Shown in pieces: positions 1 to 64,000 of a DNA stretch of 64,000 bases. The stretch's first letter is position 1; every line of letters begins with the position of its first letter. The notes under the pieces are model-generated. The model made no database searches, was not told where the DNA came from, and worked only from the letters and a program-made list of their open reading frames with translations. The DNA comes from Pseudomonadota bacterium. Lineage in GTDB: Bacteria; Bdellovibrionota; UBA1018. A program made the position numbers and the translations under genes. The stretch is from NCBI GenBank assembly GCA_027485695.1, contig JAIXQO010000002.1, forward strand, positions 496,001 through 560,000, given 5' to 3'.

Positions 1-687
1 GTTGTCGTCCATACTGGCGTTCGTTCCGACTCCACCATCGACGAAGTTCGCACCATGAATATCGTCGACGATGCCGTTGTTATCATTGTCGATGCCGTCG
101 CCGGCGATCTCATTGGGATTCGTGTAAATATTATCGCGAAGGTCATCGTGATTGTAATCGACGCCCGTGTCGATCACTGCCACAAGCATGTTACGGCTAC
201 CCGTGATGCCACGATCCCAAACCGGAGAAACGTGGATGTCGGAGCCAGGGGTTCCCACCTGACCGGCCTTGTCGGCTTGACCAGTGTTCACCATGTCCCA
301 TTGAAGGGCGAAATCGGTGTCATTCGGTGTAACGAGTTTACGGTAAATGTAGTTCGGTTCTGCATAACGAATCTGCGGATTCGAGCGAAGAGTTTGAAGG
401 GCTGCGGTAGCCGCTTTTGCGTCCCGGATCGTGACTTTCTGTATGCGCGAATCCATGGCGAGCGACTCGACCGAGAGGATTCCACTCACGCCTAATGTCT
501 GCTTCAGCATCGAAGAAATAGCCATTTCGGCGTTTCGTGCGCGAACGCCGTTCTTCAGGCGAACGATGAATTGACCCGGCACTACTTCTGGTTTTGAGTC
601 TTTGGCTGGCTTAGCTTCGATCGAAGAACTGAGCGCAAGCGCCGAGATCCCCATGACGGAGACGGATTTAATCAGATTCCAGTTCAT
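1..687 (-). CDS. Subtilisin-like (S8) serine protease precursor, 3' part beyond window
   Basis: Reading the complement from 687 gives 229 codons that run off the left edge. There is a signal peptide (about residues 1-25), then a segment with the look of an I9/fervidolysin-type propeptide (PGQFIVRLKNG, ending IRYAEPNY), and then the start of the catalytic domain with the Asp motif AVIDTGVDYNHDDL. This is an exported subtilase; its His and Ser residues lie outside the window. An AAGGAGG ribosome site lies seven bases before the ATG, so the start is secure. Transcription is toward lower coordinates, downstream of recJ but separated by about 440 bases and a terminator, so it probably has its own promoter. 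Confidence 0.9.
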   Translation of the reverse strand, partial: MNWNLIKSVSVMGISALALSSSIEAKPAKDSKPEVVPGQFIVRLKNGVRARNAEMAISSMLKQTLGVSGILSVESLAMDSRIQKVTIRDAKAATAALQTLRSNPQIRYAEPNYIYRKLVTPNDTDFALQWDMVNTGQADKAGQVGTPGSDIHVSPVWDRGITGSRNMLVAVIDTGVDYNHDDLRDNIYTNPNEIAGDGIDNDNNGIVDDIHGANFVDGGVGTNASMDDN

Positions 688-717
688 GTTTCGCCCTCCT
701 TGGGCTGTTTTCCAACG

Positions 718-737
718 CAGAGATCCCCCGATCTCTG
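718..737 (-). promoter_or_regulatory. Palindromic stem in the protease leader
   Basis: CAGAGATC and GATCTCTG flank four C bases, a perfect 8-base inverted repeat 31 bases upstream of the protease start codon. It could be an operator or an mRNA hairpin near the ribosome site. Nothing further can be said from sequence. Confidence 0.35.
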
Positions 738-884
738 AGCCGAAGATTCCAAGATCCTTCTCAGAAGCTCCCCCCTCATCCTAAGGAGGGAACGAAATCA
801 TGCGACTGCTACGGTTACAGCGCATGCTTCAACTGGGTGCACTCGCCGCTGGAGACAGCGACACACCGTAAATCCTGAGCAACA

Positions 885-945
885 CAGCCCTCAACATAGC
901 GAGCCCTGCTTCTACCAGGTGGGAAGAAGTCGGGATTGAGGGCTG
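885..945. ncRNA. Long stem-loop of unknown role
   Basis: A perfect 10-base outer stem (CAGCCCTCAA at 885-894 with TTGAGGGCTG at 936-945) encloses a second helix made of CCC (904-906) with GGG (932-934) and CTTCT (909-913) with AGAAG (925-929). No T-run follows on either strand, so it is not a standard terminator. It may be a structured RNA element or a palindromic repeat. Confidence 0.35.
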
Positions 946-1092
946 AGATCCTCAGACTGAAAATGCCTAACCGTTAGAAATCGTATCGCGCATGAAAATC
1001 CCGTCAATGGGGGTGCTAACGATTTCTTGAATAAATTCTAAAAATCTTTTGAGCCGAACTGTGCTTTACGATCTAAGGTTCACACCGGCACT

Positions 1093-1117
1093 ATTTAAAA
1101 TTCCGCTCCAGGAGCGG
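1093..1117 (-). terminator. recJ terminator
   Basis: CCGCTCC and GGAGCGG (1103-1117) form a perfect 7-base stem with a one-base nominal loop (in practice five bases). On the minus strand it is followed by AATTTTAAAT. It lies ten bases beyond the recJ stop. Confidence 0.6.
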
Positions 1118-1127
1118 CGACCGGAAT

Positions 1128-2903
1128 CTAAGACGAGACCTCAGTGAAGCGCGCCTCTTTGACTCGAAGCTGTGGTGTAATTTTTCCGCGGAATCGGCTG
1201 ATTTCGGGCACCGCCAGCCACTGCGCCGCCTCATGCGTGATTTTTTCAACGAATGCATCGTCTTCGGCGGCACCAAACCAGAGCGCTTCCATGAACGAAC
1301 GATTGCGACCTGGGTCTGCCGAAGGCGTCAACACCATCTTGAGATGACGCTCCTTCAGGATGGAGTGTCGAACCACTTGGGAGTCGACCTGAAAGAGCGG
1401 CTCCGGATTTCCCACGCCAAACGGTCCGAGCTTCTCAATTTCAGTCAATGCCTGAATCGTGAACTCTTCGAGACTCGCTTCACCGTCGGTCAGGAGGGGC
1501 GGATCTTCGGTCACGCCCAGATTCCCGATCGCCTCGTCGAACGCCGAAACGAACGCGGAGAAATTCGATTCATCGAACGATAGGCCTGCCGCATGCTTGT
1601 GCCCACCAAAACCCAGCAGTAGTGCAGCGCACTGACGGAGTCCCTCGAGCACATCCTTACCACCATAGGATCGAACACTGCCTTTGACATGATCTTCGCG
1701 GATCGACAGTACGATCGCAGGCTTGTGATAGAGTTCCGTCACTTTGGAGGCGACAATTCCGACGACCCCTTCGTGCCAATCTCGCGAACCGACGACGACC
1801 GCATTTTTGAAATGACCTTGCGCAAGGCCCGTTTCGACTTGGTCTTTGACCGAGTCCCAGATCTCGTTTTGCACATCCATCCGCGAGCGGTTCATCGTCT
1901 CGATCTGCGAAGCAAGCGTCGCCGCCCGTCGATCATCGAGCGTGACCAACATCTCGAGCGCGACACCGGCACTCGCCATGCGGCCCGAGGCGTTGATGCG
2001 TGGACCAATCGTGAAACCTAAGTGCGACGGGCTGATGTCTCTCCCCGAGAGCCCCGCCTCAGTGAGAAGTGCGCGTACGCCGGGCTTGCGAGAGGTTTTG
2101 AGCACATCCATTCCTTGCTTAACTAAGATGTGATTGTCACCCACGAGCGGAACCATATCGGCCGCCGTGGCGATGACGACGAGATCCAAATGCTGTTTTA
2201 AGTTCGGGATATTCTGCGGCGACCACCATCCCAGATCTCGACCTCGCGCGCGAAGGGCGCGAATCAGGTAGAACGCAACTCCACAACCACAGAGTTCCTT
2301 GAGTCCGCTTGGGCAATCCGGGCGCTGAGCATTGACGACAGCATGAGCGGCAGGAATCCCTCGTGCCGGATCCACTTGATGGTGATCCAGAACGATGACG
2401 TCGATACCGAGTTCATTTGCTTTTGTGATCGCATCGAAACTCGTGATTCCACAGTCGACCGTCACCAGGAGAACGACGCCAGCTGCATGAGCGTCCTCAA
2501 CACCTTTGACACCCAGGCCGTAGCCGTCTTTGAAACGATCGGGCTGAACCGCATCGAAGGAATAGCCACAATCGCGAAAAAAATGGGAAAGCAGCGCCGT
2601 TCCCGTCGTGCCATCGACATCGTAGTCGCCGAATACACGAACGCGTTCATTCTGGTTTCGCGCTTGAACCAGACGATCCACAGCCTTGGACATGTCCATC
2701 ATGGTAAAAGGATCCTTGAGAGCCTCTAGACCAGGCTGCAAGAACCCCTCGATGGCTTCACGGGTCTTGAGTCCTCGATTCACGCAGACCCGCACTGTCA
2801 GAGGGGATAGACCCGTCTCCCGTGATAGCCTCTCGATGAGTGCACGCCCCTCTTCGGTCAGATGAAGGTCAGAGCGCAATTCCCAGCGGCGTGATTTTTT
2901 CAA
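1128..2903 (-). CDS. recJ: Single-stranded-DNA-specific exonuclease RecJ
   Basis: This is the 5'-3' single-strand exonuclease of recombination and mismatch repair, 591 residues, close to the usual 570-580. The DHH-superfamily motifs are all present: DYDVDGTTG at 93-101, VDCG at 149-152 and DHH at 173-175. The DHHA1 region carries GFGGHKHAAG, and an OB-fold-like C-terminus follows. The start is TTG at 2903, supported by an AAGGGG ribosome site about eight bases upstream; no in-frame ATG suits better. It stands alone on the minus strand, behind the secF terminator, and appears cytoplasmic and complete. Confidence 0.96.
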   Translation of the reverse strand: MKKSRRWELRSDLHLTEEGRALIERLSRETGLSPLTVRVCVNRGLKTREAIEGFLQPGLEALKDPFTMMDMSKAVDRLVQARNQNERVRVFGDYDVDGTTGTALLSHFFRDCGYSFDAVQPDRFKDGYGLGVKGVEDAHAAGVVLLVTVDCGITSFDAITKANELGIDVIVLDHHQVDPARGIPAAHAVVNAQRPDCPSGLKELCGCGVAFYLIRALRARGRDLGWWSPQNIPNLKQHLDLVVIATAADMVPLVGDNHILVKQGMDVLKTSRKPGVRALLTEAGLSGRDISPSHLGFTIGPRINASGRMASAGVALEMLVTLDDRRAATLASQIETMNRSRMDVQNEIWDSVKDQVETGLAQGHFKNAVVVGSRDWHEGVVGIVASKVTELYHKPAIVLSIREDHVKGSVRSYGGKDVLEGLRQCAALLLGFGGHKHAAGLSFDESNFSAFVSAFDEAIGNLGVTEDPPLLTDGEASLEEFTIQALTEIEKLGPFGVGNPEPLFQVDSQVVRHSILKERHLKMVLTPSADPGRNRSFMEALWFGAAEDDAFVEKITHEAAQWLAVPEISRFRGKITPQLRVKEARFTEVSS

Positions 2904-2966
2904 ATCGAAGTTCCCCTTTAAGCCGTGATCCTATCTCAAGAAGCGCAGCGCCAGACAGCATCTAAT

Positions 2967-3003
2967 ACAAAAAGAAAAGGCCCTCGTCAGCGACGGGGCC
3001 CTT
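2967..3003 (-). terminator. Terminator after secF
   Basis: GGCCC-T-CGTC and GACG-GGGCC pair around an AGC loop (2979-3000). On the minus strand the hairpin is followed by TTTTCTTTTT. It closes the tgt-yajC-secD-secF unit before recJ. Confidence 0.85.
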
Positions 3004-3030
3004 CTGAATTTTCAGGTGCAGGTCTCAGGT

Positions 3031-3999
3031 CTAAACCGAAGGACGTGCGATTTTTTTGCCAGAACCGGAAGGCTTGCCCGTTTGTTTAGCTTTTTTGGTG
3101 CGGGTTTGTTCCCACTCGGTCAAATAGATCACCAGAGACGAGGCGATAAAGACCGAGGAGTAAGCACCGACGACGAGACCAATCATGAGGGTGAACGCAA
3201 AGTTCTCAATCACCTCGCCGCCAAACATCCACAGCGAGAAAACAGTCAAGAACGTCGTCAGCGTAGTCAGTAACGTCCGCGCCAAGGTTTCGTTGATCGA
3301 ACGATTGACGGCATCGCGGATATTTAGGCCCGGATTACCCTGAAGCGTTTCGCGGACACGGTCAAAAACGATGATCGTGTCATTGTTCGAGTAACCAATC
3401 AGGGCCAGAAGAGCGGCCAAGATCTGAAGGTCGAACTGTTTTTGGGTCAGGATGAAAATACCGATCGTGATCACCGTGTCGTGAAAGAGAGCCAGCACGG
3501 CGCCTGGTGCGTAGCGAGTATCAAATCGAATCGCGACGTAAACGAGAATACAGAGCAACGCATACAACATCGAGAGGTAGCCGCTCATCCGCAGGCTCTC
3601 ACCCGCAGCCGGTCCCACGACGTCGACACGTTCAATCGCAAAATTCGTTACAGCCGCATTTTTAAAGATCTGCTCAACACGCCCAGAGACGCTATTGAGT
3701 TCTTTTTCGTTCGCTTGCGTTTTGATCAGGAACTGGCTTTCCGCCGGAAGGCCAATTTGCTGCACACGAACGTCGTTCATGCCGCCCTTCTCGAGGGTTT
3801 CACGAACTTGGCCGATCTCCCAACCCTGTGGCGCTTTGAGCTGAACCTCAGCACCACCGGTGAAATCGATTCCATAGTTGAGGCCCTTCGTAAAAAAGAG
3901 CACTCCCGTGGCCAAGATCATAACGACCGAAACTCCGGTCCAGATGTGGCGTTTGCCGACAAAGTCGATATTGATATCGGATTTGATGATTTCAAACAT
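3031..3999 (-). CDS. secF: Protein translocase subunit SecF
   Basis: SecF is the inner-membrane partner of SecD in proton-driven completion of Sec export. At 322 residues it is of normal length. One N-terminal membrane segment (about 20-38) is followed by the family signature GIDFTGG at 43-49, a periplasmic domain, and five C-terminal membrane helices containing the conserved ALIGYSNNDTIIVFDRVRE stretch. The C-terminus is Lys/Arg-rich. It follows secD with an 18-base gap and is the last gene of the tgt-yajC-secD-secF unit, as in many proteobacteria. Confidence 0.97.
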   Translation of the reverse strand: MFEIIKSDINIDFVGKRHIWTGVSVVMILATGVLFFTKGLNYGIDFTGGAEVQLKAPQGWEIGQVRETLEKGGMNDVRVQQIGLPAESQFLIKTQANEKELNSVSGRVEQIFKNAAVTNFAIERVDVVGPAAGESLRMSGYLSMLYALLCILVYVAIRFDTRYAPGAVLALFHDTVITIGIFILTQKQFDLQILAALLALIGYSNNDTIIVFDRVRETLQGNPGLNIRDAVNRSINETLARTLLTTLTTFLTVFSLWMFGGEVIENFAFTLMIGLVVGAYSSVFIASSLVIYLTEWEQTRTKKAKQTGKPSGSGKKIARPSV

Positions 4000-4017
4000 T
4001 TTTGTTTCTCCGATTCC

Positions 4018-5748
4018 TTAGATGCTGATCTGCGCGTTGCGATCACTGCTTAACTTCGTCACATACGCATCGAAAATGAGTTTACACGCAAAAACGGCCG
4101 TAAAAAGGGTCGTCACGATTCCTACCAACATGGTCACCGCAAATCCTTTGATCGGGCCGGTACCATAAACCAGGAGAACCAGCGCGGCTGCCGCGTTCGT
4201 CACGTTGGCGTCCAAAATCGTACGAAACGCTTTTTGGAATCCACTATCCACGGCAGAGACGACACTCTTACCGAGCCGGATCTCTTCGCGGATTCGTTCA
4301 TAGATGACGACGTTGGAATCGACTGCGATACCGACCGTGAGCGCGATACCCGCGATACCTGGGAGGGTCAAGGTCGCTTCCAGTCCTACCAAGCAAGCCA
4401 GAACGAACAGAACGTTCAGGAGCAAGGTCACGACCGCGATCAATCCGCTCAAACGGTAGTAGAAGGTCACGAAGAGAAACACTGCCGCCGCTCCAATGAG
4501 CGCCGCCATTGCACCTTTGTGAATCGAGTCTTGCCCCAAGCTTGGTCCCACCACGCGTTGCTCAAGGAAGTCGAGCTGAGCTGGGAGGGCGCCGGCGCGA
4601 AGCACGGTGGCCAAGTCTTTGGCTTCCATCATCGCTCGATCGCCCATCGTTTGACCGAGGGTGATGACCGCGCGGCCGTTCGAGATACGCGACTGGAGCA
4701 CCGGTGCGCTGTGCACGACGTTGTCGAGCACGATCGCGAGGCGTTCTTGAATGTGTTCGCCCGTGACTTTATCGAAGAGCACCGTACCTTTTGGGTTGAA
4801 GCTCAGGTTGACTTCGGGCCGGCGGTTTTCGGGATTGATGCCAACACCAGCGTCTTGAAGGTCATCCCCGGTCACTTCCACGCGAGAGTGAATGAGGTAC
4901 GGGATGCGGTTTTGGTTTTCAGGAGCGCCTGGAAAAGATTTCACGCGTTCGAAAAGGATCTCGTTGCTCTCAGGGATCTTACCCTTGGCCTTCTCGTTGA
5001 TGAGGCGGGTGTACTCCGAGAACTTCATTTTGCCTTCGACGTAGGAGATCTTGTGCTCGTCTTCGATCGACTGAACGAGGGATGCGATCTGAGCCGGGCT
5101 CATTTCTTTGTCGTTCACCAGTTTGAACTCGAGGCGAGCCGTACGGCCGATCAGCTCTTTTGCGCGCTCGATGTCCTTGACGCCCGGAAGTTCGACCACG
5201 ATGCGGTCGGTGCCTTGAGAAACAATGCTTGGCTCGGAGACGCCGAACTCGTCGATTCGGTTACGAATGACTTCGATCGACTGCGTGATCGTGCGGTCCT
5301 TGATGTCCTGGCGGAATTCCCGGGAGAGACCCAGTTGAATGACATTGCCTTTTTCTTCGGCGAGGCGAAGCGAGACATAGTCAGACTTGATGAATTCCTT
5401 AGCCTTGGTCACTTGTCCTTCGGGGAAAGTGATCTCGATGCGAGGGTCTTCGCCCAAACTGGCGTCACGAAGCGTTTTCACGGACGTGAACGGGATGTTC
5501 TTATCCTTGAACACGTTTTCCAAGCCTTGACCTTGACGATCGAGGACATCGCGATACACGCGGTTGAAATCCACGCCCAGCACCATGTACAGGCCGCCTT
5601 GAAGGTCGAGGCCCATATTCATTTTCTGTTTTACCGGGAACTTGGAAGTTTCCGGATTCAGACCGAACAGCGTCGGAACGACATAAAAGACGGAGAAAAC
5701 GACCGTTACTAACAAGAGAGCGAAACGCCCCCACCAAGATTTTGCCAT
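4018..5748 (-). CDS. secD: Protein translocase subunit SecD
   Basis: SecD is the larger SecDF subunit (576 residues). It has an N-terminal membrane segment (about 8-28), the LDLQGG motif at 47-52, a large periplasmic domain and a C-terminal block of membrane helices with the TVGIAVDSNVVIYERIRE signature. It works with SecF and YajC at SecYEG. The ATG at 5748 has an AGGATAGGGG ribosome site just upstream. A plus-strand open frame of almost 500 codons opposite this gene is a codon-bias shadow, not a gene. Confidence 0.97.
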   Translation of the reverse strand: MAKSWWGRFALLLVTVVFSVFYVVPTLFGLNPETSKFPVKQKMNMGLDLQGGLYMVLGVDFNRVYRDVLDRQGQGLENVFKDKNIPFTSVKTLRDASLGEDPRIEITFPEGQVTKAKEFIKSDYVSLRLAEEKGNVIQLGLSREFRQDIKDRTITQSIEVIRNRIDEFGVSEPSIVSQGTDRIVVELPGVKDIERAKELIGRTARLEFKLVNDKEMSPAQIASLVQSIEDEHKISYVEGKMKFSEYTRLINEKAKGKIPESNEILFERVKSFPGAPENQNRIPYLIHSRVEVTGDDLQDAGVGINPENRRPEVNLSFNPKGTVLFDKVTGEHIQERLAIVLDNVVHSAPVLQSRISNGRAVITLGQTMGDRAMMEAKDLATVLRAGALPAQLDFLEQRVVGPSLGQDSIHKGAMAALIGAAAVFLFVTFYYRLSGLIAVVTLLLNVLFVLACLVGLEATLTLPGIAGIALTVGIAVDSNVVIYERIREEIRLGKSVVSAVDSGFQKAFRTILDANVTNAAAALVLLVYGTGPIKGFAVTMLVGIVTTLFTAVFACKLIFDAYVTKLSSDRNAQISI

Positions 5749-5874
5749 GCCCCTATCCTCTCGGACGGATTAAAAAAAAGAAAGTCGATTGTAATCCAAT
5801 TGAATGGATCTGAATAACACTTTCGGGCGAAGCCTTCAGGAACTTCGCCCCAAATTGTGGATTTTCGTTCCGGA

Positions 5875-6243
5875 TCAGGCAGTCTTGCCTGCGGAACTCG
5901 TCTTTTGAGCGATCGTGGATTTGAGGAGTTTGATTTCCACACCGCGGTCAATTTCTAAGGTGACCACGCGCTCGTCGAGCTTTTTGACTTTGCCGATGAT
6001 ACCGGCTGCAGTGACGACTTCATCGCCATCGGCAAGAGCGTTCAGCATGGACTGTTGCTCTTTCATTTTCTTCTGCTGCGGGCGAATCATCAGGAAGTAC
6101 ATCACCGCGAACATCGCGATGAAAGGTACCAGCATCGAGAAGGTGCCGGGAGGTTGTGGTGCTCCGGCTGCAGGAGCGGCGGTGCCGTCAGCGAATGCTT
6201 GTCCAGCTGCGATCAGTCCAAAAACAACGAGGGATTTCATCAT
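5875..6243 (-). CDS. yajC: Preprotein translocase subunit YajC
   Basis: This is the small inner-membrane accessory of SecDF, 122 residues. A signal-like first helix (residues 3-18) is followed by an Ala/Pro-rich linker and a membrane helix ending in the family hallmark FLMIRPQQKK. The cytoplasmic tail has GDEVVTAAGIIGKV. The frame is open further upstream, but the start was placed at 6243 because AAGGAAAA lies ten bases before it and the upstream extension has no family character. It lies between tgt and secD, with a stem-loop in the gap to tgt. Confidence 0.93.
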   Translation of the reverse strand: MMKSLVVFGLIAAGQAFADGTAAPAAGAPQPPGTFSMLVPFIAMFAVMYFLMIRPQQKKMKEQQSMLNALADGDEVVTAAGIIGKVKKLDERVVTLEIDRGVEIKLLKSTIAQKTSSAGKTA

Positions 6244-6285
6244 AGAGAGTTTTCCTTTCAGTTCACGAGTACCGTTTAAAAACAT

Positions 6286-6314
6286 CTCCCTCAGCAAGGT
6301 TTCGCCGGAGGGAG
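6286..6314 (-). terminator. Stem-loop between tgt and yajC
   Basis: CTCCCTC and GAGGGAG form a 7-base stem around a 15-base loop. On the minus strand ATGTTTTTAA follows. It sits 18 bases beyond the tgt stop and could partly terminate transcription, setting the tgt to yajC-secDF ratio, or act as a processing site. Confidence 0.45.
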
Positions 6315-6331
6315 TTTTAATTCGGAACCCC

Positions 6332-7510
<1,179 letters not shown>

Positions 7511-7511
7511 T

Positions 7512-7551
7512 CAGTTGGGATTGTCGATCTGAATTCGCTCCACCCCAACTG
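7512..7551. promoter_or_regulatory. Inverted repeat in the tgt upstream region
   Basis: CAGTTGGG (7512-7519) and CCCAACTG (7544-7551) are perfect complements separated by 24 bases, in the divergent gap between tgt and the small exported protein. Either an operator or a leader hairpin is possible. Confidence 0.3.
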
Positions 7552-7629
7552 AACTCGTAGACACCACGGTGTGGGATCGATATGAAAGAAAAAACCTTGA
7601 TCCACTCGCCCGAAGAAAGGCTCCGAAAA

Positions 7630-7902
7630 ATGAAAACGATCCTGATGATCAGCACTGCCCTGAGTTTGATTTCTGTCCCTGCATGGGCCGCCGACGTTTG
7701 CACGGTCATGGTCGTCAATGGTCGAGTCACTCTCGCCTGCTCGAACATCAACAATGGAAATCCGGCCTCGACTTCGGAGAACGTGACGACGGTGTTGAAA
7801 TCTAAAATCGAAGCGGGTTTCGAGCTCTCCGGTCAAACGGCCGATATCGGTGGAGCACAAAACTCGCAGCTTGCCGTGGTCTACACTTTGGTCAAGAAAT
7901 AG
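7630..7902 (+). CDS. Small exported protein, unknown function
   Basis: This is a 90-residue precursor with a clear signal peptide (MKTILMISTALSLI, cleavage probably after AWA-A) and a mature part of about 68 residues with a close pair of cysteines. No family was recognised. The start was put at 7630 instead of an upstream in-frame ATG at 7582, because the inner ATG begins a proper signal peptide and has AAAGG about nine bases before it. It lies divergent to tgt and upstream of the trypsin-like protease. Confidence 0.7.
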   Translation: MKTILMISTALSLISVPAWAADVCTVMVVNGRVTLACSNINNGNPASTSENVTTVLKSKIEAGFELSGQTADIGGAQNSQLAVVYTLVKK

Positions 7903-7974
7903 ACGAATCCCCAGGCCAAAAATGCGACGTTTTGCTTGCTCGGAGCAATCCTTCGCGCGATAAGGCGCTCGCAA

Positions 7975-8649
7975 ATGATCGACCCACAGATTCTGAGCAT
8001 TCTGTTTATTTTTCACTGCCAACTCTCGATGAGTTTCACCTCGGGAACACAGAGTTTGTGCACCGGCCAGGTGGTGGACTCGAAACAGATCCTGACTGCC
8101 CGACATTGCATAGAAAACGGCGCGGATCACGCCCCGCTTTTGATCGCTGAATGCGGAACTGGCGGAAACCAACGCTACTTCCTGGAGACGCTGAAGATCG
8201 GTCTAGATGAATGGAATCGAGCGCCAGGAACCGATCATATTCTGGTTCCTATTTCGCCCGAGTCGCCAGTTCCTGCACTCCCTACGGGAGCGAGCAGACA
8301 ACCGCCTCGCGCTACCCATCCGGCGTTGTATTTCGAAGTCGACGGTTCACTCAAACGCGGCACTTGGTGTGGCGTCCTGAACCGCGAAAACCGATGGATC
8401 GAATTCGGCTGGCTCGATCGAACGTCCGTTGTCCCACTCCGATATGAGCGAAGCACGAAAACGATCACGTCGGAAACGAGCGCCCCTCACCAACTCCTCT
8501 ATCCGGGCGATTCCGGTAGCCCGCTTTATTGCAAATCTCCGATGTATCCTTGGTTAGAGCTGGTCGGAGTGACCTCGAAACTGCTCACGATCGCCGACCA
8601 CCCCGAAGAAAAAATCGGCAATCGATTCACCGTTTTTTTTACACAGTAA
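7975..8649 (+). CDS. Trypsin-like (S1) serine protease, exported
   Basis: The 224 residues carry the three S1 landmarks: TARHC (catalytic His, usually TAAHC), DHILVPIS (Asp) and GDSGSPLY (Ser). A hydrophobic N-terminus (PQILSILFIF) suggests export. Length fits a minimal chymotrypsin fold. The ATG at 7975 was preferred to one 13 codons upstream because AAGG lies nine bases before it. The stop is almost adjacent to the end of the convergent MBL gene. This is one of two trypsin-like proteases in the window; the substrate is unknown. Confidence 0.8.
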   Translation: MIDPQILSILFIFHCQLSMSFTSGTQSLCTGQVVDSKQILTARHCIENGADHAPLLIAECGTGGNQRYFLETLKIGLDEWNRAPGTDHILVPISPESPVPALPTGASRQPPRATHPALYFEVDGSLKRGTWCGVLNRENRWIEFGWLDRTSVVPLRYERSTKTITSETSAPHQLLYPGDSGSPLYCKSPMYPWLELVGVTSKLLTIADHPEEKIGNRFTVFFTQ

Positions 8650-8652
8650 CCA

Positions 8653-9330
8653 CTAAATCAGAAACGGATTAGAAGTTTTCTCAACTCCGACCCGCGTCGA
8701 GGGACCATGCCCCGGGTGAACGGCAGTGTCTCCATCCAAAGTCAGAATACGATCCTGAATCATGCGAATCATCTGCGGCCCATCCGCTCCCCAGAGATCG
8801 GTACGTCCAACGCTTGCTTGAAAAAGCGTGTCGCCGCTGAACAAGGATTCCTGGACCCCGATATCGCTCGACTCATGCATCCGCAGACAAGCGCTGCCCG
8901 GTGAGTGTCCGGGCGTATGCACGACCGTAAATTTTGCGCGCCCTAGCTGAATCTCTTCTTCGTGGTTCAACCGATGTTCGACCGCACGAGGTTCATCGTA
9001 TTTCAATCCGAAGAGCTCTCCCTGTTTTTTCAACATATTATAAATAAACTCATCACCCTCATGGATCGCGATCTTAGCCATCGGATGCGCTGCTTTGATC
9101 GCTCCGGTAGCGCCGATGTGGTCGAGATGACCATGGGTGTGAAGGAGCCACTTGAGCTGCAAAGGCTTGCCGATTTCCGATTCCGTTTTTTTGACGAGTT
9201 CTAGGATACGAGCTGCGTCGTCGCCCGGATCCACGAGCGCGGCCTCCCCCGTTTCCGAACAAACGAGCAGGTGGCAATTGCACTGAAACGGACCGACAAC
9301 AATTTTACGGTCAAGGAATGAGGATTTCAT
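8653..9330 (-). CDS. MBL-fold metallo-hydrolase (glyoxalase II/YcbL type)
   Basis: The protein has 225 residues with the metallo-beta-lactamase metal motif THGHLDH at 65-71, a later HTPGHSPGS, SGDTLF and a C-terminal PGHGP. Together these place it in the YcbL/glyoxalase II group of cytoplasmic thioester or related hydrolases. There is no signal peptide. The start at 9330 is supported by AGGA about ten bases upstream; the longer frame to 9528 lacks family resemblance. It is convergent with the trypsin-like gene and divergent from the next exported protein. The exact substrate cannot be told from sequence. Confidence 0.88.
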   Translation of the reverse strand: MKSSFLDRKIVVGPFQCNCHLLVCSETGEAALVDPGDDAARILELVKKTESEIGKPLQLKWLLHTHGHLDHIGATGAIKAAHPMAKIAIHEGDEFIYNMLKKQGELFGLKYDEPRAVEHRLNHEEEIQLGRAKFTVVHTPGHSPGSACLRMHESSDIGVQESLFSGDTLFQASVGRTDLWGADGPQMIRMIQDRILTLDGDTAVHPGHGPSTRVGVEKTSNPFLI

Positions 9331-9375
9331 CGTTAACGATCCTATCGAAAATACCGTCGCGTGGCGAATTGATGT

Positions 9376-9381
9376 TAAAAT
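9376..9381 (+). promoter_or_regulatory. Possible -10 box placing +1 on the start codon
   Basis: TAAAAT (five of six consensus bases) ends exactly six bases before the ATG at 9388, and no Shine-Dalgarno sequence is present. This fits a leaderless transcript. No good -35 element is seen. Confidence 0.35.
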
Positions 9382-9387
9382 CAAAAG

Positions 9388-10413
9388 ATGAAAAATTGGA
9401 ATATCGCGCTCCTGATCGTACTCATTGGGTCTTCGATCAGTTACGCTGAGCTCTCCGAGAGTGACCGCCAGATGTTGGATGAGGATCTCTCGTCGATTCC
9501 CTCGGCCTACTCGTTCTACACGCTCCACGGTCCTGAGTTAAACAAGGCTCCAGAAATCAAGATCTACGCGGAAAAGAACCGCCAACTCCCACCCGTGATC
9601 GAGCTGAAAAACTCGGTTTTTTGGATCAGTGGCAAACCGACCTGCCGACTATTTTCACCGAACCAAATCGACTTCGTATTCGCCGCCATCACCGAGGCAT
9701 GCCCGGCCAACGCGACCGCACCTTGCGAAAATCCAAAGCCCTGCGTTCCATTGCAGTCGTTTTTTATTCCTTTTGGTCGTCAGGGAACCATGCACGCGAT
9801 CCCCGTCCAGGCAAACGACGAATCAGCTGGATTTGCCGAACTTGCACAAACGACGAACCCCAAATCATTTCCCCACCCACTCTTCCTAGACCTCAAAGCT
9901 TGGACAACGCCGAGCCCGCTTTTTATTAGCCCGAGCAAACTACAAGAGGAACAGAAGAAAGAAGCTGCGACCTTCGTCAGCGATGCAAAGCTCAAAAAAT
10001 GGATCGTCGACACCAAAACCTGCTTCGAAAAAAACAATCTCAAATGCATCACTCAGCGATTCGGTACCGAAGTCAATCCCGATCAGATCCTGCTTTTTTC
10101 CTGGAACGGGGAAACTCCATTCACGTGCAAAAGCCTGAATATCGAGAAGAAAAAACCACAAGATCGCAAATTGCGTATTGCGGAAATCCTACCTTGCCTC
10201 TGGAAGACACCATTTGAATCTCTCAACGAAGCTGAGCAAAACCTGCTGAGCTCGTTCAAAGACTGCCTCACTCCCGAAGCCGTGATCGATGGCGACGTCA
10301 CAAAACTCCGCATCCTGAACAAAACCGAAGTCCTCATCAACAACGCTTGCACGCTGGTGCGCGAGGCGAACGGAGAGTTTCGATTCAAAGAATTTTCTGG
10401 CTACGGCTGTTAA
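9388..10413 (+). CDS. Exported Cys-rich protein, unknown function
   Basis: This is a 341-residue precursor with a signal peptide (NIALLIVLIGSSISYA). The mature part holds roughly ten cysteines spread along its length, including CPANATAPC and a terminal GYGC, suggesting a disulfide-stabilised periplasmic or secreted protein. No family was recognised. The ATG lacks a ribosome site but has a -10-like box six bases upstream. It is convergent with the exported protein at 10494-11144, with a shared terminator between them. Confidence 0.75.
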   Translation: MKNWNIALLIVLIGSSISYAELSESDRQMLDEDLSSIPSAYSFYTLHGPELNKAPEIKIYAEKNRQLPPVIELKNSVFWISGKPTCRLFSPNQIDFVFAAITEACPANATAPCENPKPCVPLQSFFIPFGRQGTMHAIPVQANDESAGFAELAQTTNPKSFPHPLFLDLKAWTTPSPLFISPSKLQEEQKKEAATFVSDAKLKKWIVDTKTCFEKNNLKCITQRFGTEVNPDQILLFSWNGETPFTCKSLNIEKKKPQDRKLRIAEILPCLWKTPFESLNEAEQNLLSSFKDCLTPEAVIDGDVTKLRILNKTEVLINNACTLVREANGEFRFKEFSGYGC

Positions 10414-10431
10414 GACAGACCCCTTAAATAA

Positions 10432-10470
10432 CAAGAGTCGGGCCACGCATTCCGCGGTCCGACCCTCTTG
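10432..10470. terminator. Bidirectional terminator between convergent genes
   Basis: CAAGAG at 10432-10437 pairs with CTCTTG at 10465-10470, and TCGGGCC/GGTCCGA extends the stem imperfectly. It lies between two convergent genes. T-runs are weak on both sides. Confidence 0.65.
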
Positions 10471-10493
10471 AGAATAGAAATCTTTAGAAAGAA

Positions 10494-11144
10494 CTACTTC
10501 GGCTGTTTTGCGAGCTCATCGGCTTCTGCTTCGGTCAAATCGCGAACCGTGCCGTAACCTTCAAAACCCGGGCCCATTTCGCCGATTCCGTCGACAGAGC
10601 TAAGATCCGACAAGAGCAGCCAGGCCTTTTTGCCGTTTTCACAAGTCATCTTGAGCCAGTCGTCTTGTTGAAACTCGATCTTGGAAACATCTTCTTCGAG
10701 GTGATCAAAAAGATCTTGTCCTTGATCGTACTCAACACCTTTGAAACGCACGCGGAAATAACCTTCGGAGAGGTAAACCAGGTGCTCGATTTTTTCGCCT
10801 TTTTTCACGGAAACCGGGGTCCCGAGATCGACCGGCATATCGAAATCAGCCTTCGCTGTGAATGGCACGACCTTCGCGAACGTGACATAAGAGATCTGGT
10901 TTTTTTGATTGCGGGACGAGTTCCAAGCCTGAATCACGGCGGCAAACGGAAGCTCACAGTCGATTTTGCGCGAAAGCGATGCATCCGGCGCCTTGCGGCC
11001 TTGAACCACGAGACCGCGTTTTACGACTGAAAATCCGGCGGGGTATTCTCCGGACCAAAACGGTGCACGATACCACGAGGAGTCGTATCCACCGGCGAAC
11101 GAGGACGAGACCAAAAACAGACCCAATATGAACATGTTTTTCAT
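10494..11144 (-). CDS. Exported protein, unknown function
   Basis: This is a 216-residue precursor with a short signal peptide (MFILGLFLVSSSFAGG). The mature protein shows segments such as VSVKKGEKIEHLVYLSEGYFRVRF that could be a small beta-barrel, SH3-like fold, but I do not recognise a named family. An AGGGGG ribosome site precedes the ATG. It is monocistronic, convergent with the exported protein on its other side, and downstream of queA on the same strand with an 80-base gap. Confidence 0.75.
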   Translation of the reverse strand: MKNMFILGLFLVSSSFAGGYDSSWYRAPFWSGEYPAGFSVVKRGLVVQGRKAPDASLSRKIDCELPFAAVIQAWNSSRNQKNQISYVTFAKVVPFTAKADFDMPVDLGTPVSVKKGEKIEHLVYLSEGYFRVRFKGVEYDQGQDLFDHLEEDVSKIEFQQDDWLKMTCENGKKAWLLLSDLSSVDGIGEMGPGFEGYGTVRDLTEAEADELAKQPK

Positions 11145-11224
11145 GAAAACCCCCTGTGAGAAAATTGAATAGGTTTCAACTATTACAGGGGGGAGTAAAA
11201 ATCACCTGGATTCTAGAACTGGAC

Positions 11225-12310
11225 TCAAAGGATCAACATCGCGTCGCCGTAGCTGAAAAAACGATATTCTCGCTCCACTGCCTGCCGATACGCCTCAAGC
11301 GCAAGCTCACGCCCCGCAAACGCACAGACCAACATCAGTAATGTTGATTTCGGCAGGTGGAAGTTCGTGAGCAGCGCGCCCACGACCTCGAAACCGCGAC
11401 CCTCAGGATGAATGAAAATGCTGGTGCGTTGCTCACCCGTGCGAAATTTTTTTGAATCTCGGTCCCATGCGCTCTCCAGAGTTCGAACACTCGTCGTTCC
11501 CACGGCAACAATCCGGCCGCCACTGGAGAGCTGGTTCTGAATTCGGTCCGCGGTCCCCTCGTCGAGGAAATAGCGTTCCTCGTGCATGGAGTGGCTGCGG
11601 ATATCCGAAGTTTTAACCGGACGAAAAGTTCCCAAACCTACATGAAGCGTTACTTCTTCGCGGCGTACACCGCGCGCGGCCAACCGCTCAAATACCGCCG
11701 GTGTAAAATGCAGTCCAGCGGTCGGGGCCGCGGCACTGCCTTCGGTCTTGGAGAAAACGGTTTGATAATTTTCTTCGTCCTCGGGCTTTAGCCCCCCCGC
11801 GCGCTCGATGTAATGCGGGAGCGGCAAATTTCCATAGCCCTGATCGACGGGATCGCTCTCGAATTGCACCACCACTGTGCCCGACGGCGACTCGCTAGAT
11901 CCTCGGACGAGCACGCCCGGGATGGGCTCGCGGGTCTCACGCGAGTCTTGGATCGCGATCTCCATTCCCGCCAGTTGGCGAGCCGAAGAACGGAGAAGTC
12001 CTTCCCAGGTCAGCGGAGCGATTTTCTCGAGTGCGACGAACTCAATTTCTCCGCCGATCTTGCCTTCGGGCAATCGGCGATGTCCTTTCATTCGAGCACG
12101 GATCACACGCGTGTTGTTCAGGACGATACTATCGTTCGAGCCAAGGTATTCGGGCAAATCGCGAAAGGTTCGATGACTGATCTCGCCGCTCGCTCGGTCG
12201 ACCACCAGAAGCCGCGAGGAATCCCGAGGCTCGACCGGCTTCTGCGCAATGAGACGCTCGGGCAGATCAAAATCATATGAATCGAGGGAGAACGGATCGA
12301 ATGGCACCAT
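11225..12310 (-). CDS. queA: S-adenosylmethionine:tRNA ribosyltransferase-isomerase QueA
   Basis: QueA transfers the ribosyl part of SAM onto preQ1-tRNA to give epoxyqueuosine. At 361 residues it is of typical length. It shows the family segments DYDFDLPERLIAQ near the start, LNNTRVIRARM, the TAGLHFT motif, HVGLGTFRPV, and the C-terminal TNFHLPKSTLLMLV. The start at 12310 has GGAG eleven bases upstream; an open frame continues 64 codons further but reads as non-family sequence. It acts on the product of Tgt. Confidence 0.96.
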   Translation of the reverse strand: MVPFDPFSLDSYDFDLPERLIAQKPVEPRDSSRLLVVDRASGEISHRTFRDLPEYLGSNDSIVLNNTRVIRARMKGHRRLPEGKIGGEIEFVALEKIAPLTWEGLLRSSARQLAGMEIAIQDSRETREPIPGVLVRGSSESPSGTVVVQFESDPVDQGYGNLPLPHYIERAGGLKPEDEENYQTVFSKTEGSAAAPTAGLHFTPAVFERLAARGVRREEVTLHVGLGTFRPVKTSDIRSHSMHEERYFLDEGTADRIQNQLSSGGRIVAVGTTSVRTLESAWDRDSKKFRTGEQRTSIFIHPEGRGFEVVGALLTNFHLPKSTLLMLVCAFAGRELALEAYRQAVEREYRFFSYGDAMLIL

Positions 12311-12438
12311 GACAGACTTCTCTCCTACCACAATTCCGTGTCGCTCGCTTGGCGTTCTGAAATTCCATGCCGTGGAGCAACCGAAACACGGCCCCATTGC
12401 TATTGAATTTTCCGAGTTCACCCGGTCATTTAGGACCG

Positions 12439-12467
12439 TTGCTTTCAATGGCGATATACGAGCTAAT
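12439..12467 (+). promoter_or_regulatory. Possible promoter of the AgmX/PglI lipoprotein gene
   Basis: TTGCTT (12439-12444), 17 bases, then GCTAAT (12462-12467), ending six bases before the ATG at 12474. If used, transcription would start on the start codon itself. Confidence 0.35.
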
Positions 12468-12473
12468 ATCCCT

Positions 12474-12833
12474 ATGAAACGAATTTTTCTCGTCGCGGCC
12501 ATGGTCCTCGTTCATTTGAGTAGCTGCTCTTCGACGCATAAGAAAACTCGCGAACTCACCCCCGGGCAAAAAGCCATCGAAGCCGAGATCCAAGAACATG
12601 CCGACGAATTCCGCGTCTGCCATAACAAAGGTCAAAATCAAAACGCGACCGGATTCATTCGAGTGGTTTTTGACGTTCATCAATCCGGACGTGTGATCGG
12701 AACGGGAATCCAAGAAGCGACACTGCAGGACTCCGTCGTCCAAGAATGCGTCCTGGGCGTGATTGAAAACATTCGATTCCCTGAACAGAAAACCAAGTCG
12801 GTTCAGATCACCTATCCGCTCATTTTTAATTAA
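12474..12833 (+). CDS. Lipoprotein with AgmX/PglI C-terminal (TonB-like) domain
   Basis: The product has 119 residues. A lipoprotein signal ends in LSSC (C18). The rest matches the short AgmX/PglI C-terminal domain pattern: a Cys in FRVCHNKGQ, then VVFDVHQSGRVIGTGI, a second Cys in VQECVLGVI, and IRFPEQ. That domain is common in myxobacterial and Bdellovibrio envelope proteins and resembles the TonB C-terminus. It probably sits on the outer or inner membrane facing the periplasm. The start was set at 12474 because it begins the signal peptide. It is divergent from queA. Confidence 0.82.
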   Translation: MKRIFLVAAMVLVHLSSCSSTHKKTRELTPGQKAIEAEIQEHADEFRVCHNKGQNQNATGFIRVVFDVHQSGRVIGTGIQEATLQDSVVQECVLGVIENIRFPEQKTKSVQITYPLIFN

Positions 12834-13111
12834 TTCCGCGGAAATTTGTCTTTAGTGGCGATTCAATCGCTCGGCGACTTCGGCGCTTTCATAGATCGCG
12901 CGATCCGAAATGGCTACCGCTGGGCCGAATGAATCAAAACCGTGCACGTGGTGCGTCCCAGCCTTGATCGGACACAGTGTCCTCGGAGTGTTTGATAAGA
13001 TTCGGTTCGATCCTCAAAAAACTCAACGCCATCGAGTCCACTTACCCATTTTTATCCTTTGAGTTTGGATTGAGCTATTTCGAGACCGAACTCACCTATA
13101 GGTCCCCCGCA

Positions 13112-13130
13112 TAGAACACCAGATGTTCTA
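13112..13130 (+). promoter_or_regulatory. Operator candidate 1
   Basis: TAGAACA and TGTTCTA are perfect complements around CCAGA. The half-site TAGAAC is shared with the second repeat 31 bases downstream, centre to centre, which is about three helical turns. Confidence 0.6.
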
Positions 13131-13143
13131 CTTAGCCACTATT

Positions 13144-13160
13144 TAGAACGGATCGTTCTA
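13144..13160 (+). promoter_or_regulatory. Operator candidate 2
   Basis: TAGAACG and CGTTCTA are perfect complements around GAT. The repeat lies eight bases upstream of the -35 hexamer, a position typical of activator sites. Confidence 0.6.
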
Positions 13161-13167
13161 TTTTAAC

Positions 13168-13196
13168 TTGTCGCAGTCATACATACTCTCTATATA
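13168..13196 (+). promoter_or_regulatory. Promoter of the TIGR02147 operon
   Basis: TTGTCG, 17 bases, TATATA, then six bases to the ATG at 13203. The spacing is ideal for a housekeeping sigma factor and predicts +1 at the A of the start codon. No Shine-Dalgarno sequence exists, so the mRNA may be leaderless. Confidence 0.55.
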
Positions 13197-13202
13197 AGCC
13201 GC

Positions 13203-14045
13203 ATGACCAGCGGCGTCCCTTACTACCGAAAATTTCTGAGCGAACGACTCGCGTCTCGCGTTCGCAAGAACGCACGTTACTCGCTTCGAAGTTTTGCGCA
13301 GAATCTGGGAGTGAGTGCGGGTACGATCTCGCAAATCTTAAATGGAACTCGCTCACCTTCGGCACGATTGATTGAACGATTCTTTGCCGCAACCCAGCCC
13401 TCATCCGAAGAAAAAGCCGAGTTCATTCGCTCGCTCTTTGAGGAAAAGAAGTCCCAGGGCAAAAAGCGAATTTCACCCAAAATCAAGCGTGCGGCCGAAC
13501 GAGCTTCATCCAGCCCATCCCCTATCTTGGCCTATGGTGCGATCGAACTCGATCGGTTCCATCTCATCGCGGATTGGTACCATCTCGCGATCTGGGAAAT
13601 GTCCGCTCGGAGGGATTTTGATCCCTCCCCGCAACGAATCGCGCAGAAACTTCGGATCTCCGTCATCGAAGCCAAACAAGCACTCGATCGACTCGAAGAA
13701 GCGGGGCTGATCGTTAAATTCCGCAATACTTACAAAAAAACGAAAAATCAGATCCAAACGAGCGACCTAAAGAATTCCACCCAAGCCCATCGCAAACACC
13801 AGGCGCAGATGCTCGAAAAAGCCGCATTCGCACTCGAGACGGTGCCAATCGAGAATCGCTTCCATGGCGGGATCATCATGAATATAGACCCTGCTCGCAT
13901 CGGCGAGCTTCGCGAAAAGGTTCAAGCCGCGCTTTGGAAAATCGCAGAATCGCTCAGCGGCGACGCCCCTTCTCAAGTGTATCAAGTTGGCCTCCAAATT
14001 TTTCCGTTAGAAACCGTTTCATCCCCGAAAGGCAGTCACTCATGA
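13203..14045 (+). CDS. TIGR02147/DUF4423 family regulator
   Basis: This 280-residue protein has the family's opening YRKFLSERLASR, a Cro/C1-like helix-turn-helix (YSLRSFAQNLGVSAGTIS, about 26-43) with NGTRSPS after it, and a DUF4423-type C-terminal half (AIELDRFHLIADWYHLAIWEM and IAQKLRISVIEAKQALDRLEEAGLI, which looks like a winged helix). The family is expanded in Bdellovibrionota and Fibrobacter; its ligands and targets are unknown. The ATG has no ribosome site but a promoter ends six bases before it. It overlaps the next gene by four bases (ATGA), so regulator and exported protein are probably co-translated. Autoregulation through the upstream repeats is inferred. Confidence 0.88.
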   Translation: MTSGVPYYRKFLSERLASRVRKNARYSLRSFAQNLGVSAGTISQILNGTRSPSARLIERFFAATQPSSEEKAEFIRSLFEEKKSQGKKRISPKIKRAAERASSSPSPILAYGAIELDRFHLIADWYHLAIWEMSARRDFDPSPQRIAQKLRISVIEAKQALDRLEEAGLIVKFRNTYKKTKNQIQTSDLKNSTQAHRKHQAQMLEKAAFALETVPIENRFHGGIIMNIDPARIGELREKVQAALWKIAESLSGDAPSQVYQVGLQIFPLETVSSPKGSHS

Positions 14046-15004
14046 AAACGCAATGGATCCTCTCTGTACTATTGGCCTCTTCTCATTTAGCCCACGCCGC
14101 TGGAGGTGGCGCTGGAACCCACGGTGGCGACATGCTCGTGTCCGAGTGGGTCGGCTCAGCACTTCGAATTGCAAAGGCAATTGATGATTACAAAACCGAG
14201 AGCGCTTGCAATGGCGTGACTGGCGATATTCTCCGAAGAGAAATCAGTGCGACCACGGTTCAGTCTGAATTCACCGTCAGCTGCGATGGCGGTGAACGAG
14301 ATGCCTGCTCGGACCGCGACACGAAAAAGACTACACTCTCTCGCTCTCGCATCTTTAACAAAGAGGATCCGTTGAATTATTTGACCGTGAATCTACACGA
14401 GTATTTTGTTCTAAAAGAAATTGAGAACACGAACGAATTTACTAAATCGCAAGCTTGCATTCAGCAAATTCAACTCAGTGGCGCCGACTTAAGTAAGCTG
14501 CGCTATCGAATCAATCCTCTGACTGGGATCATCAAGGAATTGCACACCAATCCAGACACCTATCTCAAGTGCGAGGTTGGCTGCATTCCTGGACGTTGCA
14601 CTGGGTCGGGCGACAATCTATACCTCGTATTTGCCGCTAGCGCCTTTCACGGTGACATTCTTAGAGAAACTCCATCGGGGCTCACTGAAGGCCTAACTAA
14701 ATTCGGGACACGAACAAACAAAATTGATTCGTGGGAGGCTGGATGGAAAGTAAAATACGATACTTTAACGGGTTCCACGTACGTGTCGAGAAATTACAGT
14801 TTGTACGAGAATTTTGTCGCCAACAACCTGAGAACTCCTCAAAACAAGCCTATCAAAAATTACACAATCACACAGTTCGGTTTGGCTTATGTGAACGATA
14901 GCGTTTTTGAATTAGTTTTTGCTTCAAAATTCGATCGCGAAACGCCCCTTCTCCTCGCCGGAAAATGTTCGGTAGTTCGCGAACGTCCCCTGTTTCAGCA
15001 CTAA
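14042..15004 (+). CDS. Exported protein coupled to the TIGR02147 regulator
   Basis: The product has 320 residues with a signal peptide (ILSVLLASSHLAHAA) followed by a Gly-rich AGGGAGTHGGD. Clustered cysteines occur (CDGGERDAC and CEVGCIPGRC), suggesting disulfides. No enzyme family was recognised. The start overlaps the regulator's stop (ATGA), and a terminator follows, making a two-gene operon. Its role is probably controlled by, or sensed through, the neighbouring regulator, but this is inference from gene order. Codon use looks slightly AT-richer than in the neighbours. Confidence 0.75.
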   Translation: MKTQWILSVLLASSHLAHAAGGGAGTHGGDMLVSEWVGSALRIAKAIDDYKTESACNGVTGDILRREISATTVQSEFTVSCDGGERDACSDRDTKKTTLSRSRIFNKEDPLNYLTVNLHEYFVLKEIENTNEFTKSQACIQQIQLSGADLSKLRYRINPLTGIIKELHTNPDTYLKCEVGCIPGRCTGSGDNLYLVFAASAFHGDILRETPSGLTEGLTKFGTRTNKIDSWEAGWKVKYDTLTGSTYVSRNYSLYENFVANNLRTPQNKPIKNYTITQFGLAYVNDSVFELVFASKFDRETPLLLAGKCSVVRERPLFQH

Positions 15005-15012
15005 AATCACGC

Positions 15013-15058
15013 ACCCCTGGGAATGGGTCTACCGACTGTTCTCAGGGGTTTTATTTTT
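15013..15058 (+). terminator. Terminator of the TIGR02147 operon
   Basis: ACCCCTG (15013-15019) and CAGGGGT (15043-15049) form the stem, followed by TTTTATTTTT. Its T-run overlaps the stop of the convergent SpoIID-domain gene, so it may serve both directions. Confidence 0.8.
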
Positions 15059-16334
15059 ACCAAGTCCGGCGAACGACCGCGTCCGGATAGTAGTGAGAGA
15101 GAATTTTGCGGGAGTTAAACCCTTCGCTGCCCATCTCCTTGGCACCCCACTGGCACATCCCCACTCCATGACCGTAGCCACGACCACGAAATACAACCGA
15201 GTCACCGTTCAGGGAAAAAATCTCGAAGTTCGTGCTCTTCAGCTCAACCGGTCCAACCCAGAGCCTGAACTTCTGTGCGGGGATCCGGCTCTTGAGCTCA
15301 TGAAGTCCGCCATTCCAACTCAGCAAAACTTCCTGAATCCGTCGCCCGCCTTTTTTGGCGAACGCGGTGAGCGTGAATTCCATTTCGCTTTTGCCGATGG
15401 TCGGGAACGGAAACTTGGGAAACTTGAGCCCCGCCAGGACGCGCTCGATGAGGGTTTTCTTGCTGAACACTCCCTCCCATGAGAACGCGGGCGAAGTCTT
15501 GCAGTACGGACAGACCACCTTGCGTTCGAAACCCGGCTCGGCTTTGCCCCACACTTCTTCAGGGAGCGCCGTCTCGCCGCCGCAAGTCGAATGGTAGTAG
15601 GCTTTCATCGGTTTCACGCTCGAACGAGCCGTCAAGATTTGACCGCGCGTCCGACTGACGCTTTGAGAGGCGAGGAAATCCTCTTTTTGCGCGCCTTCGT
15701 ACACTTGATCCTTGGTCGTGGACTCGAGATCAAAATGCTCTTGGGGACGCTTCTTCGCTTCGATGATCTCATGGTACGCGTACGTGCGCGCCGCCACGAC
15801 CTGGGCGTCAATCGCGTCGCGGTTCCAGCGCGAGTTGAATTCCGAATTCACCAGACCCTCGAGGTATTTCTCGATGGGTAGCTTGTTCACCGCCTCACAG
15901 CCGCGTGTGCCTTTGGCCCCGTAGAAATAAACCTGCGAACGAAAAGGGCGGTCTTCGATGCGAACAAAACCGGACGGAGATTCGACCCGAACGGGCGACT
16001 GCGCCTCATAACGAATCGAGGGATCCGACGCGAGCGTCACGCGCACCCGCCCGGATCCTGGGCAATCGATTTTCCATTCCGTGCCTCGATTGGCGGTGAA
16101 ACGGTGAGGACGAGTTTTGGATTTCGACCCAATGAACGCAGGCTCGCGCGTACTCAACGCTTGAAAAACGAGATCGTACCCACGGATTTCAAAGGTGTTT
16201 TTCCACTCACCGACTCGGACCCGGACCCAGGGCTCCACTCCACCCGGCACCCCTGCCTCGGGAACCGAAGCCAGAGATGGAATCCCAACCAGAAACAGAC
16301 CGAAGCCTAACGTGAGAATTCTTCCTGAATTCAT
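15057..16334 (-). CDS. SpoIID/LytB domain protein, exported
   Basis: This 425-residue precursor has a signal peptide (ILTLGFGLFLVGIPSLA). The SpoIID/LytB domain occupies the middle and C-terminus: LPIEKYLEGLVNSE, a segment AQVVAARTYAYHE, AYYHSTCGGET and the closing signature RGYGHGVGMCQWGA. A CPYC pair lies in the insert. SpoIID of Bacillus is a lytic transglycosylase acting on peptide-stripped glycan; LytB-type proteins enhance amidases. In a Gram-negative this is probably a periplasmic cell-wall enzyme. It is convergent with the TIGR02147 operon. Confidence 0.88.
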   Translation of the reverse strand: MNSGRILTLGFGLFLVGIPSLASVPEAGVPGGVEPWVRVRVGEWKNTFEIRGYDLVFQALSTREPAFIGSKSKTRPHRFTANRGTEWKIDCPGSGRVRVTLASDPSIRYEAQSPVRVESPSGFVRIEDRPFRSQVYFYGAKGTRGCEAVNKLPIEKYLEGLVNSEFNSRWNRDAIDAQVVAARTYAYHEIIEAKKRPQEHFDLESTTKDQVYEGAQKEDFLASQSVSRTRGQILTARSSVKPMKAYYHSTCGGETALPEEVWGKAEPGFERKVVCPYCKTSPAFSWEGVFSKKTLIERVLAGLKFPKFPFPTIGKSEMEFTLTAFAKKGGRRIQEVLLSWNGGLHELKSRIPAQKFRLWVGPVELKSTNFEIFSLNGDSVVFRGRGYGHGVGMCQWGAKEMGSEGFNSRKILSHYYPDAVVRRTW

Positions 16335-16499
16335 CTATATTTAGTGTAGATGAAGCTCGATCGTAGGCTCAAGCAAAAGCGACGAACCGAGGTATTCACT
16401 CAGGAGATAAAAATCGTGAGCGTCAAAACTCCGTTCCTCGAAAAACACGCGATCCACGCTATACTTATGTTCACCCGCGTTTTCGCCGAGGAAGTGACC

Positions 16500-16730
16500 A
16501 TGGATTTCACCCCAGAACTCAAAACCGAACTGAAAAAAGCCATCCGATTCTCCGGATTCGCGACTCTGATCGTCGTGACCATTCTGCTATTTCAGTTCCG
16601 CTCTCACACCATCAAGAACCGCTCGCGCGGACTCGCTTCCGAGTCCACGCAGTCTGAGTCTTGCGCCGTCTCCGATCAACTGTCGACCGGTAGCTCGTCC
16701 CGAACGACGGCTTCAAGCTGCGCGAACTAA
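16500..16730 (+). CDS. Small single-pass membrane protein
   Basis: The product has 76 residues: a short charged N-terminus, one membrane helix (FATLIVVTILLFQF), and a Ser/Thr-rich tail with two cysteines. Function is unknown. An upstream in-frame ATG at 16350 exists, but the ATG at 16500 has GAGGAA eight bases upstream and gives a sensible topology, so it was chosen. About 245 bases without a gene follow before the convergent metalloprotease. Confidence 0.55.
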   Translation: MDFTPELKTELKKAIRFSGFATLIVVTILLFQFRSHTIKNRSRGLASESTQSESCAVSDQLSTGSSSRTTASSCAN

Positions 16731-16975
16731 GAATCTCTGTTCCACGCTTGGTCAGTCGCATCTCTCCGCGCAGTACGGAATACTCCCCCATGCCGTTCGA
16801 CAGAGTCGGTCCGGAGCCTGACGCCGGTCGCGCACCATTCGTTCCCTGCCGTCAAGCGAGCGCTCTATCTAATGCGCAGATCAAGTGCGCCCGAGAATGA
16901 TGCTTACCGCAGACTGGCGAAACTCATTCGCAAGGAGTGCCTCTAAGTTTTGAGCTTCGTATTTCGTACCGAGAG

Positions 16976-18715
16976 CTAACGATTCAAACACGAAATCTCT
17001 AGATTCAGGTGCGCATACTGATTCAATTGCTCGTCTACGAGTTGCTTCAATTGGACGACAAACTCCGGCGATGCTCGCTCCTGAAAATCACGCGAGCAGA
17101 TCGGCGTCTCAATCGTGCGCAGGATGAACTCACGAATACCACTCGCATTCGACGGACGTCCGCTCGGTCCGTAAAAATTCACGAGCCTCGGTCCGTAGAT
17201 CTCCGCTCCCGCGTAGTACTGCGTGAACGCCTTGAGACTCAGGGTCAATCCCGGCTTGAGGTCCTCGAACGAATACTGCGGCGGCACTCCCGATCGGCCG
17301 AGTCCAAGTTCGATGAGCTGAATCCAGGTGCGCTCGTAATAGGAAAATGAGTCCACGCCTCGATCATCGCCGCTACACTGTGGATCTTTGATCATGAACT
17401 TCTCGTCCCAGATATCGCTGGAGTCATCATCGCAAAACAGCATCGGCTTGGCCACCGCACGTCCATAATATCCCCAAACCATGGCATCGCGGTCGTATTT
17501 TCCGAGTTTGATCGCTGGTCGATCCGCGCCGCCGTTCGGATACTCCATGATCGACGAACTCACCTCGCCTGTGGGAGGTTGCAAGGAACCTTTGAAGTTA
17601 TGCGTGAGCCCGAGTGCGTGCCCGAGTTCGTGCGTGAACCCGTAGCGGAAACTTCCGAAGACTTGCGCGGATTCGGAGAGTTTGCAATTGCCCAGACTTT
17701 TCCACGGCTCCGCATATGCGAGTCCCGCTTGCGCTTGCTGGCAACGCGTAAGAATTGATTTCGCATTGTTCACGATCACAGGAGCATTCATCCAAATTCG
17801 CGCGCCGTAGTTCTGGTTCGTTTCCGGATCCGAGTACCAGACCGTGTGCCCGGAGTAAGTAAGACCGGGCTTCGGCGCAAGTTCGATCACGATACCAAAA
17901 TCTCGCCCCATGAACGGCTCGCGGTCGAAAAACTCTGACGATGCCACGATTCGTGGCTGGGTGAACACTCCTTGCGGCGCTAGATCTCGGAGGAGCCGAT
18001 TCCAGTCCTGAATGGAAACGTTGAGTGCCGTCAAAGCCTCTGGCGAGACGCCCGAGCCGAAAACCGTGACCGGGATCGGAAACGCACGAGTCGAAAAACG
18101 CAGAATCACGTCTCGTCCAACGCGCGCTGAGTACTTCGCGAAAAAACCGATATCTGGACGCCCGAGTTTCGGCACGAACGCGGGATCGCGCGCGAACGGA
18201 CTCAAAACCCAGTCCACGATGAAACTGGTCGCACGTCCTTGAGCATCGACGAGCTCGACCTCTAAAACACCAAACCGGAGAGGAACGCCCCGCGTGATGA
18301 TGGGTGCATTCTCTCTCAAAGACATCCGTCCGATCGAAAGCGGCGCGCCGGCGAGCTCGTTTCTTTCCAAGAAGAACGCGTGTTGATTGATGAGCTCTTG
18401 CCCTTGGTCGTTTCGCGTAAGCGCCATTCCCTCAGGTGAGAGCGATAATACATCCGCGCGGATCTCGTCTTTGGTTCCGCACTGAGAGATGCAGGCGTTC
18501 AACCAGCCTGGGGTTCGAGACGGAACCAGCCGAAGCGGCTTGATCGAACTCTTGTCGACGGAGAACTTGAATTGCTCCGCGTATTCTCCCGAGACACTTC
18601 TCAGGCTGGAAACCAACGTCAAAGGTTCACCAGCAAAACATGGTGGCATCGCAAGCGCGATCATCGCAAAAGTACCTAGTAAAAAAGAGGTCGGGATTTT
18701 CATCCATCGCGCCAT
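16976..18715 (-). CDS. Exported zinc metalloprotease, metzincin-like (DUF4953/DUF5117-related)
   Basis: The product has 579 residues with a signal peptide (FLLGTFAMIALAMP). Around residue 360 it has HELGHALGLTH, the full HExxHxxGxxH metzincin zinc site, followed by NFKGS and a SIMEYP stretch that serves as the Met-turn. This arrangement matches the zinc-dependent proteases annotated with DUF4953/DUF5117 (HEFGHTLGLRHNF and SVMDYP). The start at 18715 was chosen because AAGG lies eight bases upstream and the signal peptide follows. It is probably a periplasmic or secreted protease; substrate unknown. Confidence 0.85.
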   Translation of the reverse strand: MARWMKIPTSFLLGTFAMIALAMPPCFAGEPLTLVSSLRSVSGEYAEQFKFSVDKSSIKPLRLVPSRTPGWLNACISQCGTKDEIRADVLSLSPEGMALTRNDQGQELINQHAFFLERNELAGAPLSIGRMSLRENAPIITRGVPLRFGVLEVELVDAQGRATSFIVDWVLSPFARDPAFVPKLGRPDIGFFAKYSARVGRDVILRFSTRAFPIPVTVFGSGVSPEALTALNVSIQDWNRLLRDLAPQGVFTQPRIVASSEFFDREPFMGRDFGIVIELAPKPGLTYSGHTVWYSDPETNQNYGARIWMNAPVIVNNAKSILTRCQQAQAGLAYAEPWKSLGNCKLSESAQVFGSFRYGFTHELGHALGLTHNFKGSLQPPTGEVSSSIMEYPNGGADRPAIKLGKYDRDAMVWGYYGRAVAKPMLFCDDDSSDIWDEKFMIKDPQCSGDDRGVDSFSYYERTWIQLIELGLGRSGVPPQYSFEDLKPGLTLSLKAFTQYYAGAEIYGPRLVNFYGPSGRPSNASGIREFILRTIETPICSRDFQERASPEFVVQLKQLVDEQLNQYAHLNLEISCLNR

Positions 18716-18823
18716 AACAAACCCTTGAGGTCGACGAAAGAAACGTACTGCGCAGGCTTTTCTTTCTGTAGACCTATTGGTCACGGTCTTGGATTTCGTA
18801 AACATGACCTCTGGGAACTAGAC

Positions 18824-18852
18824 TTGCGCGACCGGGAAAAAAGCGGTTAAAT
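18824..18852 (+). promoter_or_regulatory. Possible promoter of the M48 gene
   Basis: TTGCGC, 17 bases, TTAAAT, then nine bases to the ATG at 18862. No Shine-Dalgarno sequence lies before the start codon, so the leader would be two to three bases at most. Confidence 0.3.
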
Positions 18853-18861
18853 TTCAGCCAT

Positions 18862-19680
18862 ATGAAAAAGCTACTATCGCTCGCCTTAGCTATCACGCTC
18901 TCTACCTCTTTGATGAGCTGTTCGACCGTATCCAAGTCGCTGGGAGGAGATATCTCAGACGCTGAAATCAACGCCGAAGCCGAAAAAGCCTACGCCGAGG
19001 TCAAAGCGAAATCCAAGATCTCCACGAACGCCGAATGGACCGCGATGGTGAAACGCGTTTCGGATCGAATCGCCGCTGCATCGGGCGAAAATTTCAAATG
19101 GGAAGTCGTCTTGATCGAAGACCCTCAAGTGAACGCTTGGTGTATGCCGGGCGGAAAAATGGCCGTCTACACCGGGATCATGCCGGTTCTGAAAACCGAA
19201 GGCGCGCTGGCCGCCGTCATGGGCCACGAAGTCGCGCACGCCACTCGCCGTCACGGTAAACAGGGATACGCACGTGCGATGAAAGGCAACCTCGCCGGTC
19301 TCGTGATCGCGGGAGCGTCGATCGTCGGCGGTCAACTCCTCTGTAAAACTCAGACCTGCAAAACGATCACCGCTCTGGGCGGAGCCGCCGGTGGCCTCGC
19401 GATTGCGTTTTTCGACCGCAAATTCTCCCGCGCCGACGAAACCGATGCCGATCAATACGGCCAAGTCTATATGGCTCGCGCGGGTTACGATCCGGCCGAG
19501 TCCCTCCAGCTCTGGGATCGCATGGCGGCTGCGTCCGGCGGAGCAGCCCCTCCCGAGTTCATGTCTACTCACCCCGCGAATGATACCCGCAAAAACAACC
19601 TCAAGGGTTGGCTACCCGGGGCCCAAGCTGAGTACCAGAAATCAGCTCAGAAATACGGCTTGGGCGCTAATATCAAGTAA
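18862..19680 (+). CDS. M48 family metalloprotease, lipoprotein
   Basis: This 272-residue protein has a lipoprotein signal ending LMSC (C20), the zinc motif HEVAH at 122-126, the third ligand Glu 193 in ADETDADQYG, and NAWCMPGGKMAVYTG, typical of the LoiP/Oma1-like periplasmic M48 branch. These proteases handle misfolded outer-membrane proteins. It lacks the TPR tail of BepA. Hydrophobic Gly/Ala-rich segments (150-182) lie between the zinc motifs. It is divergent from the metzincin-like gene and upstream of the ABC-F gene. Confidence 0.92.
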   Translation: MKKLLSLALAITLSTSLMSCSTVSKSLGGDISDAEINAEAEKAYAEVKAKSKISTNAEWTAMVKRVSDRIAAASGENFKWEVVLIEDPQVNAWCMPGGKMAVYTGIMPVLKTEGALAAVMGHEVAHATRRHGKQGYARAMKGNLAGLVIAGASIVGGQLLCKTQTCKTITALGGAAGGLAIAFFDRKFSRADETDADQYGQVYMARAGYDPAESLQLWDRMAAASGGAAPPEFMSTHPANDTRKNNLKGWLPGAQAEYQKSAQKYGLGANIK

Positions 19681-19784
19681 TGTTCCCGCCCACTTTGTAG
19701 TAGAACAGAGAGCGCTATCTTATCGTTCACCCTCCAGCTCGGGCGCAGAACCCATTGCGGCGTTTGACTCAGACGCTTCTCGAC

Positions 19785-19843
19785 TTCTGCTCAAGCGTGA
19801 CGCGTTCGCCCCGACGGGGCGATGAGCAGGAGGACAGGAGTCC
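19785..19843. repeat. Structured dispersed repeat, copy A
   Basis: Outer stem TTCTGCTCA (19785-19793) pairs with TGAGCAGGA (19823-19831). Inside are GCG-TGA-CGC and the hairpin TCGCCCC-GAC-GGGGCGA (19806-19822). The 3' hairpin GGAC-AGGA-GTCC (19832-19843) follows. Copy B at 54246-54304 keeps the same layout with compensatory changes. Confidence 0.65.
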
Positions 19844-19873
19844 GGCAAGAGAAGCGGTTGAGGCCAAACGCAT

Positions 19874-21520
19874 ATGATTTCTCTGAGCAACGTCACCAAG
19901 CAATTCGGCGAAAGCATCCTTTTTGAGAATGCTTCGTTTCAAATCAATCCTGGCCAAAAAATGGGCCTCGTCGGTCCAAACGGCGCCGGTAAATCGAGTC
20001 TTTTTCGATTGATCATGGGAGAAGAATCCGCCGATCAGGGACAAGTTTCCAAACCTGAACGCTTGGTGATCTCTTATTTCTCCCAGGACGTGGGTGAGAT
20101 GAGCGGTCGTTCCGTTCTCAACGAAGTCCTCTCCGCAGCTGAGAAAATCACCCGACTCCAAATCCGCATGAAAGAGATCGAGCAGATCTTGGAAAAGTCG
20201 GCCGAAGAGCCGATCGACGACGATCTGATGGCATCGCTTCTCGAGGAATACGGCGAAGGCCAGAGCTTCTTTGAAACCCGCGGAGGCTACGAGCTTGAAC
20301 CTGCGGCGAAACGAATCCTCACGGGCCTAGGATTCAAGCCTTCGGACTTGAACGAACCCATTGAATCGTTTTCGGGTGGTTGGAAGATGCGAGCGGCGCT
20401 CGCCAAAGTCCTCCTCGTCAATCCCGACGTTCTCCTAATGGACGAACCGACCAACCATTTGGATCTCGAATCGATCCTCTGGCTCGAGCATTGGTTGATC
20501 GATTTCAAAGGCGCCGTCCTCATGACGAGCCACGATCGCGATTTCATGAATCGGATCGTCTCGAAGATCGTCTCCATCGAGCAGCGCAAAGTCATCGTCT
20601 ACGGCGGTAACTACGACTTCTACGAAAAAGAGCGCCAGATCCGCCTCGATCAACTCCTCTCCGCGCACAAACGCCAAGAAGACATGCTCGCCAAGGAACA
20701 CGAGTTCATCTCCCGTTTTGCTGCTCGAGCCAGCCACGCGGCCCAAGTGCAATCTCGCGTGAAAAAACTCGAGAAGATCGAGCGCATTGAGATCCCGGCC
20801 GAACAGCAGCGCGTGAAATTCATTTTCCCAAAAGCTCCCCGCTCCGGAAACGACGTCGTTAAGATGGAGAACATCGGGAAAACCTGGACCAAGGAAAACG
20901 GGCAGCAGAACCGAGTATTTCACGGCATCACCGGAATGGTACGCCGCTTGGATAAAATCGCGATTGTCGGCGTGAACGGTGCGGGTAAATCCACTTTCTT
21001 AAAAGTGATCTCCAATCAAACGGATGCCACCGAAGGAAAATCCACGATGGGCGCCTCGCTCACCATGGGTTATTTCAGCCAGCACGCGCTCGAAGTCCTG
21101 AATCCGAGCGCGACCGTGCTCGAAGAAATCCAAACTCGAAATCCGGACCTCACACTCGGCTCCGCACGATCGCTCTTGGGCGCGTTCTTGTTCCCGGGCG
21201 ATAGCGTTCACAAAAAAGTCTCTGTTCTCTCGGGTGGCGAAAAATCTCGCCTCGTTCTCGCCGGCATCCTGTCCCGTCCGGTGAATTTTCTCGTGCTCGA
21301 CGAACCGACCAACCATTTGGACATCGTTTCACGTGAGATCCTCATGGAAGCGCTCCAAGAGTTCGAAGGTACCATCGTCATCGTCAGCCACGATCGCCAT
21401 TTCCTCCGCCAGATCGCGAACCGCGTGTTCGAAATCCATGACGGCGAACTGCGCACGTACGAAGGCCGTTACGACGAGTATCTAGAGCGCGTTGAATCTC
21501 AGATCTCTCAGCTGAGCTAA
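19874..21520 (+). CDS. ABC-F family ATPase (translation factor type)
   Basis: The product has 548 residues with two ABC domains and no membrane part. Walker A motifs are GPNGAGKS (34-41) and GVNGAGKS (near 365). Signatures are FSGGWKMR and LSGGEKSR, each followed by a Walker B and DEPTNHLD. Between them lies the linker rich in Lys/Arg/Glu (about 240-310) that reaches the ribosomal centre in EttA/Uup relatives. The family rescues or regulates ribosomes or gives antibiotic resistance. There is no Uup-type C-terminal coiled coil. GAGG stands eleven bases before the ATG. Repeat copy A lies 30 bases upstream. Confidence 0.93.
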   Translation: MISLSNVTKQFGESILFENASFQINPGQKMGLVGPNGAGKSSLFRLIMGEESADQGQVSKPERLVISYFSQDVGEMSGRSVLNEVLSAAEKITRLQIRMKEIEQILEKSAEEPIDDDLMASLLEEYGEGQSFFETRGGYELEPAAKRILTGLGFKPSDLNEPIESFSGGWKMRAALAKVLLVNPDVLLMDEPTNHLDLESILWLEHWLIDFKGAVLMTSHDRDFMNRIVSKIVSIEQRKVIVYGGNYDFYEKERQIRLDQLLSAHKRQEDMLAKEHEFISRFAARASHAAQVQSRVKKLEKIERIEIPAEQQRVKFIFPKAPRSGNDVVKMENIGKTWTKENGQQNRVFHGITGMVRRLDKIAIVGVNGAGKSTFLKVISNQTDATEGKSTMGASLTMGYFSQHALEVLNPSATVLEEIQTRNPDLTLGSARSLLGAFLFPGDSVHKKVSVLSGGEKSRLVLAGILSRPVNFLVLDEPTNHLDIVSREILMEALQEFEGTIVIVSHDRHFLRQIANRVFEIHDGELRTYEGRYDEYLERVESQISQLS

Positions 21521-21534
21521 GCCCTTACTGCTCT

Positions 21535-22527
21535 CTAGCGGATCTTATCCAAGAACGGCTTCCACCGCTCGATATAGTCGAGTCGAAGTGCCTCTGAGTA
21601 AGGAGTCTTTTTCTCGATACCCGAGAAATCCTTGAGCGCCGCAGCCCAAGGTCCTTTGAGGATGAACTGCCGTGAGCAGGTTTCTTTTTCCCGACCGGTG
21701 AGCGATGCACCTGGCAGGAAATCCGGGTAATAAAAATCCATGCTCGAGAGCACGGTGATCCCCACAACCTCGAACGTTGCGGCATCAATGAACGGGCCAC
21801 CCGAACCCTTGGCGATCATATCGAACGGTCCGCGCACGGATTGCGCGGTTACTTCGAATACCTTCTCGGGCTTCGTATAAACGAGCGGCGTTCCGCCAGA
21901 ACCACCAATCGAGAAGATTTTTTCCTGTCCCGTGAAACGACCGTCTTTTTTGAGTTTGAACGGCGTGCGCCCCGTCGCCACGCGATCGAGCTCGATGAGT
22001 GAGAAATCTACCCCCGTTCCGGAAGGATCGTATTTAGATTCCAAGATCCGAGCGCAACGAAAAACTTGAGCGGCCGGGATCGCCATCTCGGTCATGCCAG
22101 GCGTGCGAGTCGAGGGTTTGCGAATGATCTTCTCGTTGTCTTCATAGAAATCAAATACCCAAGCAGAACCGTCGCAGCCTGCCTGATTCACGAGTCCGCA
22201 GTGACCAGCGGTCAAAATCGTCTTTGGTCCCACCAAGAACGCCGTACAGACGGATAGGCTTGGCTTGTCGTTAAAACGCACTCCCTCGCAGGTATTCCAC
22301 TCCTGCTGATAGCTCGGGGCAAGTGCCGTATAGACTTGGGCCGCGCGATCATCAAAGTTGTCGATGCGACCGCGAGGCACTTGAAGCGCAACGGAGCGAG
22401 AGAGTTCCAAAATTTTACCAGGACTCGTTTTGGTTACGAACTCACGACTGTCGTCATCGTAGACGCCAGCCTTGAGAACCCACGATGAAACCAGAACCAC
22501 TGCGATAAGGGAGGCGCGGTATTTCAT
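21535..22527 (-). CDS. Trypsin-like (S1) serine protease, exported
   Basis: The product has 330 residues: signal peptide, then LTAGHC (catalytic His), DFSLIELD (Asp) and GSGGPF (catalytic Ser, with GSGGP in place of GDSGGP). This pattern fits glutamyl-endopeptidase-like S1 enzymes. Several Cys residues could form disulfides. An AAGG ribosome site precedes the ATG. It is convergent with the ABC-F gene (14 bases between stops) and lies beyond the terminator of the slipin operon. Confidence 0.85.
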   Translation of the reverse strand: MKYRASLIAVVLVSSWVLKAGVYDDDSREFVTKTSPGKILELSRSVALQVPRGRIDNFDDRAAQVYTALAPSYQQEWNTCEGVRFNDKPSLSVCTAFLVGPKTILTAGHCGLVNQAGCDGSAWVFDFYEDNEKIIRKPSTRTPGMTEMAIPAAQVFRCARILESKYDPSGTGVDFSLIELDRVATGRTPFKLKKDGRFTGQEKIFSIGGSGGTPLVYTKPEKVFEVTAQSVRGPFDMIAKGSGGPFIDAATFEVVGITVLSSMDFYYPDFLPGASLTGREKETCSRQFILKGPWAAALKDFSGIEKKTPYSEALRLDYIERWKPFLDKIR

Positions 22528-22562
22528 GCGCGCCTTCTATCGCTCGCCCATCCAAAACAAAA

Positions 22563-22585
22563 GGGACTCCACACCGTGGAATCCC
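22563..22585 (-). terminator. Terminator of the NfeD-slipin operon
   Basis: GGGA-C-TCCAC and GTGGA-A-TCCC pair around ACC. T-runs are present on both sides: TTTTGTTTT on the minus strand, TTTTTT on the plus strand. It follows the small membrane protein gene. Confidence 0.8.
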
Positions 22586-22618
22586 TTTTTTAGGGAAATT
22601 TAACTCGAAAAAACCGCT

Positions 22619-22939
22619 TCAATACTCGAGCACGCAACCGATCTCGTCTCCTTTGAAGTTCGCTTTGGCGATCGCCCAGAAGGCGCGGGAGAAAACGGTT
22701 TTCTTCTCGGTATCCACTTCCAAACTCGTCGGATCAAAAAGATGGTGATGGATCACCTTGCAGCGCTCGAGCGGGAGTTCCTCGACGAACACGCAAGAGC
22801 AGATCTCTTTGGCGCTCAAATGCGCGTGAATCTCGGGAACGTCGAGTACGCTGCTGGGCCACATGACCTTGGAATAGAGCCAAAAAAGCGAGATCGCGAG
22901 CAGGAAAATGAATCCGACTTTACGAAAGATTTTATTCAT
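22619..22939 (-). CDS. Small membrane-anchored protein, unknown
   Basis: The product has 106 residues with an N-terminal membrane anchor (VGFIFLLAISLFWLY) and a periplasmic part with CSC and two further cysteines (ERCK, IGCVLEY). No family was recognised. It overlaps the beta-lactamase-fold gene upstream by four bases (ATGA), so the two are probably translated together and may work together. It is last in the NfeD-slipin operon before a strong terminator. Confidence 0.7.
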   Translation of the reverse strand: MNKIFRKVGFIFLLAISLFWLYSKVMWPSSVLDVPEIHAHLSAKEICSCVFVEELPLERCKVIHHHLFDPTSLEVDTEKKTVFSRAFWAIAKANFKGDEIGCVLEY

Positions 22940-24018
22940 GGCGCCGCCCCCCAGTTCATCGCACGCGAGAGCGACTTGTAGAGGTCGTCCATCGAGAACT
23001 TACCTCCGAGTAACCCATCGCGCCCCAAACGAACGATCACGGTTTTCTTAGAAGGAATGATCAAGACGTGTTGATGCTGGTGCCCTTTCATCCAATAGGC
23101 ATCGGCGGGCACGGACGAGTAGTACTTGCCGATCTGCGCGGTGGGCACCGGTTGGTTCAACCAGAATCCTAACCCGTACGCCAACTCGCTGGGAACGTTA
23201 TCTAAGCGAAGGGTTCTAAAAGCCGAACTCGGGGTCGAAGCGCGCTTGGACCAGTCGTCCGGTAGGAGCTGTTGACCGTCCCACTTACCGTCGTTCAGAT
23301 AGAGGAGACCGAGCTTCAAGTAATCTACGGCAGTCGTGTAGAAATAAGACGAGCCCACAAGCGTGCCCGAGCCATCTTCTTCGAACGTGAATCTCGTGAT
23401 TCCGAGCGGCGTTGCGATCCGGTCCTTAAATACGGCCCGCATGGATCCACCCATGGCCTGCGTCAGCGCCTTGGAGAGCAGTGCGGTGTCACCGCTTGAG
23501 TAATAGAAACGATCACCGGGAGGTGCCATCGCTCGACGCTGCGTGATGCGGTACCCTCCCATGTCCTTGAAAAATGGAAAACGGTACAGCATTGCGACGA
23601 CCGTCGAATTCAGTGGAGAGGATTCGTAGCCCTCCATGGAGTAAATACCCGAAGTCATCGTTGCCAAATGGCCGAGCGTCACCTGATCCCAGGCCGTGTT
23701 CTCGCCTTCTTTGACCCATTTCGTAACGGGATCCTCGAGCTTGACGGTGCCGTCTTTGACAGCGATTCCTAGGATGGTGGTCGTAATGCTTTTTGCGACC
23801 GACCATCCCAGGTGTTTTTTGTTCTCGTCGAAACCGAGGCGGTACTGTTCGTAGCGAAGTGCGCCGTCTGTATAAACGAGGAGTGCCTCGGTCTCGCCGT
23901 AAGTGCCATCGACGAACGGAGCGAGTGCCTCGTTCAGTTTTGGTTCCGGGAGTCTTTTCAGTTCAAATGCCTGAACCGTCAAAGACCAAAGAGCTACGAC
24001 GATGATTCCGAGTTTCAT
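22936..24018 (-). CDS. Beta-lactamase family serine hydrolase (PF00144 type)
   Basis: The product has 360 residues with a signal peptide. The active-site motifs are S73-V-A-K76 (SxxK) and Y173-S-S175 in FYYSSGD; the usual third motif KTG/HxG is not evident, the nearest being KGHQHQ. It is a class-C-fold hydrolase, more likely an esterase or peptidase of cell-wall peptides than a resistance enzyme. It starts two bases after the slipin stop and overlaps the next small gene by four bases, so it belongs to the NfeD-slipin operon. Confidence 0.9.
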   Translation of the reverse strand: MKLGIIVVALWSLTVQAFELKRLPEPKLNEALAPFVDGTYGETEALLVYTDGALRYEQYRLGFDENKKHLGWSVAKSITTTILGIAVKDGTVKLEDPVTKWVKEGENTAWDQVTLGHLATMTSGIYSMEGYESSPLNSTVVAMLYRFPFFKDMGGYRITQRRAMAPPGDRFYYSSGDTALLSKALTQAMGGSMRAVFKDRIATPLGITRFTFEEDGSGTLVGSSYFYTTAVDYLKLGLLYLNDGKWDGQQLLPDDWSKRASTPSSAFRTLRLDNVPSELAYGLGFWLNQPVPTAQIGKYYSSVPADAYWMKGHQHQHVLIIPSKKTVIVRLGRDGLLGGKFSMDDLYKSLSRAMNWGAAP

Positions 24019-24020
24019 TT

Positions 24021-24779
24021 TTATCCTCTTTTGCCCATGAAGGTCTGAAGCAGGTCCATCGGCAAAGGTACGATCGTGTGCGTCGTTTTCTCCGCGCTCA
24101 TCTCGCGAATCGTCTGGAGATAACGAAGTTGCAAAGTGATTGGACTCTGCTCCATCACGCGAGCGGCTTCGAAGAGTTTTTGCGATGCCTGGAGTTCACC
24201 TTCGGCAGCGATGATCTTCGCACGACGTTCCCGCTCTGCTTCGGCCTGTTTCGCCATTGCACGTTGCATTTCCGTCGGAAGATCGATCTGTTTGACTTCG
24301 ACGTTCGATACTTTCACACCCCATGGCTCGGTCTGCTGATCGAGGATCGTTTGCAAGCGGTGGTTGATCGCATCACGGGAGGCGAGCAACTCGTCGAGTT
24401 CCACTTGTCCGAGCACCGAACGAAGCGTCGTCTGCGCGAGCTTGGAAGTCGCAAGCAAGTAGTTCTCCACCTCGACGACCGCACGGTTCGGCTCGACGAC
24501 ACGGAAATAAACGACGGCGTTCACCTTGATCGTGACGTTGTCCTTAGTGATGACGTCTTGAGGCGGAACATCGAGCGTCACCGTGCGCATGTCGACTTTG
24601 ATCATGCGATCGATGACCGGAATCAGAACCATGAGGCCAGGCCCTTTGGCCCCGATGATGCGACCGAGACGGAAAATCACGCCTCGCTCGTATTCATTCA
24701 GAACCTTGAGGCTCATGAACAAGAACCAACCGATAACGAGTAGGAAAAACAGCACACTACCCGAGAGCATTTCAAACAT
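24021..24779 (-). CDS. Slipin family (SPFH/stomatin-like) membrane protein
   Basis: The product has 252 residues: N-terminal membrane hairpin (about 8-27), then an SPFH domain with the slipin pattern [29 protein letters not shown], and the Ala/Glu/Arg-rich helical segment [17 protein letters not shown]. Slipins scaffold membrane microdomains and are the known partner of NfeD proteases. It overlaps nfeD by eight bases, consistent with that pairing. It faces the cytoplasm or periplasm depending on the hairpin; sequence alone does not settle this. Confidence 0.95.
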
Positions 24780-26127
24780 GAGAAGATTTCCTTTCTTTTT
24801 TCACTTTTAAAACAAATCCGTCGACGCCGGTCACTTCGACCGAATCGCCACGCGACAACAATTCATCCGAACAGTATTTCCAGGTTTCGCCGCGAATGAG
24901 TAAGCCCCCCCGCGTTTCCTGATCCCGTGGTTCCACTTCCGCTGTCTCGACCACACCTCGGTATCCCAATAATCCAAGAGGACCCGAACCACCCATCGAT
25001 TGACGAGCGAGTTCCGAATCTCGTTTTACTCGTGCGGCGATCCAGCCCAGCGCAACCGTCGACATGCCTAAGAAGATCCCAGCAGGAGCCCAGATATAAG
25101 GACTCACGCCCATCGAGATCTGCGAGGGATCCACGACCCAGATCAATCCAAGCACAAACGCAATCGCGCCACCTGCTGCGAGCACCCCATGAGTTGAGGC
25201 AAATACCTCAACCATGAGCCCAAGAAGCCCTACACCGATCAGAAGCAATCCACCGGTACGAATCGGGAGCGTCTGAAATGCCATGAAGCTCACGATCAAA
25301 CAAACCGCGCCCAAAATGCCGGCGACTTGAATGCCCGGCATTTTGAATTCCATGAAGATCAGGAGCATACCGATGGTGGTCAGAAGAGCCGCGATATTCG
25401 GGTTCGACAACCAATGAAGCAATTCTTCGCCGGTATTCATCTCGACAGCTCGAATCTCGGCGCCTTGAGTTTGGAGTTTTTTAGGGGTCTGTGATTTCCC
25501 GAGTTTCACGGTCTTGCCGTCCAAATCCGCGAGCAGCGTTTTCAAATCACCACTCATCGCTTCGATCAAACGATTCGCGAGCGCCTCTTGCGCGGTGAAA
25601 CTCTGGCTCTTGACAACGATCTTCTCAGCGAGATCCGCTGGACGTCCGCGAAGCTCTGCCATGCCTTGAGCAAATTTTACCGTATCACTCAGGACTTTTT
25701 CGCCCATGGCGCCCGGGATGTCTTTGCCGCCGCTATCTACGGGGTGCGCAGCACCCATGTGAGTACCTGGACTCATCACCGCAAGATGAGACGAAAGTAG
25801 CAAGAGCGCACCCGCGGAGGTGGCGCCCGCACCGGACGGACTGACATAGACGACGACCGGCACCTGAGATTCGGAGATGGCTTGAGCCATTTGTTGAACA
25901 CTGGAGACTAAACCACCGGGCGTATCGAGCTCAACGATGAGCGCTTCGGCGGATGCCGCCTCCGCTTCGGTGATCGATCGTTTCAAGTATTGGAGAGACG
26001 CCGGATTGATCGTTCCGCGAATTTCGGATCGAAACACGGGAGCTGGCCCCACTGGCATGACAGCCTCTACCCCGAAGGCGAGCGCGAGGGTCGCGACTGC
26101 AGTCCATCGTATTTTCGTGAAGTTCAT
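24772..26127 (-). CDS. NfeD-type membrane serine protease (ClpP class, stomatin operon partner)
   Basis: The product has 451 residues and is the long NfeD form. After a signal sequence comes a ClpP/SppA-like protease domain (about 35-230) with [10 protein letters not shown], the catalytic Ser region [11 protein letters not shown] and a Lys-containing [13 protein letters not shown] stretch. Membrane helices follow (about 245-370), then a soluble OB-fold at the C-terminus. In archaea and bacteria this protease cleaves the stomatin encoded next to it. No ribosome site is evident before the ATG, which lies 12 bases after the preceding gene. Confidence 0.94.
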
Positions 26128-26139
26128 CGTGGAAAAAGA

Positions 26140-26589
26140 CTACCGACTAGAGAGAGGTTTTCCTAGTTGTTTCGCAAGCTTTTTGAGTTCTTCCCAAGCG
26201 TGACGTTTAGCAATGGCGTCTTTTTGAATCAGCTCGATCGCCGGCAACACGAACACCTGTTCTTGAGCGGTCATCGTGACATCGGGATGAGAAAAAATTA
26301 AAAGTGGAACGTTCTTGAGAAGGTATTCATCCAATCGAGCGAAATCGACGCACTCGTATTCGCTGCCGGAAATACCGATGGATCCGAGCATTTTTTGGAG
26401 GAACGCGGATTCACGAAATTCCGCGGACACGAAAACCGGTAAACGAGCCGTGATCACGACTTCATCTCGCGTAGATGTCGATTCATCGATGGCATCTGGG
26501 GTCGTTCCTCGACGAGCCATCACGACCGCGCCTCGCGGAAGCACCATCGACCAAGAGTCATAAAGTTTGGAGTAGGAAATGCCAGACAT
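26140..26589 (-). CDS. Hypothetical cytoplasmic protein
   Basis: The product has 149 residues with no signal or membrane segment. Segments such as LPVFVSAEFRESAF, LLIFSHPDV and LPAIELIQKDAIAKRHAWEEL give a faint likeness to small polymerase-associated proteins of the psi/HolD kind, but this is too weak to assign. It heads the NfeD-slipin operon with a 12-base gap. A G-rich GGGGG ribosome-site-like tract precedes the ATG. Confidence 0.65.
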   Translation of the reverse strand: MSGISYSKLYDSWSMVLPRGAVVMARRGTTPDAIDESTSTRDEVVITARLPVFVSAEFRESAFLQKMLGSIGISGSEYECVDFARLDEYLLKNVPLLIFSHPDVTMTAQEQVFVLPAIELIQKDAIAKRHAWEELKKLAKQLGKPLSSR

Positions 26590-26671
26590 CGATGCCCCCG
26601 ATACTACTCAGGAGCCAGGACACAAGCGAATCAAATCTTGAATTGCGCAGGAGCGCTCAAAGACCTTTTTG

Positions 26672-26923
26672 CTATTGCAGGCGATGCAATACCGAGCGGA
26701 CTTTAACGCCGCACTCCGGACATTTCGCCGTCTCTTGCGTCAGGTTCCGGCTAAAATCGGTGGAATGCGTAAAATGCAGGTTCGAGCCGCAAATCGCACA
26801 ATGATTGTAGCGCGCGATCACTTCGCGGGGCTTCCCGTAATAGCCGGAGCCACTCTCTTGTTCGGTGGCCAGCTCTCGGGTTTCAGATTCATTCAACAAT
26901 TCTTCGTCGATGCGGTCGCTCAT
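26672..26923 (-). CDS. Small zinc-ribbon protein
   Basis: The product has 83 residues with two CxxC knuckles, CAIC and CPEC, separated by about 26 residues: a probable zinc ribbon. The N-terminal 30 residues are acidic. AAGGA lies about eleven bases before the ATG. Function is unknown; small proteins of this kind may bind nucleic acid or protein partners. Two mutually exclusive hairpins occur in its leader at 26954-26980. Confidence 0.7.
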   Translation of the reverse strand: MSDRIDEELLNESETRELATEQESGSGYYGKPREVIARYNHCAICGSNLHFTHSTDFSRNLTQETAKCPECGVKVRSVLHRLQ

Positions 26924-26953
26924 TTTGGGGGCATCCTTTCAGCTTACAAGAAG

Positions 26954-26980
26954 CCTTTCGTCGAAAGGGCCCGCCCCTTT
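26954..26980 (-). promoter_or_regulatory. Two overlapping, mutually exclusive hairpins
   Basis: CCTTTC (26954-26959) can pair with GAAAGG (26963-26968), while AAAGGG (26964-26969) can pair with CCCTTT (26975-26980). Both use the same AAAGG. They lie 30 to 57 bases upstream of the zinc-ribbon start codon. Confidence 0.3.
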
Positions 26981-27169
26981 AACAGGGAAGTTTTGCCGAC
27001 GTGGATCGAGCCATTCGGCTGAAACCGTCGCACTGTTCCGTTTTTTTACCCGACCATTCAACTCCTAGACACTGTGTGAACGAGTGAATTGACACGGATG
27101 ATCATTACCTTTAGCTCACGATCACCACTTTGCCCGTAACCACCTCATGCCCCCCGAAAGGGACCACAA

Positions 27170-27700
27170 ATGATCAAAACAAGCCTTGCCCTCCTAGCCA
27201 CTGCGCTCTCCCTCAATACCGCATCCGCAACCCAGATTTACGCGACTTATGCCGGAACACATATTTCTCCGAAAAAGATGGTCGAACTGGACGTCCATCG
27301 CACGCAACAAGCGCTCGGCCGTTACCTCACTGAGCAACTGGGCTGTACGAACGTCAAACTCTGTCTCGGCAATTTTTTGCCGCATGAACCGCGACTTTTT
27401 CGGACGATCCCAGGTTCCTACCATCTGACACTGACCGCTGATTGCCGGGCAAACTTCGAGAATTTCAGCTTCGATATGAATACCGCCGACGACTACGAGG
27501 ACTATACCGATTCGGTGGTCGGTTACTTTCAAAACGGAAACTGGATTGAACACGATATCGTCGCGCGGCCGAACGGCGAAGACTATCGTCAGGCTCGAAG
27601 CATCATCTCAGTACAGGGATGTGATTCGTCGCCAATCGACACTTCACTCCCGTATCGGACGATCACAAACCCAAATCAGGCTCGCCGTCTTCAACGCTAA
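27170..27700 (+). CDS. Exported protein, unknown function
   Basis: This 176-residue precursor has a signal peptide (TSLALLATALSLNTASA). The mature protein has four cysteines and an acidic stretch (NTADDYEDYTDS). No family was recognised. AAGGGA lies nine bases before the ATG. A TTGACA sits 76 bases upstream, but no matching -10 box was convincing. It is monocistronic, closed by a strong hairpin. Confidence 0.72.
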   Translation: MIKTSLALLATALSLNTASATQIYATYAGTHISPKKMVELDVHRTQQALGRYLTEQLGCTNVKLCLGNFLPHEPRLFRTIPGSYHLTLTADCRANFENFSFDMNTADDYEDYTDSVVGYFQNGNWIEHDIVARPNGEDYRQARSIISVQGCDSSPIDTSLPYRTITNPNQARRLQR

Positions 27701-27726
27701 GCGTCTTCATTACATGACTTAAAAAA

Positions 27727-27762
27727 TCGGGATTACGCGCCGTGCAGCGGCGGTAATCCCGA
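27727..27762 (+). terminator. Hairpin after the exported protein
   Basis: TCGGGATTAC (27727-27736) and GTAATCCCGA (27753-27762) form a perfect 10-base stem. The tail TTCATTTC is only moderately T-rich on the plus strand, while A6 before it would give a T-run on the minus strand. Confidence 0.65.
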
Positions 27763-27796
27763 TTCATTTCAGGATCTTCAACTGAAGATGTGAACC

Positions 27797-29863
27797 ATGC
27801 TCCCGCTTGAGTTCGGACTTGCTTTCGCTTGCGCTCCGCATTACATGACGTGGACCATGTTGGCTGCCCAAGACCCTCAGAATTCTGAAAAAGCCTTTGA
27901 TCTTAAGAACCTCCCATCGGTCATCGATGAGCGTTTGAGCTTGGAGGCATTTTCTCAATTAGCTGGAAGCCTCGGTGGCCATCCGTTTGTCAAAGTCGTC
28001 GTCGATCGCGAAAAGAAACAGATCCATTTTCTCAATCACTCGGCGTTTCCGTTTCACTCGGACTACATCGGCACGCACATCATCGGCGTATCACCCGCCA
28101 AAATTGACGCCGAGATCGACCGTTACAATCAGATTTTTTATCACGACCCTAAACGCCGGTTTTTCCTCTGCGTGCTGGCACTTCATAAACGCGAAGACCG
28201 TCGCTTCTTCTCACTCGAGACTGTCGAAGTCGACTCCATGTCGCTAGAGATGATGCGCGAAATGTTCGCCTCCGTCCGAGAGATGACGGATCCGTCGCTT
28301 GCGATCTTCGTGAAACCTGCGAATCACGTCCAAGAATCTTACCTGACGGAAATCGATCCTCAGATTCTTCCAAGAATCCTCGCCCATGAATTGTTCGCAA
28401 CTTCTCGATACATTCCGCTGAATGCGGGCCAGACTGAAGGTCGCATTCGCGCATTCACCGATGAACAAGCCTATCAACGCGAACGAAGCTCGATCCAGTG
28501 GTACGACATCATCGTCATGCCTAAGGTTCCCGAAGATATTCCGCGCATGAGCGGCATCATCAACGCCGAACATACCACCCCACTCTCGCACACGAACGTG
28601 CTTGCGGCCGGTTGGCAAATTCCAAACTGTATTCAGATCGGAATCATCGATCGGATCTTACGCGAAGACCTGAACAACCAGTGGGTCCGCTATACCGTTT
28701 CGAGCGACTTGACCGAAGTAAAACTCGAACGAACCGGCGCGCGCGATGTGCTAACGGCCATCCCACCTTGGCAACACACACGAGTCACGCTCGAAGTTCC
28801 CGAGACTCAGAACATTCCGATTTTGTCGCTCGACCAACTCCGCATGAGCGATCGCAACCGTTACGGCACCAAAGCCGCAAACTTAGGCGAACTCTACCAC
28901 GTTCTGGCCAAAGGTTCGGAGCGCCTCACCGGGTTCTACAAAATTCCGCGGCCACCGCGCGCAAGCCTCCTCCCTTATCTCGCCTCTACTCTGGGCGCCC
29001 CTGAGAACGCGAACCTCTCGCGCGAAGCCGGGCAGTTTATCAGAAAATTCGTCAACCTTCCTCGCGGCGTCGCGATTCCGTTCTCGATGCAAAGCCGATT
29101 CCTCGAATCTTCTCCGCGCATCCAACAGGCCATCGGCAAACTCAAGATGGCGCTCGAGCTGAACGCGCGCCAAGTCGAGCCGCTCTGCGTGGAGCTCCAG
29201 AATTTGATCCTGGCGACCAAAATCCCGGAGTCTATTCGCGAAGAAATCGATCTCAAAATCGCGGAGAATCTCGCGGGTGTCTCCAACTTCGTCGTAAGAA
29301 GCTCATCGAATGCCGAAGATCTCCAGAATTTCTCCGCTGCGGGAATCTATGAATCCGTCAACCACGTATCGACCGCGGACAAAATCCTGGAGAGCGTGAA
29401 AAAAGTCTGGGCTTCGATTCTCTCTCCGCGCAGCGTCCGTCTTCGCCAAGAAGTTTCCATCTCGCTCGACGATGTCTACATGGGCGTCATCGTTCAAGAA
29501 GAAGTTCCGAGCACCATGGGCGGAGTTCTGGTCACGACGAACCCGGCGAACCGCGCCGATTTCCGGAACGTTTACGTGAACGCCTCCAAGAAATCGGTCG
29601 TCCACGTCGTTTCGGGCACTGATCTCCCCTACCAATTCCTCTTCAATACGGTCGAACGAGCCGGTCGCACCATCTCCATGGGCAACGCGACCGAGGACCT
29701 GAGCGAAAAAGAGAAAAACACCCTTCAAAATCTGGCAATTTGCGGTCGCCTCTTGCAATCACATTTTTCCGCGAGCTACACGTTCGCCGACCCGGTTGAT
29801 ATCGAATGGCTGGCAAACGGGGACGAAATTTACATCCTCCAGCTCAGACCTTACGCGAGGTAG
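27797..29863 (+). CDS. PEP synthase-like dikinase with His domain before ATP-grasp
   Basis: The product has 688 residues. Residues 1-200 match nothing I recognise. Around 259-275, HTTPLSHTNVLAAGW looks like the phospho-His mobile domain (His near 265). From about 355, YGTKAANLGEL opens a PPDK-type ATP-grasp domain that includes VVRSSSNAEDL (near 498), MGGVLVTTNPA and the closing DIEWLANGDEIYILQLRP. PEP synthase and PPDK have ATP-grasp first; this order is that of plant glucan water dikinases. It probably phosphorylates a small molecule or glycan using both ATP phosphates. It is first of a four-gene unit; the start is uncertain because no ribosome site is clear. Confidence 0.8.
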   Translation: MLPLEFGLAFACAPHYMTWTMLAAQDPQNSEKAFDLKNLPSVIDERLSLEAFSQLAGSLGGHPFVKVVVDREKKQIHFLNHSAFPFHSDYIGTHIIGVSPAKIDAEIDRYNQIFYHDPKRRFFLCVLALHKREDRRFFSLETVEVDSMSLEMMREMFASVREMTDPSLAIFVKPANHVQESYLTEIDPQILPRILAHELFATSRYIPLNAGQTEGRIRAFTDEQAYQRERSSIQWYDIIVMPKVPEDIPRMSGIINAEHTTPLSHTNVLAAGWQIPNCIQIGIIDRILREDLNNQWVRYTVSSDLTEVKLERTGARDVLTAIPPWQHTRVTLEVPETQNIPILSLDQLRMSDRNRYGTKAANLGELYHVLAKGSERLTGFYKIPRPPRASLLPYLASTLGAPENANLSREAGQFIRKFVNLPRGVAIPFSMQSRFLESSPRIQQAIGKLKMALELNARQVEPLCVELQNLILATKIPESIREEIDLKIAENLAGVSNFVVRSSSNAEDLQNFSAAGIYESVNHVSTADKILESVKKVWASILSPRSVRLRQEVSISLDDVYMGVIVQEEVPSTMGGVLVTTNPANRADFRNVYVNASKKSVVHVVSGTDLPYQFLFNTVERAGRTISMGNATEDLSEKEKNTLQNLAICGRLLQSHFSASYTFADPVDIEWLANGDEIYILQLRPYAR

Positions 29864-29884
29864 GAGCAGGAACAGGCAACCACC

Positions 29885-31081
29885 ATGAAAACCGTAGTAC
29901 GTACTTACATCGGATTTCAGTTTTTCTTCCAGATGATGGTCTGGTTGCCGATCTTCTACGAGTATCAGGTCCGAATCGGCATTTCGCCGGAGCAGATTTT
30001 CCAAATCCAGAGTTTCTACTACATCGCATTTTGTTTCCTGGAGATACCAACTGGACTCATCGCAGACCGTCTCGGTTACCTGCGCTGTTTGCGCGCAGGA
30101 GCAGTTGTCCTGATCGTTTCGAACTTACTGCCCATTTTCGCTCAGTCAACGCTGGGAATGGTCCTCCATTTTTTTGGAATCGCCCTTTCACGCTCGCTGA
30201 TCTCCGGTGCATCGAGTGCCTACCTCTACGATTACCTCGCCGCTCAAGGGCAAGTGGCCCTCTACAAAGAAGTCGAAGGCAAGGCCCGCTCCTACGGCCT
30301 GATCGGCAAAGTCATCGCTTGGGCCGGAATCGGCACGATGATGAACGGGTGGCTCACCATCCCTTACTGGCTGACCACGCTATCTGCCGTTATTTCCGTC
30401 GTCTATGCGGTCAAGTTACCGGCTCTTGCACCTTACACACAAAAAGCTTCACGAGCGATTCACCTGCACATCGGCGAATCGCTCAAGCAAGTCGCCCTGA
30501 AACCCGCGCTACTCCTGATCATGCTTCAAGGAGTAGGACTATTCGTCTTGGGGCGAATCGTGCAAGTGAACCTTTTTCAGCCGATTTTAGCGGGAAAAAA
30601 TTTCGACGTGGCAGCGTTCGGATGGGTGATGTCGATCATGACCATCTTCGAAGCATTCGGCTCCCACTCGCCCGGACGGATTCGAAAATGGCTCGGAGAT
30701 CTAAACGCCGTTCACGTTCTGACGTTTGGTATCGCAGCAACGCTCGCCTTGCTCCCGCTTGCGAATCACGGACTGACCGTCGCGCTCCTTTGTATTTTCT
30801 CAGTGATCGTCGGAGTATCTTTTCCGATTCAAAAACAATTGATCAATGATGCGATCACCGATTCAACTTACCGGGCTACGCTTTTATCCATCGAGTCCAT
30901 CGTCGACCGCGCGGTTTGCGCTTGGGTAGCGGCGCTCCTCGCTCAGTTCCTGGCAAACCCATCTGGCCTGGAACGTTTCCTATATTGGTCGGCAGCCGCA
31001 ACCGCGATTGGCGCAGTCGTTTTGATCATTTGTTTCGCGATCGTCAGTAGATCCTCGAAAAAGAGTGAGGTGACATCATGA
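29885..31081 (+). CDS. MFS transporter
   Basis: The product has 398 residues with about 12 membrane helices. The loop after helix 2 has GLIADRLGYLRCL, a variant of the MFS motif A (GxLaDRxGrkr). No substrate can be assigned; the family includes drug and peptide exporters such as BacE. It begins 21 bases after the dikinase gene and overlaps the ATP-grasp gene by four bases (ATGA). Context suggests export of the product made by the neighbouring enzymes. Confidence 0.9.
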   Translation: MKTVVRTYIGFQFFFQMMVWLPIFYEYQVRIGISPEQIFQIQSFYYIAFCFLEIPTGLIADRLGYLRCLRAGAVVLIVSNLLPIFAQSTLGMVLHFFGIALSRSLISGASSAYLYDYLAAQGQVALYKEVEGKARSYGLIGKVIAWAGIGTMMNGWLTIPYWLTTLSAVISVVYAVKLPALAPYTQKASRAIHLHIGESLKQVALKPALLLIMLQGVGLFVLGRIVQVNLFQPILAGKNFDVAAFGWVMSIMTIFEAFGSHSPGRIRKWLGDLNAVHVLTFGIAATLALLPLANHGLTVALLCIFSVIVGVSFPIQKQLINDAITDSTYRATLLSIESIVDRAVCAWVAALLAQFLANPSGLERFLYWSAAATAIGAVVLIICFAIVSRSSKKSEVTS

Positions 31082-32301
31082 AACGCCTCGCATTCATCGA
31101 GTCCTCCGACATTGGCGTCGCCTATTCCGCCGAAGCGGCAAGAAGCCTCGGTTTTGAGCCCGTTTTTATCTGTGATCTCACTCACTACGCAGCCGATCCA
31201 CTGATCCAACTCAATCGCGAGCTGGTCATCGACACAGATACGAGTTCAGTCGAGAATATTCTAAACGCATTGCCGGAATCCCTGCGCGCGACGATCGCTG
31301 GTGTACTCACGCTGGCGGACTCCCGACTCTTGATCGCAAACGGACTCGCACAACGACTCGGAGTTCCTGGCGTCGACCCATCGGTCGTACTCCTCAAAGA
31401 CAAATCGAACGTTGCCGCACTCGTTCCGGAATCCAGCCCCGAATCGCAGATATTCTCTCAAGAGAGAATTCCCTACGACATCCTCCAGAGCTTGCTCGAT
31501 CAATACGGCAGCATTTTCATCAAACCAAAATCGGGAGCGGGTGCCCTGGGCGCGTTTCGACTCGACCGCCGTTACTACGAGCCAGAAAAACTCATGGAAC
31601 GCCTCCTTCAATTCGCAGTTCCAGCAGCGATGGGCGAAGGAATGTGGGTCGCACAACCTTACCTCGAAGGAGAGCTCGTGAGCCTCGAAGGGTACGTTCA
31701 CGAAGGACAACTCCAGACGCTTGGTTTCACGAACCGTCGTAAAATCGGCGCAACCGAATCTGCCGCACGGTTTCCTGTAGACCGCGAGATTCCCGAAATC
31801 GAACGAAACTCCATGATCGAAACCACGCAGAATCTGGTTCATCGATCGGGTTTCCGTAACGGCTATTTCCATAACGAATACATTCGTACATCGCGAGGCG
31901 CACAGCTCATCGACGCCAATATGGGGCGAATCGGAGGAGGAGCGATCGCCCAACAAATCGCCATCGCCTATCGTCTCGACCCGGTACAAGTCTTCCGCCA
32001 CCTCATTGAACTTGCGATTGCACCTGATCACGCAGTCTCTCCTTACGGCAAAGTCTCTCGCGAGAGCTACGCGATTCTCTACGGAGTCGCTGAACGCGAA
32101 ACGATTCAAGGACTGGAAATGCCGGAACTCGAATCCTGTTACCACACTCGACTCATCGGCGACGGTGCCAACGTCGCTCGCATGGGAGAAAACGATTGGT
32201 CGTGGGTCGGGATCTTAAGCGGCCCCACGAATGAAACGCTGAGCACGATCCAAAAAATCAAAATCAAAACTCGCCGATCGGAAGTCACGCCATGGTATTA
32301 G
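31078..32301 (+). CDS. ATP-grasp ligase (carboxylate-amine/L-amino-acid ligase type)
   Basis: The product has 407 residues. An N-terminal Rossmann-like part is followed by the ATP-grasp domain: IKPKSGAGALG (near 149-159), WVAQPYLEGELVS, and the metal-binding end FHNEYIRTSRGAQLIDANMGR-IGGG. This matches ligases that join an amino acid or carboxylate to an amine, as BacD does in bacilysin synthesis. A GAGGTGA ribosome site lies in the end of the MFS gene. The MFS/ATP-grasp pairing recalls bacD-bacE. Substrates are unknown. Confidence 0.88.
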   Translation: MKRLAFIESSDIGVAYSAEAARSLGFEPVFICDLTHYAADPLIQLNRELVIDTDTSSVENILNALPESLRATIAGVLTLADSRLLIANGLAQRLGVPGVDPSVVLLKDKSNVAALVPESSPESQIFSQERIPYDILQSLLDQYGSIFIKPKSGAGALGAFRLDRRYYEPEKLMERLLQFAVPAAMGEGMWVAQPYLEGELVSLEGYVHEGQLQTLGFTNRRKIGATESAARFPVDREIPEIERNSMIETTQNLVHRSGFRNGYFHNEYIRTSRGAQLIDANMGRIGGGAIAQQIAIAYRLDPVQVFRHLIELAIAPDHAVSPYGKVSRESYAILYGVAERETIQGLEMPELESCYHTRLIGDGANVARMGENDWSWVGILSGPTNETLSTIQKIKIKTRRSEVTPWY

Positions 32302-32306
32302 GTGCG

Positions 32307-32963
32307 ATGAATAGAACCGCGATACTATTTGCTGCTTTGCTCAGTTTCGGCGCGCTTTCGGCGATTGCGGATACGACTTCGGTATGCAAAAAAAATCACG
32401 TCTTTTTCGACTTGGGAGAAACACTCGTCGATACCAAGACTTTTGGGTTTGATCCTGTTTTCTATCTCCCCGGAGCAAGAGAACTCCTCACAAAACTCAT
32501 GAGACGCGGGCACCCACTCGGTCTCATCACGGATGTACCCGTCAGCTGGGGCGATGGATATCCTTCCGATGCGCCGGTGAGAGATCGAGACTCAGCCCAA
32601 GTGCTCCACCTCATGGATTTCGTAGACGGAAAAATTCCCGGTTCAGGTGCATCTTGGAGATCGGGCGACGCGCCTTTTGATTGGAACTATTTTGGAGCCT
32701 TCACTGGCAACGGTGCTCGACGCGTGTTTCACGGACGGGTCTTACTGCCACATGCTCTCGAGGAGCGCAAAGATACGGGAAATCCGATCCTATTCGTTCG
32801 TGCTCTAGAAATGGCGAAACGCGACCATTGTCCGGCCGTTTATCTGAGCGAAGATCCCGTTCAACTCGAGATTGCACGCCAAGTGGGATTCACAGTTTTC
32901 TTGGTTCGTTTCGAGGCAGGCTTGCCTGTATTTCCGACCATTTCTCAAATCGAATCCAGATAA
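32307..32963 (+). CDS. Exported HAD-superfamily phosphatase
   Basis: The product has 218 residues: signal peptide (TAILFAALLSFGALSAIA), then HAD motif I FFDLGETLVDT (nucleophile Asp, with Gly where the second Asp often stands), motif II GLITD, and motif IV YLSEDPVQLEIARQVGF. YihX-type HAD phosphatases also have DxG and are active. An in-frame ATG at 32292 inside the ATP-grasp gene is an alternative start; 32307 is preferred because it opens the signal peptide and has AGG nearby. It is last in the dikinase-MFS-ligase unit. Being exported, it would act outside the cytoplasm. Confidence 0.8.
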   Translation: MNRTAILFAALLSFGALSAIADTTSVCKKNHVFFDLGETLVDTKTFGFDPVFYLPGARELLTKLMRRGHPLGLITDVPVSWGDGYPSDAPVRDRDSAQVLHLMDFVDGKIPGSGASWRSGDAPFDWNYFGAFTGNGARRVFHGRVLLPHALEERKDTGNPILFVRALEMAKRDHCPAVYLSEDPVQLEIARQVGFTVFLVRFEAGLPVFPTISQIESR

Positions 32964-33018
32964 ATCTCCGCACGCTGCAGCACGCCAAGATTCCAGGATC
33001 CACAGTCGACGATTACCT

Positions 33019-33048
33019 TTGACACTTTTAGTTCGCGGCTGCTACTAG
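33019..33048 (+). promoter_or_regulatory. Possible promoter
   Basis: A perfect -35 hexamer TTGACA (33019-33024) is followed after 18 bases by TACTAG (33043-33048). It lies 33 bases upstream of the GTG start of the exported protein gene. Confidence 0.4.
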
Positions 33049-33081
33049 CTACCGAAATCATTAAATCCGGGGGGATTATTC

Positions 33082-34416
33082 GTGAAACCATCTCGTAGCA
33101 CTCGAGTATTTGGGGTCTTTTTGTCATGTGTTGCGATCGTGGCAAATGCGTCGACAGTGGAAGAAACACCCAAAGTCGGCGCTTCGTGGTTCGATGAAGT
33201 CGCTCTTCCGGCGCTTCTCCGCGGTACTCTTGAGCCGAACAGCTCGACCGTGAATGAAATTGATACCTATGCAAAAACTTTTCGCGTGCGCCTTGCCTCC
33301 AAATCACTCGCTTGCAAAAAGACCGTCGCGCAACAATTAGGATTCAAGGTTGTTCGAGGCGTATCGGGCCAACCTTCGAGTTACAATGTTCGTGGCGCCT
33401 GCAAGGCTGCTGATGTCTCGAGTCTCGGCCAAGCCGAAGACATCAAGATTACATTGGGCACCGATTCGGAAATCAACTCCGTCATCAAGTCTGCGCTCAC
33501 CTCGCGTGAAGCCGCTTGCCTCTACCAACTCCGCGTGGAAAAAGCCGCCAAGCAAGCAACGAGCCTCCTGGCCAACAATAGCAATTTCGTTTTCGGCGTT
33601 CAGGGAGATTTCGTCAACGTCTACGGCAGCCCCGAATGGAATCGCGAATGCCTCGGTGCCTCCTCCGCCTATTGCCTCACCGCACGCAGCAGTGGTTACC
33701 GCGCCTTAAGTGTATTCACCAACAGCACGGCTCGATCCGAGTGTGCAGCAGGTCTTCAGATCGCAGAGCTAGAAACCCAAAAACAACTCTACGGTCAGGC
33801 GTTCGATCAATACTTCTCGACCAATGAGATTCGAGTAGGCGCCTGGCGGTACGTAAGCGGCTCGGATAGCGCACTTTGGGGACTCGTCATGCGTGACCCG
33901 ACGACGTATGACTCGAATGCTGCTATCAGCTCAGCACTTGGCAAGAATGCATTCTCCGGCCGAAGTGGCTACATCGGTAACGTCTACGGCGAAGCTTACC
34001 TCGACAGCCCGGATGATCGTGGCGAAAACTTCATGACTGTTTCGGTGACATCGGCAGCGGCAGCTGCACTGAAAGCCGCGGGCGGTTTCGAGATCTACAA
34101 CAACAAAAACCTCCGACTTTTTGAACTCTCCCGCACGCTCACTGACCGATCCGCACTCCGCTACGTCGGTGGTGATTACGACGTAACGAGCTACGGCGCT
34201 TCGGCGGTCGAGATGCAGAAAATTCTCCGCGATCCTGTTTACCGCGGTTACTTAACGTTCGTGCACCCACTCGGGAGAATGACTCTTGGGCAACACATCA
34301 CTCGACTACTGCAAATCAATCCACGGACTCCGTACAAATTCCAACTTTATCCGTCGGCAGTTCCTCATGAGCTCTACTACCGCTTCGCGCTGGCGCTCTT
34401 GAACCAGTGTTCATAA
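33082..34416 (+). CDS. Exported protein, unknown function
   Basis: The product has 444 residues with a signal peptide (VFGVFLSCVAIVANAS). The start is GTG, supported by GGGGGG eight bases upstream. Cysteines are scattered (CKKTV, RGACKA, AACLY, NRECLG, AYCLT, SECAA, NQCS), suggesting disulfides. I do not recognise a domain; there is no obvious protease or hydrolase motif. It is preceded by a TTGACA promoter candidate and is convergent with the metallophosphoesterase (13 bases between stops). Confidence 0.75.
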   Translation: MKPSRSTRVFGVFLSCVAIVANASTVEETPKVGASWFDEVALPALLRGTLEPNSSTVNEIDTYAKTFRVRLASKSLACKKTVAQQLGFKVVRGVSGQPSSYNVRGACKAADVSSLGQAEDIKITLGTDSEINSVIKSALTSREAACLYQLRVEKAAKQATSLLANNSNFVFGVQGDFVNVYGSPEWNRECLGASSAYCLTARSSGYRALSVFTNSTARSECAAGLQIAELETQKQLYGQAFDQYFSTNEIRVGAWRYVSGSDSALWGLVMRDPTTYDSNAAISSALGKNAFSGRSGYIGNVYGEAYLDSPDDRGENFMTVSVTSAAAAALKAAGGFEIYNNKNLRLFELSRTLTDRSALRYVGGDYDVTSYGASAVEMQKILRDPVYRGYLTFVHPLGRMTLGQHITRLLQINPRTPYKFQLYPSAVPHELYYRFALALLNQCS

Positions 34417-34429
34417 AAAAACTCGCCGG

Positions 34430-35560
34430 CTAAATCTGGAACGAGCGATGCGGGTGATACTCACCGAGCCACTCGCGTAACTCACAGCGAGGATTCGTGC
34501 CGTCGATCTCGACGTAGGCGAACGTCATCCGCAGATTCTGCCCGAGCCCACTCCAGTCCAGGTTGATCATCCGAGTCCAGGTGCCCGTGTTGATGTACTG
34601 TTTGCCGTCCGGGTAGATGCGATCAAGCGGACGGTGCGTGTGACCGAAAATGATCGTACGGACCTCGGTTTTTTGGTCGAGGAGCATCCGTGCTTCGCCT
34701 TCGAGATCCTGAAAAAGCTTGGTTTCTTGCTTCAAGATTTTGAGGGTCTGTTCGAAACTTCCACCGTTTCGACCTTTGAATGCGCCTTCGATCCGAGTCT
34801 TCAAAAAATAGTAGAGACTGTACATGACGAAGCGAAGCGTGAAAAACGGATGCAAGATCAGGCCGAATAGGACGAAAACCTTGACCGGACGGACCTTGTC
34901 CACGTACGAGCGCTCCCATTTCATCCGGTTGATGATTTTCAGAACGTAAATACTGCCCCACGGAAGCTTGAGTACGGGAGCGGGAACGTCTTCTTCGATA
35001 AAAGGCTCCTCGAAATCCATCGCATTGCTGGCTTCGTACTGATTACCGTGACGAATTTCTACGCCTGCAGGATCAGAGATTCGATCCCGATCCGCGATCA
35101 CTTCAACATGCGCCGAGGGGAAATCTCCCTCTGGATCCCAGGCTCGAGTAATTCGCTCCCGGATCTTGGGAAAAAACAGCTCGGCGTCGTGGTTACCGAT
35201 CAAGTACTCGATTTTCTTACCCGGCTTGGCAGCAAAACGACGAAGCGCTTCCATGACCTTAGGATGGCCCGCGAAGATGGCTTCGAGTTTATAGAGGGCC
35301 ATCTCTTCGTCGATGGATTCCTCGAACTCCCCGCCGACAGGCACGTTCAGGAAATCGAAATAGTCGCCATTGATGATGAGCTCGACCTGAACGGGCGTTC
35401 CGTCGGCTGCAAACCCGTACTTACCGGTCGAAAAATAGTCGAAAAACGCGGACATCTCGTCGTCGAGGTGGAAATCCTCGTGAGGATTGAGTTGCCCCTC
35501 GAAAAAACGACCTGCCGAAAGGTGGCAGTCGCTGATGACGATTTTGTAGCGCTTGGACAT
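34430..35560 (-). CDS. Calcineurin-like metallophosphoesterase
   Basis: The product has 376 residues. All five MPP metal blocks are visible: SDCH (D11, H13), NGDYFDF, GNHDAE, RHGNQYE and FGHTHRP. It is longer than LpxH (about 240) because of an insert (about 200-280) with two hydrophobic stretches (VFVLFGLILHPFFTL, FVMYSLYYFL), which may peripherally attach it to the membrane. Relatives hydrolyse UDP-diacylglucosamine or phospholipid/nucleotide phosphoesters; the substrate here cannot be told. Monocistronic. Confidence 0.88.
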   Translation of the reverse strand: MSKRYKIVISDCHLSAGRFFEGQLNPHEDFHLDDEMSAFFDYFSTGKYGFAADGTPVQVELIINGDYFDFLNVPVGGEFEESIDEEMALYKLEAIFAGHPKVMEALRRFAAKPGKKIEYLIGNHDAELFFPKIRERITRAWDPEGDFPSAHVEVIADRDRISDPAGVEIRHGNQYEASNAMDFEEPFIEEDVPAPVLKLPWGSIYVLKIINRMKWERSYVDKVRPVKVFVLFGLILHPFFTLRFVMYSLYYFLKTRIEGAFKGRNGGSFEQTLKILKQETKLFQDLEGEARMLLDQKTEVRTIIFGHTHRPLDRIYPDGKQYINTGTWTRMINLDWSGLGQNLRMTFAYVEIDGTNPRCELREWLGEYHPHRSFQI

Positions 35561-35669
35561 GTCTCAATTCAGTGTAACGGAAACCAAAGGCACTCGCATG
35601 CCAAACTCACCAAAATGCTTGAGCCATTTTTTTGACAACGCAAGAACTCGGAGTGCCTAAAACAAAAAA

Positions 35670-35693
35670 CCCAGGCTCCTTTCGGAACCCGGG
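35670..35693 (-). terminator. Terminator of the exported protein at 35723
   Basis: On the minus strand CCCGGGTTCC-GAAA-GGAGCCTGGG forms a 10-base stem with two G-U pairs, followed by TTTTTTGTTTT. The GAAA tetraloop adds stability. Confidence 0.85.
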
Positions 35694-35722
35694 CCTCTTA
35701 AAATGCATTGAACAATAGAAGA

Positions 35723-36181
35723 CTAACGGCAACCGCCGTCTTTGAAGTCAAACGTGATTTTGGTCACTGGGTCGACTTCTGCTTCCGGAGCAAACAGACC
35801 GCCGCGCGAGGTTGCGCCCGTCTCATCGGTGTTCGAGTCCATGCGAACCACTTTGTTATTCGGGAGACTGAACATCGTGTAGGTGATCTGGTTGTCGTAG
35901 GTGTAAACAACTGCCAGAGGCGTGATGCCTTGAGCGACGGGAGCGTTCTTAATCGTCTTGACCGTCAAGGTAACCGCTGCGCCTCTTTCGCCACGCTTAA
36001 TCGCGACAAAAGTCTCTTTGGTCTCAAGCGTGGAGACGTTGTAGAGCACTTTGCCGTTACACTCAACGGACGTCGCGAAAATCGTACAGTTCGTACCTTC
36101 GACTCGAAGGCCTTTTGGTGGACAAGCAAATGCGGACGAAACAAACAACGTGCTCAGGGCTAAGGACAATAACTTCTTCAT
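35723..36181 (-). CDS. Exported protein, unknown function
   Basis: The product has 152 residues: signal peptide (LLSLALSTLFVSSAFA), a mature beta-rich-looking chain with four cysteines (ACPPKG, TNCTI, VECNG, GGCR). No family was recognised. It is divergent from aspartate kinase and closed by a strong terminator, so it is monocistronic. A small, probably periplasmic protein. Confidence 0.75.
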   Translation of the reverse strand: MKKLLSLALSTLFVSSAFACPPKGLRVEGTNCTIFATSVECNGKVLYNVSTLETKETFVAIKRGERGAAVTLTVKTIKNAPVAQGITPLAVVYTYDNQITYTMFSLPNNKVVRMDSNTDETGATSRGGLFAPEAEVDPVTKITFDFKDGGCR

Positions 36182-36338
36182 AACTCGATTCTCCGTTTAG
36201 GGTTGGATGGTCCCGAATAAATAAACAAAGACCATAGATACCACAAAGCGGATTTTTGCCGTGAAACCCCCAAAAGAACCCCTTTCGTGCGAATTTCGAC
36301 TGGTCCTCGTTCAAGAACTCGGTTAAAACGTCCCCTGC

Positions 36339-37595
36339 ATGGCGCTCATCGTTCAAAAATTTGGTGGTACCTCGGTCGGAACGCTCGAACGCATTCGAGC
36401 GGTCGCCTCCCACGTACTAGACACTCAAGCCCAAGGACATCAGGTCGCGGTCGTCGTTTCTGCGATGGCGGGCGAAACCAATCGCCTTGTTGGCCTCGCC
36501 CATGAACTCCATCCCATACCCGACTCCCGGGAATATGACCTATTGATCGCAAGCGGCGAACAGATCTCGGTGGGTCTTGTAACCTTAGCGATTCACGCAG
36601 AGGCTGAGCGACGAGGCCTGATCAAACGGGGCGATATTCGCGCGGTAGGTCTCCTCGGCCATCAGATCGGTATTCGCACAGACAGCGTTTTCTCTAAGGC
36701 GCGCATTCATGCGATTGATTCGACGACACTAGAAGGTCACCTAAAACTCGGCCGAATCCCGGTCATTGCCGGATTTCAAGGGGTCGATCCCGATAACAAC
36801 ATCACCACTCTCGGTCGAGGCGGTTCGGATACGAGTGCGGTTGCGATCGCAATCGCCCTCCAGGCAGATGACTGCGAAATCTATACGGACGTCGACGGCA
36901 TCTACACGACCGACCCGCGGATCTGCCCTCGTGCCAAGAAAATTGAAAAAATCTCGTTTGAGGAAATGATGGAGCTAGCTAGCGGCGGAGCCAAGGTGCT
37001 TCAAATCCGCTCGGTGGAACTTGCGGCAAAATACCGGATGCCGCTCCACGTGCGCTCCAGTTTTTCACCGGTAGAAGGAACACGCGTCGTGCATCAAGAT
37101 CTCTTAGGCAAAGCCCTCGAACAAGTCGTCGTCGCTGGAGTGGCCGCAGATGCGAGCCAAGTCAAATTCACGCTCAAACGACTCAAGAACGATTCTGAGT
37201 TACTCGCTAAAATCTTTGGAGAGCTCTCGAACGCCGCTATCGTCGTTGATGTGATCGTCCAGGATATTGCGACAGATGGAACGATGGCCCTGAGTTTCAC
37301 GGTTGGTCAAACCGACCACCTCAAAACCCGCGATATCTTAAATAAACTCCGCGACACCGTTCTACCGAACGTCGTCGTCGAAGACCGCGCACCACTCGCC
37401 AAGGTCAGCATCGTCGGCGTGGGCATGCAACATCATCCGGGCGTGGCATCCAAGATGTTTGGATTGCTCTCGGCTGAGAAAATCGGCATCGAACTGATCA
37501 CGACGTCAGAGATCAAGATTTCGTGCTTGATTGAAAACGCCCGAATGAAAGACGCGGTAAACGCCCTTCATCGGGGTTTTGGATTAGACGCATAA
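36339..37595 (+). CDS. lysC: Aspartate kinase
   Basis: This enzyme phosphorylates aspartate, the first step to lysine, threonine, methionine and diaminopimelate. The product has 418 residues. KFGGTSVG at 7-14, the catalytic segment [23 protein letters not shown], then two C-terminal ACT domains (from about 265) for feedback control by amino acids; the second has [13 protein letters not shown]. It is a monofunctional class, without a fused homoserine dehydrogenase. No ribosome site precedes the ATG; a TTAAAA lies 11 bases upstream, so the leader may be very short. It is monocistronic, with the convergent M1 gene six bases beyond its stop. Confidence 0.95.
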
Positions 37596-37601
37596 CGGGT
37601 C

Positions 37602-40283
37602 CTAGCGCCCTTTGACGAACGCTAGGCACTCTTCGTTTTCTTGAATCGCGACTTTCAGGTTCTTCTCGGCTTGTGGATTGAGATTCAAACCACGCGCGAG
37701 GAACGCGCGCGTTGCATCGATCGATTCAGCCGTGCAATCCTGCGGCGTAATATTCGACATCTGCTCGCCCCACTCACCGCCCTTAGTCTTGGCGATGCGC
37801 TCGAAATCGACGAAATACTCCGTACGATACTGCGCTAATAACGCCCGTTGCAAGAATGGGAACAACGACCGATAAGCGCCGCGGAATTGCGACATCGTAT
37901 ATTTTGGAGTCGCCTGAAGAGATTCGGAGATCAGTGCGCGCTTGCGAGCAAGATCCGGAAATGCGTGCTCGACACCGATCGATTGATCGACGCCGGCTTT
38001 GGATGGGTCGTTTTTCTTCATCGTCGCAAGCATCCGCGCGGCTTCAGGATTTCCGAGGACTGCAACCCGCCGCGCGATCGACCACTTGCGATCGGTATCG
38101 AGCGTGAGGCCAACGACATTCTCCTGACCATCGAAAACTTTGATCAAGCGCTTAACTCCCGCATCGCTCTGAACGGTATTCACCCAGGCATCCCACCAGA
38201 GTTTGAAATCGTCGCCTTTGAGTTCTTGAGATGCGATCCGTTTCCAGATCTGATCTTCGACAAAATCACGGAGCGGTTTCTCGCCTTCGGGACGAGCCAG
38301 ACCGATGAGATCCACGAGCGAAAATGGCCTGCGGGATGAAAGCGCAGCAAACAGATCCTTGAGGATGATCTCGTCCTTCTCCGCCCAGAGCGCAGGATTA
38401 CGAATCAATCGCTCCAGTTCCTCGCTCGTAATCGCGCCCGAACGCACCATCCGGTAGAAATCCATGATCACGAGTTGACGAAGGAATGGATCGATCACTT
38501 CGCCGAAATTCTCGATCAAGAAAGCCCTCGAGCGAGCATCCATCTCGACCTGAAAAAATCCATAGTCGCTCTCGTTCAGGTAAACGGCGAGCGGGCACGC
38601 CTTGCCAACCATGCTGGATACGGGGGTTTTGGCTTGGTCGATTTCGACTTCGAACGATTCACCGAGCGCAACCTTGCCTTGCATTTCGGGGTCTTGGTTC
38701 GTGACAAAAGTCGCGATTCTGAATCGATGCTGACGCAGCGGCTGCTCGCCCCGAGCGGCCGACTGGAAAATCTCAAATTTGGATATCTTACCGTCCGCGC
38801 ATTCGAATTCAGGGCGCAAGAGGTTCGTCCCACTGGTTTCCAACCAATCATGCGTCCAGCGCTTGAGGTCGCGATTCGATGCCTTGGCGATAGAACCGAT
38901 GAAATCCGCGAGCTCCGTATTGGAAAAGGCGTGCTTCTTGAAATACAGTTGAAGCCCTTTTTCAAAAGAACCTTCGCCTACGAGGAAATGAAGTTGCTTC
39001 AGAACAGAAGCACCTTTGCCGTACGAAATCCCGTCGAAAATGCTCTCCGCTACCGCCGTATCTGCGACCGGAACTTCGATCGGATGGGTCGTGACCAGCT
39101 GATCTGAGCGATAAGCCCAACCTTTCTCGCCGTTGAATACGCGCATGAAATCACGGAACTCCGGAAGCTCGCGCATGGCGAGTGCCGAAACGTAAGTCGC
39201 AAAACTCTCGTTCAACCACAAACCATTCCACCAGCGCATGGTGACCAAGTTGCCAAACCACATATGCGCCAATTCGTGCAAAAGCGTATCAGCAAGCGAC
39301 CGTTGATCGCGAATCGTCGGCTTGCTTCGCTTAATATAAGCTTCATTAAAAGTTACGGCGCCGACGTTTTCCATCGCCCCCGATGCAAACTCAGGCACGA
39401 TCAGCTGATCGTACTTCTGAAAAGGGTACGGCGTACGAAACAGTCGCTCATAAAAACGAAATCCCGTCCGAGTGTAGCGAAACCAATCTTTGGGGCGAAC
39501 GTGCTTAGCCAGTGTCTGGCGCGCGAACAGACGAAGCGGCACCCGGGAATGCGGATCTTCCCAGACCTTGAACGGCCCTGCATGCACGGACCAAACGTAA
39601 GTGCTGATCGGGAGCGATTCCGGAAAAAGCCAGATGCGGTTGCCGGACTCGGGATTGAGGATTCGCTCTTCGCGAGTCGTGCTCACGACTTCCCAGTTTC
39701 CAGGGGCCTCGACCTCGAGGCGGAAGCGCGCCTTCAGATCGGGTTGATCAAAACAAGGAATCACGCGACTCGCGCCATAAGGCTCGAGATTCGTGTAATG
39801 GTATTCGTTTTGGTCTTCGGGATCGACGACCTTCATGAATCCGCTGCCGTCGGTCGAAAAATCATGTTTGAAGGCAATCTTGAGGCGATTGGCGCCTTCA
39901 GTCAGGCTTGAAACGGGGAGCTCGACACCTTCGGAGTTCACAGTGTAATCAATTTTTTTGCCTTGATTCGTGACCGAGAGGACTTGGCCCTTTTGAAAGT
40001 CCACCCGAAGCGGGCTCACAGGCAAACCGATGTGCTCGAACCGGATTTCGACATCTCCCGAGAAGCTCTTCTCCTTGGCGGCAAGTTTGATCCGGACGTC
40101 ATAGGCGACCTTTTGGACCCGTTTGGAGCGGGCCACAGCCTCGGTTTCCTTGAGGGAGGGGTCTTTTTCGATGGCCGCCTCGAGAACGGGCGCAGCTTTT
40201 GTCGCGGGTGGAGGGGCGGCGGTCTTACAAGCCACTAGACTCAGGCTCATCGCCCAAAAAATACCCCATTTTGCGGATTTCAT
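37602..40283 (-). CDS. M1 family aminopeptidase, lipoprotein
   Basis: The product has 893 residues. A lipoprotein signal ends LVAC (C19), placing it in the envelope, unlike cytoplasmic PepN. The exopeptidase motif GAMEN lies near 300, and the zinc site HELAH near 335 is followed 18 residues on by NESFATY (third ligand Glu). The C-terminal ERAP1-like half is present, so the protein is complete. The start at 40283 has GAGGAG eight bases upstream; the frame is open 28 codons further. It probably trims peptides in the periplasm, in keeping with a protein-consuming lifestyle. Confidence 0.93.
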   Translation of the reverse strand: MKSAKWGIFWAMSLSLVACKTAAPPPATKAAPVLEAAIEKDPSLKETEAVARSKRVQKVAYDVRIKLAAKEKSFSGDVEIRFEHIGLPVSPLRVDFQKGQVLSVTNQGKKIDYTVNSEGVELPVSSLTEGANRLKIAFKHDFSTDGSGFMKVVDPEDQNEYHYTNLEPYGASRVIPCFDQPDLKARFRLEVEAPGNWEVVSTTREERILNPESGNRIWLFPESLPISTYVWSVHAGPFKVWEDPHSRVPLRLFARQTLAKHVRPKDWFRYTRTGFRFYERLFRTPYPFQKYDQLIVPEFASGAMENVGAVTFNEAYIKRSKPTIRDQRSLADTLLHELAHMWFGNLVTMRWWNGLWLNESFATYVSALAMRELPEFRDFMRVFNGEKGWAYRSDQLVTTHPIEVPVADTAVAESIFDGISYGKGASVLKQLHFLVGEGSFEKGLQLYFKKHAFSNTELADFIGSIAKASNRDLKRWTHDWLETSGTNLLRPEFECADGKISKFEIFQSAARGEQPLRQHRFRIATFVTNQDPEMQGKVALGESFEVEIDQAKTPVSSMVGKACPLAVYLNESDYGFFQVEMDARSRAFLIENFGEVIDPFLRQLVIMDFYRMVRSGAITSEELERLIRNPALWAEKDEIILKDLFAALSSRRPFSLVDLIGLARPEGEKPLRDFVEDQIWKRIASQELKGDDFKLWWDAWVNTVQSDAGVKRLIKVFDGQENVVGLTLDTDRKWSIARRVAVLGNPEAARMLATMKKNDPSKAGVDQSIGVEHAFPDLARKRALISESLQATPKYTMSQFRGAYRSLFPFLQRALLAQYRTEYFVDFERIAKTKGGEWGEQMSNITPQDCTAESIDATRAFLARGLNLNPQAEKNLKVAIQENEECLAFVKGR

Positions 40284-40439
40284 TGGCCAGACTCCTCGGT
40301 GATTTAACTTATTGAAAAGAGAGGCTTTCATTCTCTCCAGGTCACCAAAAATTTCAACCTTTCTCATCGTGAAATTCCACTCTTAGGACCCCCCATCGCT
40401 TCTTGACTAATCCGCCTGGGTCAGTCAAAACTCAGGCCT

Positions 40440-40670
40440 ATGGCTGAAAGCGCAAAAAAGTGGGCAGATAACGCTGCAGGTAAGTTTTTCGTCGACGATC
40501 AATGCATCGATTGCGATGCGTGCCGAACGGAGGCACCCAACCATTTCCGTCGGAACGACGATCACGGGTACTCCTACGTCTACAAACAACCCACCACCCC
40601 CGAAGAAGTTGAGATCTGCGTGGCAGCACTTGAAGCGTGCCCGGTCGAAGCCATCGGACAAGACGGCTAA
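40440..40670 (+). CDS. Small [4Fe-4S] ferredoxin
   Basis: The product has 76 residues. One cluster motif, C22-I-D-C25-D-A-C28, is completed by C67 in ACPVEAIG. C60 is extra. This is the single-cluster ferredoxin of the type that serves as an electron carrier for various reductases or P450s. An AGG stands only four bases before the ATG. It is monocistronic, closed by a strong terminator. The redox partner is not in the window. Confidence 0.88.
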   Translation: MAESAKKWADNAAGKFFVDDQCIDCDACRTEAPNHFRRNDDHGYSYVYKQPTTPEEVEICVAALEACPVEAIGQDG

Positions 40671-40694
40671 TTCATTTTTTGTAGAATTAAATTC

Positions 40695-40732
40695 AAAGGG
40701 CCGGGTCGAGAGACCTGGCCCTTTGTGTTTTT
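40695..40732 (+). terminator. Ferredoxin terminator
   Basis: AAAGGGCCGGGTC (40695-40707) pairs with GACCTGGCCCTTT (40712-40724) around GAGA: 13 base pairs with one G-U, then GTGTTTTT. Confidence 0.9.
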
Positions 40733-41045
40733 GAGTCCCACGCCTCTCCCACTCTTCACAAACCAGTGGCACCCTGACAAAACCGACTGAGCGCCCACTT
40801 TTGAATGCGCTCATTCTTTGACGCCATTCTGTCTCACAACAAATGAGTTTGTTCGACTCGATCGATGATACCGCTACCCAGATGGGAGGGTCATCGCGGT
40901 GCCACCACCCTTGGTTATTACACCTGCGTAACGAAGACCCAAAAGCGGGTTCGTCTCTACAAAAATCGTTTCAATCATCCGAACAAACATCAAATGGTTT
41001 TTCTGCGCCTTGAGCGCGAAAACGAACAGAAGATAGGCAAATTTC
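40733..41045 (+). other. Intergenic stretch ahead of the chemosensory locus
   Basis: No gene is seen in these 313 bases. A TTGACG at about 40816 has no convincing -10 partner. The run GGTGCCACCACCC near 40900 is a local inverted feature without clear meaning. The leader before the MCP start contains AGG eight bases from the ATG. Confidence 0.5.
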
Positions 41046-42569
41046 ATGGCTCAATTTTCTCTGAAAACGAAGATCAATTCCATTGTAGCGCTGGGAATCC
41101 TCGCCTCCGCCACCGCAACGGCTCTCTTGGTCGGGACGACTCACCTTCAGCAAAACGCAAGTAGCGTCCAACAACAGGTATCAGACGATTTAAATTTTCT
41201 GTCTCAAACCTACAATGCGACGAATACTGCCGCGCTCGCCGCGATGGATGCCATTGTTGATGCAGACTCACGAAAAGTGGCGAGCGACCTCAACGAGGAA
41301 GTCAAATCCTCTGCAGACGTAACGACCTTGAATCGCGAACGCCTCCGATCGCTATTCCTGACCTATACGAGCGAAGAGGAATGGAAAACATTTGAGACCA
41401 ATCGAAACGATTTCTTCGGTCAAATCCACGCACTATTCGAGGCGATTCCTAGATCCATTACCCCAGAACAAACCACTCAATATGATGATCGCATCGACGG
41501 GTTGGCGGTGAACCTCAAATCTTCGATCGAGAAGATGAGAGAAAATATGGACTCCCAAGCGAAGCAACGACTCAAAAAAGCCGTTGAACAAAGCGATTTC
41601 GTAAGACACCTATCGATCATTGCTTGCATCATCGCAGTCACGACGCTCATTGTACTCGGTTTAAGAATCTCACAGCAGACTTCGACGCAACTCCGTGAAA
41701 CATCCGGTGATTTATCTTTAGGCGCCAAAAGCCTCGAGAGTATCTCAAAAACACTGTTTGAGAGCTCAAAAACCCTCAGCGCAATGACAACACAAACCGG
41801 CGCGTCCTTGGATGAGACCACTCAGGCGACCGCGAGTCTAAATGACATGGTGGAACGCACCTTGAGCGCGGTTGATCAGTCGGTGCGAATCTCTAAGGAC
41901 TCCGACCAGCAGGTCATCGAAGGTCAGTCAGCCATTAAACGAGTCGTCGAACAAATGAGCGAAGTTCGCTCGATCTCTCAGGAACTGCACGCTTTCTCCG
42001 CCTTACTCGAAACGATGGATGCAAAACTCCAAGTCATTAACAATATCGTCATCAAGACTCAGCTACTGTCTTTTAATGCGTCTATTGAATCCGCCCGCGC
42101 CGGCGAACATGGCAAACGTTTCGCTGTAGTAGCCGACGAGGTTGCCAACCTTGCCAAACTGAGCGGTGACAGTGCTCTCGAGATTTTTGACCTGGTGAAG
42201 AAAAGTCGCGAAAAAGTCGAAAGCGTCATTTCAAACACTCAAGACCGGATCAACCAAAGCGATTCGGTCGTGATCAACGCTCAGAAAAAACTCAGTGAAT
42301 TGATGGGCAGTGTTCACCTCATCAAAGAACAAGTCGGCGCCATTCAAACTGTGGCCCTAGATCAGGCGCACGGAATCAAACAAATCAACTCCGCGATGCA
42401 AGAAATGCAAATCGCGGCGAGAAACGCCGAGAAACAAGCTGAGGAACTCAGTAGTACCTCGAAACGAGTGAATGAACTACAAACCAACGTTCAGACAAGC
42501 ACGCTCAAACTAGAACAGATGGTCTGTGGATCCGATTCGGCGGGCGAAAAACTACCTCATGCCGTCTAG
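41046..42569 (+). CDS. MCP-like chemoreceptor with divergent tip
   Basis: The product has 507 residues: membrane helix 1 (about 9-30), a helical periplasmic domain (about 31-187, 4HB-like), membrane helix 2 (about 190-212), then a cytoplasmic coiled coil with no clear HAMP. The signalling tip (near 331-360) reads [35 protein letters not shown], where standard receptors have FQTNILALNAAVEAARAG. It should dock CheA/CheW encoded 6 kb downstream. No CheR-binding pentapeptide stands at the C-terminus. It is transcribed alone, ahead of the divergent solute-binding gene. Confidence 0.9.
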   Translation: MAQFSLKTKINSIVALGILASATATALLVGTTHLQQNASSVQQQVSDDLNFLSQTYNATNTAALAAMDAIVDADSRKVASDLNEEVKSSADVTTLNRERLRSLFLTYTSEEEWKTFETNRNDFFGQIHALFEAIPRSITPEQTTQYDDRIDGLAVNLKSSIEKMRENMDSQAKQRLKKAVEQSDFVRHLSIIACIIAVTTLIVLGLRISQQTSTQLRETSGDLSLGAKSLESISKTLFESSKTLSAMTTQTGASLDETTQATASLNDMVERTLSAVDQSVRISKDSDQQVIEGQSAIKRVVEQMSEVRSISQELHAFSALLETMDAKLQVINNIVIKTQLLSFNASIESARAGEHGKRFAVVADEVANLAKLSGDSALEIFDLVKKSREKVESVISNTQDRINQSDSVVINAQKKLSELMGSVHLIKEQVGAIQTVALDQAHGIKQINSAMQEMQIAARNAEKQAEELSSTSKRVNELQTNVQTSTLKLEQMVCGSDSAGEKLPHAV

Positions 42570-42594
42570 TGACATCATTCTATCACTGACGAAA

Positions 42595-43356
42595 TCACCG
42601 AAGTCCGTAGGATCCTAAGATCTCCCGAAGTCTGCCGTCCGACCTCATCGCCCGTACTTTCTGATCAAAAAGCTGTGATCGCTTCTTGGAGAATTCGATT
42701 TGTCCGGGCGCTGGACTAAACGCCAAATATATTGCCTCGGACTTAAGACATCCGGCTTGCTTCGGCTCGAACGTACCTTTCGATCTGGAAATTAAATATC
42801 GGACGACGGATTCGTCTTCAATAATCACATCGACTCGCGAGCTCTCTAGTTTTTTGATTAACCTCTCCCCAGTATCTATGCCCGACATGAGATCCACTTG
42901 ATCGGAGTCCAAATGATTTCGGATGTATTCATCCACGGGTTCCCCGTACTTATAGTCCTGGACTCCCCCCAGACGAACGGACTTGAGATCCTTGATTTCT
43001 CGAAACTTCCAAGTTGATTTGGGGTGAACGTAAAAACAAGATTTCTGCCGGACAATCGATTCCCGGGGAAACACGAAATCCGGCACGTCCGATTTCAGAG
43101 CTCCGATCACGATATGTGCTCTACCGATGCGGGTTTCTTCGATCACCCGAGACCAGGGCATCAAGTCAGTCAGGATCCGATGTTCCGGCTCAAAAACCCG
43201 TTTGACCACCTCGATCAAAATACCGGGTTTATCGGAGTTCTGGGCGCACACAAATGGGCACCAAGGATCGCTCGCAATTCGTATAATTTTATCTTGGCCG
43301 TAGCTGTGCGAAAAAGCCGATAAAAAAATAGCGCCGCTTAATCCGAGTATTTTCAT
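42595..43356 (-). CDS. Family-3 extracellular solute-binding protein
   Basis: The product has 253 residues with a signal peptide (ILGLSGAIFLSAFSHSYG) and an SBP_bac_3 fold: IRIASDPWCPFVC, LMPWSRVIEETRIGRAHIVIGA, and the hinge-side segment GERLIKKLESSRVDVIIED. No ABC permease is nearby, so it is likely a sensory or ligand-presenting protein. It is divergent from the histidine kinase with an 84-base gap, which suggests it serves that kinase or the adjacent receptor. The start at 43356 begins the signal peptide; GAAGAAGAG precedes it. Confidence 0.85.
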   Translation of the reverse strand: MKILGLSGAIFLSAFSHSYGQDKIIRIASDPWCPFVCAQNSDKPGILIEVVKRVFEPEHRILTDLMPWSRVIEETRIGRAHIVIGALKSDVPDFVFPRESIVRQKSCFYVHPKSTWKFREIKDLKSVRLGGVQDYKYGEPVDEYIRNHLDSDQVDLMSGIDTGERLIKKLESSRVDVIIEDESVVRYLISRSKGTFEPKQAGCLKSEAIYLAFSPAPGQIEFSKKRSQLFDQKVRAMRSDGRLREILGSYGLR

Positions 43357-43440
43357 CTCTTCTTCAATACCGTTTCCGATTATTCGTGAAATGCAGATCA
43401 CAGATTAAAACAATTGATCTTATTCCCCGATGATCCATTG

Positions 43441-44886
43441 ATGTTTCGAGTTTCACGTTTATCTTCTATCACCGCTCAACTCGTACGGATCCAAGTCACC
43501 GTGTTGACACTCATTCTGTTGCCGCTGACTTGGCTTGAAATCCGAATCATTAACTCCTCTATTAGTGAAAAATACCAAACGGAACTGCAAAAGAAAACCG
43601 CAGAACTCATCGATGCGGTTCGACCTTTCATGTGGGATTACGCGCAAGAAGAACTGGTGGCCAGCTTACGTCGCATTCACATCGAGGATACTTTTGCCGG
43701 CCTACTCCTGACGGACGACCACGGCAACGTCCTATTTGAGTCAAAAAACTGGCCTGATCTCCCGAAGACAGATTCGACCATTCACCCCATTCGAAAAAAT
43801 GCCCGCATCCTCGGCCACTTCGCTATGGTCCCAAACAAGCAAATACTGAACACGGCGATTCGGGAAACCTATACGTACGCACTCTTGAAACTCGTCCTCG
43901 CATTTTCACTGATTGGTGGACTGAGTTTCATCGCCATTCAACGACGGCTCGTTCGGCGTATTCTCCGCCTAAAACGCGATGCCGAAAAACTCCAGCGTAA
44001 GGAACTCTCTAAGCCGTTCGTTTGGGGTACGAGGGATGAGTTAGACCACCTGGGGGGCAGCCTAGAAAACGCTCGTGCGGAGTTGAGCGCTCTATTCGAC
44101 GAACAAAGGCAACGCAACGAAAGTCTGAAAAACAAGAACAGCGAACTTCAAGTTCAGATCAGTCAAAAAACGATGGAAATGATCCACCAAGCCCGACTTG
44201 CGTCCCTCGGCGAGATGGCCGCCGGTATCGCGCATGAGATCAATAATCCTTTGGCTATCATCGAAGGATCTACCTACCAGCTCAGCAAGTCCTTGTCGGG
44301 AAATGCCGATGGCCAGAAACGCACGGAGCAGATCAAAAATTCAACCGCGCGAATCTCTAAAATCATCCAAGGTCTCAAAAAATTTTCTCGAACATCAAAA
44401 AATACACAGATGTCGATGCATTCGGCAAAATTCATCATCAGTGAATCAATCCAACTCTGCGACCCCAAAATTCATCGACATCACTGCAAAGTAAATTTTG
44501 ATTGCAAAGAAGACTCGTGGATCCTGGCGGATGACTTGGAACTCGAACAAGTCTTCGTCAACTTGATCAACAACTCGATTGATGCGACTAAAACAGATCC
44601 CAGTAAATGTTGGATCAATATCACACTGACTCGCGAAGATAACGACGCGGTCATTCAAGTGATCGATGGCGGAAACGGAATCCCGCAAAACATCCAAGAA
44701 AAATTGTTTAATCCATTTTTCACTACCAAGCCCACTGGTGAGGGCACTGGGCTTGGCCTCTCAATCGTCAAAGGAATCCTGGATTCCCACCATGCCAAAA
44801 TAGGCATCAGGAACGAGATGAAAAACACCTGTTTCGAAATTCGATTCAGCGGAACATCAAAAAAAGGCGAAGAAAATGCGGCTTAG
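43441..44886 (+). CDS. Membrane sensor histidine kinase
   Basis: The product has 481 residues. Membrane helix 1 (about 15-33) and 2 (about 147-168) flank a small periplasmic sensor domain. A HAMP-like linker with coiled coil leads to HisKA with GIAHEINNPL (His near 265) and an HATPase_c with NLINNSIDAT, DGGNGIP, FFTTKPTGEGTGLGLSIV. It resembles NtrB/DctB-type kinases. A TTG nine codons upstream (43414) is an alternative start. Its stop overlaps the first response regulator by 11 bases; it opens the unit that continues through cheA-cheW. Input may come from the divergent solute-binding protein. Confidence 0.9.
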   Translation: MFRVSRLSSITAQLVRIQVTVLTLILLPLTWLEIRIINSSISEKYQTELQKKTAELIDAVRPFMWDYAQEELVASLRRIHIEDTFAGLLLTDDHGNVLFESKNWPDLPKTDSTIHPIRKNARILGHFAMVPNKQILNTAIRETYTYALLKLVLAFSLIGGLSFIAIQRRLVRRILRLKRDAEKLQRKELSKPFVWGTRDELDHLGGSLENARAELSALFDEQRQRNESLKNKNSELQVQISQKTMEMIHQARLASLGEMAAGIAHEINNPLAIIEGSTYQLSKSLSGNADGQKRTEQIKNSTARISKIIQGLKKFSRTSKNTQMSMHSAKFIISESIQLCDPKIHRHHCKVNFDCKEDSWILADDLELEQVFVNLINNSIDATKTDPSKCWINITLTREDNDAVIQVIDGGNGIPQNIQEKLFNPFFTTKPTGEGTGLGLSIVKGILDSHHAKIGIRNEMKNTCFEIRFSGTSKKGEENAA

Positions 44887-45220
44887 AATCGTTTACATCG
44901 ACGACGAAGTCGATCTCTGCGAACTCTTCTCGGATATCCTCTCCAATGGAAATCGGGAAATTACAACTTACACCGACGTGGCAAAAGCGCTTGAGTCTAT
45001 TCAGGGGTCCATGCCCGATATTGTTTTTTTAGATTTTCGACTGGTGGATACATCTGGAGATTCCGTGGCATCGGAACTCCCGAGTGATCTACCAAAAGTT
45101 TTGATCACCGGAGAAATCGACGTTCAAGTCGTCAATTCGTTCGTCAAAATATTTCCTAAACCGGTCCCATGGCAGGAAATAGACCAATTTCTACAATCGA
45201 TAGAAAGGAAAGCCGCATGA
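44876..45220 (+). CDS. Single-domain response regulator
   Basis: The product has 114 residues, a receiver only. Acid pocket D9/D10, phosphorylation site D53 (FLDFR), T78 (LITGE) and K95 (FPKPV) are all present, so it should be phosphorylatable. It is compact, with a shortened alpha-4 region. AAGG lies eight bases before the ATG. It overlaps the kinase gene (11 bases) and the next regulator (four bases). Without an output domain it probably acts as a CheY or as a phosphate sink/relay. Confidence 0.9.
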   Translation: MRLRIVYIDDEVDLCELFSDILSNGNREITTYTDVAKALESIQGSMPDIVFLDFRLVDTSGDSVASELPSDLPKVLITGEIDVQVVNSFVKIFPKPVPWQEIDQFLQSIERKAA

Positions 45221-45654
45221 GCAGCTCTCCAGCAAAAAAACGCATTTTGATTATGGATGATGAGCCTGAAATCCGTTCACTCTTCACAGACTTACTCCAG
45301 GCGGAAGATCGACATTTCATTGAAGCTGAAGATGGTGTCGATGGTCTGACAAAAATCAAGGAAGCCACGTTTGATCTCATCATTAGTGATTTAAATATGC
45401 CAAAAATGGCTGGACTAGAATTTCTCGAAACCATTCGAAATCAGGGAAATCTCACCCCAGTATTGATCGTCACGGGATTTACGGATGTCGCGAAAATCAA
45501 AAAGGCATGGGACCTGGGTGCTTTTGACTTCGTGGATAAGCCATTCGATGTAGAACAGATGCACTCCCTCGTCCGCAATGCGCTCGAATTCGGCAAACAA
45601 CAAATTGAATCTTGGAATCAACTGCGCCAGGCAAAAAGGCGAGGTGCGGAATGA
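45217..45654 (+). CDS. CheY-like single-domain response regulator
   Basis: The product has 145 residues: receiver with D14/D15, D58 (ISDLNMP), T86 (IVTGF) and K108 (VDKPF), followed by a 30-residue tail rich in Lys/Arg/Gln. The start at 45217 lies in the ATGA overlap with the preceding stop and has AAAGGAA upstream. With the preceding regulator it gives two receivers for two kinases (the histidine kinase and CheA). Confidence 0.92.
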   Translation: MSSSPAKKRILIMDDEPEIRSLFTDLLQAEDRHFIEAEDGVDGLTKIKEATFDLIISDLNMPKMAGLEFLETIRNQGNLTPVLIVTGFTDVAKIKKAWDLGAFDFVDKPFDVEQMHSLVRNALEFGKQQIESWNQLRQAKRRGAE

Positions 45655-47063
45655 GTGAAATTGAAGCAAAGTTTGATTTTAATGAGCTTTTCGTTTCGAT
45701 TACGGACAAACGCGGCGTCATCCTGTCGGGAAATGAAGTATTTGTCCGCGTGTCCGGTTATCAGCGATCAGATATGATCGGTGCACCACACAATATCATT
45801 CGTCATCCGGGCACACCAAAATGCGTTTTCAAGTTGTTGTGGTCGACCATCCAGGCCGACAAGCCCATCTTGGCTTATGTCAAAAACAAGACCAAAGACG
45901 GATTGCCCTACTGGGTCTTCGCGTCCGTTTACCCAATCGCCGAAGGCTACTTATCCGTCAGGATCAAGCCAGGCTCGCCACTCCTCGACCAAATCAAAGT
46001 ACTGTACGAAGAGCTAGTACAAGTAGAGAAATCCAAAGGGGTCGCCGCATCCGAAGAACTGCTGAAACGCAGACTCTTGGAGCTAGGCTTCAATGACTAC
46101 CATGAATTTTCACTGGCGGCTGCTAAAGCCGAGCTCACCCATAAACAGTCCACGATCAGTTCCGAAACATCGAAAGCCCAGGAAGCGCCTCAGTTCCGAT
46201 TAAATCAACACACCATTTCCGAAGAGACCCGATTCATGAGCGGGCTTTGCGGTCGCAACAACGAAGAATTCATCGATGTAAGTCGAGATTTTGACCATGT
46301 GTTCGCGGATAGTGATGCGATTCGAACGAACCTCTCCTCCATCATTCAATCCATTCGACGTTTCGAGTCTCTATCCGTCAATATGTCTCTCGCCTCGCAT
46401 CGGCTCGGATCCAAAGGACAAACTCTCGCCACAGTCGCCGAACGATTCGAACGCTGTTCTCAGGTGCTGCTCGGTCAAGTGGATAAGTTTGAACAATTTA
46501 ACGAGAGAAACCAAACCAAGGTCAAAGAACTCAATCACGTGCTGAACCGTTTAAGACTCCTCAATGAAATGCTGGAGTTTTATACACGTGAAGTGGCTGA
46601 TGCTTCGAGCCGACATGCCATGAGGGAAATACCCAACTGGCAGATGATCCAAAATGATTTCACGATTATGATCCGCGAGGTCATTTCACTTTTCCAAGAG
46701 ACGAACCAGCACACAAAACGAGCAATCGATGAACTCAATGATTTCCAGCAGGTTCTTAAGAGTTCGCGAATCGCGATCAGAAATCTAGATATTGTACGAA
46801 TCACCGGCAAGTTGGAGAGTGCATCTTCCGCTCAATTGGAAAAATCATTCCAACCTTATGTCGAAGAAATGTTGGGATTCATCGAACTCACTGACCGTAA
46901 TTTAAGTGGTATCGAAGAGGCCGCGCGTCACTATCAATTCGTCTATGACAAGATTCGAACGCTTTGCCTCAAGAGTACGTCTCGCCTACTCGAACTTGAA
47001 CTCCGGAACCTTCGAGTCAGATTCATCGAAACAACCCCGAATAAACCCTCGGAGGCCGCATGA
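45651..47063 (+). CDS. Soluble Aer-type PAS protein with degenerate MCP-like tip
   Basis: The product has 470 residues with no membrane helix. Residues 8-120 form a PAS domain with the Aer hallmark PHNIIRHPGTP (47-57), KNKTKDGLPYWV and PI, the pattern of FAD-binding energy-taxis sensors. Residues 200-460 are helical. Near 243-270, VNMSLASHRLGSKG followed by QTLATVAERFE aligns with the receptor tip [25 protein letters not shown]: the N, S, R, G, G, A, V, A, E positions are kept. It is thus likely a diverged soluble receptor. The start overlaps the preceding stop (ATGA). Confidence 0.82.
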   Translation: MSEIEAKFDFNELFVSITDKRGVILSGNEVFVRVSGYQRSDMIGAPHNIIRHPGTPKCVFKLLWSTIQADKPILAYVKNKTKDGLPYWVFASVYPIAEGYLSVRIKPGSPLLDQIKVLYEELVQVEKSKGVAASEELLKRRLLELGFNDYHEFSLAAAKAELTHKQSTISSETSKAQEAPQFRLNQHTISEETRFMSGLCGRNNEEFIDVSRDFDHVFADSDAIRTNLSSIIQSIRRFESLSVNMSLASHRLGSKGQTLATVAERFERCSQVLLGQVDKFEQFNERNQTKVKELNHVLNRLRLLNEMLEFYTREVADASSRHAMREIPNWQMIQNDFTIMIREVISLFQETNQHTKRAIDELNDFQQVLKSSRIAIRNLDIVRITGKLESASSAQLEKSFQPYVEEMLGFIELTDRNLSGIEEAARHYQFVYDKIRTLCLKSTSRLLELELRNLRVRFIETTPNKPSEAA

Positions 47064-48850
47064 GCATGGATCCAGAATTACTTCAGTGTTTTATCGAAGA
47101 ATCAGCCGACTTGCTCACGCAGTGGGAAGCGATCTGTCTTGAACTCGAAAAAGCACCTTCCAGCGACAAGTGGGACGCGCTTTTTCGTGTGGCTCACAAC
47201 ATCAAAGGAACTTCACGCTCGGTAGGCTTAGATGATGTCGGCGCATTCGTTCATCGCGTGGAAGACGGCATTACCCTGGCAAAACAAAACAAGATTGTGC
47301 CTGATTCCGGGTATTACCGCGCACTTTTTGCGGCTCAAAAAGAGTTAATCGACTGGGTAACTGCCGCTCAGGCTAACCCGCAGGTTCCGTTCGCACCGTC
47401 CGATTTTGAGCACCACTTTCGAGCATTGCTTGGGCAATCGACACCAGAGCCAACCGCTGTGAACGAGAAAACAGATGTCGCTCTGCTAACGCCAACGGAA
47501 ACTGTCGCGACGCCCGTTCTGGAATCTGTTCAGAACTCTCCACAGCATGTACCCAATGAAATCAAACCAGTCGGCAATTCAGCATTTTCGGAGCCACTAC
47601 CGTCAGGCTTAGTGGGAAAAACAGCACCTGCTCCCGCTTCGACCGCGACTCCAACTGCGACTCCCATCCCCGATGAGACGATTCGTGTATCCGCACGAAA
47701 GCTCGATGCGCTCATTCAAATGGTCGGAGAAATCTCTATTCAGCAAAACGTCGCCGCCCACCGCTCTCATACCTCGACCAGTAGCCATCAGGATCAAGCG
47801 CAATATTTGTTAAAAAAAATGACTCGTGACCTCTACGAAAAAGCCCTGTCCCTCCGCATGCAAACGGTTCAACCGATTTTTCAGCGCCTGGACCGCACCA
47901 TTCGGGACATCTCTAGCACACTCAATAAGCAAGTAAACGTGAGCCTAGATGGATCTGAGGTTGAACTCGATAAGACTGTTTGCGAGAAGATCATTGAACC
48001 CCTCACTCATATGGTTCGGAATTCCATCGATCACGGCATCGAGTCTCCAGAGATCCGAGAAAGCAGCGGTAAATCGAGAACGGGGAATATCCAAATACGC
48101 GCCGTACAAGACACCTCTTCGGTCTCTTTAATCATCGAGGACGACGGCAAAGGTCTGGACCCTAAAAAAATTCGCGATAAGGCGTTAGAACGTGGCCTGA
48201 TCAAAGAAAATACTCCACTCAATCCGAGCGAAGTATTCGCTTTGATTTTCTTGCCCGGATTTTCAACTGCAGAAAAAGTCACCGACGTCTCAGGGCGCGG
48301 CGTCGGTATGGACGTGGTCATGAGGGCAATCGACTCCCTGCGTGGAGAGATTCAAATCGCCAGCGAAGTCGGCAAAGGTACTCGATTCACGATCACCCTC
48401 CCACTATCACTCACCCTCATTGACGCCATCTTGATCGGAGTCCAGGGAGTTGAGTATGCCATTCCACTCGATTCTATTCACGAAGTGGTCGACTTGACCT
48501 CGGAGCATAGAGATCAGAGTACGATGATTCATTTCAATGATCGAGTCATCCCTCGAGTACAACTTTATAAGTACCTCAAGACTCATACGAAAGACCAAAT
48601 GCTCGGCCACCGTGCAAAGAAACTCCTCATCACCCGCGCCAACAACGGCATGGTGGCGTTTGAAGTTGATTCCGTTGGCGAAAAGCAACAGATCGTTGCG
48701 AGAAACCTTTCCCAAAATATCCGAGAGACTCAAGGCATCTCCGGCGGAACCATATTATCGAATGGCGATCCGGGGCTCATCGTGAACATTGATCAAATCG
48801 CGAGACTCTACCTCGCTCAAAATCAGTCGAATTACCAGGAGGCGGCATGA
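47060..48850 (+). CDS. cheA: Chemotaxis histidine kinase CheA
   Basis: The product has 596 residues. The P1 HPt domain has AHNIKGTSRSVG with phospho-His 46. A 100-residue Pro/Thr/Ala-rich linker (about 125-225) stands where the P2 CheY-docking domain would be, so P2 appears to be missing. P3 dimerisation (about 225-290) and P4 ATPase follow (HMVRNSIDHGIE near 316, DDGKGLDP, VSGRGVGMDVV), then P5 (CheW-like, from about 460). The start and end both overlap neighbours by four bases. Confidence 0.95.
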   Translation: MSMDPELLQCFIEESADLLTQWEAICLELEKAPSSDKWDALFRVAHNIKGTSRSVGLDDVGAFVHRVEDGITLAKQNKIVPDSGYYRALFAAQKELIDWVTAAQANPQVPFAPSDFEHHFRALLGQSTPEPTAVNEKTDVALLTPTETVATPVLESVQNSPQHVPNEIKPVGNSAFSEPLPSGLVGKTAPAPASTATPTATPIPDETIRVSARKLDALIQMVGEISIQQNVAAHRSHTSTSSHQDQAQYLLKKMTRDLYEKALSLRMQTVQPIFQRLDRTIRDISSTLNKQVNVSLDGSEVELDKTVCEKIIEPLTHMVRNSIDHGIESPEIRESSGKSRTGNIQIRAVQDTSSVSLIIEDDGKGLDPKKIRDKALERGLIKENTPLNPSEVFALIFLPGFSTAEKVTDVSGRGVGMDVVMRAIDSLRGEIQIASEVGKGTRFTITLPLSLTLIDAILIGVQGVEYAIPLDSIHEVVDLTSEHRDQSTMIHFNDRVIPRVQLYKYLKTHTKDQMLGHRAKKLLITRANNGMVAFEVDSVGEKQQIVARNLSQNIRETQGISGGTILSNGDPGLIVNIDQIARLYLAQNQSNYQEAA

Positions 48851-49320
48851 CCATGACTACGACCACTGAAACCACCAAAGAAAACCGGTACCTCATTTAC
48901 CGTGTGGGAACTGAACTCTATGGAAGCCCGCTCCTCGAAGTCCGGGAGGTCGTCGAGTACCAATCCCCTAAATATATGCCGAATATGGAGCCCTATTTCT
49001 CGGGTGTCATTAATATACGCGGCTCAATTGTGGGCGTGATCGACTTACGAAAGAAATTCAGCGCCCCGAGCGACGTTTCTCGCTACACGGCTCTACTCGT
49101 CTGCGAAAGCAGCACCGGCGCCATCGCCGCAATTGTCGACCAAGTCGAAAAAGTCGTGCCGATCGATGAAAGCGTCATCGAGAAGAAGCCCCCCGTTATT
49201 TCCCGGGTCGAATCGGACTACCTACTAGGCGTTGCGAACGTCGGAAATCAACTCATCACCTTAGTACATCTGCGTCCTGCATTGATGGAAATGAAATTGA
49301 TTCAAGTAAAAGCGGCCTGA
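48847..49320 (+). CDS. cheW: Chemotaxis coupling protein CheW
   Basis: The product has 157 residues, a single CheW domain after a Thr-rich start. GTELYGSPLLEVREVVEY, PYFSGVINIRGSIVGVIDLRKKF and the C-terminal LLGVANVGNQLITLVHL are typical. It links CheA to receptors. The ATG lies within the end of cheA (ATGA overlap), so production is probably coupled. Confidence 0.95.
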   Translation: MTMTTTTETTKENRYLIYRVGTELYGSPLLEVREVVEYQSPKYMPNMEPYFSGVINIRGSIVGVIDLRKKFSAPSDVSRYTALLVCESSTGAIAAIVDQVEKVVPIDESVIEKKPPVISRVESDYLLGVANVGNQLITLVHLRPALMEMKLIQVKAA

Positions 49321-49331
49321 GGAAATAGTTT

Positions 49332-51374
49332 ATGAGTATCAAAGCGACATTGACGAAAAAATTGACGGTGATTTCGGTTGTCCTCGCCACCTTGGGAGGA
49401 CTGGGAAATCTTGCTGTATTCAACAAACTCATTCATCGACTGGAGTCCTCTAAAAAAAACGAAGTAGACCAACTCACTCAAAAACTGGCCGGACAGATCT
49501 CTGCCCAGTTTTATGAACGCTACGGAGACGTCCAGGCGTTTGCGCTGAACCGAGTATTTGTCAATGGCTCAAAAAGCGAGATGACTTCTTCGTTGAATCG
49601 ATATGTCGCAACCTACGGAATCTACGACTTAGTCATGATACTAGATTCGCGCGGAAATGTTTTATCCGTAAACAGCAAGTCCCCTGATGGGAAGCCTCTG
49701 GATGTTTCTTCGCTTTCGGGCCACTCGTTCTCCAATGATGTCTGGTTCAAAAATCTTGCCGAGGGAAAACGGACGCAAGACTCCGAACACAAGCTCGATG
49801 GAACACTGGTCACAGACCCCACTCAATACGAATGGCTCAACCAGGCGTATGGAGAATCGCGAATAGTTAACTCTTTTGCTACGGCGCTTACCGACGAAAA
49901 CAACAAAACCGTCGGGTACATCGTCAACTTTGCAAACTTCAAATGGGCCACTGATGAGCTCAAAGCCAGCCTGAACCAGAACAACTCCCTCGGCAACCAG
50001 AACGATGTCTACGCCATTGTATCACCGACTGGTAGCACCATCTATTCAACCGATGGACACTCGACCGACTCTGCCGCCAAAGAAAAATCTGAAACTCCTC
50101 AGTTCCAATCATTTCTGAGCTTAGGTTCGCTCCCAACTGCGCAGTCTACTTATGAACTCACAAAGGGCGGAAAAAAGACTCCCGTCTATGAAAGCATTTC
50201 AAAAATCGAAGAACAGAAGTTCACCCGGTCACTGGGTTGGCTTGTTCTCGCTCAGCGTCCTGTCGCGAGCCTTCTCGGCTCCGCGTCTCAGCTCGTAGCC
50301 CTCTACTACCTGGTCATGACTGCCATCGTACTCGGTAGTAGCCTCATCTTTTTCGCTTACTCTAGACGAGTCTCGGGTCAGCTTCGCGATACAACGACGA
50401 TACTAAGCTCGGTCTCTCAAGAGAACGATCAAGCATTAGTCATCCTCGATTTGAGCGCTCGAGAATTAGCTTCTTCTACCAACGAGCAGGCCTCGGCAGT
50501 GCAAGAATCTGGCGCTGCCCTAAACGAGATGTCGAGCATGATCAGCAAAACGATCGAAAACGTAAAATCCTCCATGGGCTACGCTCAAAGCGCGAACGAG
50601 AAATCAAAATCGGGCGAAGCAATTGTCGCGAAAATGGTAGATACAGTCGAAGATATCGCTCGCGAGGCAAGTCAACTGAACGCTGTTTCCCAGGCGATTG
50701 GTGAGATCCAGTCCAAGACGAGCATGATCAACGATATTGTTTTCAAAACCCAGCTGCTGTCGTTCAACGCTTCTATCGAGGCGGCGCGAGCCGGAGCACA
50801 AGGACGCGGGTTCGCAGTAGTCGCCGAAGAAGTCGGAAACCTAGCGATCATGAGCGGAGCAGCTGCGCTTGATATCGAAAAATTGATCGATTCGAGTAAA
50901 CGCAGTGTGGATGAGATGCTGACATCGATTCAAGGTCGGGTAAAAGACGGCCAAACCGTCAGCAATGAGGTAGAGAATAGTTTTTCGGAGATTCGACAAG
51001 CGGTTGAACAGATCAGCGATCAGGTGTCAAACATCACCAATGCCGCTGAACAACAGGAAATCGGAATCAATGAGATTCAGGCCGCTATGGTCCAGCTCGA
51101 CGCCGCTTCTCAGAAGACTTCCGAAATGTCGATTCGCACTTTGGATTTGATTAAGACGATCGATACGCAGGGCAAAAAACTCAAAACTTGTGTGGTGACT
51201 CTCACGAACGTAGTGGACGGAGACGGCGCGCAACCGGGAGTTCTCCCATCCAGTAGTTCATCGAGCGACCGAACTGGTGAGGGTTCAGTGGCCGTTTCGT
51301 CCCTACCCTTGGAGAGCGTGATCGACGAGACGGTGTCTCCCGACGATGCAACATTCAAGAAAATCGCTGCCTAA
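49332..51374 (+). CDS. Methyl-accepting chemotaxis protein with Cache-type sensor
   Basis: The product has 680 residues. Membrane helix 1 (about 8-28), a large periplasmic domain (about 30-310) with dCache-like segments ([29 protein letters not shown]), membrane helix 2 (about 318-342), then a signalling coiled coil without an evident HAMP. The tip (near 466-500) is [22 protein letters not shown]. Gln/Glu-rich stretches such as [20 protein letters not shown] suit methylation by the adjacent CheR. It ends without a CheR pentapeptide. GAGGAAA precedes the ATG. Confidence 0.93.
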
Positions 51375-51391
51375 CTCAGATCGAGGATTCC

Positions 51392-53314
51392 ATGCGCTTA
51401 CTGGATTCTGAAATCGAAGAGATGTACCGATTCGTCGAGTTAAAAACCGGCGCATGTCATCAAGGCAGATTCCGTAAGGACATCATCCTCACTAATGTGC
51501 AGCGACTGATGTTACAGGAGTCCACCAAGACGTGGTCTGAGATGGTCGAAAGATCAAAATCAAATACAGCAGTGATGGACCGCCTACTCACGGCGATCAC
51601 TATTCATACCACTTCTTGGTTTCGGGAAGCGCCCCACCTCGACTACCTGACTAAGTGGCTTGAGACCCATTATGAAAAATACACCCGGGAAAAATTACGG
51701 GTTTGGACGGCAGCTTGTTCAACTGGAGAGGAATCCTATTCTTTTGCGATGGTTCTCGAAACCTTTCGGCAGAAAAATCCTCGTTTCGACTATGAAATCA
51801 AGGGTACGGATATCGATCCCATTTCGGTTCGTCGCGCGAGTCGATGCATTTTTACCAGCGACCAAATCCATTCGATTCCCGCAGCATTTCAATCACACCT
51901 CTGGATCGGATCGGGCCGTACCAAAGGTTTATTCACTCTGGATCCGGAAATCCGTTCGCGAGTGAAATTCGATACTTGGAATTTAGACTCTGGGACCTTT
52001 CCCAACAATAAACAACTATGGGACATCATCATTTGTAGGAATGTCCTCATTTACTTCGATCAAGAATGCGTGAAGCGAATCACGCAACGATTCTGCGAAT
52101 CGGTCAGTGAAAACGGCTTAATGATTCTTGGACACTCTGAGACACTCCCTCAATCTCCCGAAGGATTTAGTTTTCACGGGAATTCGATCTATGCGCGCGG
52201 CAAACATTCGGCTATTTTGAATTCAAATTCCGCGATGCGCGAGAAACAAGCGCCCAAGATTCTGATCATCGACGACTCAAAATCCGTGCGCCTGACGATT
52301 GCCAAAGAACTCTCACGCAAAGGTTTCACAGTGGTCGAGGCAATCTCTCCTGCCGAGGCGACTGCGGTGATTCGGAGAGAATCCGTGGATGCCGTCACGC
52401 TGGATTTAAACATGTTGGAACCAAACGATGGTTTCAAATGGCTTGCAGCTGCCCGTCGCGAAAATTTCAATCAACCAGTGATCATCGTGACGGACGCTCG
52501 TCCGGACGAGGCCGATAATATTTTCAAGGCACTGGAATCGGGTGCCCAGGACTATATTCAAAAAAGTTTCTTGGCCGGCCACAGCGATGAGCTCAGTTCC
52601 CGACTTCTTGGACTCATTGAAGCAAGTCAATCTGCGCTTCTGCCCACATCAAGGTCGATTGCTACCGCGACTCCCAATACTGTGCTGACTGACCCGGTCT
52701 CTTGCGAAGCCATCGTGATTGGTTCTAGTACCGGAGGTCCCGAGGCGCTTTCCCAACTGCTCGAAGATATCGCAAGCAAAAATGCGCGACTGCCGCCCGT
52801 CATCATTGTTCAGCACATCAGCCCAAATTTCGCCTTAGCGTTTTCCAAGCGACTCGCACATCTCTCTGGATTGAAACTCGCTAACTTCGCACCTCAAACA
52901 AAACTCGAATCCGGACACCTCTACATGTCTCCCGGAGATCAACACATTGCCTTGAGGCGTACAGGTCGCGATTTAACGATCGAACTACAAGATGGCCCGC
53001 AGCTGAGCGGTCACCGGCCATCCGTAGATTTTCTTTTTGAGTCTGCGGCTCGTGCAAATGCGCAAACGTTGGCTATCTTGCTGACCGGCATGGGTAAGGA
53101 CGGAGCCAACGGGATGCTCGCGCTGAAGAAACAGAAAAACTCAACTTGCATCGCCCAGGACCAAGCGACGTCTGTTGTGTATGGCATGCCACGAGAAGCC
53201 GTTCGACTAGGCGCTGTTGACTACTCCGCATCAGTTCAAGAGATCCGCAATATCGTGATCTCCTCTACTCCGCTTCAGTCCCAGGTCCCCTTGATCAAAA
53301 AACGGTCCGCTTAG
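51392..53314 (+). CDS. CheR-receiver-CheB fusion (receptor methyltransferase plus methylesterase)
   Basis: The product is one 640-residue chain. Residues 1-275 are CheR: helical N-domain, then WTAACSTGEESYSFAM (SAM site), GTDIDP, DIIICRNVLIYFD. Residues about 288-405 are a receiver with IDDSKS, phospho-Asp near 338 (LDLNM), IVTDAR and QKSF. From about 440 comes the full CheB esterase: GSSTGGPEAL (Ser), VQHIS (His) and TGMGKDGANGM (Asp). Both opposing activities therefore seem intact. In known CheB-CheR fusions, CheB usually comes first and lacks its receiver. It is last in the chemosensory unit, 17 bases after the MCP. Confidence 0.93.
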   Translation: MRLLDSEIEEMYRFVELKTGACHQGRFRKDIILTNVQRLMLQESTKTWSEMVERSKSNTAVMDRLLTAITIHTTSWFREAPHLDYLTKWLETHYEKYTREKLRVWTAACSTGEESYSFAMVLETFRQKNPRFDYEIKGTDIDPISVRRASRCIFTSDQIHSIPAAFQSHLWIGSGRTKGLFTLDPEIRSRVKFDTWNLDSGTFPNNKQLWDIIICRNVLIYFDQECVKRITQRFCESVSENGLMILGHSETLPQSPEGFSFHGNSIYARGKHSAILNSNSAMREKQAPKILIIDDSKSVRLTIAKELSRKGFTVVEAISPAEATAVIRRESVDAVTLDLNMLEPNDGFKWLAAARRENFNQPVIIVTDARPDEADNIFKALESGAQDYIQKSFLAGHSDELSSRLLGLIEASQSALLPTSRSIATATPNTVLTDPVSCEAIVIGSSTGGPEALSQLLEDIASKNARLPPVIIVQHISPNFALAFSKRLAHLSGLKLANFAPQTKLESGHLYMSPGDQHIALRRTGRDLTIELQDGPQLSGHRPSVDFLFESAARANAQTLAILLTGMGKDGANGMLALKKQKNSTCIAQDQATSVVYGMPREAVRLGAVDYSASVQEIRNIVISSTPLQSQVPLIKKRSA

Positions 53315-53321
53315 GTGAGCG

Positions 53322-54182
53322 CTATTCCTTAACGCCAACGACGTAAGCGATCCATGCATGGGCGTGGTCGCCCGTCTCGGCGGGAACGTAATCTCCCGTA
53401 CCGCGACCGTTCTTATCGAGAGTTTCCCAAAACACGACCGTGCGTTTGAATCCGGCGTCGAGGAGCATTTCGCGTACTTCGCGGATACCCCAAATACGCC
53501 AGTGGTAAGTGAACACGTCTTTCATCCAGCGGCGATTCGGCTGCTGGAAATGGATGGAGTAATCGGAAACGCAGCTGATCGGATCGAACTGGTGTTGCTC
53601 CCAAACGTATTTGAATTTGCCGAAGCCGCGCATTCGGAATGCGCGTGACTCTTCCATGCGCTCAATCATGCCTTCGCCGCCGGCCATCTCGAGGAACACC
53701 GTGCCCTTCTTGTCGAGACTCGCGTGAACGGCTTTGAAATAATCGATGACGAGCTTGCGCTCCTTGAAAATAAAAAACGAGAAATTACAGGTCGCAACCA
53801 AGTCGAACTTATCTTGAGTCGGCACCATCACGTCTTGCTGACGGAGTTCAATGCGCTCACGTTCAGACGACGTCAGGGACGAAAGGTTTTCTTGCTCCGC
53901 ATACGCTAGCGGCTCTGGATCTAGATCGAGGCCGACGGCTCGGCGATCCTTGTGACTCTTGACCCACTCACACGAAATACGCGCGGTGCCGCAGAAATCT
54001 TCGCGCAGGCGGCGCGGCACTTTGCCTTTGCCCAGGATCCATTCATGGAATCTCGGAAAATGCGTCGTATGCCAATCCGGGCACTGTACGGCTTCTTCGT
54101 AGAGCGCGTACTTAGAGATCGAACGCGTGAATTCCTTCTTCAAAGGCTTTTTCTTAGTTTTCTTTTTCTGGGAAGCCATCAT
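53322..54182 (-). CDS. Class I SAM-dependent methyltransferase
   Basis: The product has 286 residues. A Lys-rich N-terminus (residues 5-18) is followed by the SAM-binding fold: motif I region LREDFCGTARIS, acidic end VGLDLDPEPL, then QQDVMVP and CNFSFFIF. Methyl acceptor unknown; relatives include small-molecule and protein methyltransferases. Two adjacent ATG codons are possible starts (54182 or 54179), neither with a clear ribosome site. It is convergent with the CheR-CheB fusion, seven bases between stops, and is not part of that operon. Repeat copy B lies upstream. Confidence 0.85.
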   Translation of the reverse strand: MMASQKKKTKKKPLKKEFTRSISKYALYEEAVQCPDWHTTHFPRFHEWILGKGKVPRRLREDFCGTARISCEWVKSHKDRRAVGLDLDPEPLAYAEQENLSSLTSSERERIELRQQDVMVPTQDKFDLVATCNFSFFIFKERKLVIDYFKAVHASLDKKGTVFLEMAGGEGMIERMEESRAFRMRGFGKFKYVWEQHQFDPISCVSDYSIHFQQPNRRWMKDVFTYHWRIWGIREVREMLLDAGFKRTVVFWETLDKNGRGTGDYVPAETGDHAHAWIAYVVGVKE

Positions 54183-54245
54183 TTAGCTCACTTTTTCTCT
54201 ATGACGATAGACCATTGCGGAAGCTCGGATCGAATTCGTTTTCGA

Positions 54246-54304
54246 TTCTGAAAAAGCGTGATGCGGTTCCGCCGTAGGCGGAATTTTCAGAAGGACAGGA
54301 GTCC
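54246..54304. repeat. Structured dispersed repeat, copy B
   Basis: Outer stem TTCTGAAAA (54246-54254) pairs with TTTTCAGAA (54284-54292). Inside are GCG-TGA-TGC and TTCCGCC-GTA-GGCGGAA (54267-54283). GGAC-AGGA-GTCC (54293-54304) follows. It lies between mrp and the methyltransferase, opposite in sense to both. Confidence 0.65.
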
Positions 54305-54329
54305 GCTCGAAAACAATTCGATTCGAGCG

Positions 54330-55460
54330 CTAAAATTTCCCAATTTGAACGAGTTGATTCGGATCGATGCCCTCAGCAGACATGATCGCAATCCGGCGAG
54401 CAACTCGGCGAGCGAATGCGCCGAATGCTTGCGAAACGGGATGCTCCGGATGCGACACCGTAATCGGACGTCCGTAGTCACCACCTTCGCGCACTTGCAT
54501 GACGATCGGAAACTGGCCGACGAGCTCCGTCTTGAATTTCTGAGCAAGGAGTTTGCCGCCGCCTTGGCCGAAAATGTAATATTTCTTGTCGCTATCGTCC
54601 GGTTGGAAATAGCTCATGTTCTCGGCGATGCCGATGATCGGGATCTTGACCTTGTCGAACATGGCGTACGCCTTGCGAACGTCTTGCAGAGAAACCTCTT
54701 GAGGGGTCGTCACCAAGACCGCGCCCGTCACCGGCACCATCTGCGCGAGAGAAAGCTGAACATCTCCGGTACCTGGAGGCATATCCACCACGAGGTAATC
54801 GAGATTACCCCACTGCACCTGATGGCAGAACTGCTGAATCACGCTGTGAAGCATCGGACCGCGCCAAACGAGCGGCTGATCCGGGTCGATGAGCATACCC
54901 ATCGACATGACTTTGATGCCGTGAGCGATTGGTGGGATGAAGAATTCTTTGCCGTCAGCGGTTTTTTCGATTTTTGGTTGTTCCGTGATCCCCATCATTG
55001 TCGGGATGTTTGGGCCATACACGTCAGTATCCATGAGGCCGACGCGGGCACCTTCGCGAGCCAGAGAAGTCGCGAGATTGACCGCAACCGTGCTCTTGCC
55101 GACACCGCCCTTACCGGACGACACGGCGATGATGTGCGCGACGCCTTGGATGGACGAAACCCCGGGAGCGCGAGCGCCACCTTGATGAGAGAGACCGCGA
55201 TTCGCCGTTCGAACGCGAGCTTCGAGTTCGAGGCGCACGGAGCGGACGCCGGAGACTTTTTTGATTGCCGCTTCGACGTCGGACCTAAACTGCTCTTTGA
55301 GAGGATCAGCCGGCGTCAGGAGAACCAATTTTAGACTGACATCGCCGGAACCGCTGACCGTCAAATTCTCGATCATCTCGAGAGCGACCACGTCGCGTTT
55401 GATTTCAGGATCTTGAACGGACTTCAGGGCCGACCAGACTGCATTCTCTAAGCTGTTCAT
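54330..55460 (-). CDS. mrp: Mrp/ApbC-family P-loop ATPase
   Basis: The product has 376 residues. An N-terminal MIP18/DUF59 domain (about 1-80) with QDPEIKRDVV precedes the deviant Walker A SSGKGGVGKS (near 113-122), GLMDTDVYGPN, VVDMPPGTGDVQLS and ENMSYF. Mrp/ApbC proteins carry Fe-S clusters on a C-terminal CxxC; here the segment after MSYF reads QPDDSDKKYYIFG with no cysteine. The start at 55460 begins the DUF59 domain; a GTG at 55499 is an alternative. It is divergent from the GDPD gene. Confidence 0.92.
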   Translation of the reverse strand: MNSLENAVWSALKSVQDPEIKRDVVALEMIENLTVSGSGDVSLKLVLLTPADPLKEQFRSDVEAAIKKVSGVRSVRLELEARVRTANRGLSHQGGARAPGVSSIQGVAHIIAVSSGKGGVGKSTVAVNLATSLAREGARVGLMDTDVYGPNIPTMMGITEQPKIEKTADGKEFFIPPIAHGIKVMSMGMLIDPDQPLVWRGPMLHSVIQQFCHQVQWGNLDYLVVDMPPGTGDVQLSLAQMVPVTGAVLVTTPQEVSLQDVRKAYAMFDKVKIPIIGIAENMSYFQPDDSDKKYYIFGQGGGKLLAQKFKTELVGQFPIVMQVREGGDYGRPITVSHPEHPVSQAFGAFARRVARRIAIMSAEGIDPNQLVQIGKF

Positions 55461-55556
55461 AGTGCTCGGAAAACTACCACCCGCACTCCAGCCTGTCACC
55501 TATTCCGACCTGAAAAACCAAGGAAATTGCAGCAGATTTTGACCTCTGTTAAGCTG

Positions 55557-56684
55557 ATGAACGTGCAAGGACGCACTTTCTTAAAAACCGCACTTCTGGC
55601 CACCCTCACCAGCTTAGGAGCCCCGCTCATGAGCATTGCCGGCCCACCGAAAACGACGCTTTCCAAACCCGAAGTCTATGCCCACCGGGGCGTTCGGGCC
55701 CATGAACCTGAAAACACTCTGCCTGCCTATGAGGCGGCGCTTGCCGCAGGGAGTGACTGGGTCGATATGGACGTGGTGCTCACGGCCGACGGCGAAGTGA
55801 TTCTCTCGCACGATCCAGTGCTCAATCCCGACATAGTTCGGGATGAAACCGGCCGATTCATTTTCGTTAGCCGTGAACTCCTGAACCAACTCTCATCCGG
55901 GCCGCGCGCCGCATTCGATCAGAAATACGCGGTAAAAAATCTGACCTTAGCCGAACTCCAAAAGTTCGACGTCGGTCGCCTCAACCGCAAGAGCGGCTAC
56001 GCGAAATATTTTCCCGCTCAAGTAGGGCGCGATGGAATTCGCATGCCCACCCTTCGCCAAGTGATTCAGTACGTAAAAAAGGCGACGGGCGGAAATGTGG
56101 GTTTCCAAATCGAAATGAAAACGGATCCGCTCAAACCAGAAACGAGTGCTGACCCGCAGAAATTCGCCGCTGCGCTCGCCCGGGTCCTCCGCGAAGAAAA
56201 CGTTATTCACCAAACCGAGATCCAAGCGTTTGATTTCCGCTGCCTCTACGCACTTCACCAGATCGATCCGAAACATCAGACGGCGTTCCTGACCTCACGG
56301 GACAACGAGATCGGTGGTGTGGATGATTTCCTTTCGCAAGACCCCAAGATCGCGACCGCTTGGAGTGGTGAACATCGCTTAGCCGATCACCGCGGATCGA
56401 TTCCGCAAATGATCAAAGACTTAGGCGGTTACGCCTGGGAGCCCGAAGACGCGCAACTCACCCAAAAAACGCTCAAAGAAGCCCATGAATTGGGCCTCAA
56501 AGTCGTGGTCTGGAGCTGGCCCGAGAAACTCGGGCAGGCGTTTGATGAGACCATCACCAGCCGAATGATTGATTGGGGCGTGGACGGAATCATCACCGAT
56601 GATCCGGGTCGGCTGAATCAAATGCTTGAAAAAAGAGGTCTCCGGACTCCACGTAAATACTGCGGCGGACTCATACAGAACTAG
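55557..56684 (+). CDS. Glycerophosphodiester phosphodiesterase, exported
   Basis: The product has 375 residues with a signal peptide (FLKTALLATLTSLGAPL). The GDPD TIM-barrel shows AHRGVRAHEPENT (catalytic His and Arg), DMDVVLTADGEVILSHDP (second His; the usual Glu of the E-x-D pair is Asp), QIEMKTDP, and the closing WGVDGIITDDPG. It hydrolyses glycerophosphodiesters to glycerol-3-phosphate and alcohol, probably in the periplasm, like GlpQ. A TTG at 55527 with AGGAAA just upstream is an alternative start. Confidence 0.93.
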   Translation: MNVQGRTFLKTALLATLTSLGAPLMSIAGPPKTTLSKPEVYAHRGVRAHEPENTLPAYEAALAAGSDWVDMDVVLTADGEVILSHDPVLNPDIVRDETGRFIFVSRELLNQLSSGPRAAFDQKYAVKNLTLAELQKFDVGRLNRKSGYAKYFPAQVGRDGIRMPTLRQVIQYVKKATGGNVGFQIEMKTDPLKPETSADPQKFAAALARVLREENVIHQTEIQAFDFRCLYALHQIDPKHQTAFLTSRDNEIGGVDDFLSQDPKIATAWSGEHRLADHRGSIPQMIKDLGGYAWEPEDAQLTQKTLKEAHELGLKVVVWSWPEKLGQAFDETITSRMIDWGVDGIITDDPGRLNQMLEKRGLRTPRKYCGGLIQN

Positions 56685-56744
56685 GCCGCTCTCTATAAAA
56701 GACGACATAGCATACGGGCAAAAGGGACTTTTCCCCAGAGCCCG

Positions 56745-57788
56745 TTAGTCGATCACGGATAGAATCTTGGAATCCTCGGAGTTCAAATCAAAAGAGATGA
56801 TCCGTCCGCGAATCTCCGCGCCATTGAACAAGTAGACCTTGCCGCGAGGTGCGATGACTGCGCCCGAAAGACGAGAGCCCTCGAAATGGACCTCGTTCTG
56901 AAGCGGGAAAATCCAGAACAGGTCGCTTGAGGAAACACCCGGAGTCAGGGTCGTCATGATGCGCCCCCAGTAATGATGATTCCCTCGAACGCGAACGACG
57001 GCCTTGGCGCCGGGAGGAACCCGAACTTCGATCCCGGCGATCAAAATGGATTGCTCAGAGGCGATATCAAAAAAATTGATATCCGGCTTCACACCATTCA
57101 AGACCAACGTACATTGCTCGCCGAGGTCCGGACTCCAACTACAAGTGATCGAACTCGTCCCGTTTGCAGACTCGCCTTCACAAACCTTGAGCGCGGCTTC
57201 CGTCGCCAAGATCGGCGCCTGGAAATCGAAATCCGCCAACTTCTCTACCGGTCCAAGTGAACTGAGACGTTTGACATTGTATTTCGATGCCGTGACAAGC
57301 TTGCCGTTCGGCACCTGTGCGGTGCGGATATAAATTTCTTTGGCAGCACGGACGTCTGCGCGAGTGCGGTTCGGGAAGAGCCAGGACCCCACCTCGGAGT
57401 TATAGAGCTGCACGTCTTCGGCCGCCATGACGCGTGCCGAGGTCTGGGTATTCCTGAGCACTGCAAGCTCAGTCGTGTAAGTACTCGTGTCTGAAAAGGT
57501 TCTCACAATTGCATCCGCACAGAGCGCTACCGGAGAATTCGGCGGCATCGTTGGCGTGGGAGTCGGAGTCGACGTCGGCACCACCGTTGGGGTGGGTGTA
57601 GGAGGAAGTGTGAAAGTTGGAATTGGGCTCGGATTCGGGTCTACGCCCGGAATCCCTCCGCCCGGAGGTGGCTCCAGGATCGGATCTCGCGCGGAGACCT
57701 TCCCGGTTTTTTCGCCTTGAGAACATCCCACGGCAGCCATCGCGATCAAGAGTAAGGCGGGAATACTTCTAGTGAATGAATTCCGCAT
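56745..57788 (-). CDS. Choice-of-anchor A family lipoprotein
   Basis: The product has 347 residues. A lipoprotein signal ends AVGC (C22). Residues about 50-85 are a Pro/Thr repeat linker (PTPTPT). The folded part has QLYNSEVGSWLF and ends VHFEGSRLSGAVIAPRGK-VYLFNGAEIRGRII, the signature of choice-of-anchor A beta-helical domains of surface proteins. It is probably an outer-membrane surface lipoprotein with the linker spanning a wall or surface layer; ligand unknown. GGGTGA lies before the ATG. Confidence 0.82.
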   Translation of the reverse strand: MRNSFTRSIPALLLIAMAAVGCSQGEKTGKVSARDPILEPPPGGGIPGVDPNPSPIPTFTLPPTPTPTVVPTSTPTPTPTMPPNSPVALCADAIVRTFSDTSTYTTELAVLRNTQTSARVMAAEDVQLYNSEVGSWLFPNRTRADVRAAKEIYIRTAQVPNGKLVTASKYNVKRLSSLGPVEKLADFDFQAPILATEAALKVCEGESANGTSSITCSWSPDLGEQCTLVLNGVKPDINFFDIASEQSILIAGIEVRVPPGAKAVVRVRGNHHYWGRIMTTLTPGVSSSDLFWIFPLQNEVHFEGSRLSGAVIAPRGKVYLFNGAEIRGRIISFDLNSEDSKILSVID

Positions 57789-57883
57789 CGTTCACCCAGC
57801 CTAACACCGCGAAAAAAACCGACCACCTGGTATTTTTTACCGTTCAACTTAAGAAGTTCACTCGTCCGATATTCAAACAAAAA

Positions 57884-57907
57884 GGGAGACCTGTTTCCAG
57901 GCCTCCC
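57884..57907 (-). terminator. Terminator of the OmpA gene
   Basis: On the minus strand GGGAGGCCTG-GAAA-CAGGTCTCCC forms a 10-base stem with one G-U pair, followed by TTTTTG. It starts 31 bases beyond the stop. Confidence 0.88.
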
Positions 57908-57937
57908 TTCTCTAACTTTCCTCAGATAATCCGAGGG

Positions 57938-59116
57938 TTACTGACCGTTATTGAGAGCGTTCAAGTCGCGAGTGACTTGAGCAGTATCCGCTACACCATC
58001 CAACCAGAGTTCGACGCGGCGGTTCAAAGCCCAAGCTTCGGCATCGTTCGCTGGATCGACGGGCTTGCGGAATCCAAAACCACGGATGGCCATTTTTTCG
58101 CGAGGGATACCCTGTTGATTCAGCTGACGTCCGACGGACTTGGCGCGATTCACCGAGAGGTTCTCGTTGTAAGCCGCTCCACCACGAATGTCTGTGTGAC
58201 CTTCGACCCGCATTTTCTGCCAAGCATCCGGGTAGCGCGTCAGGTACTCGGCCACTTTGCCGAGGATCGCGTACGAAGTCGGGCGCAAATCAGAACGTGC
58301 GGTTTTGAACCGAAGAATCGCTTCGGGGAGATAGATACGAATCGTGCCCGTACCGACGGCTTGAGCGAATTGCGGCGCCTCAACTCGAGCTGCAGGCTCT
58401 GCTGGCGTCACAGTGAGAGGTTCTGGTGTCGGCTCTGGCGTTGCCTCAACCGGAGTTTGTTCCACCGGCTCATAAGGTTTGTCGCTGGAGCTGATCGGGA
58501 AGCCGTACTGAATGTCGGCCATGTACCACCACACCTCGCGGGGTGAGAGGTTGAAATCTTTCATGACATGGGCGCCGAGTCTCCAACGTCCTTCGTCATC
58601 ACCCCACTCATAGTTGACCCGAGGTCCAGCAGCGATCGTGAAACTTTGAGTGTCGAGCAGCTCATCTTGATCGAAAGACACGTCTGTTCCGAACAAACCG
58701 TTCAATACGATACCGAGCTGCCAGTTTTCCGTCAGACGATAGCGCGGAGAGATCTCGGCAAAACCAGCGCGAGTTCTCACCTTCCAATCGCGGTTCAAGG
58801 AATCCTGACCGTCGACGTTGTTGATGAGGTAACCCAGACCTAAATCGATCACCCAATCATTCCAGTAATGAGAATAAAGAGCTTTGACGTCGAACTGGAA
58901 TCCGCTTTTGTCTGCTTCCAGAAGTGTGGACTCTGGGGTCACCGTCGCGAGACCGAGGTTCGCACCGAAGAAAATCCAGTTCTTAGGTTTTGGAATATTC
59001 TCGAGGGGATGAGTCGAAGAAGTCGAACCGTATTCATCCGCAGCGATCGCCACACTCGCACTCAACACACCTGCCAAAATAGCGCAGGACCACTGCTCAA
59101 CCCGAAAGAGCTTCAT
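57938..59116 (-). CDS. OmpA family outer-membrane protein
   Basis: The product has 392 residues: signal peptide (CAILAGVLSASVAIA), a beta-barrel (about 30-215) ending with aromatic-rich strands (EVWWYMADIQYGFP), a Pro/Glu hinge (about 220-255), then the OmpA peptidoglycan-binding domain (about 265-380) with the pattern VEGHTDIRGGAAYNENLSVNRA and NRRVELW. It probably anchors the outer membrane to peptidoglycan. AGGAG precedes the ATG at 59116; the longer frame has no signal peptide at its start. Monocistronic. Confidence 0.92.
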   Translation of the reverse strand: MKLFRVEQWSCAILAGVLSASVAIAADEYGSTSSTHPLENIPKPKNWIFFGANLGLATVTPESTLLEADKSGFQFDVKALYSHYWNDWVIDLGLGYLINNVDGQDSLNRDWKVRTRAGFAEISPRYRLTENWQLGIVLNGLFGTDVSFDQDELLDTQSFTIAAGPRVNYEWGDDEGRWRLGAHVMKDFNLSPREVWWYMADIQYGFPISSSDKPYEPVEQTPVEATPEPTPEPLTVTPAEPAARVEAPQFAQAVGTGTIRIYLPEAILRFKTARSDLRPTSYAILGKVAEYLTRYPDAWQKMRVEGHTDIRGGAAYNENLSVNRAKSVGRQLNQQGIPREKMAIRGFGFRKPVDPANDAEAWALNRRVELWLDGVADTAQVTRDLNALNNGQ

Positions 59117-59265
59117 GCTTTTTACACTCCTGATGGAAATTAACTTCTCTTTAAGTTTCGGGTCAAAAGACAAGGAATGTCAATTCTAGTACTGAGTGAT
59201 TATGAAAAGCTTGTTATGGCCGTCAAAAAATTGAACCACGTCCCGCCAACTGTTCACGTGAACAG

Positions 59266-59961
59266 TCACCGTTTATGATTCAAAAATTCTTCTCGAAACA
59301 AACGTTCGAGCTCTTCGCGTGAAGGCGCGCGGCCGATCTCTTTTTCTAGCGACGTCATCACCGACGACTCGAACCCGCACGGATCGAATCCTTGAAATCC
59401 TGAGAGCTGGGGATTCACGTTGAGCGCAAGCCCGTGGTAGCTCACCCATTTTTTGAGGGCGACGCCCAGGGATGCGATCTTGCGCGATTCGAGCCCGGAG
59501 CCGATCCAGACTCCGGCTGCGTTTTTGACCGCGCGACTCTCGAGCCCGTAATTCTTAAGTACGGCCGAGATCCAATGTTCGAGAAAACGCACGTACTTGC
59601 CAATATCGCGCGCGAATGGAAACGCTGGGTTTTTCAGATCCAAGATTGGATAGACTACGAGCTGGCCGGGACCATGCCACGTCAGGTCGCCCCCCCGCTC
59701 GATTTCGAAATACTCGGTACCTTCGGGTAATTGGAGAATCGGCCTTGCACGTTCTCGCTCGACGCCGGTCCACTGGAGGCCGCGCCCCCGCGTAACGGTG
59801 GGTGGGTGCTCCACAAATAAAATCGTCGAAAAACGAGTGCCTTCACTCACCTCTTCGACGAAACGTTTTTGGAGATCCCAGACTTCTTGAAAATAAACGG
59901 CGACGTTTCCCTCCCCTTTGAGCGAGACGAACTCGACTGGGGGAAAAGACACGTCGCCCAT
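59266..59961 (-). CDS. lipB: Octanoyl-[ACP]:protein octanoyltransferase LipB
   Basis: LipB moves octanoate from ACP onto lipoyl domains, which LipA then converts to lipoate. The product has 231 residues. Landmarks are RGGDLTWHGPGQLVVYP, the catalytic Lys in RKIASLGVAL and the catalytic Cys in FDPCGF. It starts six bases after the lpd stop and lies in the same group as lipA and the E2 gene, its substrate protein. Confidence 0.95.
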   Translation of the reverse strand: MGDVSFPPVEFVSLKGEGNVAVYFQEVWDLQKRFVEEVSEGTRFSTILFVEHPPTVTRGRGLQWTGVERERARPILQLPEGTEYFEIERGGDLTWHGPGQLVVYPILDLKNPAFPFARDIGKYVRFLEHWISAVLKNYGLESRAVKNAAGVWIGSGLESRKIASLGVALKKWVSYHGLALNVNPQLSGFQGFDPCGFESSVMTSLEKEIGRAPSREELERLFREEFLNHKR

Positions 59962-59967
59962 TTGAAA

Positions 59968-61368
59968 CTATTTCTTCTTTTGGAAGATATGGATCGCGTG
60001 ACCGAGTGCGGCCTCTGCAGCTTCCATCAGAGACTCCGGCACAGTCGGGTGAGCATGCACCGTGAGAGCCAGATCCTCTACGCGCGCGCCCATTTCAATA
60101 GCGAGCGTCGCTTCTGCGATGATGTTCGAGGCTTCGACGCCGACGATGTGAACGCCGAGAAGTCGTCCCGTTTTCTTGTCGCCGACTACCTTGACGAAAC
60201 CGTCGGGCTCGGCAACCGAAAGTGCGCGGCCGTTGGCGGCCATCGGGAACATTCCGATCGTGACATCAAAACCTTTTTGTTTCGCCTCGGCCTCCGTGTA
60301 GCCGACGGTCGCAATCTCTGGATCCGTGAAAATCACGGCCGGCATCGCCAGCACATCAAATACCGTCTTCTGACCGGCAATCGCTTCTGCTGCAACGATA
60401 CCCTCTTTGGAGCCTTTGTGAGCAAGGAGCGGTTGACCAGCGATGTCGCCGATCGCGTAGATACCTTTGACCTTGGTTTCGCGGTTTGGACCGACGGGGA
60501 TGAATCCTTTGTCGTCGAGAGCGATTCCGGCTTTTTCTAAACCGAAATTTTTGCCATTCGGGCTACGTCCGATCGTGACGAGAACTTTCTCGAACACTTC
60601 GGATTTGCCATCGGCGAACGTCACTTCAACGCCGTTTTTCACGGTTTTTTGTGATTTCACGCCGACGCCGATTTTCAGCTCCACTCCGCGCTTCACCAAG
60701 TTTTTCTGAACGACAGCCGTCAGCGCCGGATCGACTCCACCGAGGAGTCCAGGGCCTGCTTCGACCACGGTCACTTTGGTTCCGACTTTGGCGTAGAAGG
60801 TTCCGAGTTCAAGGCCGATGTAACCACCACCGATGCAGAGCATGGTTTTTGGAATCGACTGCTGATCGAGAGCCCCCGTGGAGTCGAGGATGTTTTTCTG
60901 ATCGACTTCGAAACCTGGAAGTTTTGCGGGACTGGAACCGACTGCGATCACGCACTGATTGAACGTGAGCGTTTCTTCGCCGCTGGAGGTTTTGACGACA
61001 AGGGATTTAGGCGATGCGAACGTCGCCTCACCTGCAATCACTTCGCAACCGTTTGCCTTGAGCAAGCTTCCAACGCCGCCGGTGAGCTTCTTAACGACCG
61101 TCTCTTTCCAGCTGACGAGCTTCGGCATATCGATCGCGGCACCTTTGACCGTGATTCCCATTTCAGATGCATGGTTCATGCGCTCATAAAGGGAACCGGC
61201 GAAAATCAGCGCCTTAGAGGGAATGCAACCACGGTTCAAGCAAACGCCACCGAGTTCGGCGCGATCGATGACCGTGACTTTTTTCCCGAGCTGAGCGAGA
61301 CGGATCGCAGAAACGTAACCTGCGGGTCCAGCGCCAATCACAACCACATCAACAGTACGATTTTTCAT
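59968..61368 (-). CDS. lpdA: Dihydrolipoyl dehydrogenase (E3)
   Basis: E3 reoxidises dihydrolipoyl groups of 2-oxoacid dehydrogenase complexes, using FAD and NAD. The product has 466 residues. GAGPAGY (FAD), the redox disulfide C43/C48 in GGVCLNRGCIPSK, GGGYIGLE (NAD), YAIGDIAG, and the C-terminal His-Glu pair in HAHPTVPE are all present. There is no fused lipoyl domain. It lies between the E2 gene and lipB; a hairpin in the 100-base gap to E2 may reduce read-through or mark a separate promoter. Confidence 0.97.
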   Translation of the reverse strand: MKNRTVDVVVIGAGPAGYVSAIRLAQLGKKVTVIDRAELGGVCLNRGCIPSKALIFAGSLYERMNHASEMGITVKGAAIDMPKLVSWKETVVKKLTGGVGSLLKANGCEVIAGEATFASPKSLVVKTSSGEETLTFNQCVIAVGSSPAKLPGFEVDQKNILDSTGALDQQSIPKTMLCIGGGYIGLELGTFYAKVGTKVTVVEAGPGLLGGVDPALTAVVQKNLVKRGVELKIGVGVKSQKTVKNGVEVTFADGKSEVFEKVLVTIGRSPNGKNFGLEKAGIALDDKGFIPVGPNRETKVKGIYAIGDIAGQPLLAHKGSKEGIVAAEAIAGQKTVFDVLAMPAVIFTDPEIATVGYTEAEAKQKGFDVTIGMFPMAANGRALSVAEPDGFVKVVGDKKTGRLLGVHIVGVEASNIIAEATLAIEMGARVEDLALTVHAHPTVPESLMEAAEAALGHAIHIFQKKK

Positions 61369-61425
61369 AAAATGGAGATCCTCTACGAAGGGATTCTTAA
61401 AATTGCCAGATGATGGAATAAAAAC

Positions 61426-61462
61426 GTGGCCGTTAGGGCAGCGAAGCGGACCGTCAGGCCAC
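61426..61462 (-). terminator. Hairpin between E2 and lpd genes
   Basis: GTGGCC (61426-61431) pairs with GGCCAC (61457-61462), with further partial pairing inside. On the minus strand GTTTTTATT follows; on the plus strand TTTTTATT. It probably terminates part of the E2 transcripts. Confidence 0.7.
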
Positions 61463-61468
61463 TTTTTA

Positions 61469-62722
61469 TTACAGCATCATGAGCGCTGGGTTTTCGATGA
61501 CTTGAATGAAGTCCTTCATGTATTCGGCCGCCACTGCACCATCGACGATGCGGTGATCGAGCGAAATCGAGAAGTAAGTCCAGTCGCGAATCGCGATTTC
61601 TTCCTTGCCGTTCACTTTGATCGCGACCGGTTTGCGGAAAATCTTGTTGAATCCGAGGATCGCGACTTCCGGGTAGTTGATGACCGGGGTCGCAAACAGA
61701 CCACCAATGGAGCCTGCGTTCGTGAGCGTGATCGTTCCACCCGTGAGGTCGTCCATCGTGAGCTTTTTCGCACGAGCACGATCGACCAGGTCCTGGATCT
61801 CGCGAGCGAGCTCAAGAACCGATTTGTTGCCGACGTCTTTTACGACTGGGGCGGTGAGACCGTCTTCGGTCTGAACCGAGATCGCGATGTTATAATAGTG
61901 CTTGAGCACGATCTCGCCAGAGGCTTCATCGAGCGACGAGTTCATGATCGGATACTTGCGCAGCACGGACGCCATGGCTTTCATGATGAACGGCAAATAA
62001 GTGACCTTGATGCCTTCTTTTGCGCCCAAATCTTTGGCAAGAGCGCGAAGTTTCACAAGCTCCGTCGCGTCGGCTTCTTCCACGTACGTGAAGTGAGCGG
62101 CGTGATCCTTGGACTCACGCATTTTTTGAGCGATTTTCTTGCGAAGGCCCTTGAACGGGATGCGCTCTTCGAGCTGAGCCGAAGAACGAGCGCTTGATCG
62201 AGCAACCGGTTTGGAACCGCCCTTCAAGAACGCGTCGATGTCTTCCATCATCACGCGGCCGCTTGGACCAGTACCGGAAACGTCCGAGATCGTCACACCT
62301 TGTTCGCGAGCGTATTTGCGTGCGGCCGGAGCAGCAGTCACTGCGCCACCGAGCGAAACTTCGGAGCCTTTGACCGGCGTGGATGCAGCCACAGGTGCGG
62401 TAGCCGCTGGTTTTACGGCGGCAGGAGCTGGAGCAGCGTGTGCCGCTGGCTTGGGTTCTTCTTTTGGTGCGGACGCGCTAGCCGCGCCACCAGCCGATTC
62501 AAACGTCAGCATGACTTCGCCGACTTTGACGGTCTTGCCTTCTTTGGCGACAAGGCCGGAAACTTTGCCGGAAACGGGGCTTGGGAGCTCGATCGTCGCC
62601 TTGTCGGTCATGATCTCGCAAAGCGGCTGGTCGTCTTTGACCTGATCGCCTGGCTTCACCAACCACTTCACTAATTCGCCTTCGTGTACGCCTTCGCCGA
62701 GTTCTGGGAGTTTCAGTTCCAT
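61469..62722 (-). CDS. 2-oxoacid dehydrogenase E2 (lipoamide acyltransferase)
   Basis: The product has 417 residues: one lipoyl domain with [14 protein letters not shown] (lipoyl Lys 41), an Ala/Pro/Lys linker (about 80-125), a peripheral subunit-binding domain (about 130-170, [12 protein letters not shown]), and the catalytic domain ending with DHRIVDG (His 390). One lipoyl domain and overall resemblance suit a pyruvate or branched-chain E2 more than SucB, but the substrate cannot be fixed without the E1 genes, absent from this window. It starts two bases before the lipA stop side. Confidence 0.92.
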
Positions 62723-62724
62723 GG

Positions 62725-63720
62725 TTACTTGAGGTTCCTTTCAGATTCGATAACGCCTTTTAAGAAAAATTCTCCGGCACGGTAACTGGACCGCACAAGT
62801 GGTCCGGAGGCCACATAGATAAAGCCAAAAGACTCTGCGCGCTTACCGATGCGCTCGAACTCTTCTGGGGTGTAAAACTTCTCGACTGGGAGGTGGTTCA
62901 ACGTCGGGCGCAAATACTGACCGATCGTGAGCACATCGACGCCGAATGAACGCAAGTCCTGAAACGCTTCGTCGAGTTCCTGTTCGGTCTCGCCTAAGCC
63001 CAGCATCACCGCGCTTTTCGTGAAAAGCTTGTGACCGTTGTCGATCGCGATTTCCTTCGCGGCACGCAGAGTGGAGAGCGATTGCAGGTAACCCGCGCGC
63101 GGATCGCGAACGCGGTACTGAAGACGACGAACGGTTTCGATGTTGTGTGCGTACACGTCGAGTTTCGAATCAACGACGGTGCGAACAGCATCGACATCAC
63201 CTTGGAAATCCGGAACGAGCGCTTCGACGATGAGCTTGGAATCGAGGATTTTTAGGCGCGAAATCGTTTCAGCAAAATGAGCGGCGCCCCCGTCTTTCAT
63301 ATCGTCGCGATCAACCGACGTGAGTACCACGTAGTGGAGACCCAGTGTTGCGACGCTTGCGGAAATCTCGGCCGGCTCGTTCGGGTCAAGCGGTGGCGGA
63401 CGGCGCGCCGTCTTGATCGCGCAGAATCGGCAAGCGCGCGTGCAGGTATCGCCTCCGAGCATGAAGGTTGCCGTTCCCGTCGACCAACATTCGGCGACGT
63501 TCGGGCAATGCGCTTCTTCGCAAACGGTGTGGAGTTTTTTCTCGCGAAGCATGCCCTTGATCTGGGTGTAGTTTTCACCAGACGGCGGACGGATCTTGAG
63601 CCACTCGGGTTTTTTCGACTGCATGATCTCGCGAGCGCGCGCCGGCGAGAGCGGACGAGCTTCGTCGTCGTCACGAGCCTGATCGGGCATGAGGACTGGC
63701 AGTTCCTTGAAGATGGCCAT
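62725..63720 (-). CDS. lipA: Lipoyl synthase LipA
   Basis: This radical-SAM enzyme inserts two sulfurs into protein-bound octanoate. The product has 331 residues. Auxiliary cluster cysteines are C67, C72 and C78 ([12 protein letters not shown]); the radical-SAM cluster is C93, C97 and C100 (CTRACRFC). SSYRAGE near the end has the serine that ligates the auxiliary cluster. The start at 63720 has GGTAAG upstream. It heads the lipA-E2-lpd-lipB series, whose first two genes are two bases apart. Confidence 0.96.
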
Positions 63721-63927
63721 GTGGCTTACCGTTATAGAAGTAGCGGGCGCGTCGAGCAAGTTTTACGGGGTGAGGTTCAAGAAAAATCGATAAAAACAGA
63801 GTGCTTCAATGGACTTGCCTTATTGTTAACAACTCCAAACATTCGCATTGAGTCCGCCTGTGTCGACACCTTGACACTACTCAGCACCTCCAGACTCTGC
63901 CATCATCTAAGAATGGGGTGGAACCAA

Positions 63928-64000
63928 ATGAAATCAGGACGATTTCGCGCCGACTTGCCTGCCAAAAACCAAAAAGGTCAGGCGACGCTCTTCATCGCGA
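63928..64000 (+). CDS. Start of a plus-strand gene, possible TadE/TadG-like protein
   Basis: An ATG at 63928 (another in frame at 63913) opens a frame reading MKSGRFRADLPAKNQKGQ and then ATLFIA to the window edge. A basic N-terminus followed by KGQATLFIA resembles the start of Tad-type pseudopilin-like or related membrane proteins, but only 24 codons are visible. GGGGTGG lies seven bases before 63928, favouring that start. A TTGACA at 63871-63876 lacks a good -10 box. Confidence 0.45.
   Translation, partial: MKSGRFRADLPAKNQKGQATLFIA

Follow-up and report, generated by a model that had tools for sequence, protein, structure and literature searches.

A CheR-receiver-CheB fusion in Bdellovibrionota as a likely single-chain, receptor-tethered adaptation enzyme

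In the window, that is, the whole stretch of 64,000 nucleotides analysed here, one gene joins a CheR methyltransferase, a receiver (REC) and a CheB methylesterase in a single chain. CheR and CheB work against each other in the textbook scheme of bacterial adaptation, and we consider it likely that the fusion acts as a single-chain adaptation enzyme anchored to the receptor tail, in which a constitutive CheR and a phosphorylation-activated CheB are held at 1:1. The initial annotation had read the three domains from one 640-residue polypeptide, and both the order of the Pfam matches (CheR, Response_reg and CheB_methylest from the N to the C terminus) and the uninterrupted frame agree with it. 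The gene has the following features.

51392 to 53314, + strand: putative CheR-REC-CheB single-chain adaptation enzyme, 640 aa, uninterrupted ATG-to-stop frame
51608 to 52180, + strand: CheR catalytic domain, aa 73-263 (Pfam CheR 4e-45; Foldseek 1bc5 TM 0.84)
51902 to 51955, + strand: CheR beta-subdomain loop, aa 171-188, ...GSGRTKGLFTLDPEIR (alignment with Salmonella CheR)
52166 to 52243, + strand: CheR-REC linker, aa 259-284, predicted disordered (pLDDT <50)
52259 to 52570, + strand: receiver domain, aa 290-393 (Pfam Response_reg 5e-17)
52403 to 52405, + strand: phospho-acceptor D338 in the receiver
52712 to 53251, + strand: CheB methylesterase domain, aa 441-620 (Pfam CheB_methylest 2e-50)
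52727 to 52729, 52814 to 52816 and 53099 to 53101, + strand: CheB triad S446, H475 and D570

This domain order is far beyond chance. As the initial annotation had also claimed, the catalytic or phosphorylation residues are complete in all three domains: R78, G112, E114, D140, N217 and Y221 in CheR; D294, D295, D338, T367 and K391 in the receiver, the aspartate expected near residue 338 being D338 itself; and S446, H475 and D570 in CheB. Pfam, the residues and Foldseek all identify a SAM-binding CheR domain with conserved motifs, and the remainder has the CheB layout of receiver, linker and Ser-His-Asp catalytic domain. The nearest solved structures by sequence are CheR 1BC5 over residues 47-268 and CheB 1A2O over 289-619. 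Pfam gave no CheR_N match in the fusion even at E<=5. Because residues 10-260 can be aligned to Pseudomonas CheR1 and the predicted model has N-terminal helices, residues 1-72 are probably a divergent N-terminal helical domain of CheR, not an absent one. The fusion is most likely a constitutive CheR joined to a phosphorylation-activated CheB.

Relatives were sought in 369 genomes of the same phylum, which is Bdellovibrionota: one genome of this set is identical (100%) over 3107 bases to a record named as Bacteriovoracaceae (L116). The key residues are well kept among the 32 fusions: S446, H475 and D570 are unchanged in 32/32, as are G112, E114 and D140 of CheR, and D338 is kept in 30/32. In the six closest fusions, G173, S174, G175, G179, T182, I187 and R188 of the beta-subdomain loop are also unchanged. 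Trees of the CheR, REC and CheB domains each recover one and the same group of 24 fusions as a clade (support 99), and the window protein belongs to it. Since three separate domain trees give exactly the same 24 members, this clade is, by its phylogeny, one old fusion passed on as a unit throughout the lineage. The fusions in L069 and in L068/L097 fall outside it and seem to have arisen separately. Three genomes, G063 (L065), G163 (G163:C48) and G344 (G344:C17), each have two CheR-REC-CheB genes a short distance apart and in the same orientation. A strongly diverged fusion (L071:8516-10420, genome G013) has lost the FRE arginine of CheR and the receiver aspartate and kept the CheB triad, and it has no receptor gene directly upstream. 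As for the origin of the fusion, cheR ahead of cheB is the commonest order of the pair (RB 165 vs BR 34 occurrences; PMC2829493), so the middle receiver is CheB's own ordinary receiver. In L100 and similar related genomes, cheR and cheB are separate genes that follow each other in line, divided by one stop. The simpler reading of these sequences is that cheR was joined to the adjoining downstream cheB.

In the main cluster of the same genome (L009:9017-12387, G000:C6), a 632-aa CheR-REC protein was found whose last ~190 residues have no Pfam family match. In the CheR tree, the main-cluster proteins group with most of the fusions in a single clade (98) and lie nested among these fusions. In a profile comparison, the last domain was matched to the first half of CheB with 91% probability (76% when CheB came from other lineages alone), compared with 0.1-3.8% for controls and no more than 1.2% for 20 column shuffles. 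The CheB catalytic motifs are gone from this domain and the receiver pocket is intact in 29/29. The main-cluster protein thus appears to be the same fusion, decayed to CheR-REC-pseudoCheB; matches to it occur in 130/369 genomes at E<=1e-70, some of them CheR-REC only. The next main-cluster gene encodes a REC-CheB with an extra N-terminal domain that matches none of CheR, REC, CheB or CheW. This domain is a recognisable CheD (PF03975) in L059 and in the named Bdellovibrio record L133, and a decayed CheD (97%) in other main-cluster CheBs. Judging by these CheB-like and CheD-like profile matches, the main cluster holds a CheR-REC-pseudoCheB and a pseudoCheD-REC-CheB, each enzyme carrying a decayed partner domain.

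The fusion gene closes a chemotaxis operon (43414-53314) that reads histidine kinase, receiver, CheY, PAS/helical protein, CheA, CheW, receptor (MCP) and fusion.

45169 to 45654, + strand: CheY-like receiver (44-51% identity in L060 and L062)
45612 to 47063, + strand: PAS and helical protein, conserved operon member (34-42% identity to neighbours in L060, L062 and L065)
47060 to 48850, + strand: CheA kinase, plausible phosphodonor of the fusion receiver
48847 to 49320, + strand: CheW
49332 to 51374, + strand: membrane receptor (MCP), likely substrate (motif and transmembrane predictions)
51336 to 51371, + strand: conserved C-terminal tail of the MCP, 12 aa, putative docking peptide

The order from CheY to the fusion also occurs in L060, from the PAS protein on in L065 and from CheA on in L063; in L062 the order is PAS-CheA-CheW-MCP-fusion, and the CheY gene is encoded on the other strand. 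The receptor is a plausible substrate of the fusion because a transmembrane segment is predicted at either end of its sensor region and residues 387-396 form a perfect methylation-type motif (Q391/E392 at 50502-50507). The PAS protein (also L060:2869-4305) resembles Aer-type PAS by eye and has a long helical part without a recognisable full MCP domain; it is conserved over its whole length in the fusion operons and may be a redox input or a scaffold. A histidine kinase and small receiver pair stands ahead of the operon in the window (43414-45220) and in L065:2447-5123, and related kinase and receiver genes also adjoin the fused genes in G063. A further receptor-like gene near the operon (41046-42569) has neither of the two tail motifs described below at its C terminus.

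Receptors adjacent to fusions end in a variable linker followed by a short conserved peptide, such as SADDDSFKKIA (L062), HADDDSFKHVA (L060) and SANDSSFKRAA (L065), and the tails of main-cluster receptors differ (PSENDPRFEDV, PSENDPRFKEV and PSEDDPRFEDV). Conserved tails of these types were recorded in the window (51336-51371) and in L040-L079, L182, L196, L197 and L199. Over the last 14 residues, the mean pairwise similarity of the 17 receptors beside fusions of the 24-member clade was 24.4, compared with 10.7 for other receptors, 19.9 for the best of 500 random receptor sets and about 10 for windows just upstream of the tails; these statistics are partly post hoc, since the patterns were noticed before being tested. 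The similarity between window-type and main-type tails was 14.6, and a few members of the main-cluster receptor group in this test are false or have no tail, which lowers the score of that group. The conserved tail is missing from 2/17 receptors beside the 24-clade fusions (L083 and L096), and in some receptors it does not lie at the extreme C-terminal end. Two kinds of locus separate tail type from architecture. First, the fusion in L066 is intact, but its CheR groups with those of the main cluster, and the receptor at this locus has a tail of the main type. Second, L067, L094 and L099 form one CheR subclade and have the common tail [KR][ND]D.[RK]WK, the L067 receptor being encoded opposite in strand to the nearby fusion gene. 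By these sequences, the tail type follows the CheR lineage, not the architecture, a match that could come partly from common descent because receptors and enzymes share operons. Altogether two, perhaps three, distinct conserved receptor tails were seen, each matched to one CheR lineage. The same genome also has an unlinked receptor with the main-type tail (L182), and the window-type tail was in none of its other receptors examined.

The beta-subdomain loop of Salmonella CheR binds NWETF. The fusion loop has the same length and no 3-residue gap, as in the pentapeptide-dependent type, and the fusion and main-cluster CheR families both have an NWETF-type loop without the gap of Pseudomonas CheR1. 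By analogy, the tail is probably an NWETF-like tether that would recruit the whole fusion. Known tether peptides have the form xZxxZ, with aromatics (F, W or Y) at positions 2 and 5 (PMC7390727), whereas tails such as SFKKI or RFEDV have one aromatic, followed by an aliphatic residue where the second aromatic would stand; the tail and CheR may therefore work like a pentapeptide system without being a listed member. This departure from the canonical form is also what speaks for a fixed-ratio fusion without a tail tether, in which the tail would bind CheW, CheA or a localisation factor and only the stoichiometry would matter. We regard this alternative as unlikely, because the tail type changes with the CheR lineage and not with the architecture, and because the two enzyme families alike have an NWETF-type loop.

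The role of the receiver was considered with an AlphaFold model, for which the input was an alignment of separate CheR and CheB relatives, alignments misplacing CheR on REC/CheB being left out. The model has a mean pLDDT of 77 and a pTM of 0.48, and the pLDDT falls below 50 at residues 259-284 (CheR-REC) and 415-432 (REC-CheB). With Foldseek, the C-terminal part matches whole CheB (6ymz, TM 0.76; 1a2o, TM 0.73) and the N-terminal part matches CheR (TM 0.82-0.84); the NCBIfam CheB model spans residues 288-624 as a single unit. By sequence and predicted fold, REC, linker and CheB in the fusion thus make an ordinary CheB. The CheR-REC linker varies from 6 to 46 aa among fusions, and the REC-CheB linker has 26-37 aa in most of them. 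The model and the linker lengths favour loosely strung domains rather than a rigid toggle, with uncertain relative domain placement at this pTM.

The earlier interpretation stood in part: the single chain, the complete residue sets and an order unlike that of known CheB-CheR fusions were all borne out, but a receiver toggling two activities is not supported, because a flexible linker stands ahead of REC. Under such a toggle, phosphorylated D338 would activate CheB and inhibit CheR, so that the chain would be either methyltransferase or esterase. REC does sit between the two enzymes, and D338 is conserved in nearly all fusions. The strongest argument for it comes from the main-cluster cousins, which retain a perfect receiver despite a dead CheB, so that REC may act on CheR there. 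Against this, the CheR-REC linkers are variable in length and predicted to be disordered, REC belongs with CheB by sequence, linker and fold, and a switch of CheB only accounts for the layout without extra assumptions. We therefore find the toggle rather improbable. Equally doubtful is its extension to the whole family, in which phosphorylation would turn CheB on and CheR off, only the CheR-regulating role would survive in the main-cluster descendants, and private tails would address each enzyme. If it were true, the main-cluster CheR-REC-pseudoCheB would be a phosphorylation-controlled receptor methyltransferase, and the decayed main-cluster pair does pose the question of whether a receiver can regulate CheR.

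That the fusion is a sequencing or assembly error, or that internal initiation yields a separate CheB, is hardly credible: several related genomes (g117, e.g. L100), where separate cheR and cheB genes stand in line and one stop divides them, would fit it, but full-length single-ORF relatives (about 29-45% identity) occur in >20 other, independent genomes of many families, G+C and third-position G+C are even along 51392-53314, and no ribosome-binding site was found ahead of in-frame start codons near the CheR/REC junction. An assembly error, raised at the outset as a possibility to check, is excluded by these relatives.

In the tethered, phosphorylation-activated enzyme that we favour, the CheR part would methylate receptor glutamates constitutively, and the REC-CheB part would behave as an ordinary CheB, switched on when the CheA of the operon phosphorylates D338. 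The fusion would have two beneficial features. First, it would lock the CheR:CheB ratio at 1:1. In robustness theory, the CheR:CheB ratio matters, and here the ratio of opposing adaptation enzymes would be fixed across a whole lineage. In E. coli, coupled expression of cheR and cheB improves chemotaxis, and modelling predicts lower output noise (PMC2716512). Second, the beta-subdomain of CheR would grip the cognate receptor tail and carry CheB to the array, with no need for a weak tether of its own. Because in E. coli the affinity of CheB for the tether is much lower than that of CheR (160 uM vs 2 uM; PMC7390727, PMC7698151), the fusion would lend CheB the CheR tether. In addition, the matched tails suggest a simple address code by which one cell could keep two adaptation enzymes separate.

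Compared with known systems, the fusion is like the CheB of Salmonella (1A2O) and Pectobacterium (6YMZ) in REC, linker, catalytic domain, Ser-His-Asp triad and layout, and differs in bearing CheR at the N terminus. With the pentapeptide-binding CheR of Salmonella (1BC5) it shares the SAM-site motifs, the FRE motif, a loop of equal length and the GSG/GTG motif, but its N-terminal helical domain is divergent, REC-CheB follows, and the receptor tail is of the SFKK[IV] type, not NWETF. FrzF (PMC3447774) and other CheR-TPR fusions also add a regulatory domain to CheR, which is TPR and not REC-CheB. The CheB-CheR(-PAS/kinase) fusions, e.g. the putative reverse-order fusion CheBRA of Rhodobacter (PMC6829392), likewise hold both enzymes in one chain, but CheB comes first with no receiver ahead of it; one of 1411 aa, also with CheB first, no receiver ahead and a REC near the C-terminal end, is encoded in the same genome (L010:3503-7738). 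A bare-protein search of the genome collection outside the phylum found no relative. In an alignment-based search, the best 80 of 592 loci comprised 79 in which the genes were separate or otherwise arranged, and a single CheR-CheB fusion without REC, L165 of Tepidiphilus olei; this limited sample, biased by the search patterns and including two Bdellovibrionota records (L116 and L133), says little on rarer fusions elsewhere. The Tepidiphilus protein (548 aa, L165:9791-11437) has CheR before CheB as here, but it lacks the receiver, belongs to a different phylum (Pseudomonadota) and, by the trees of both CheR and CheB, arose independently; it would be an esterase without phospho-control. No description of a CheR-REC-CheB protein was found in the open-access literature searched, and the order differs from that of the known reverse-order CheB-CheR fusions. 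The closest parallel in gene order is the neighbouring cheR and cheB of E. coli and many other bacteria, which share the order, the co-expression and the opposing activities but make two proteins.
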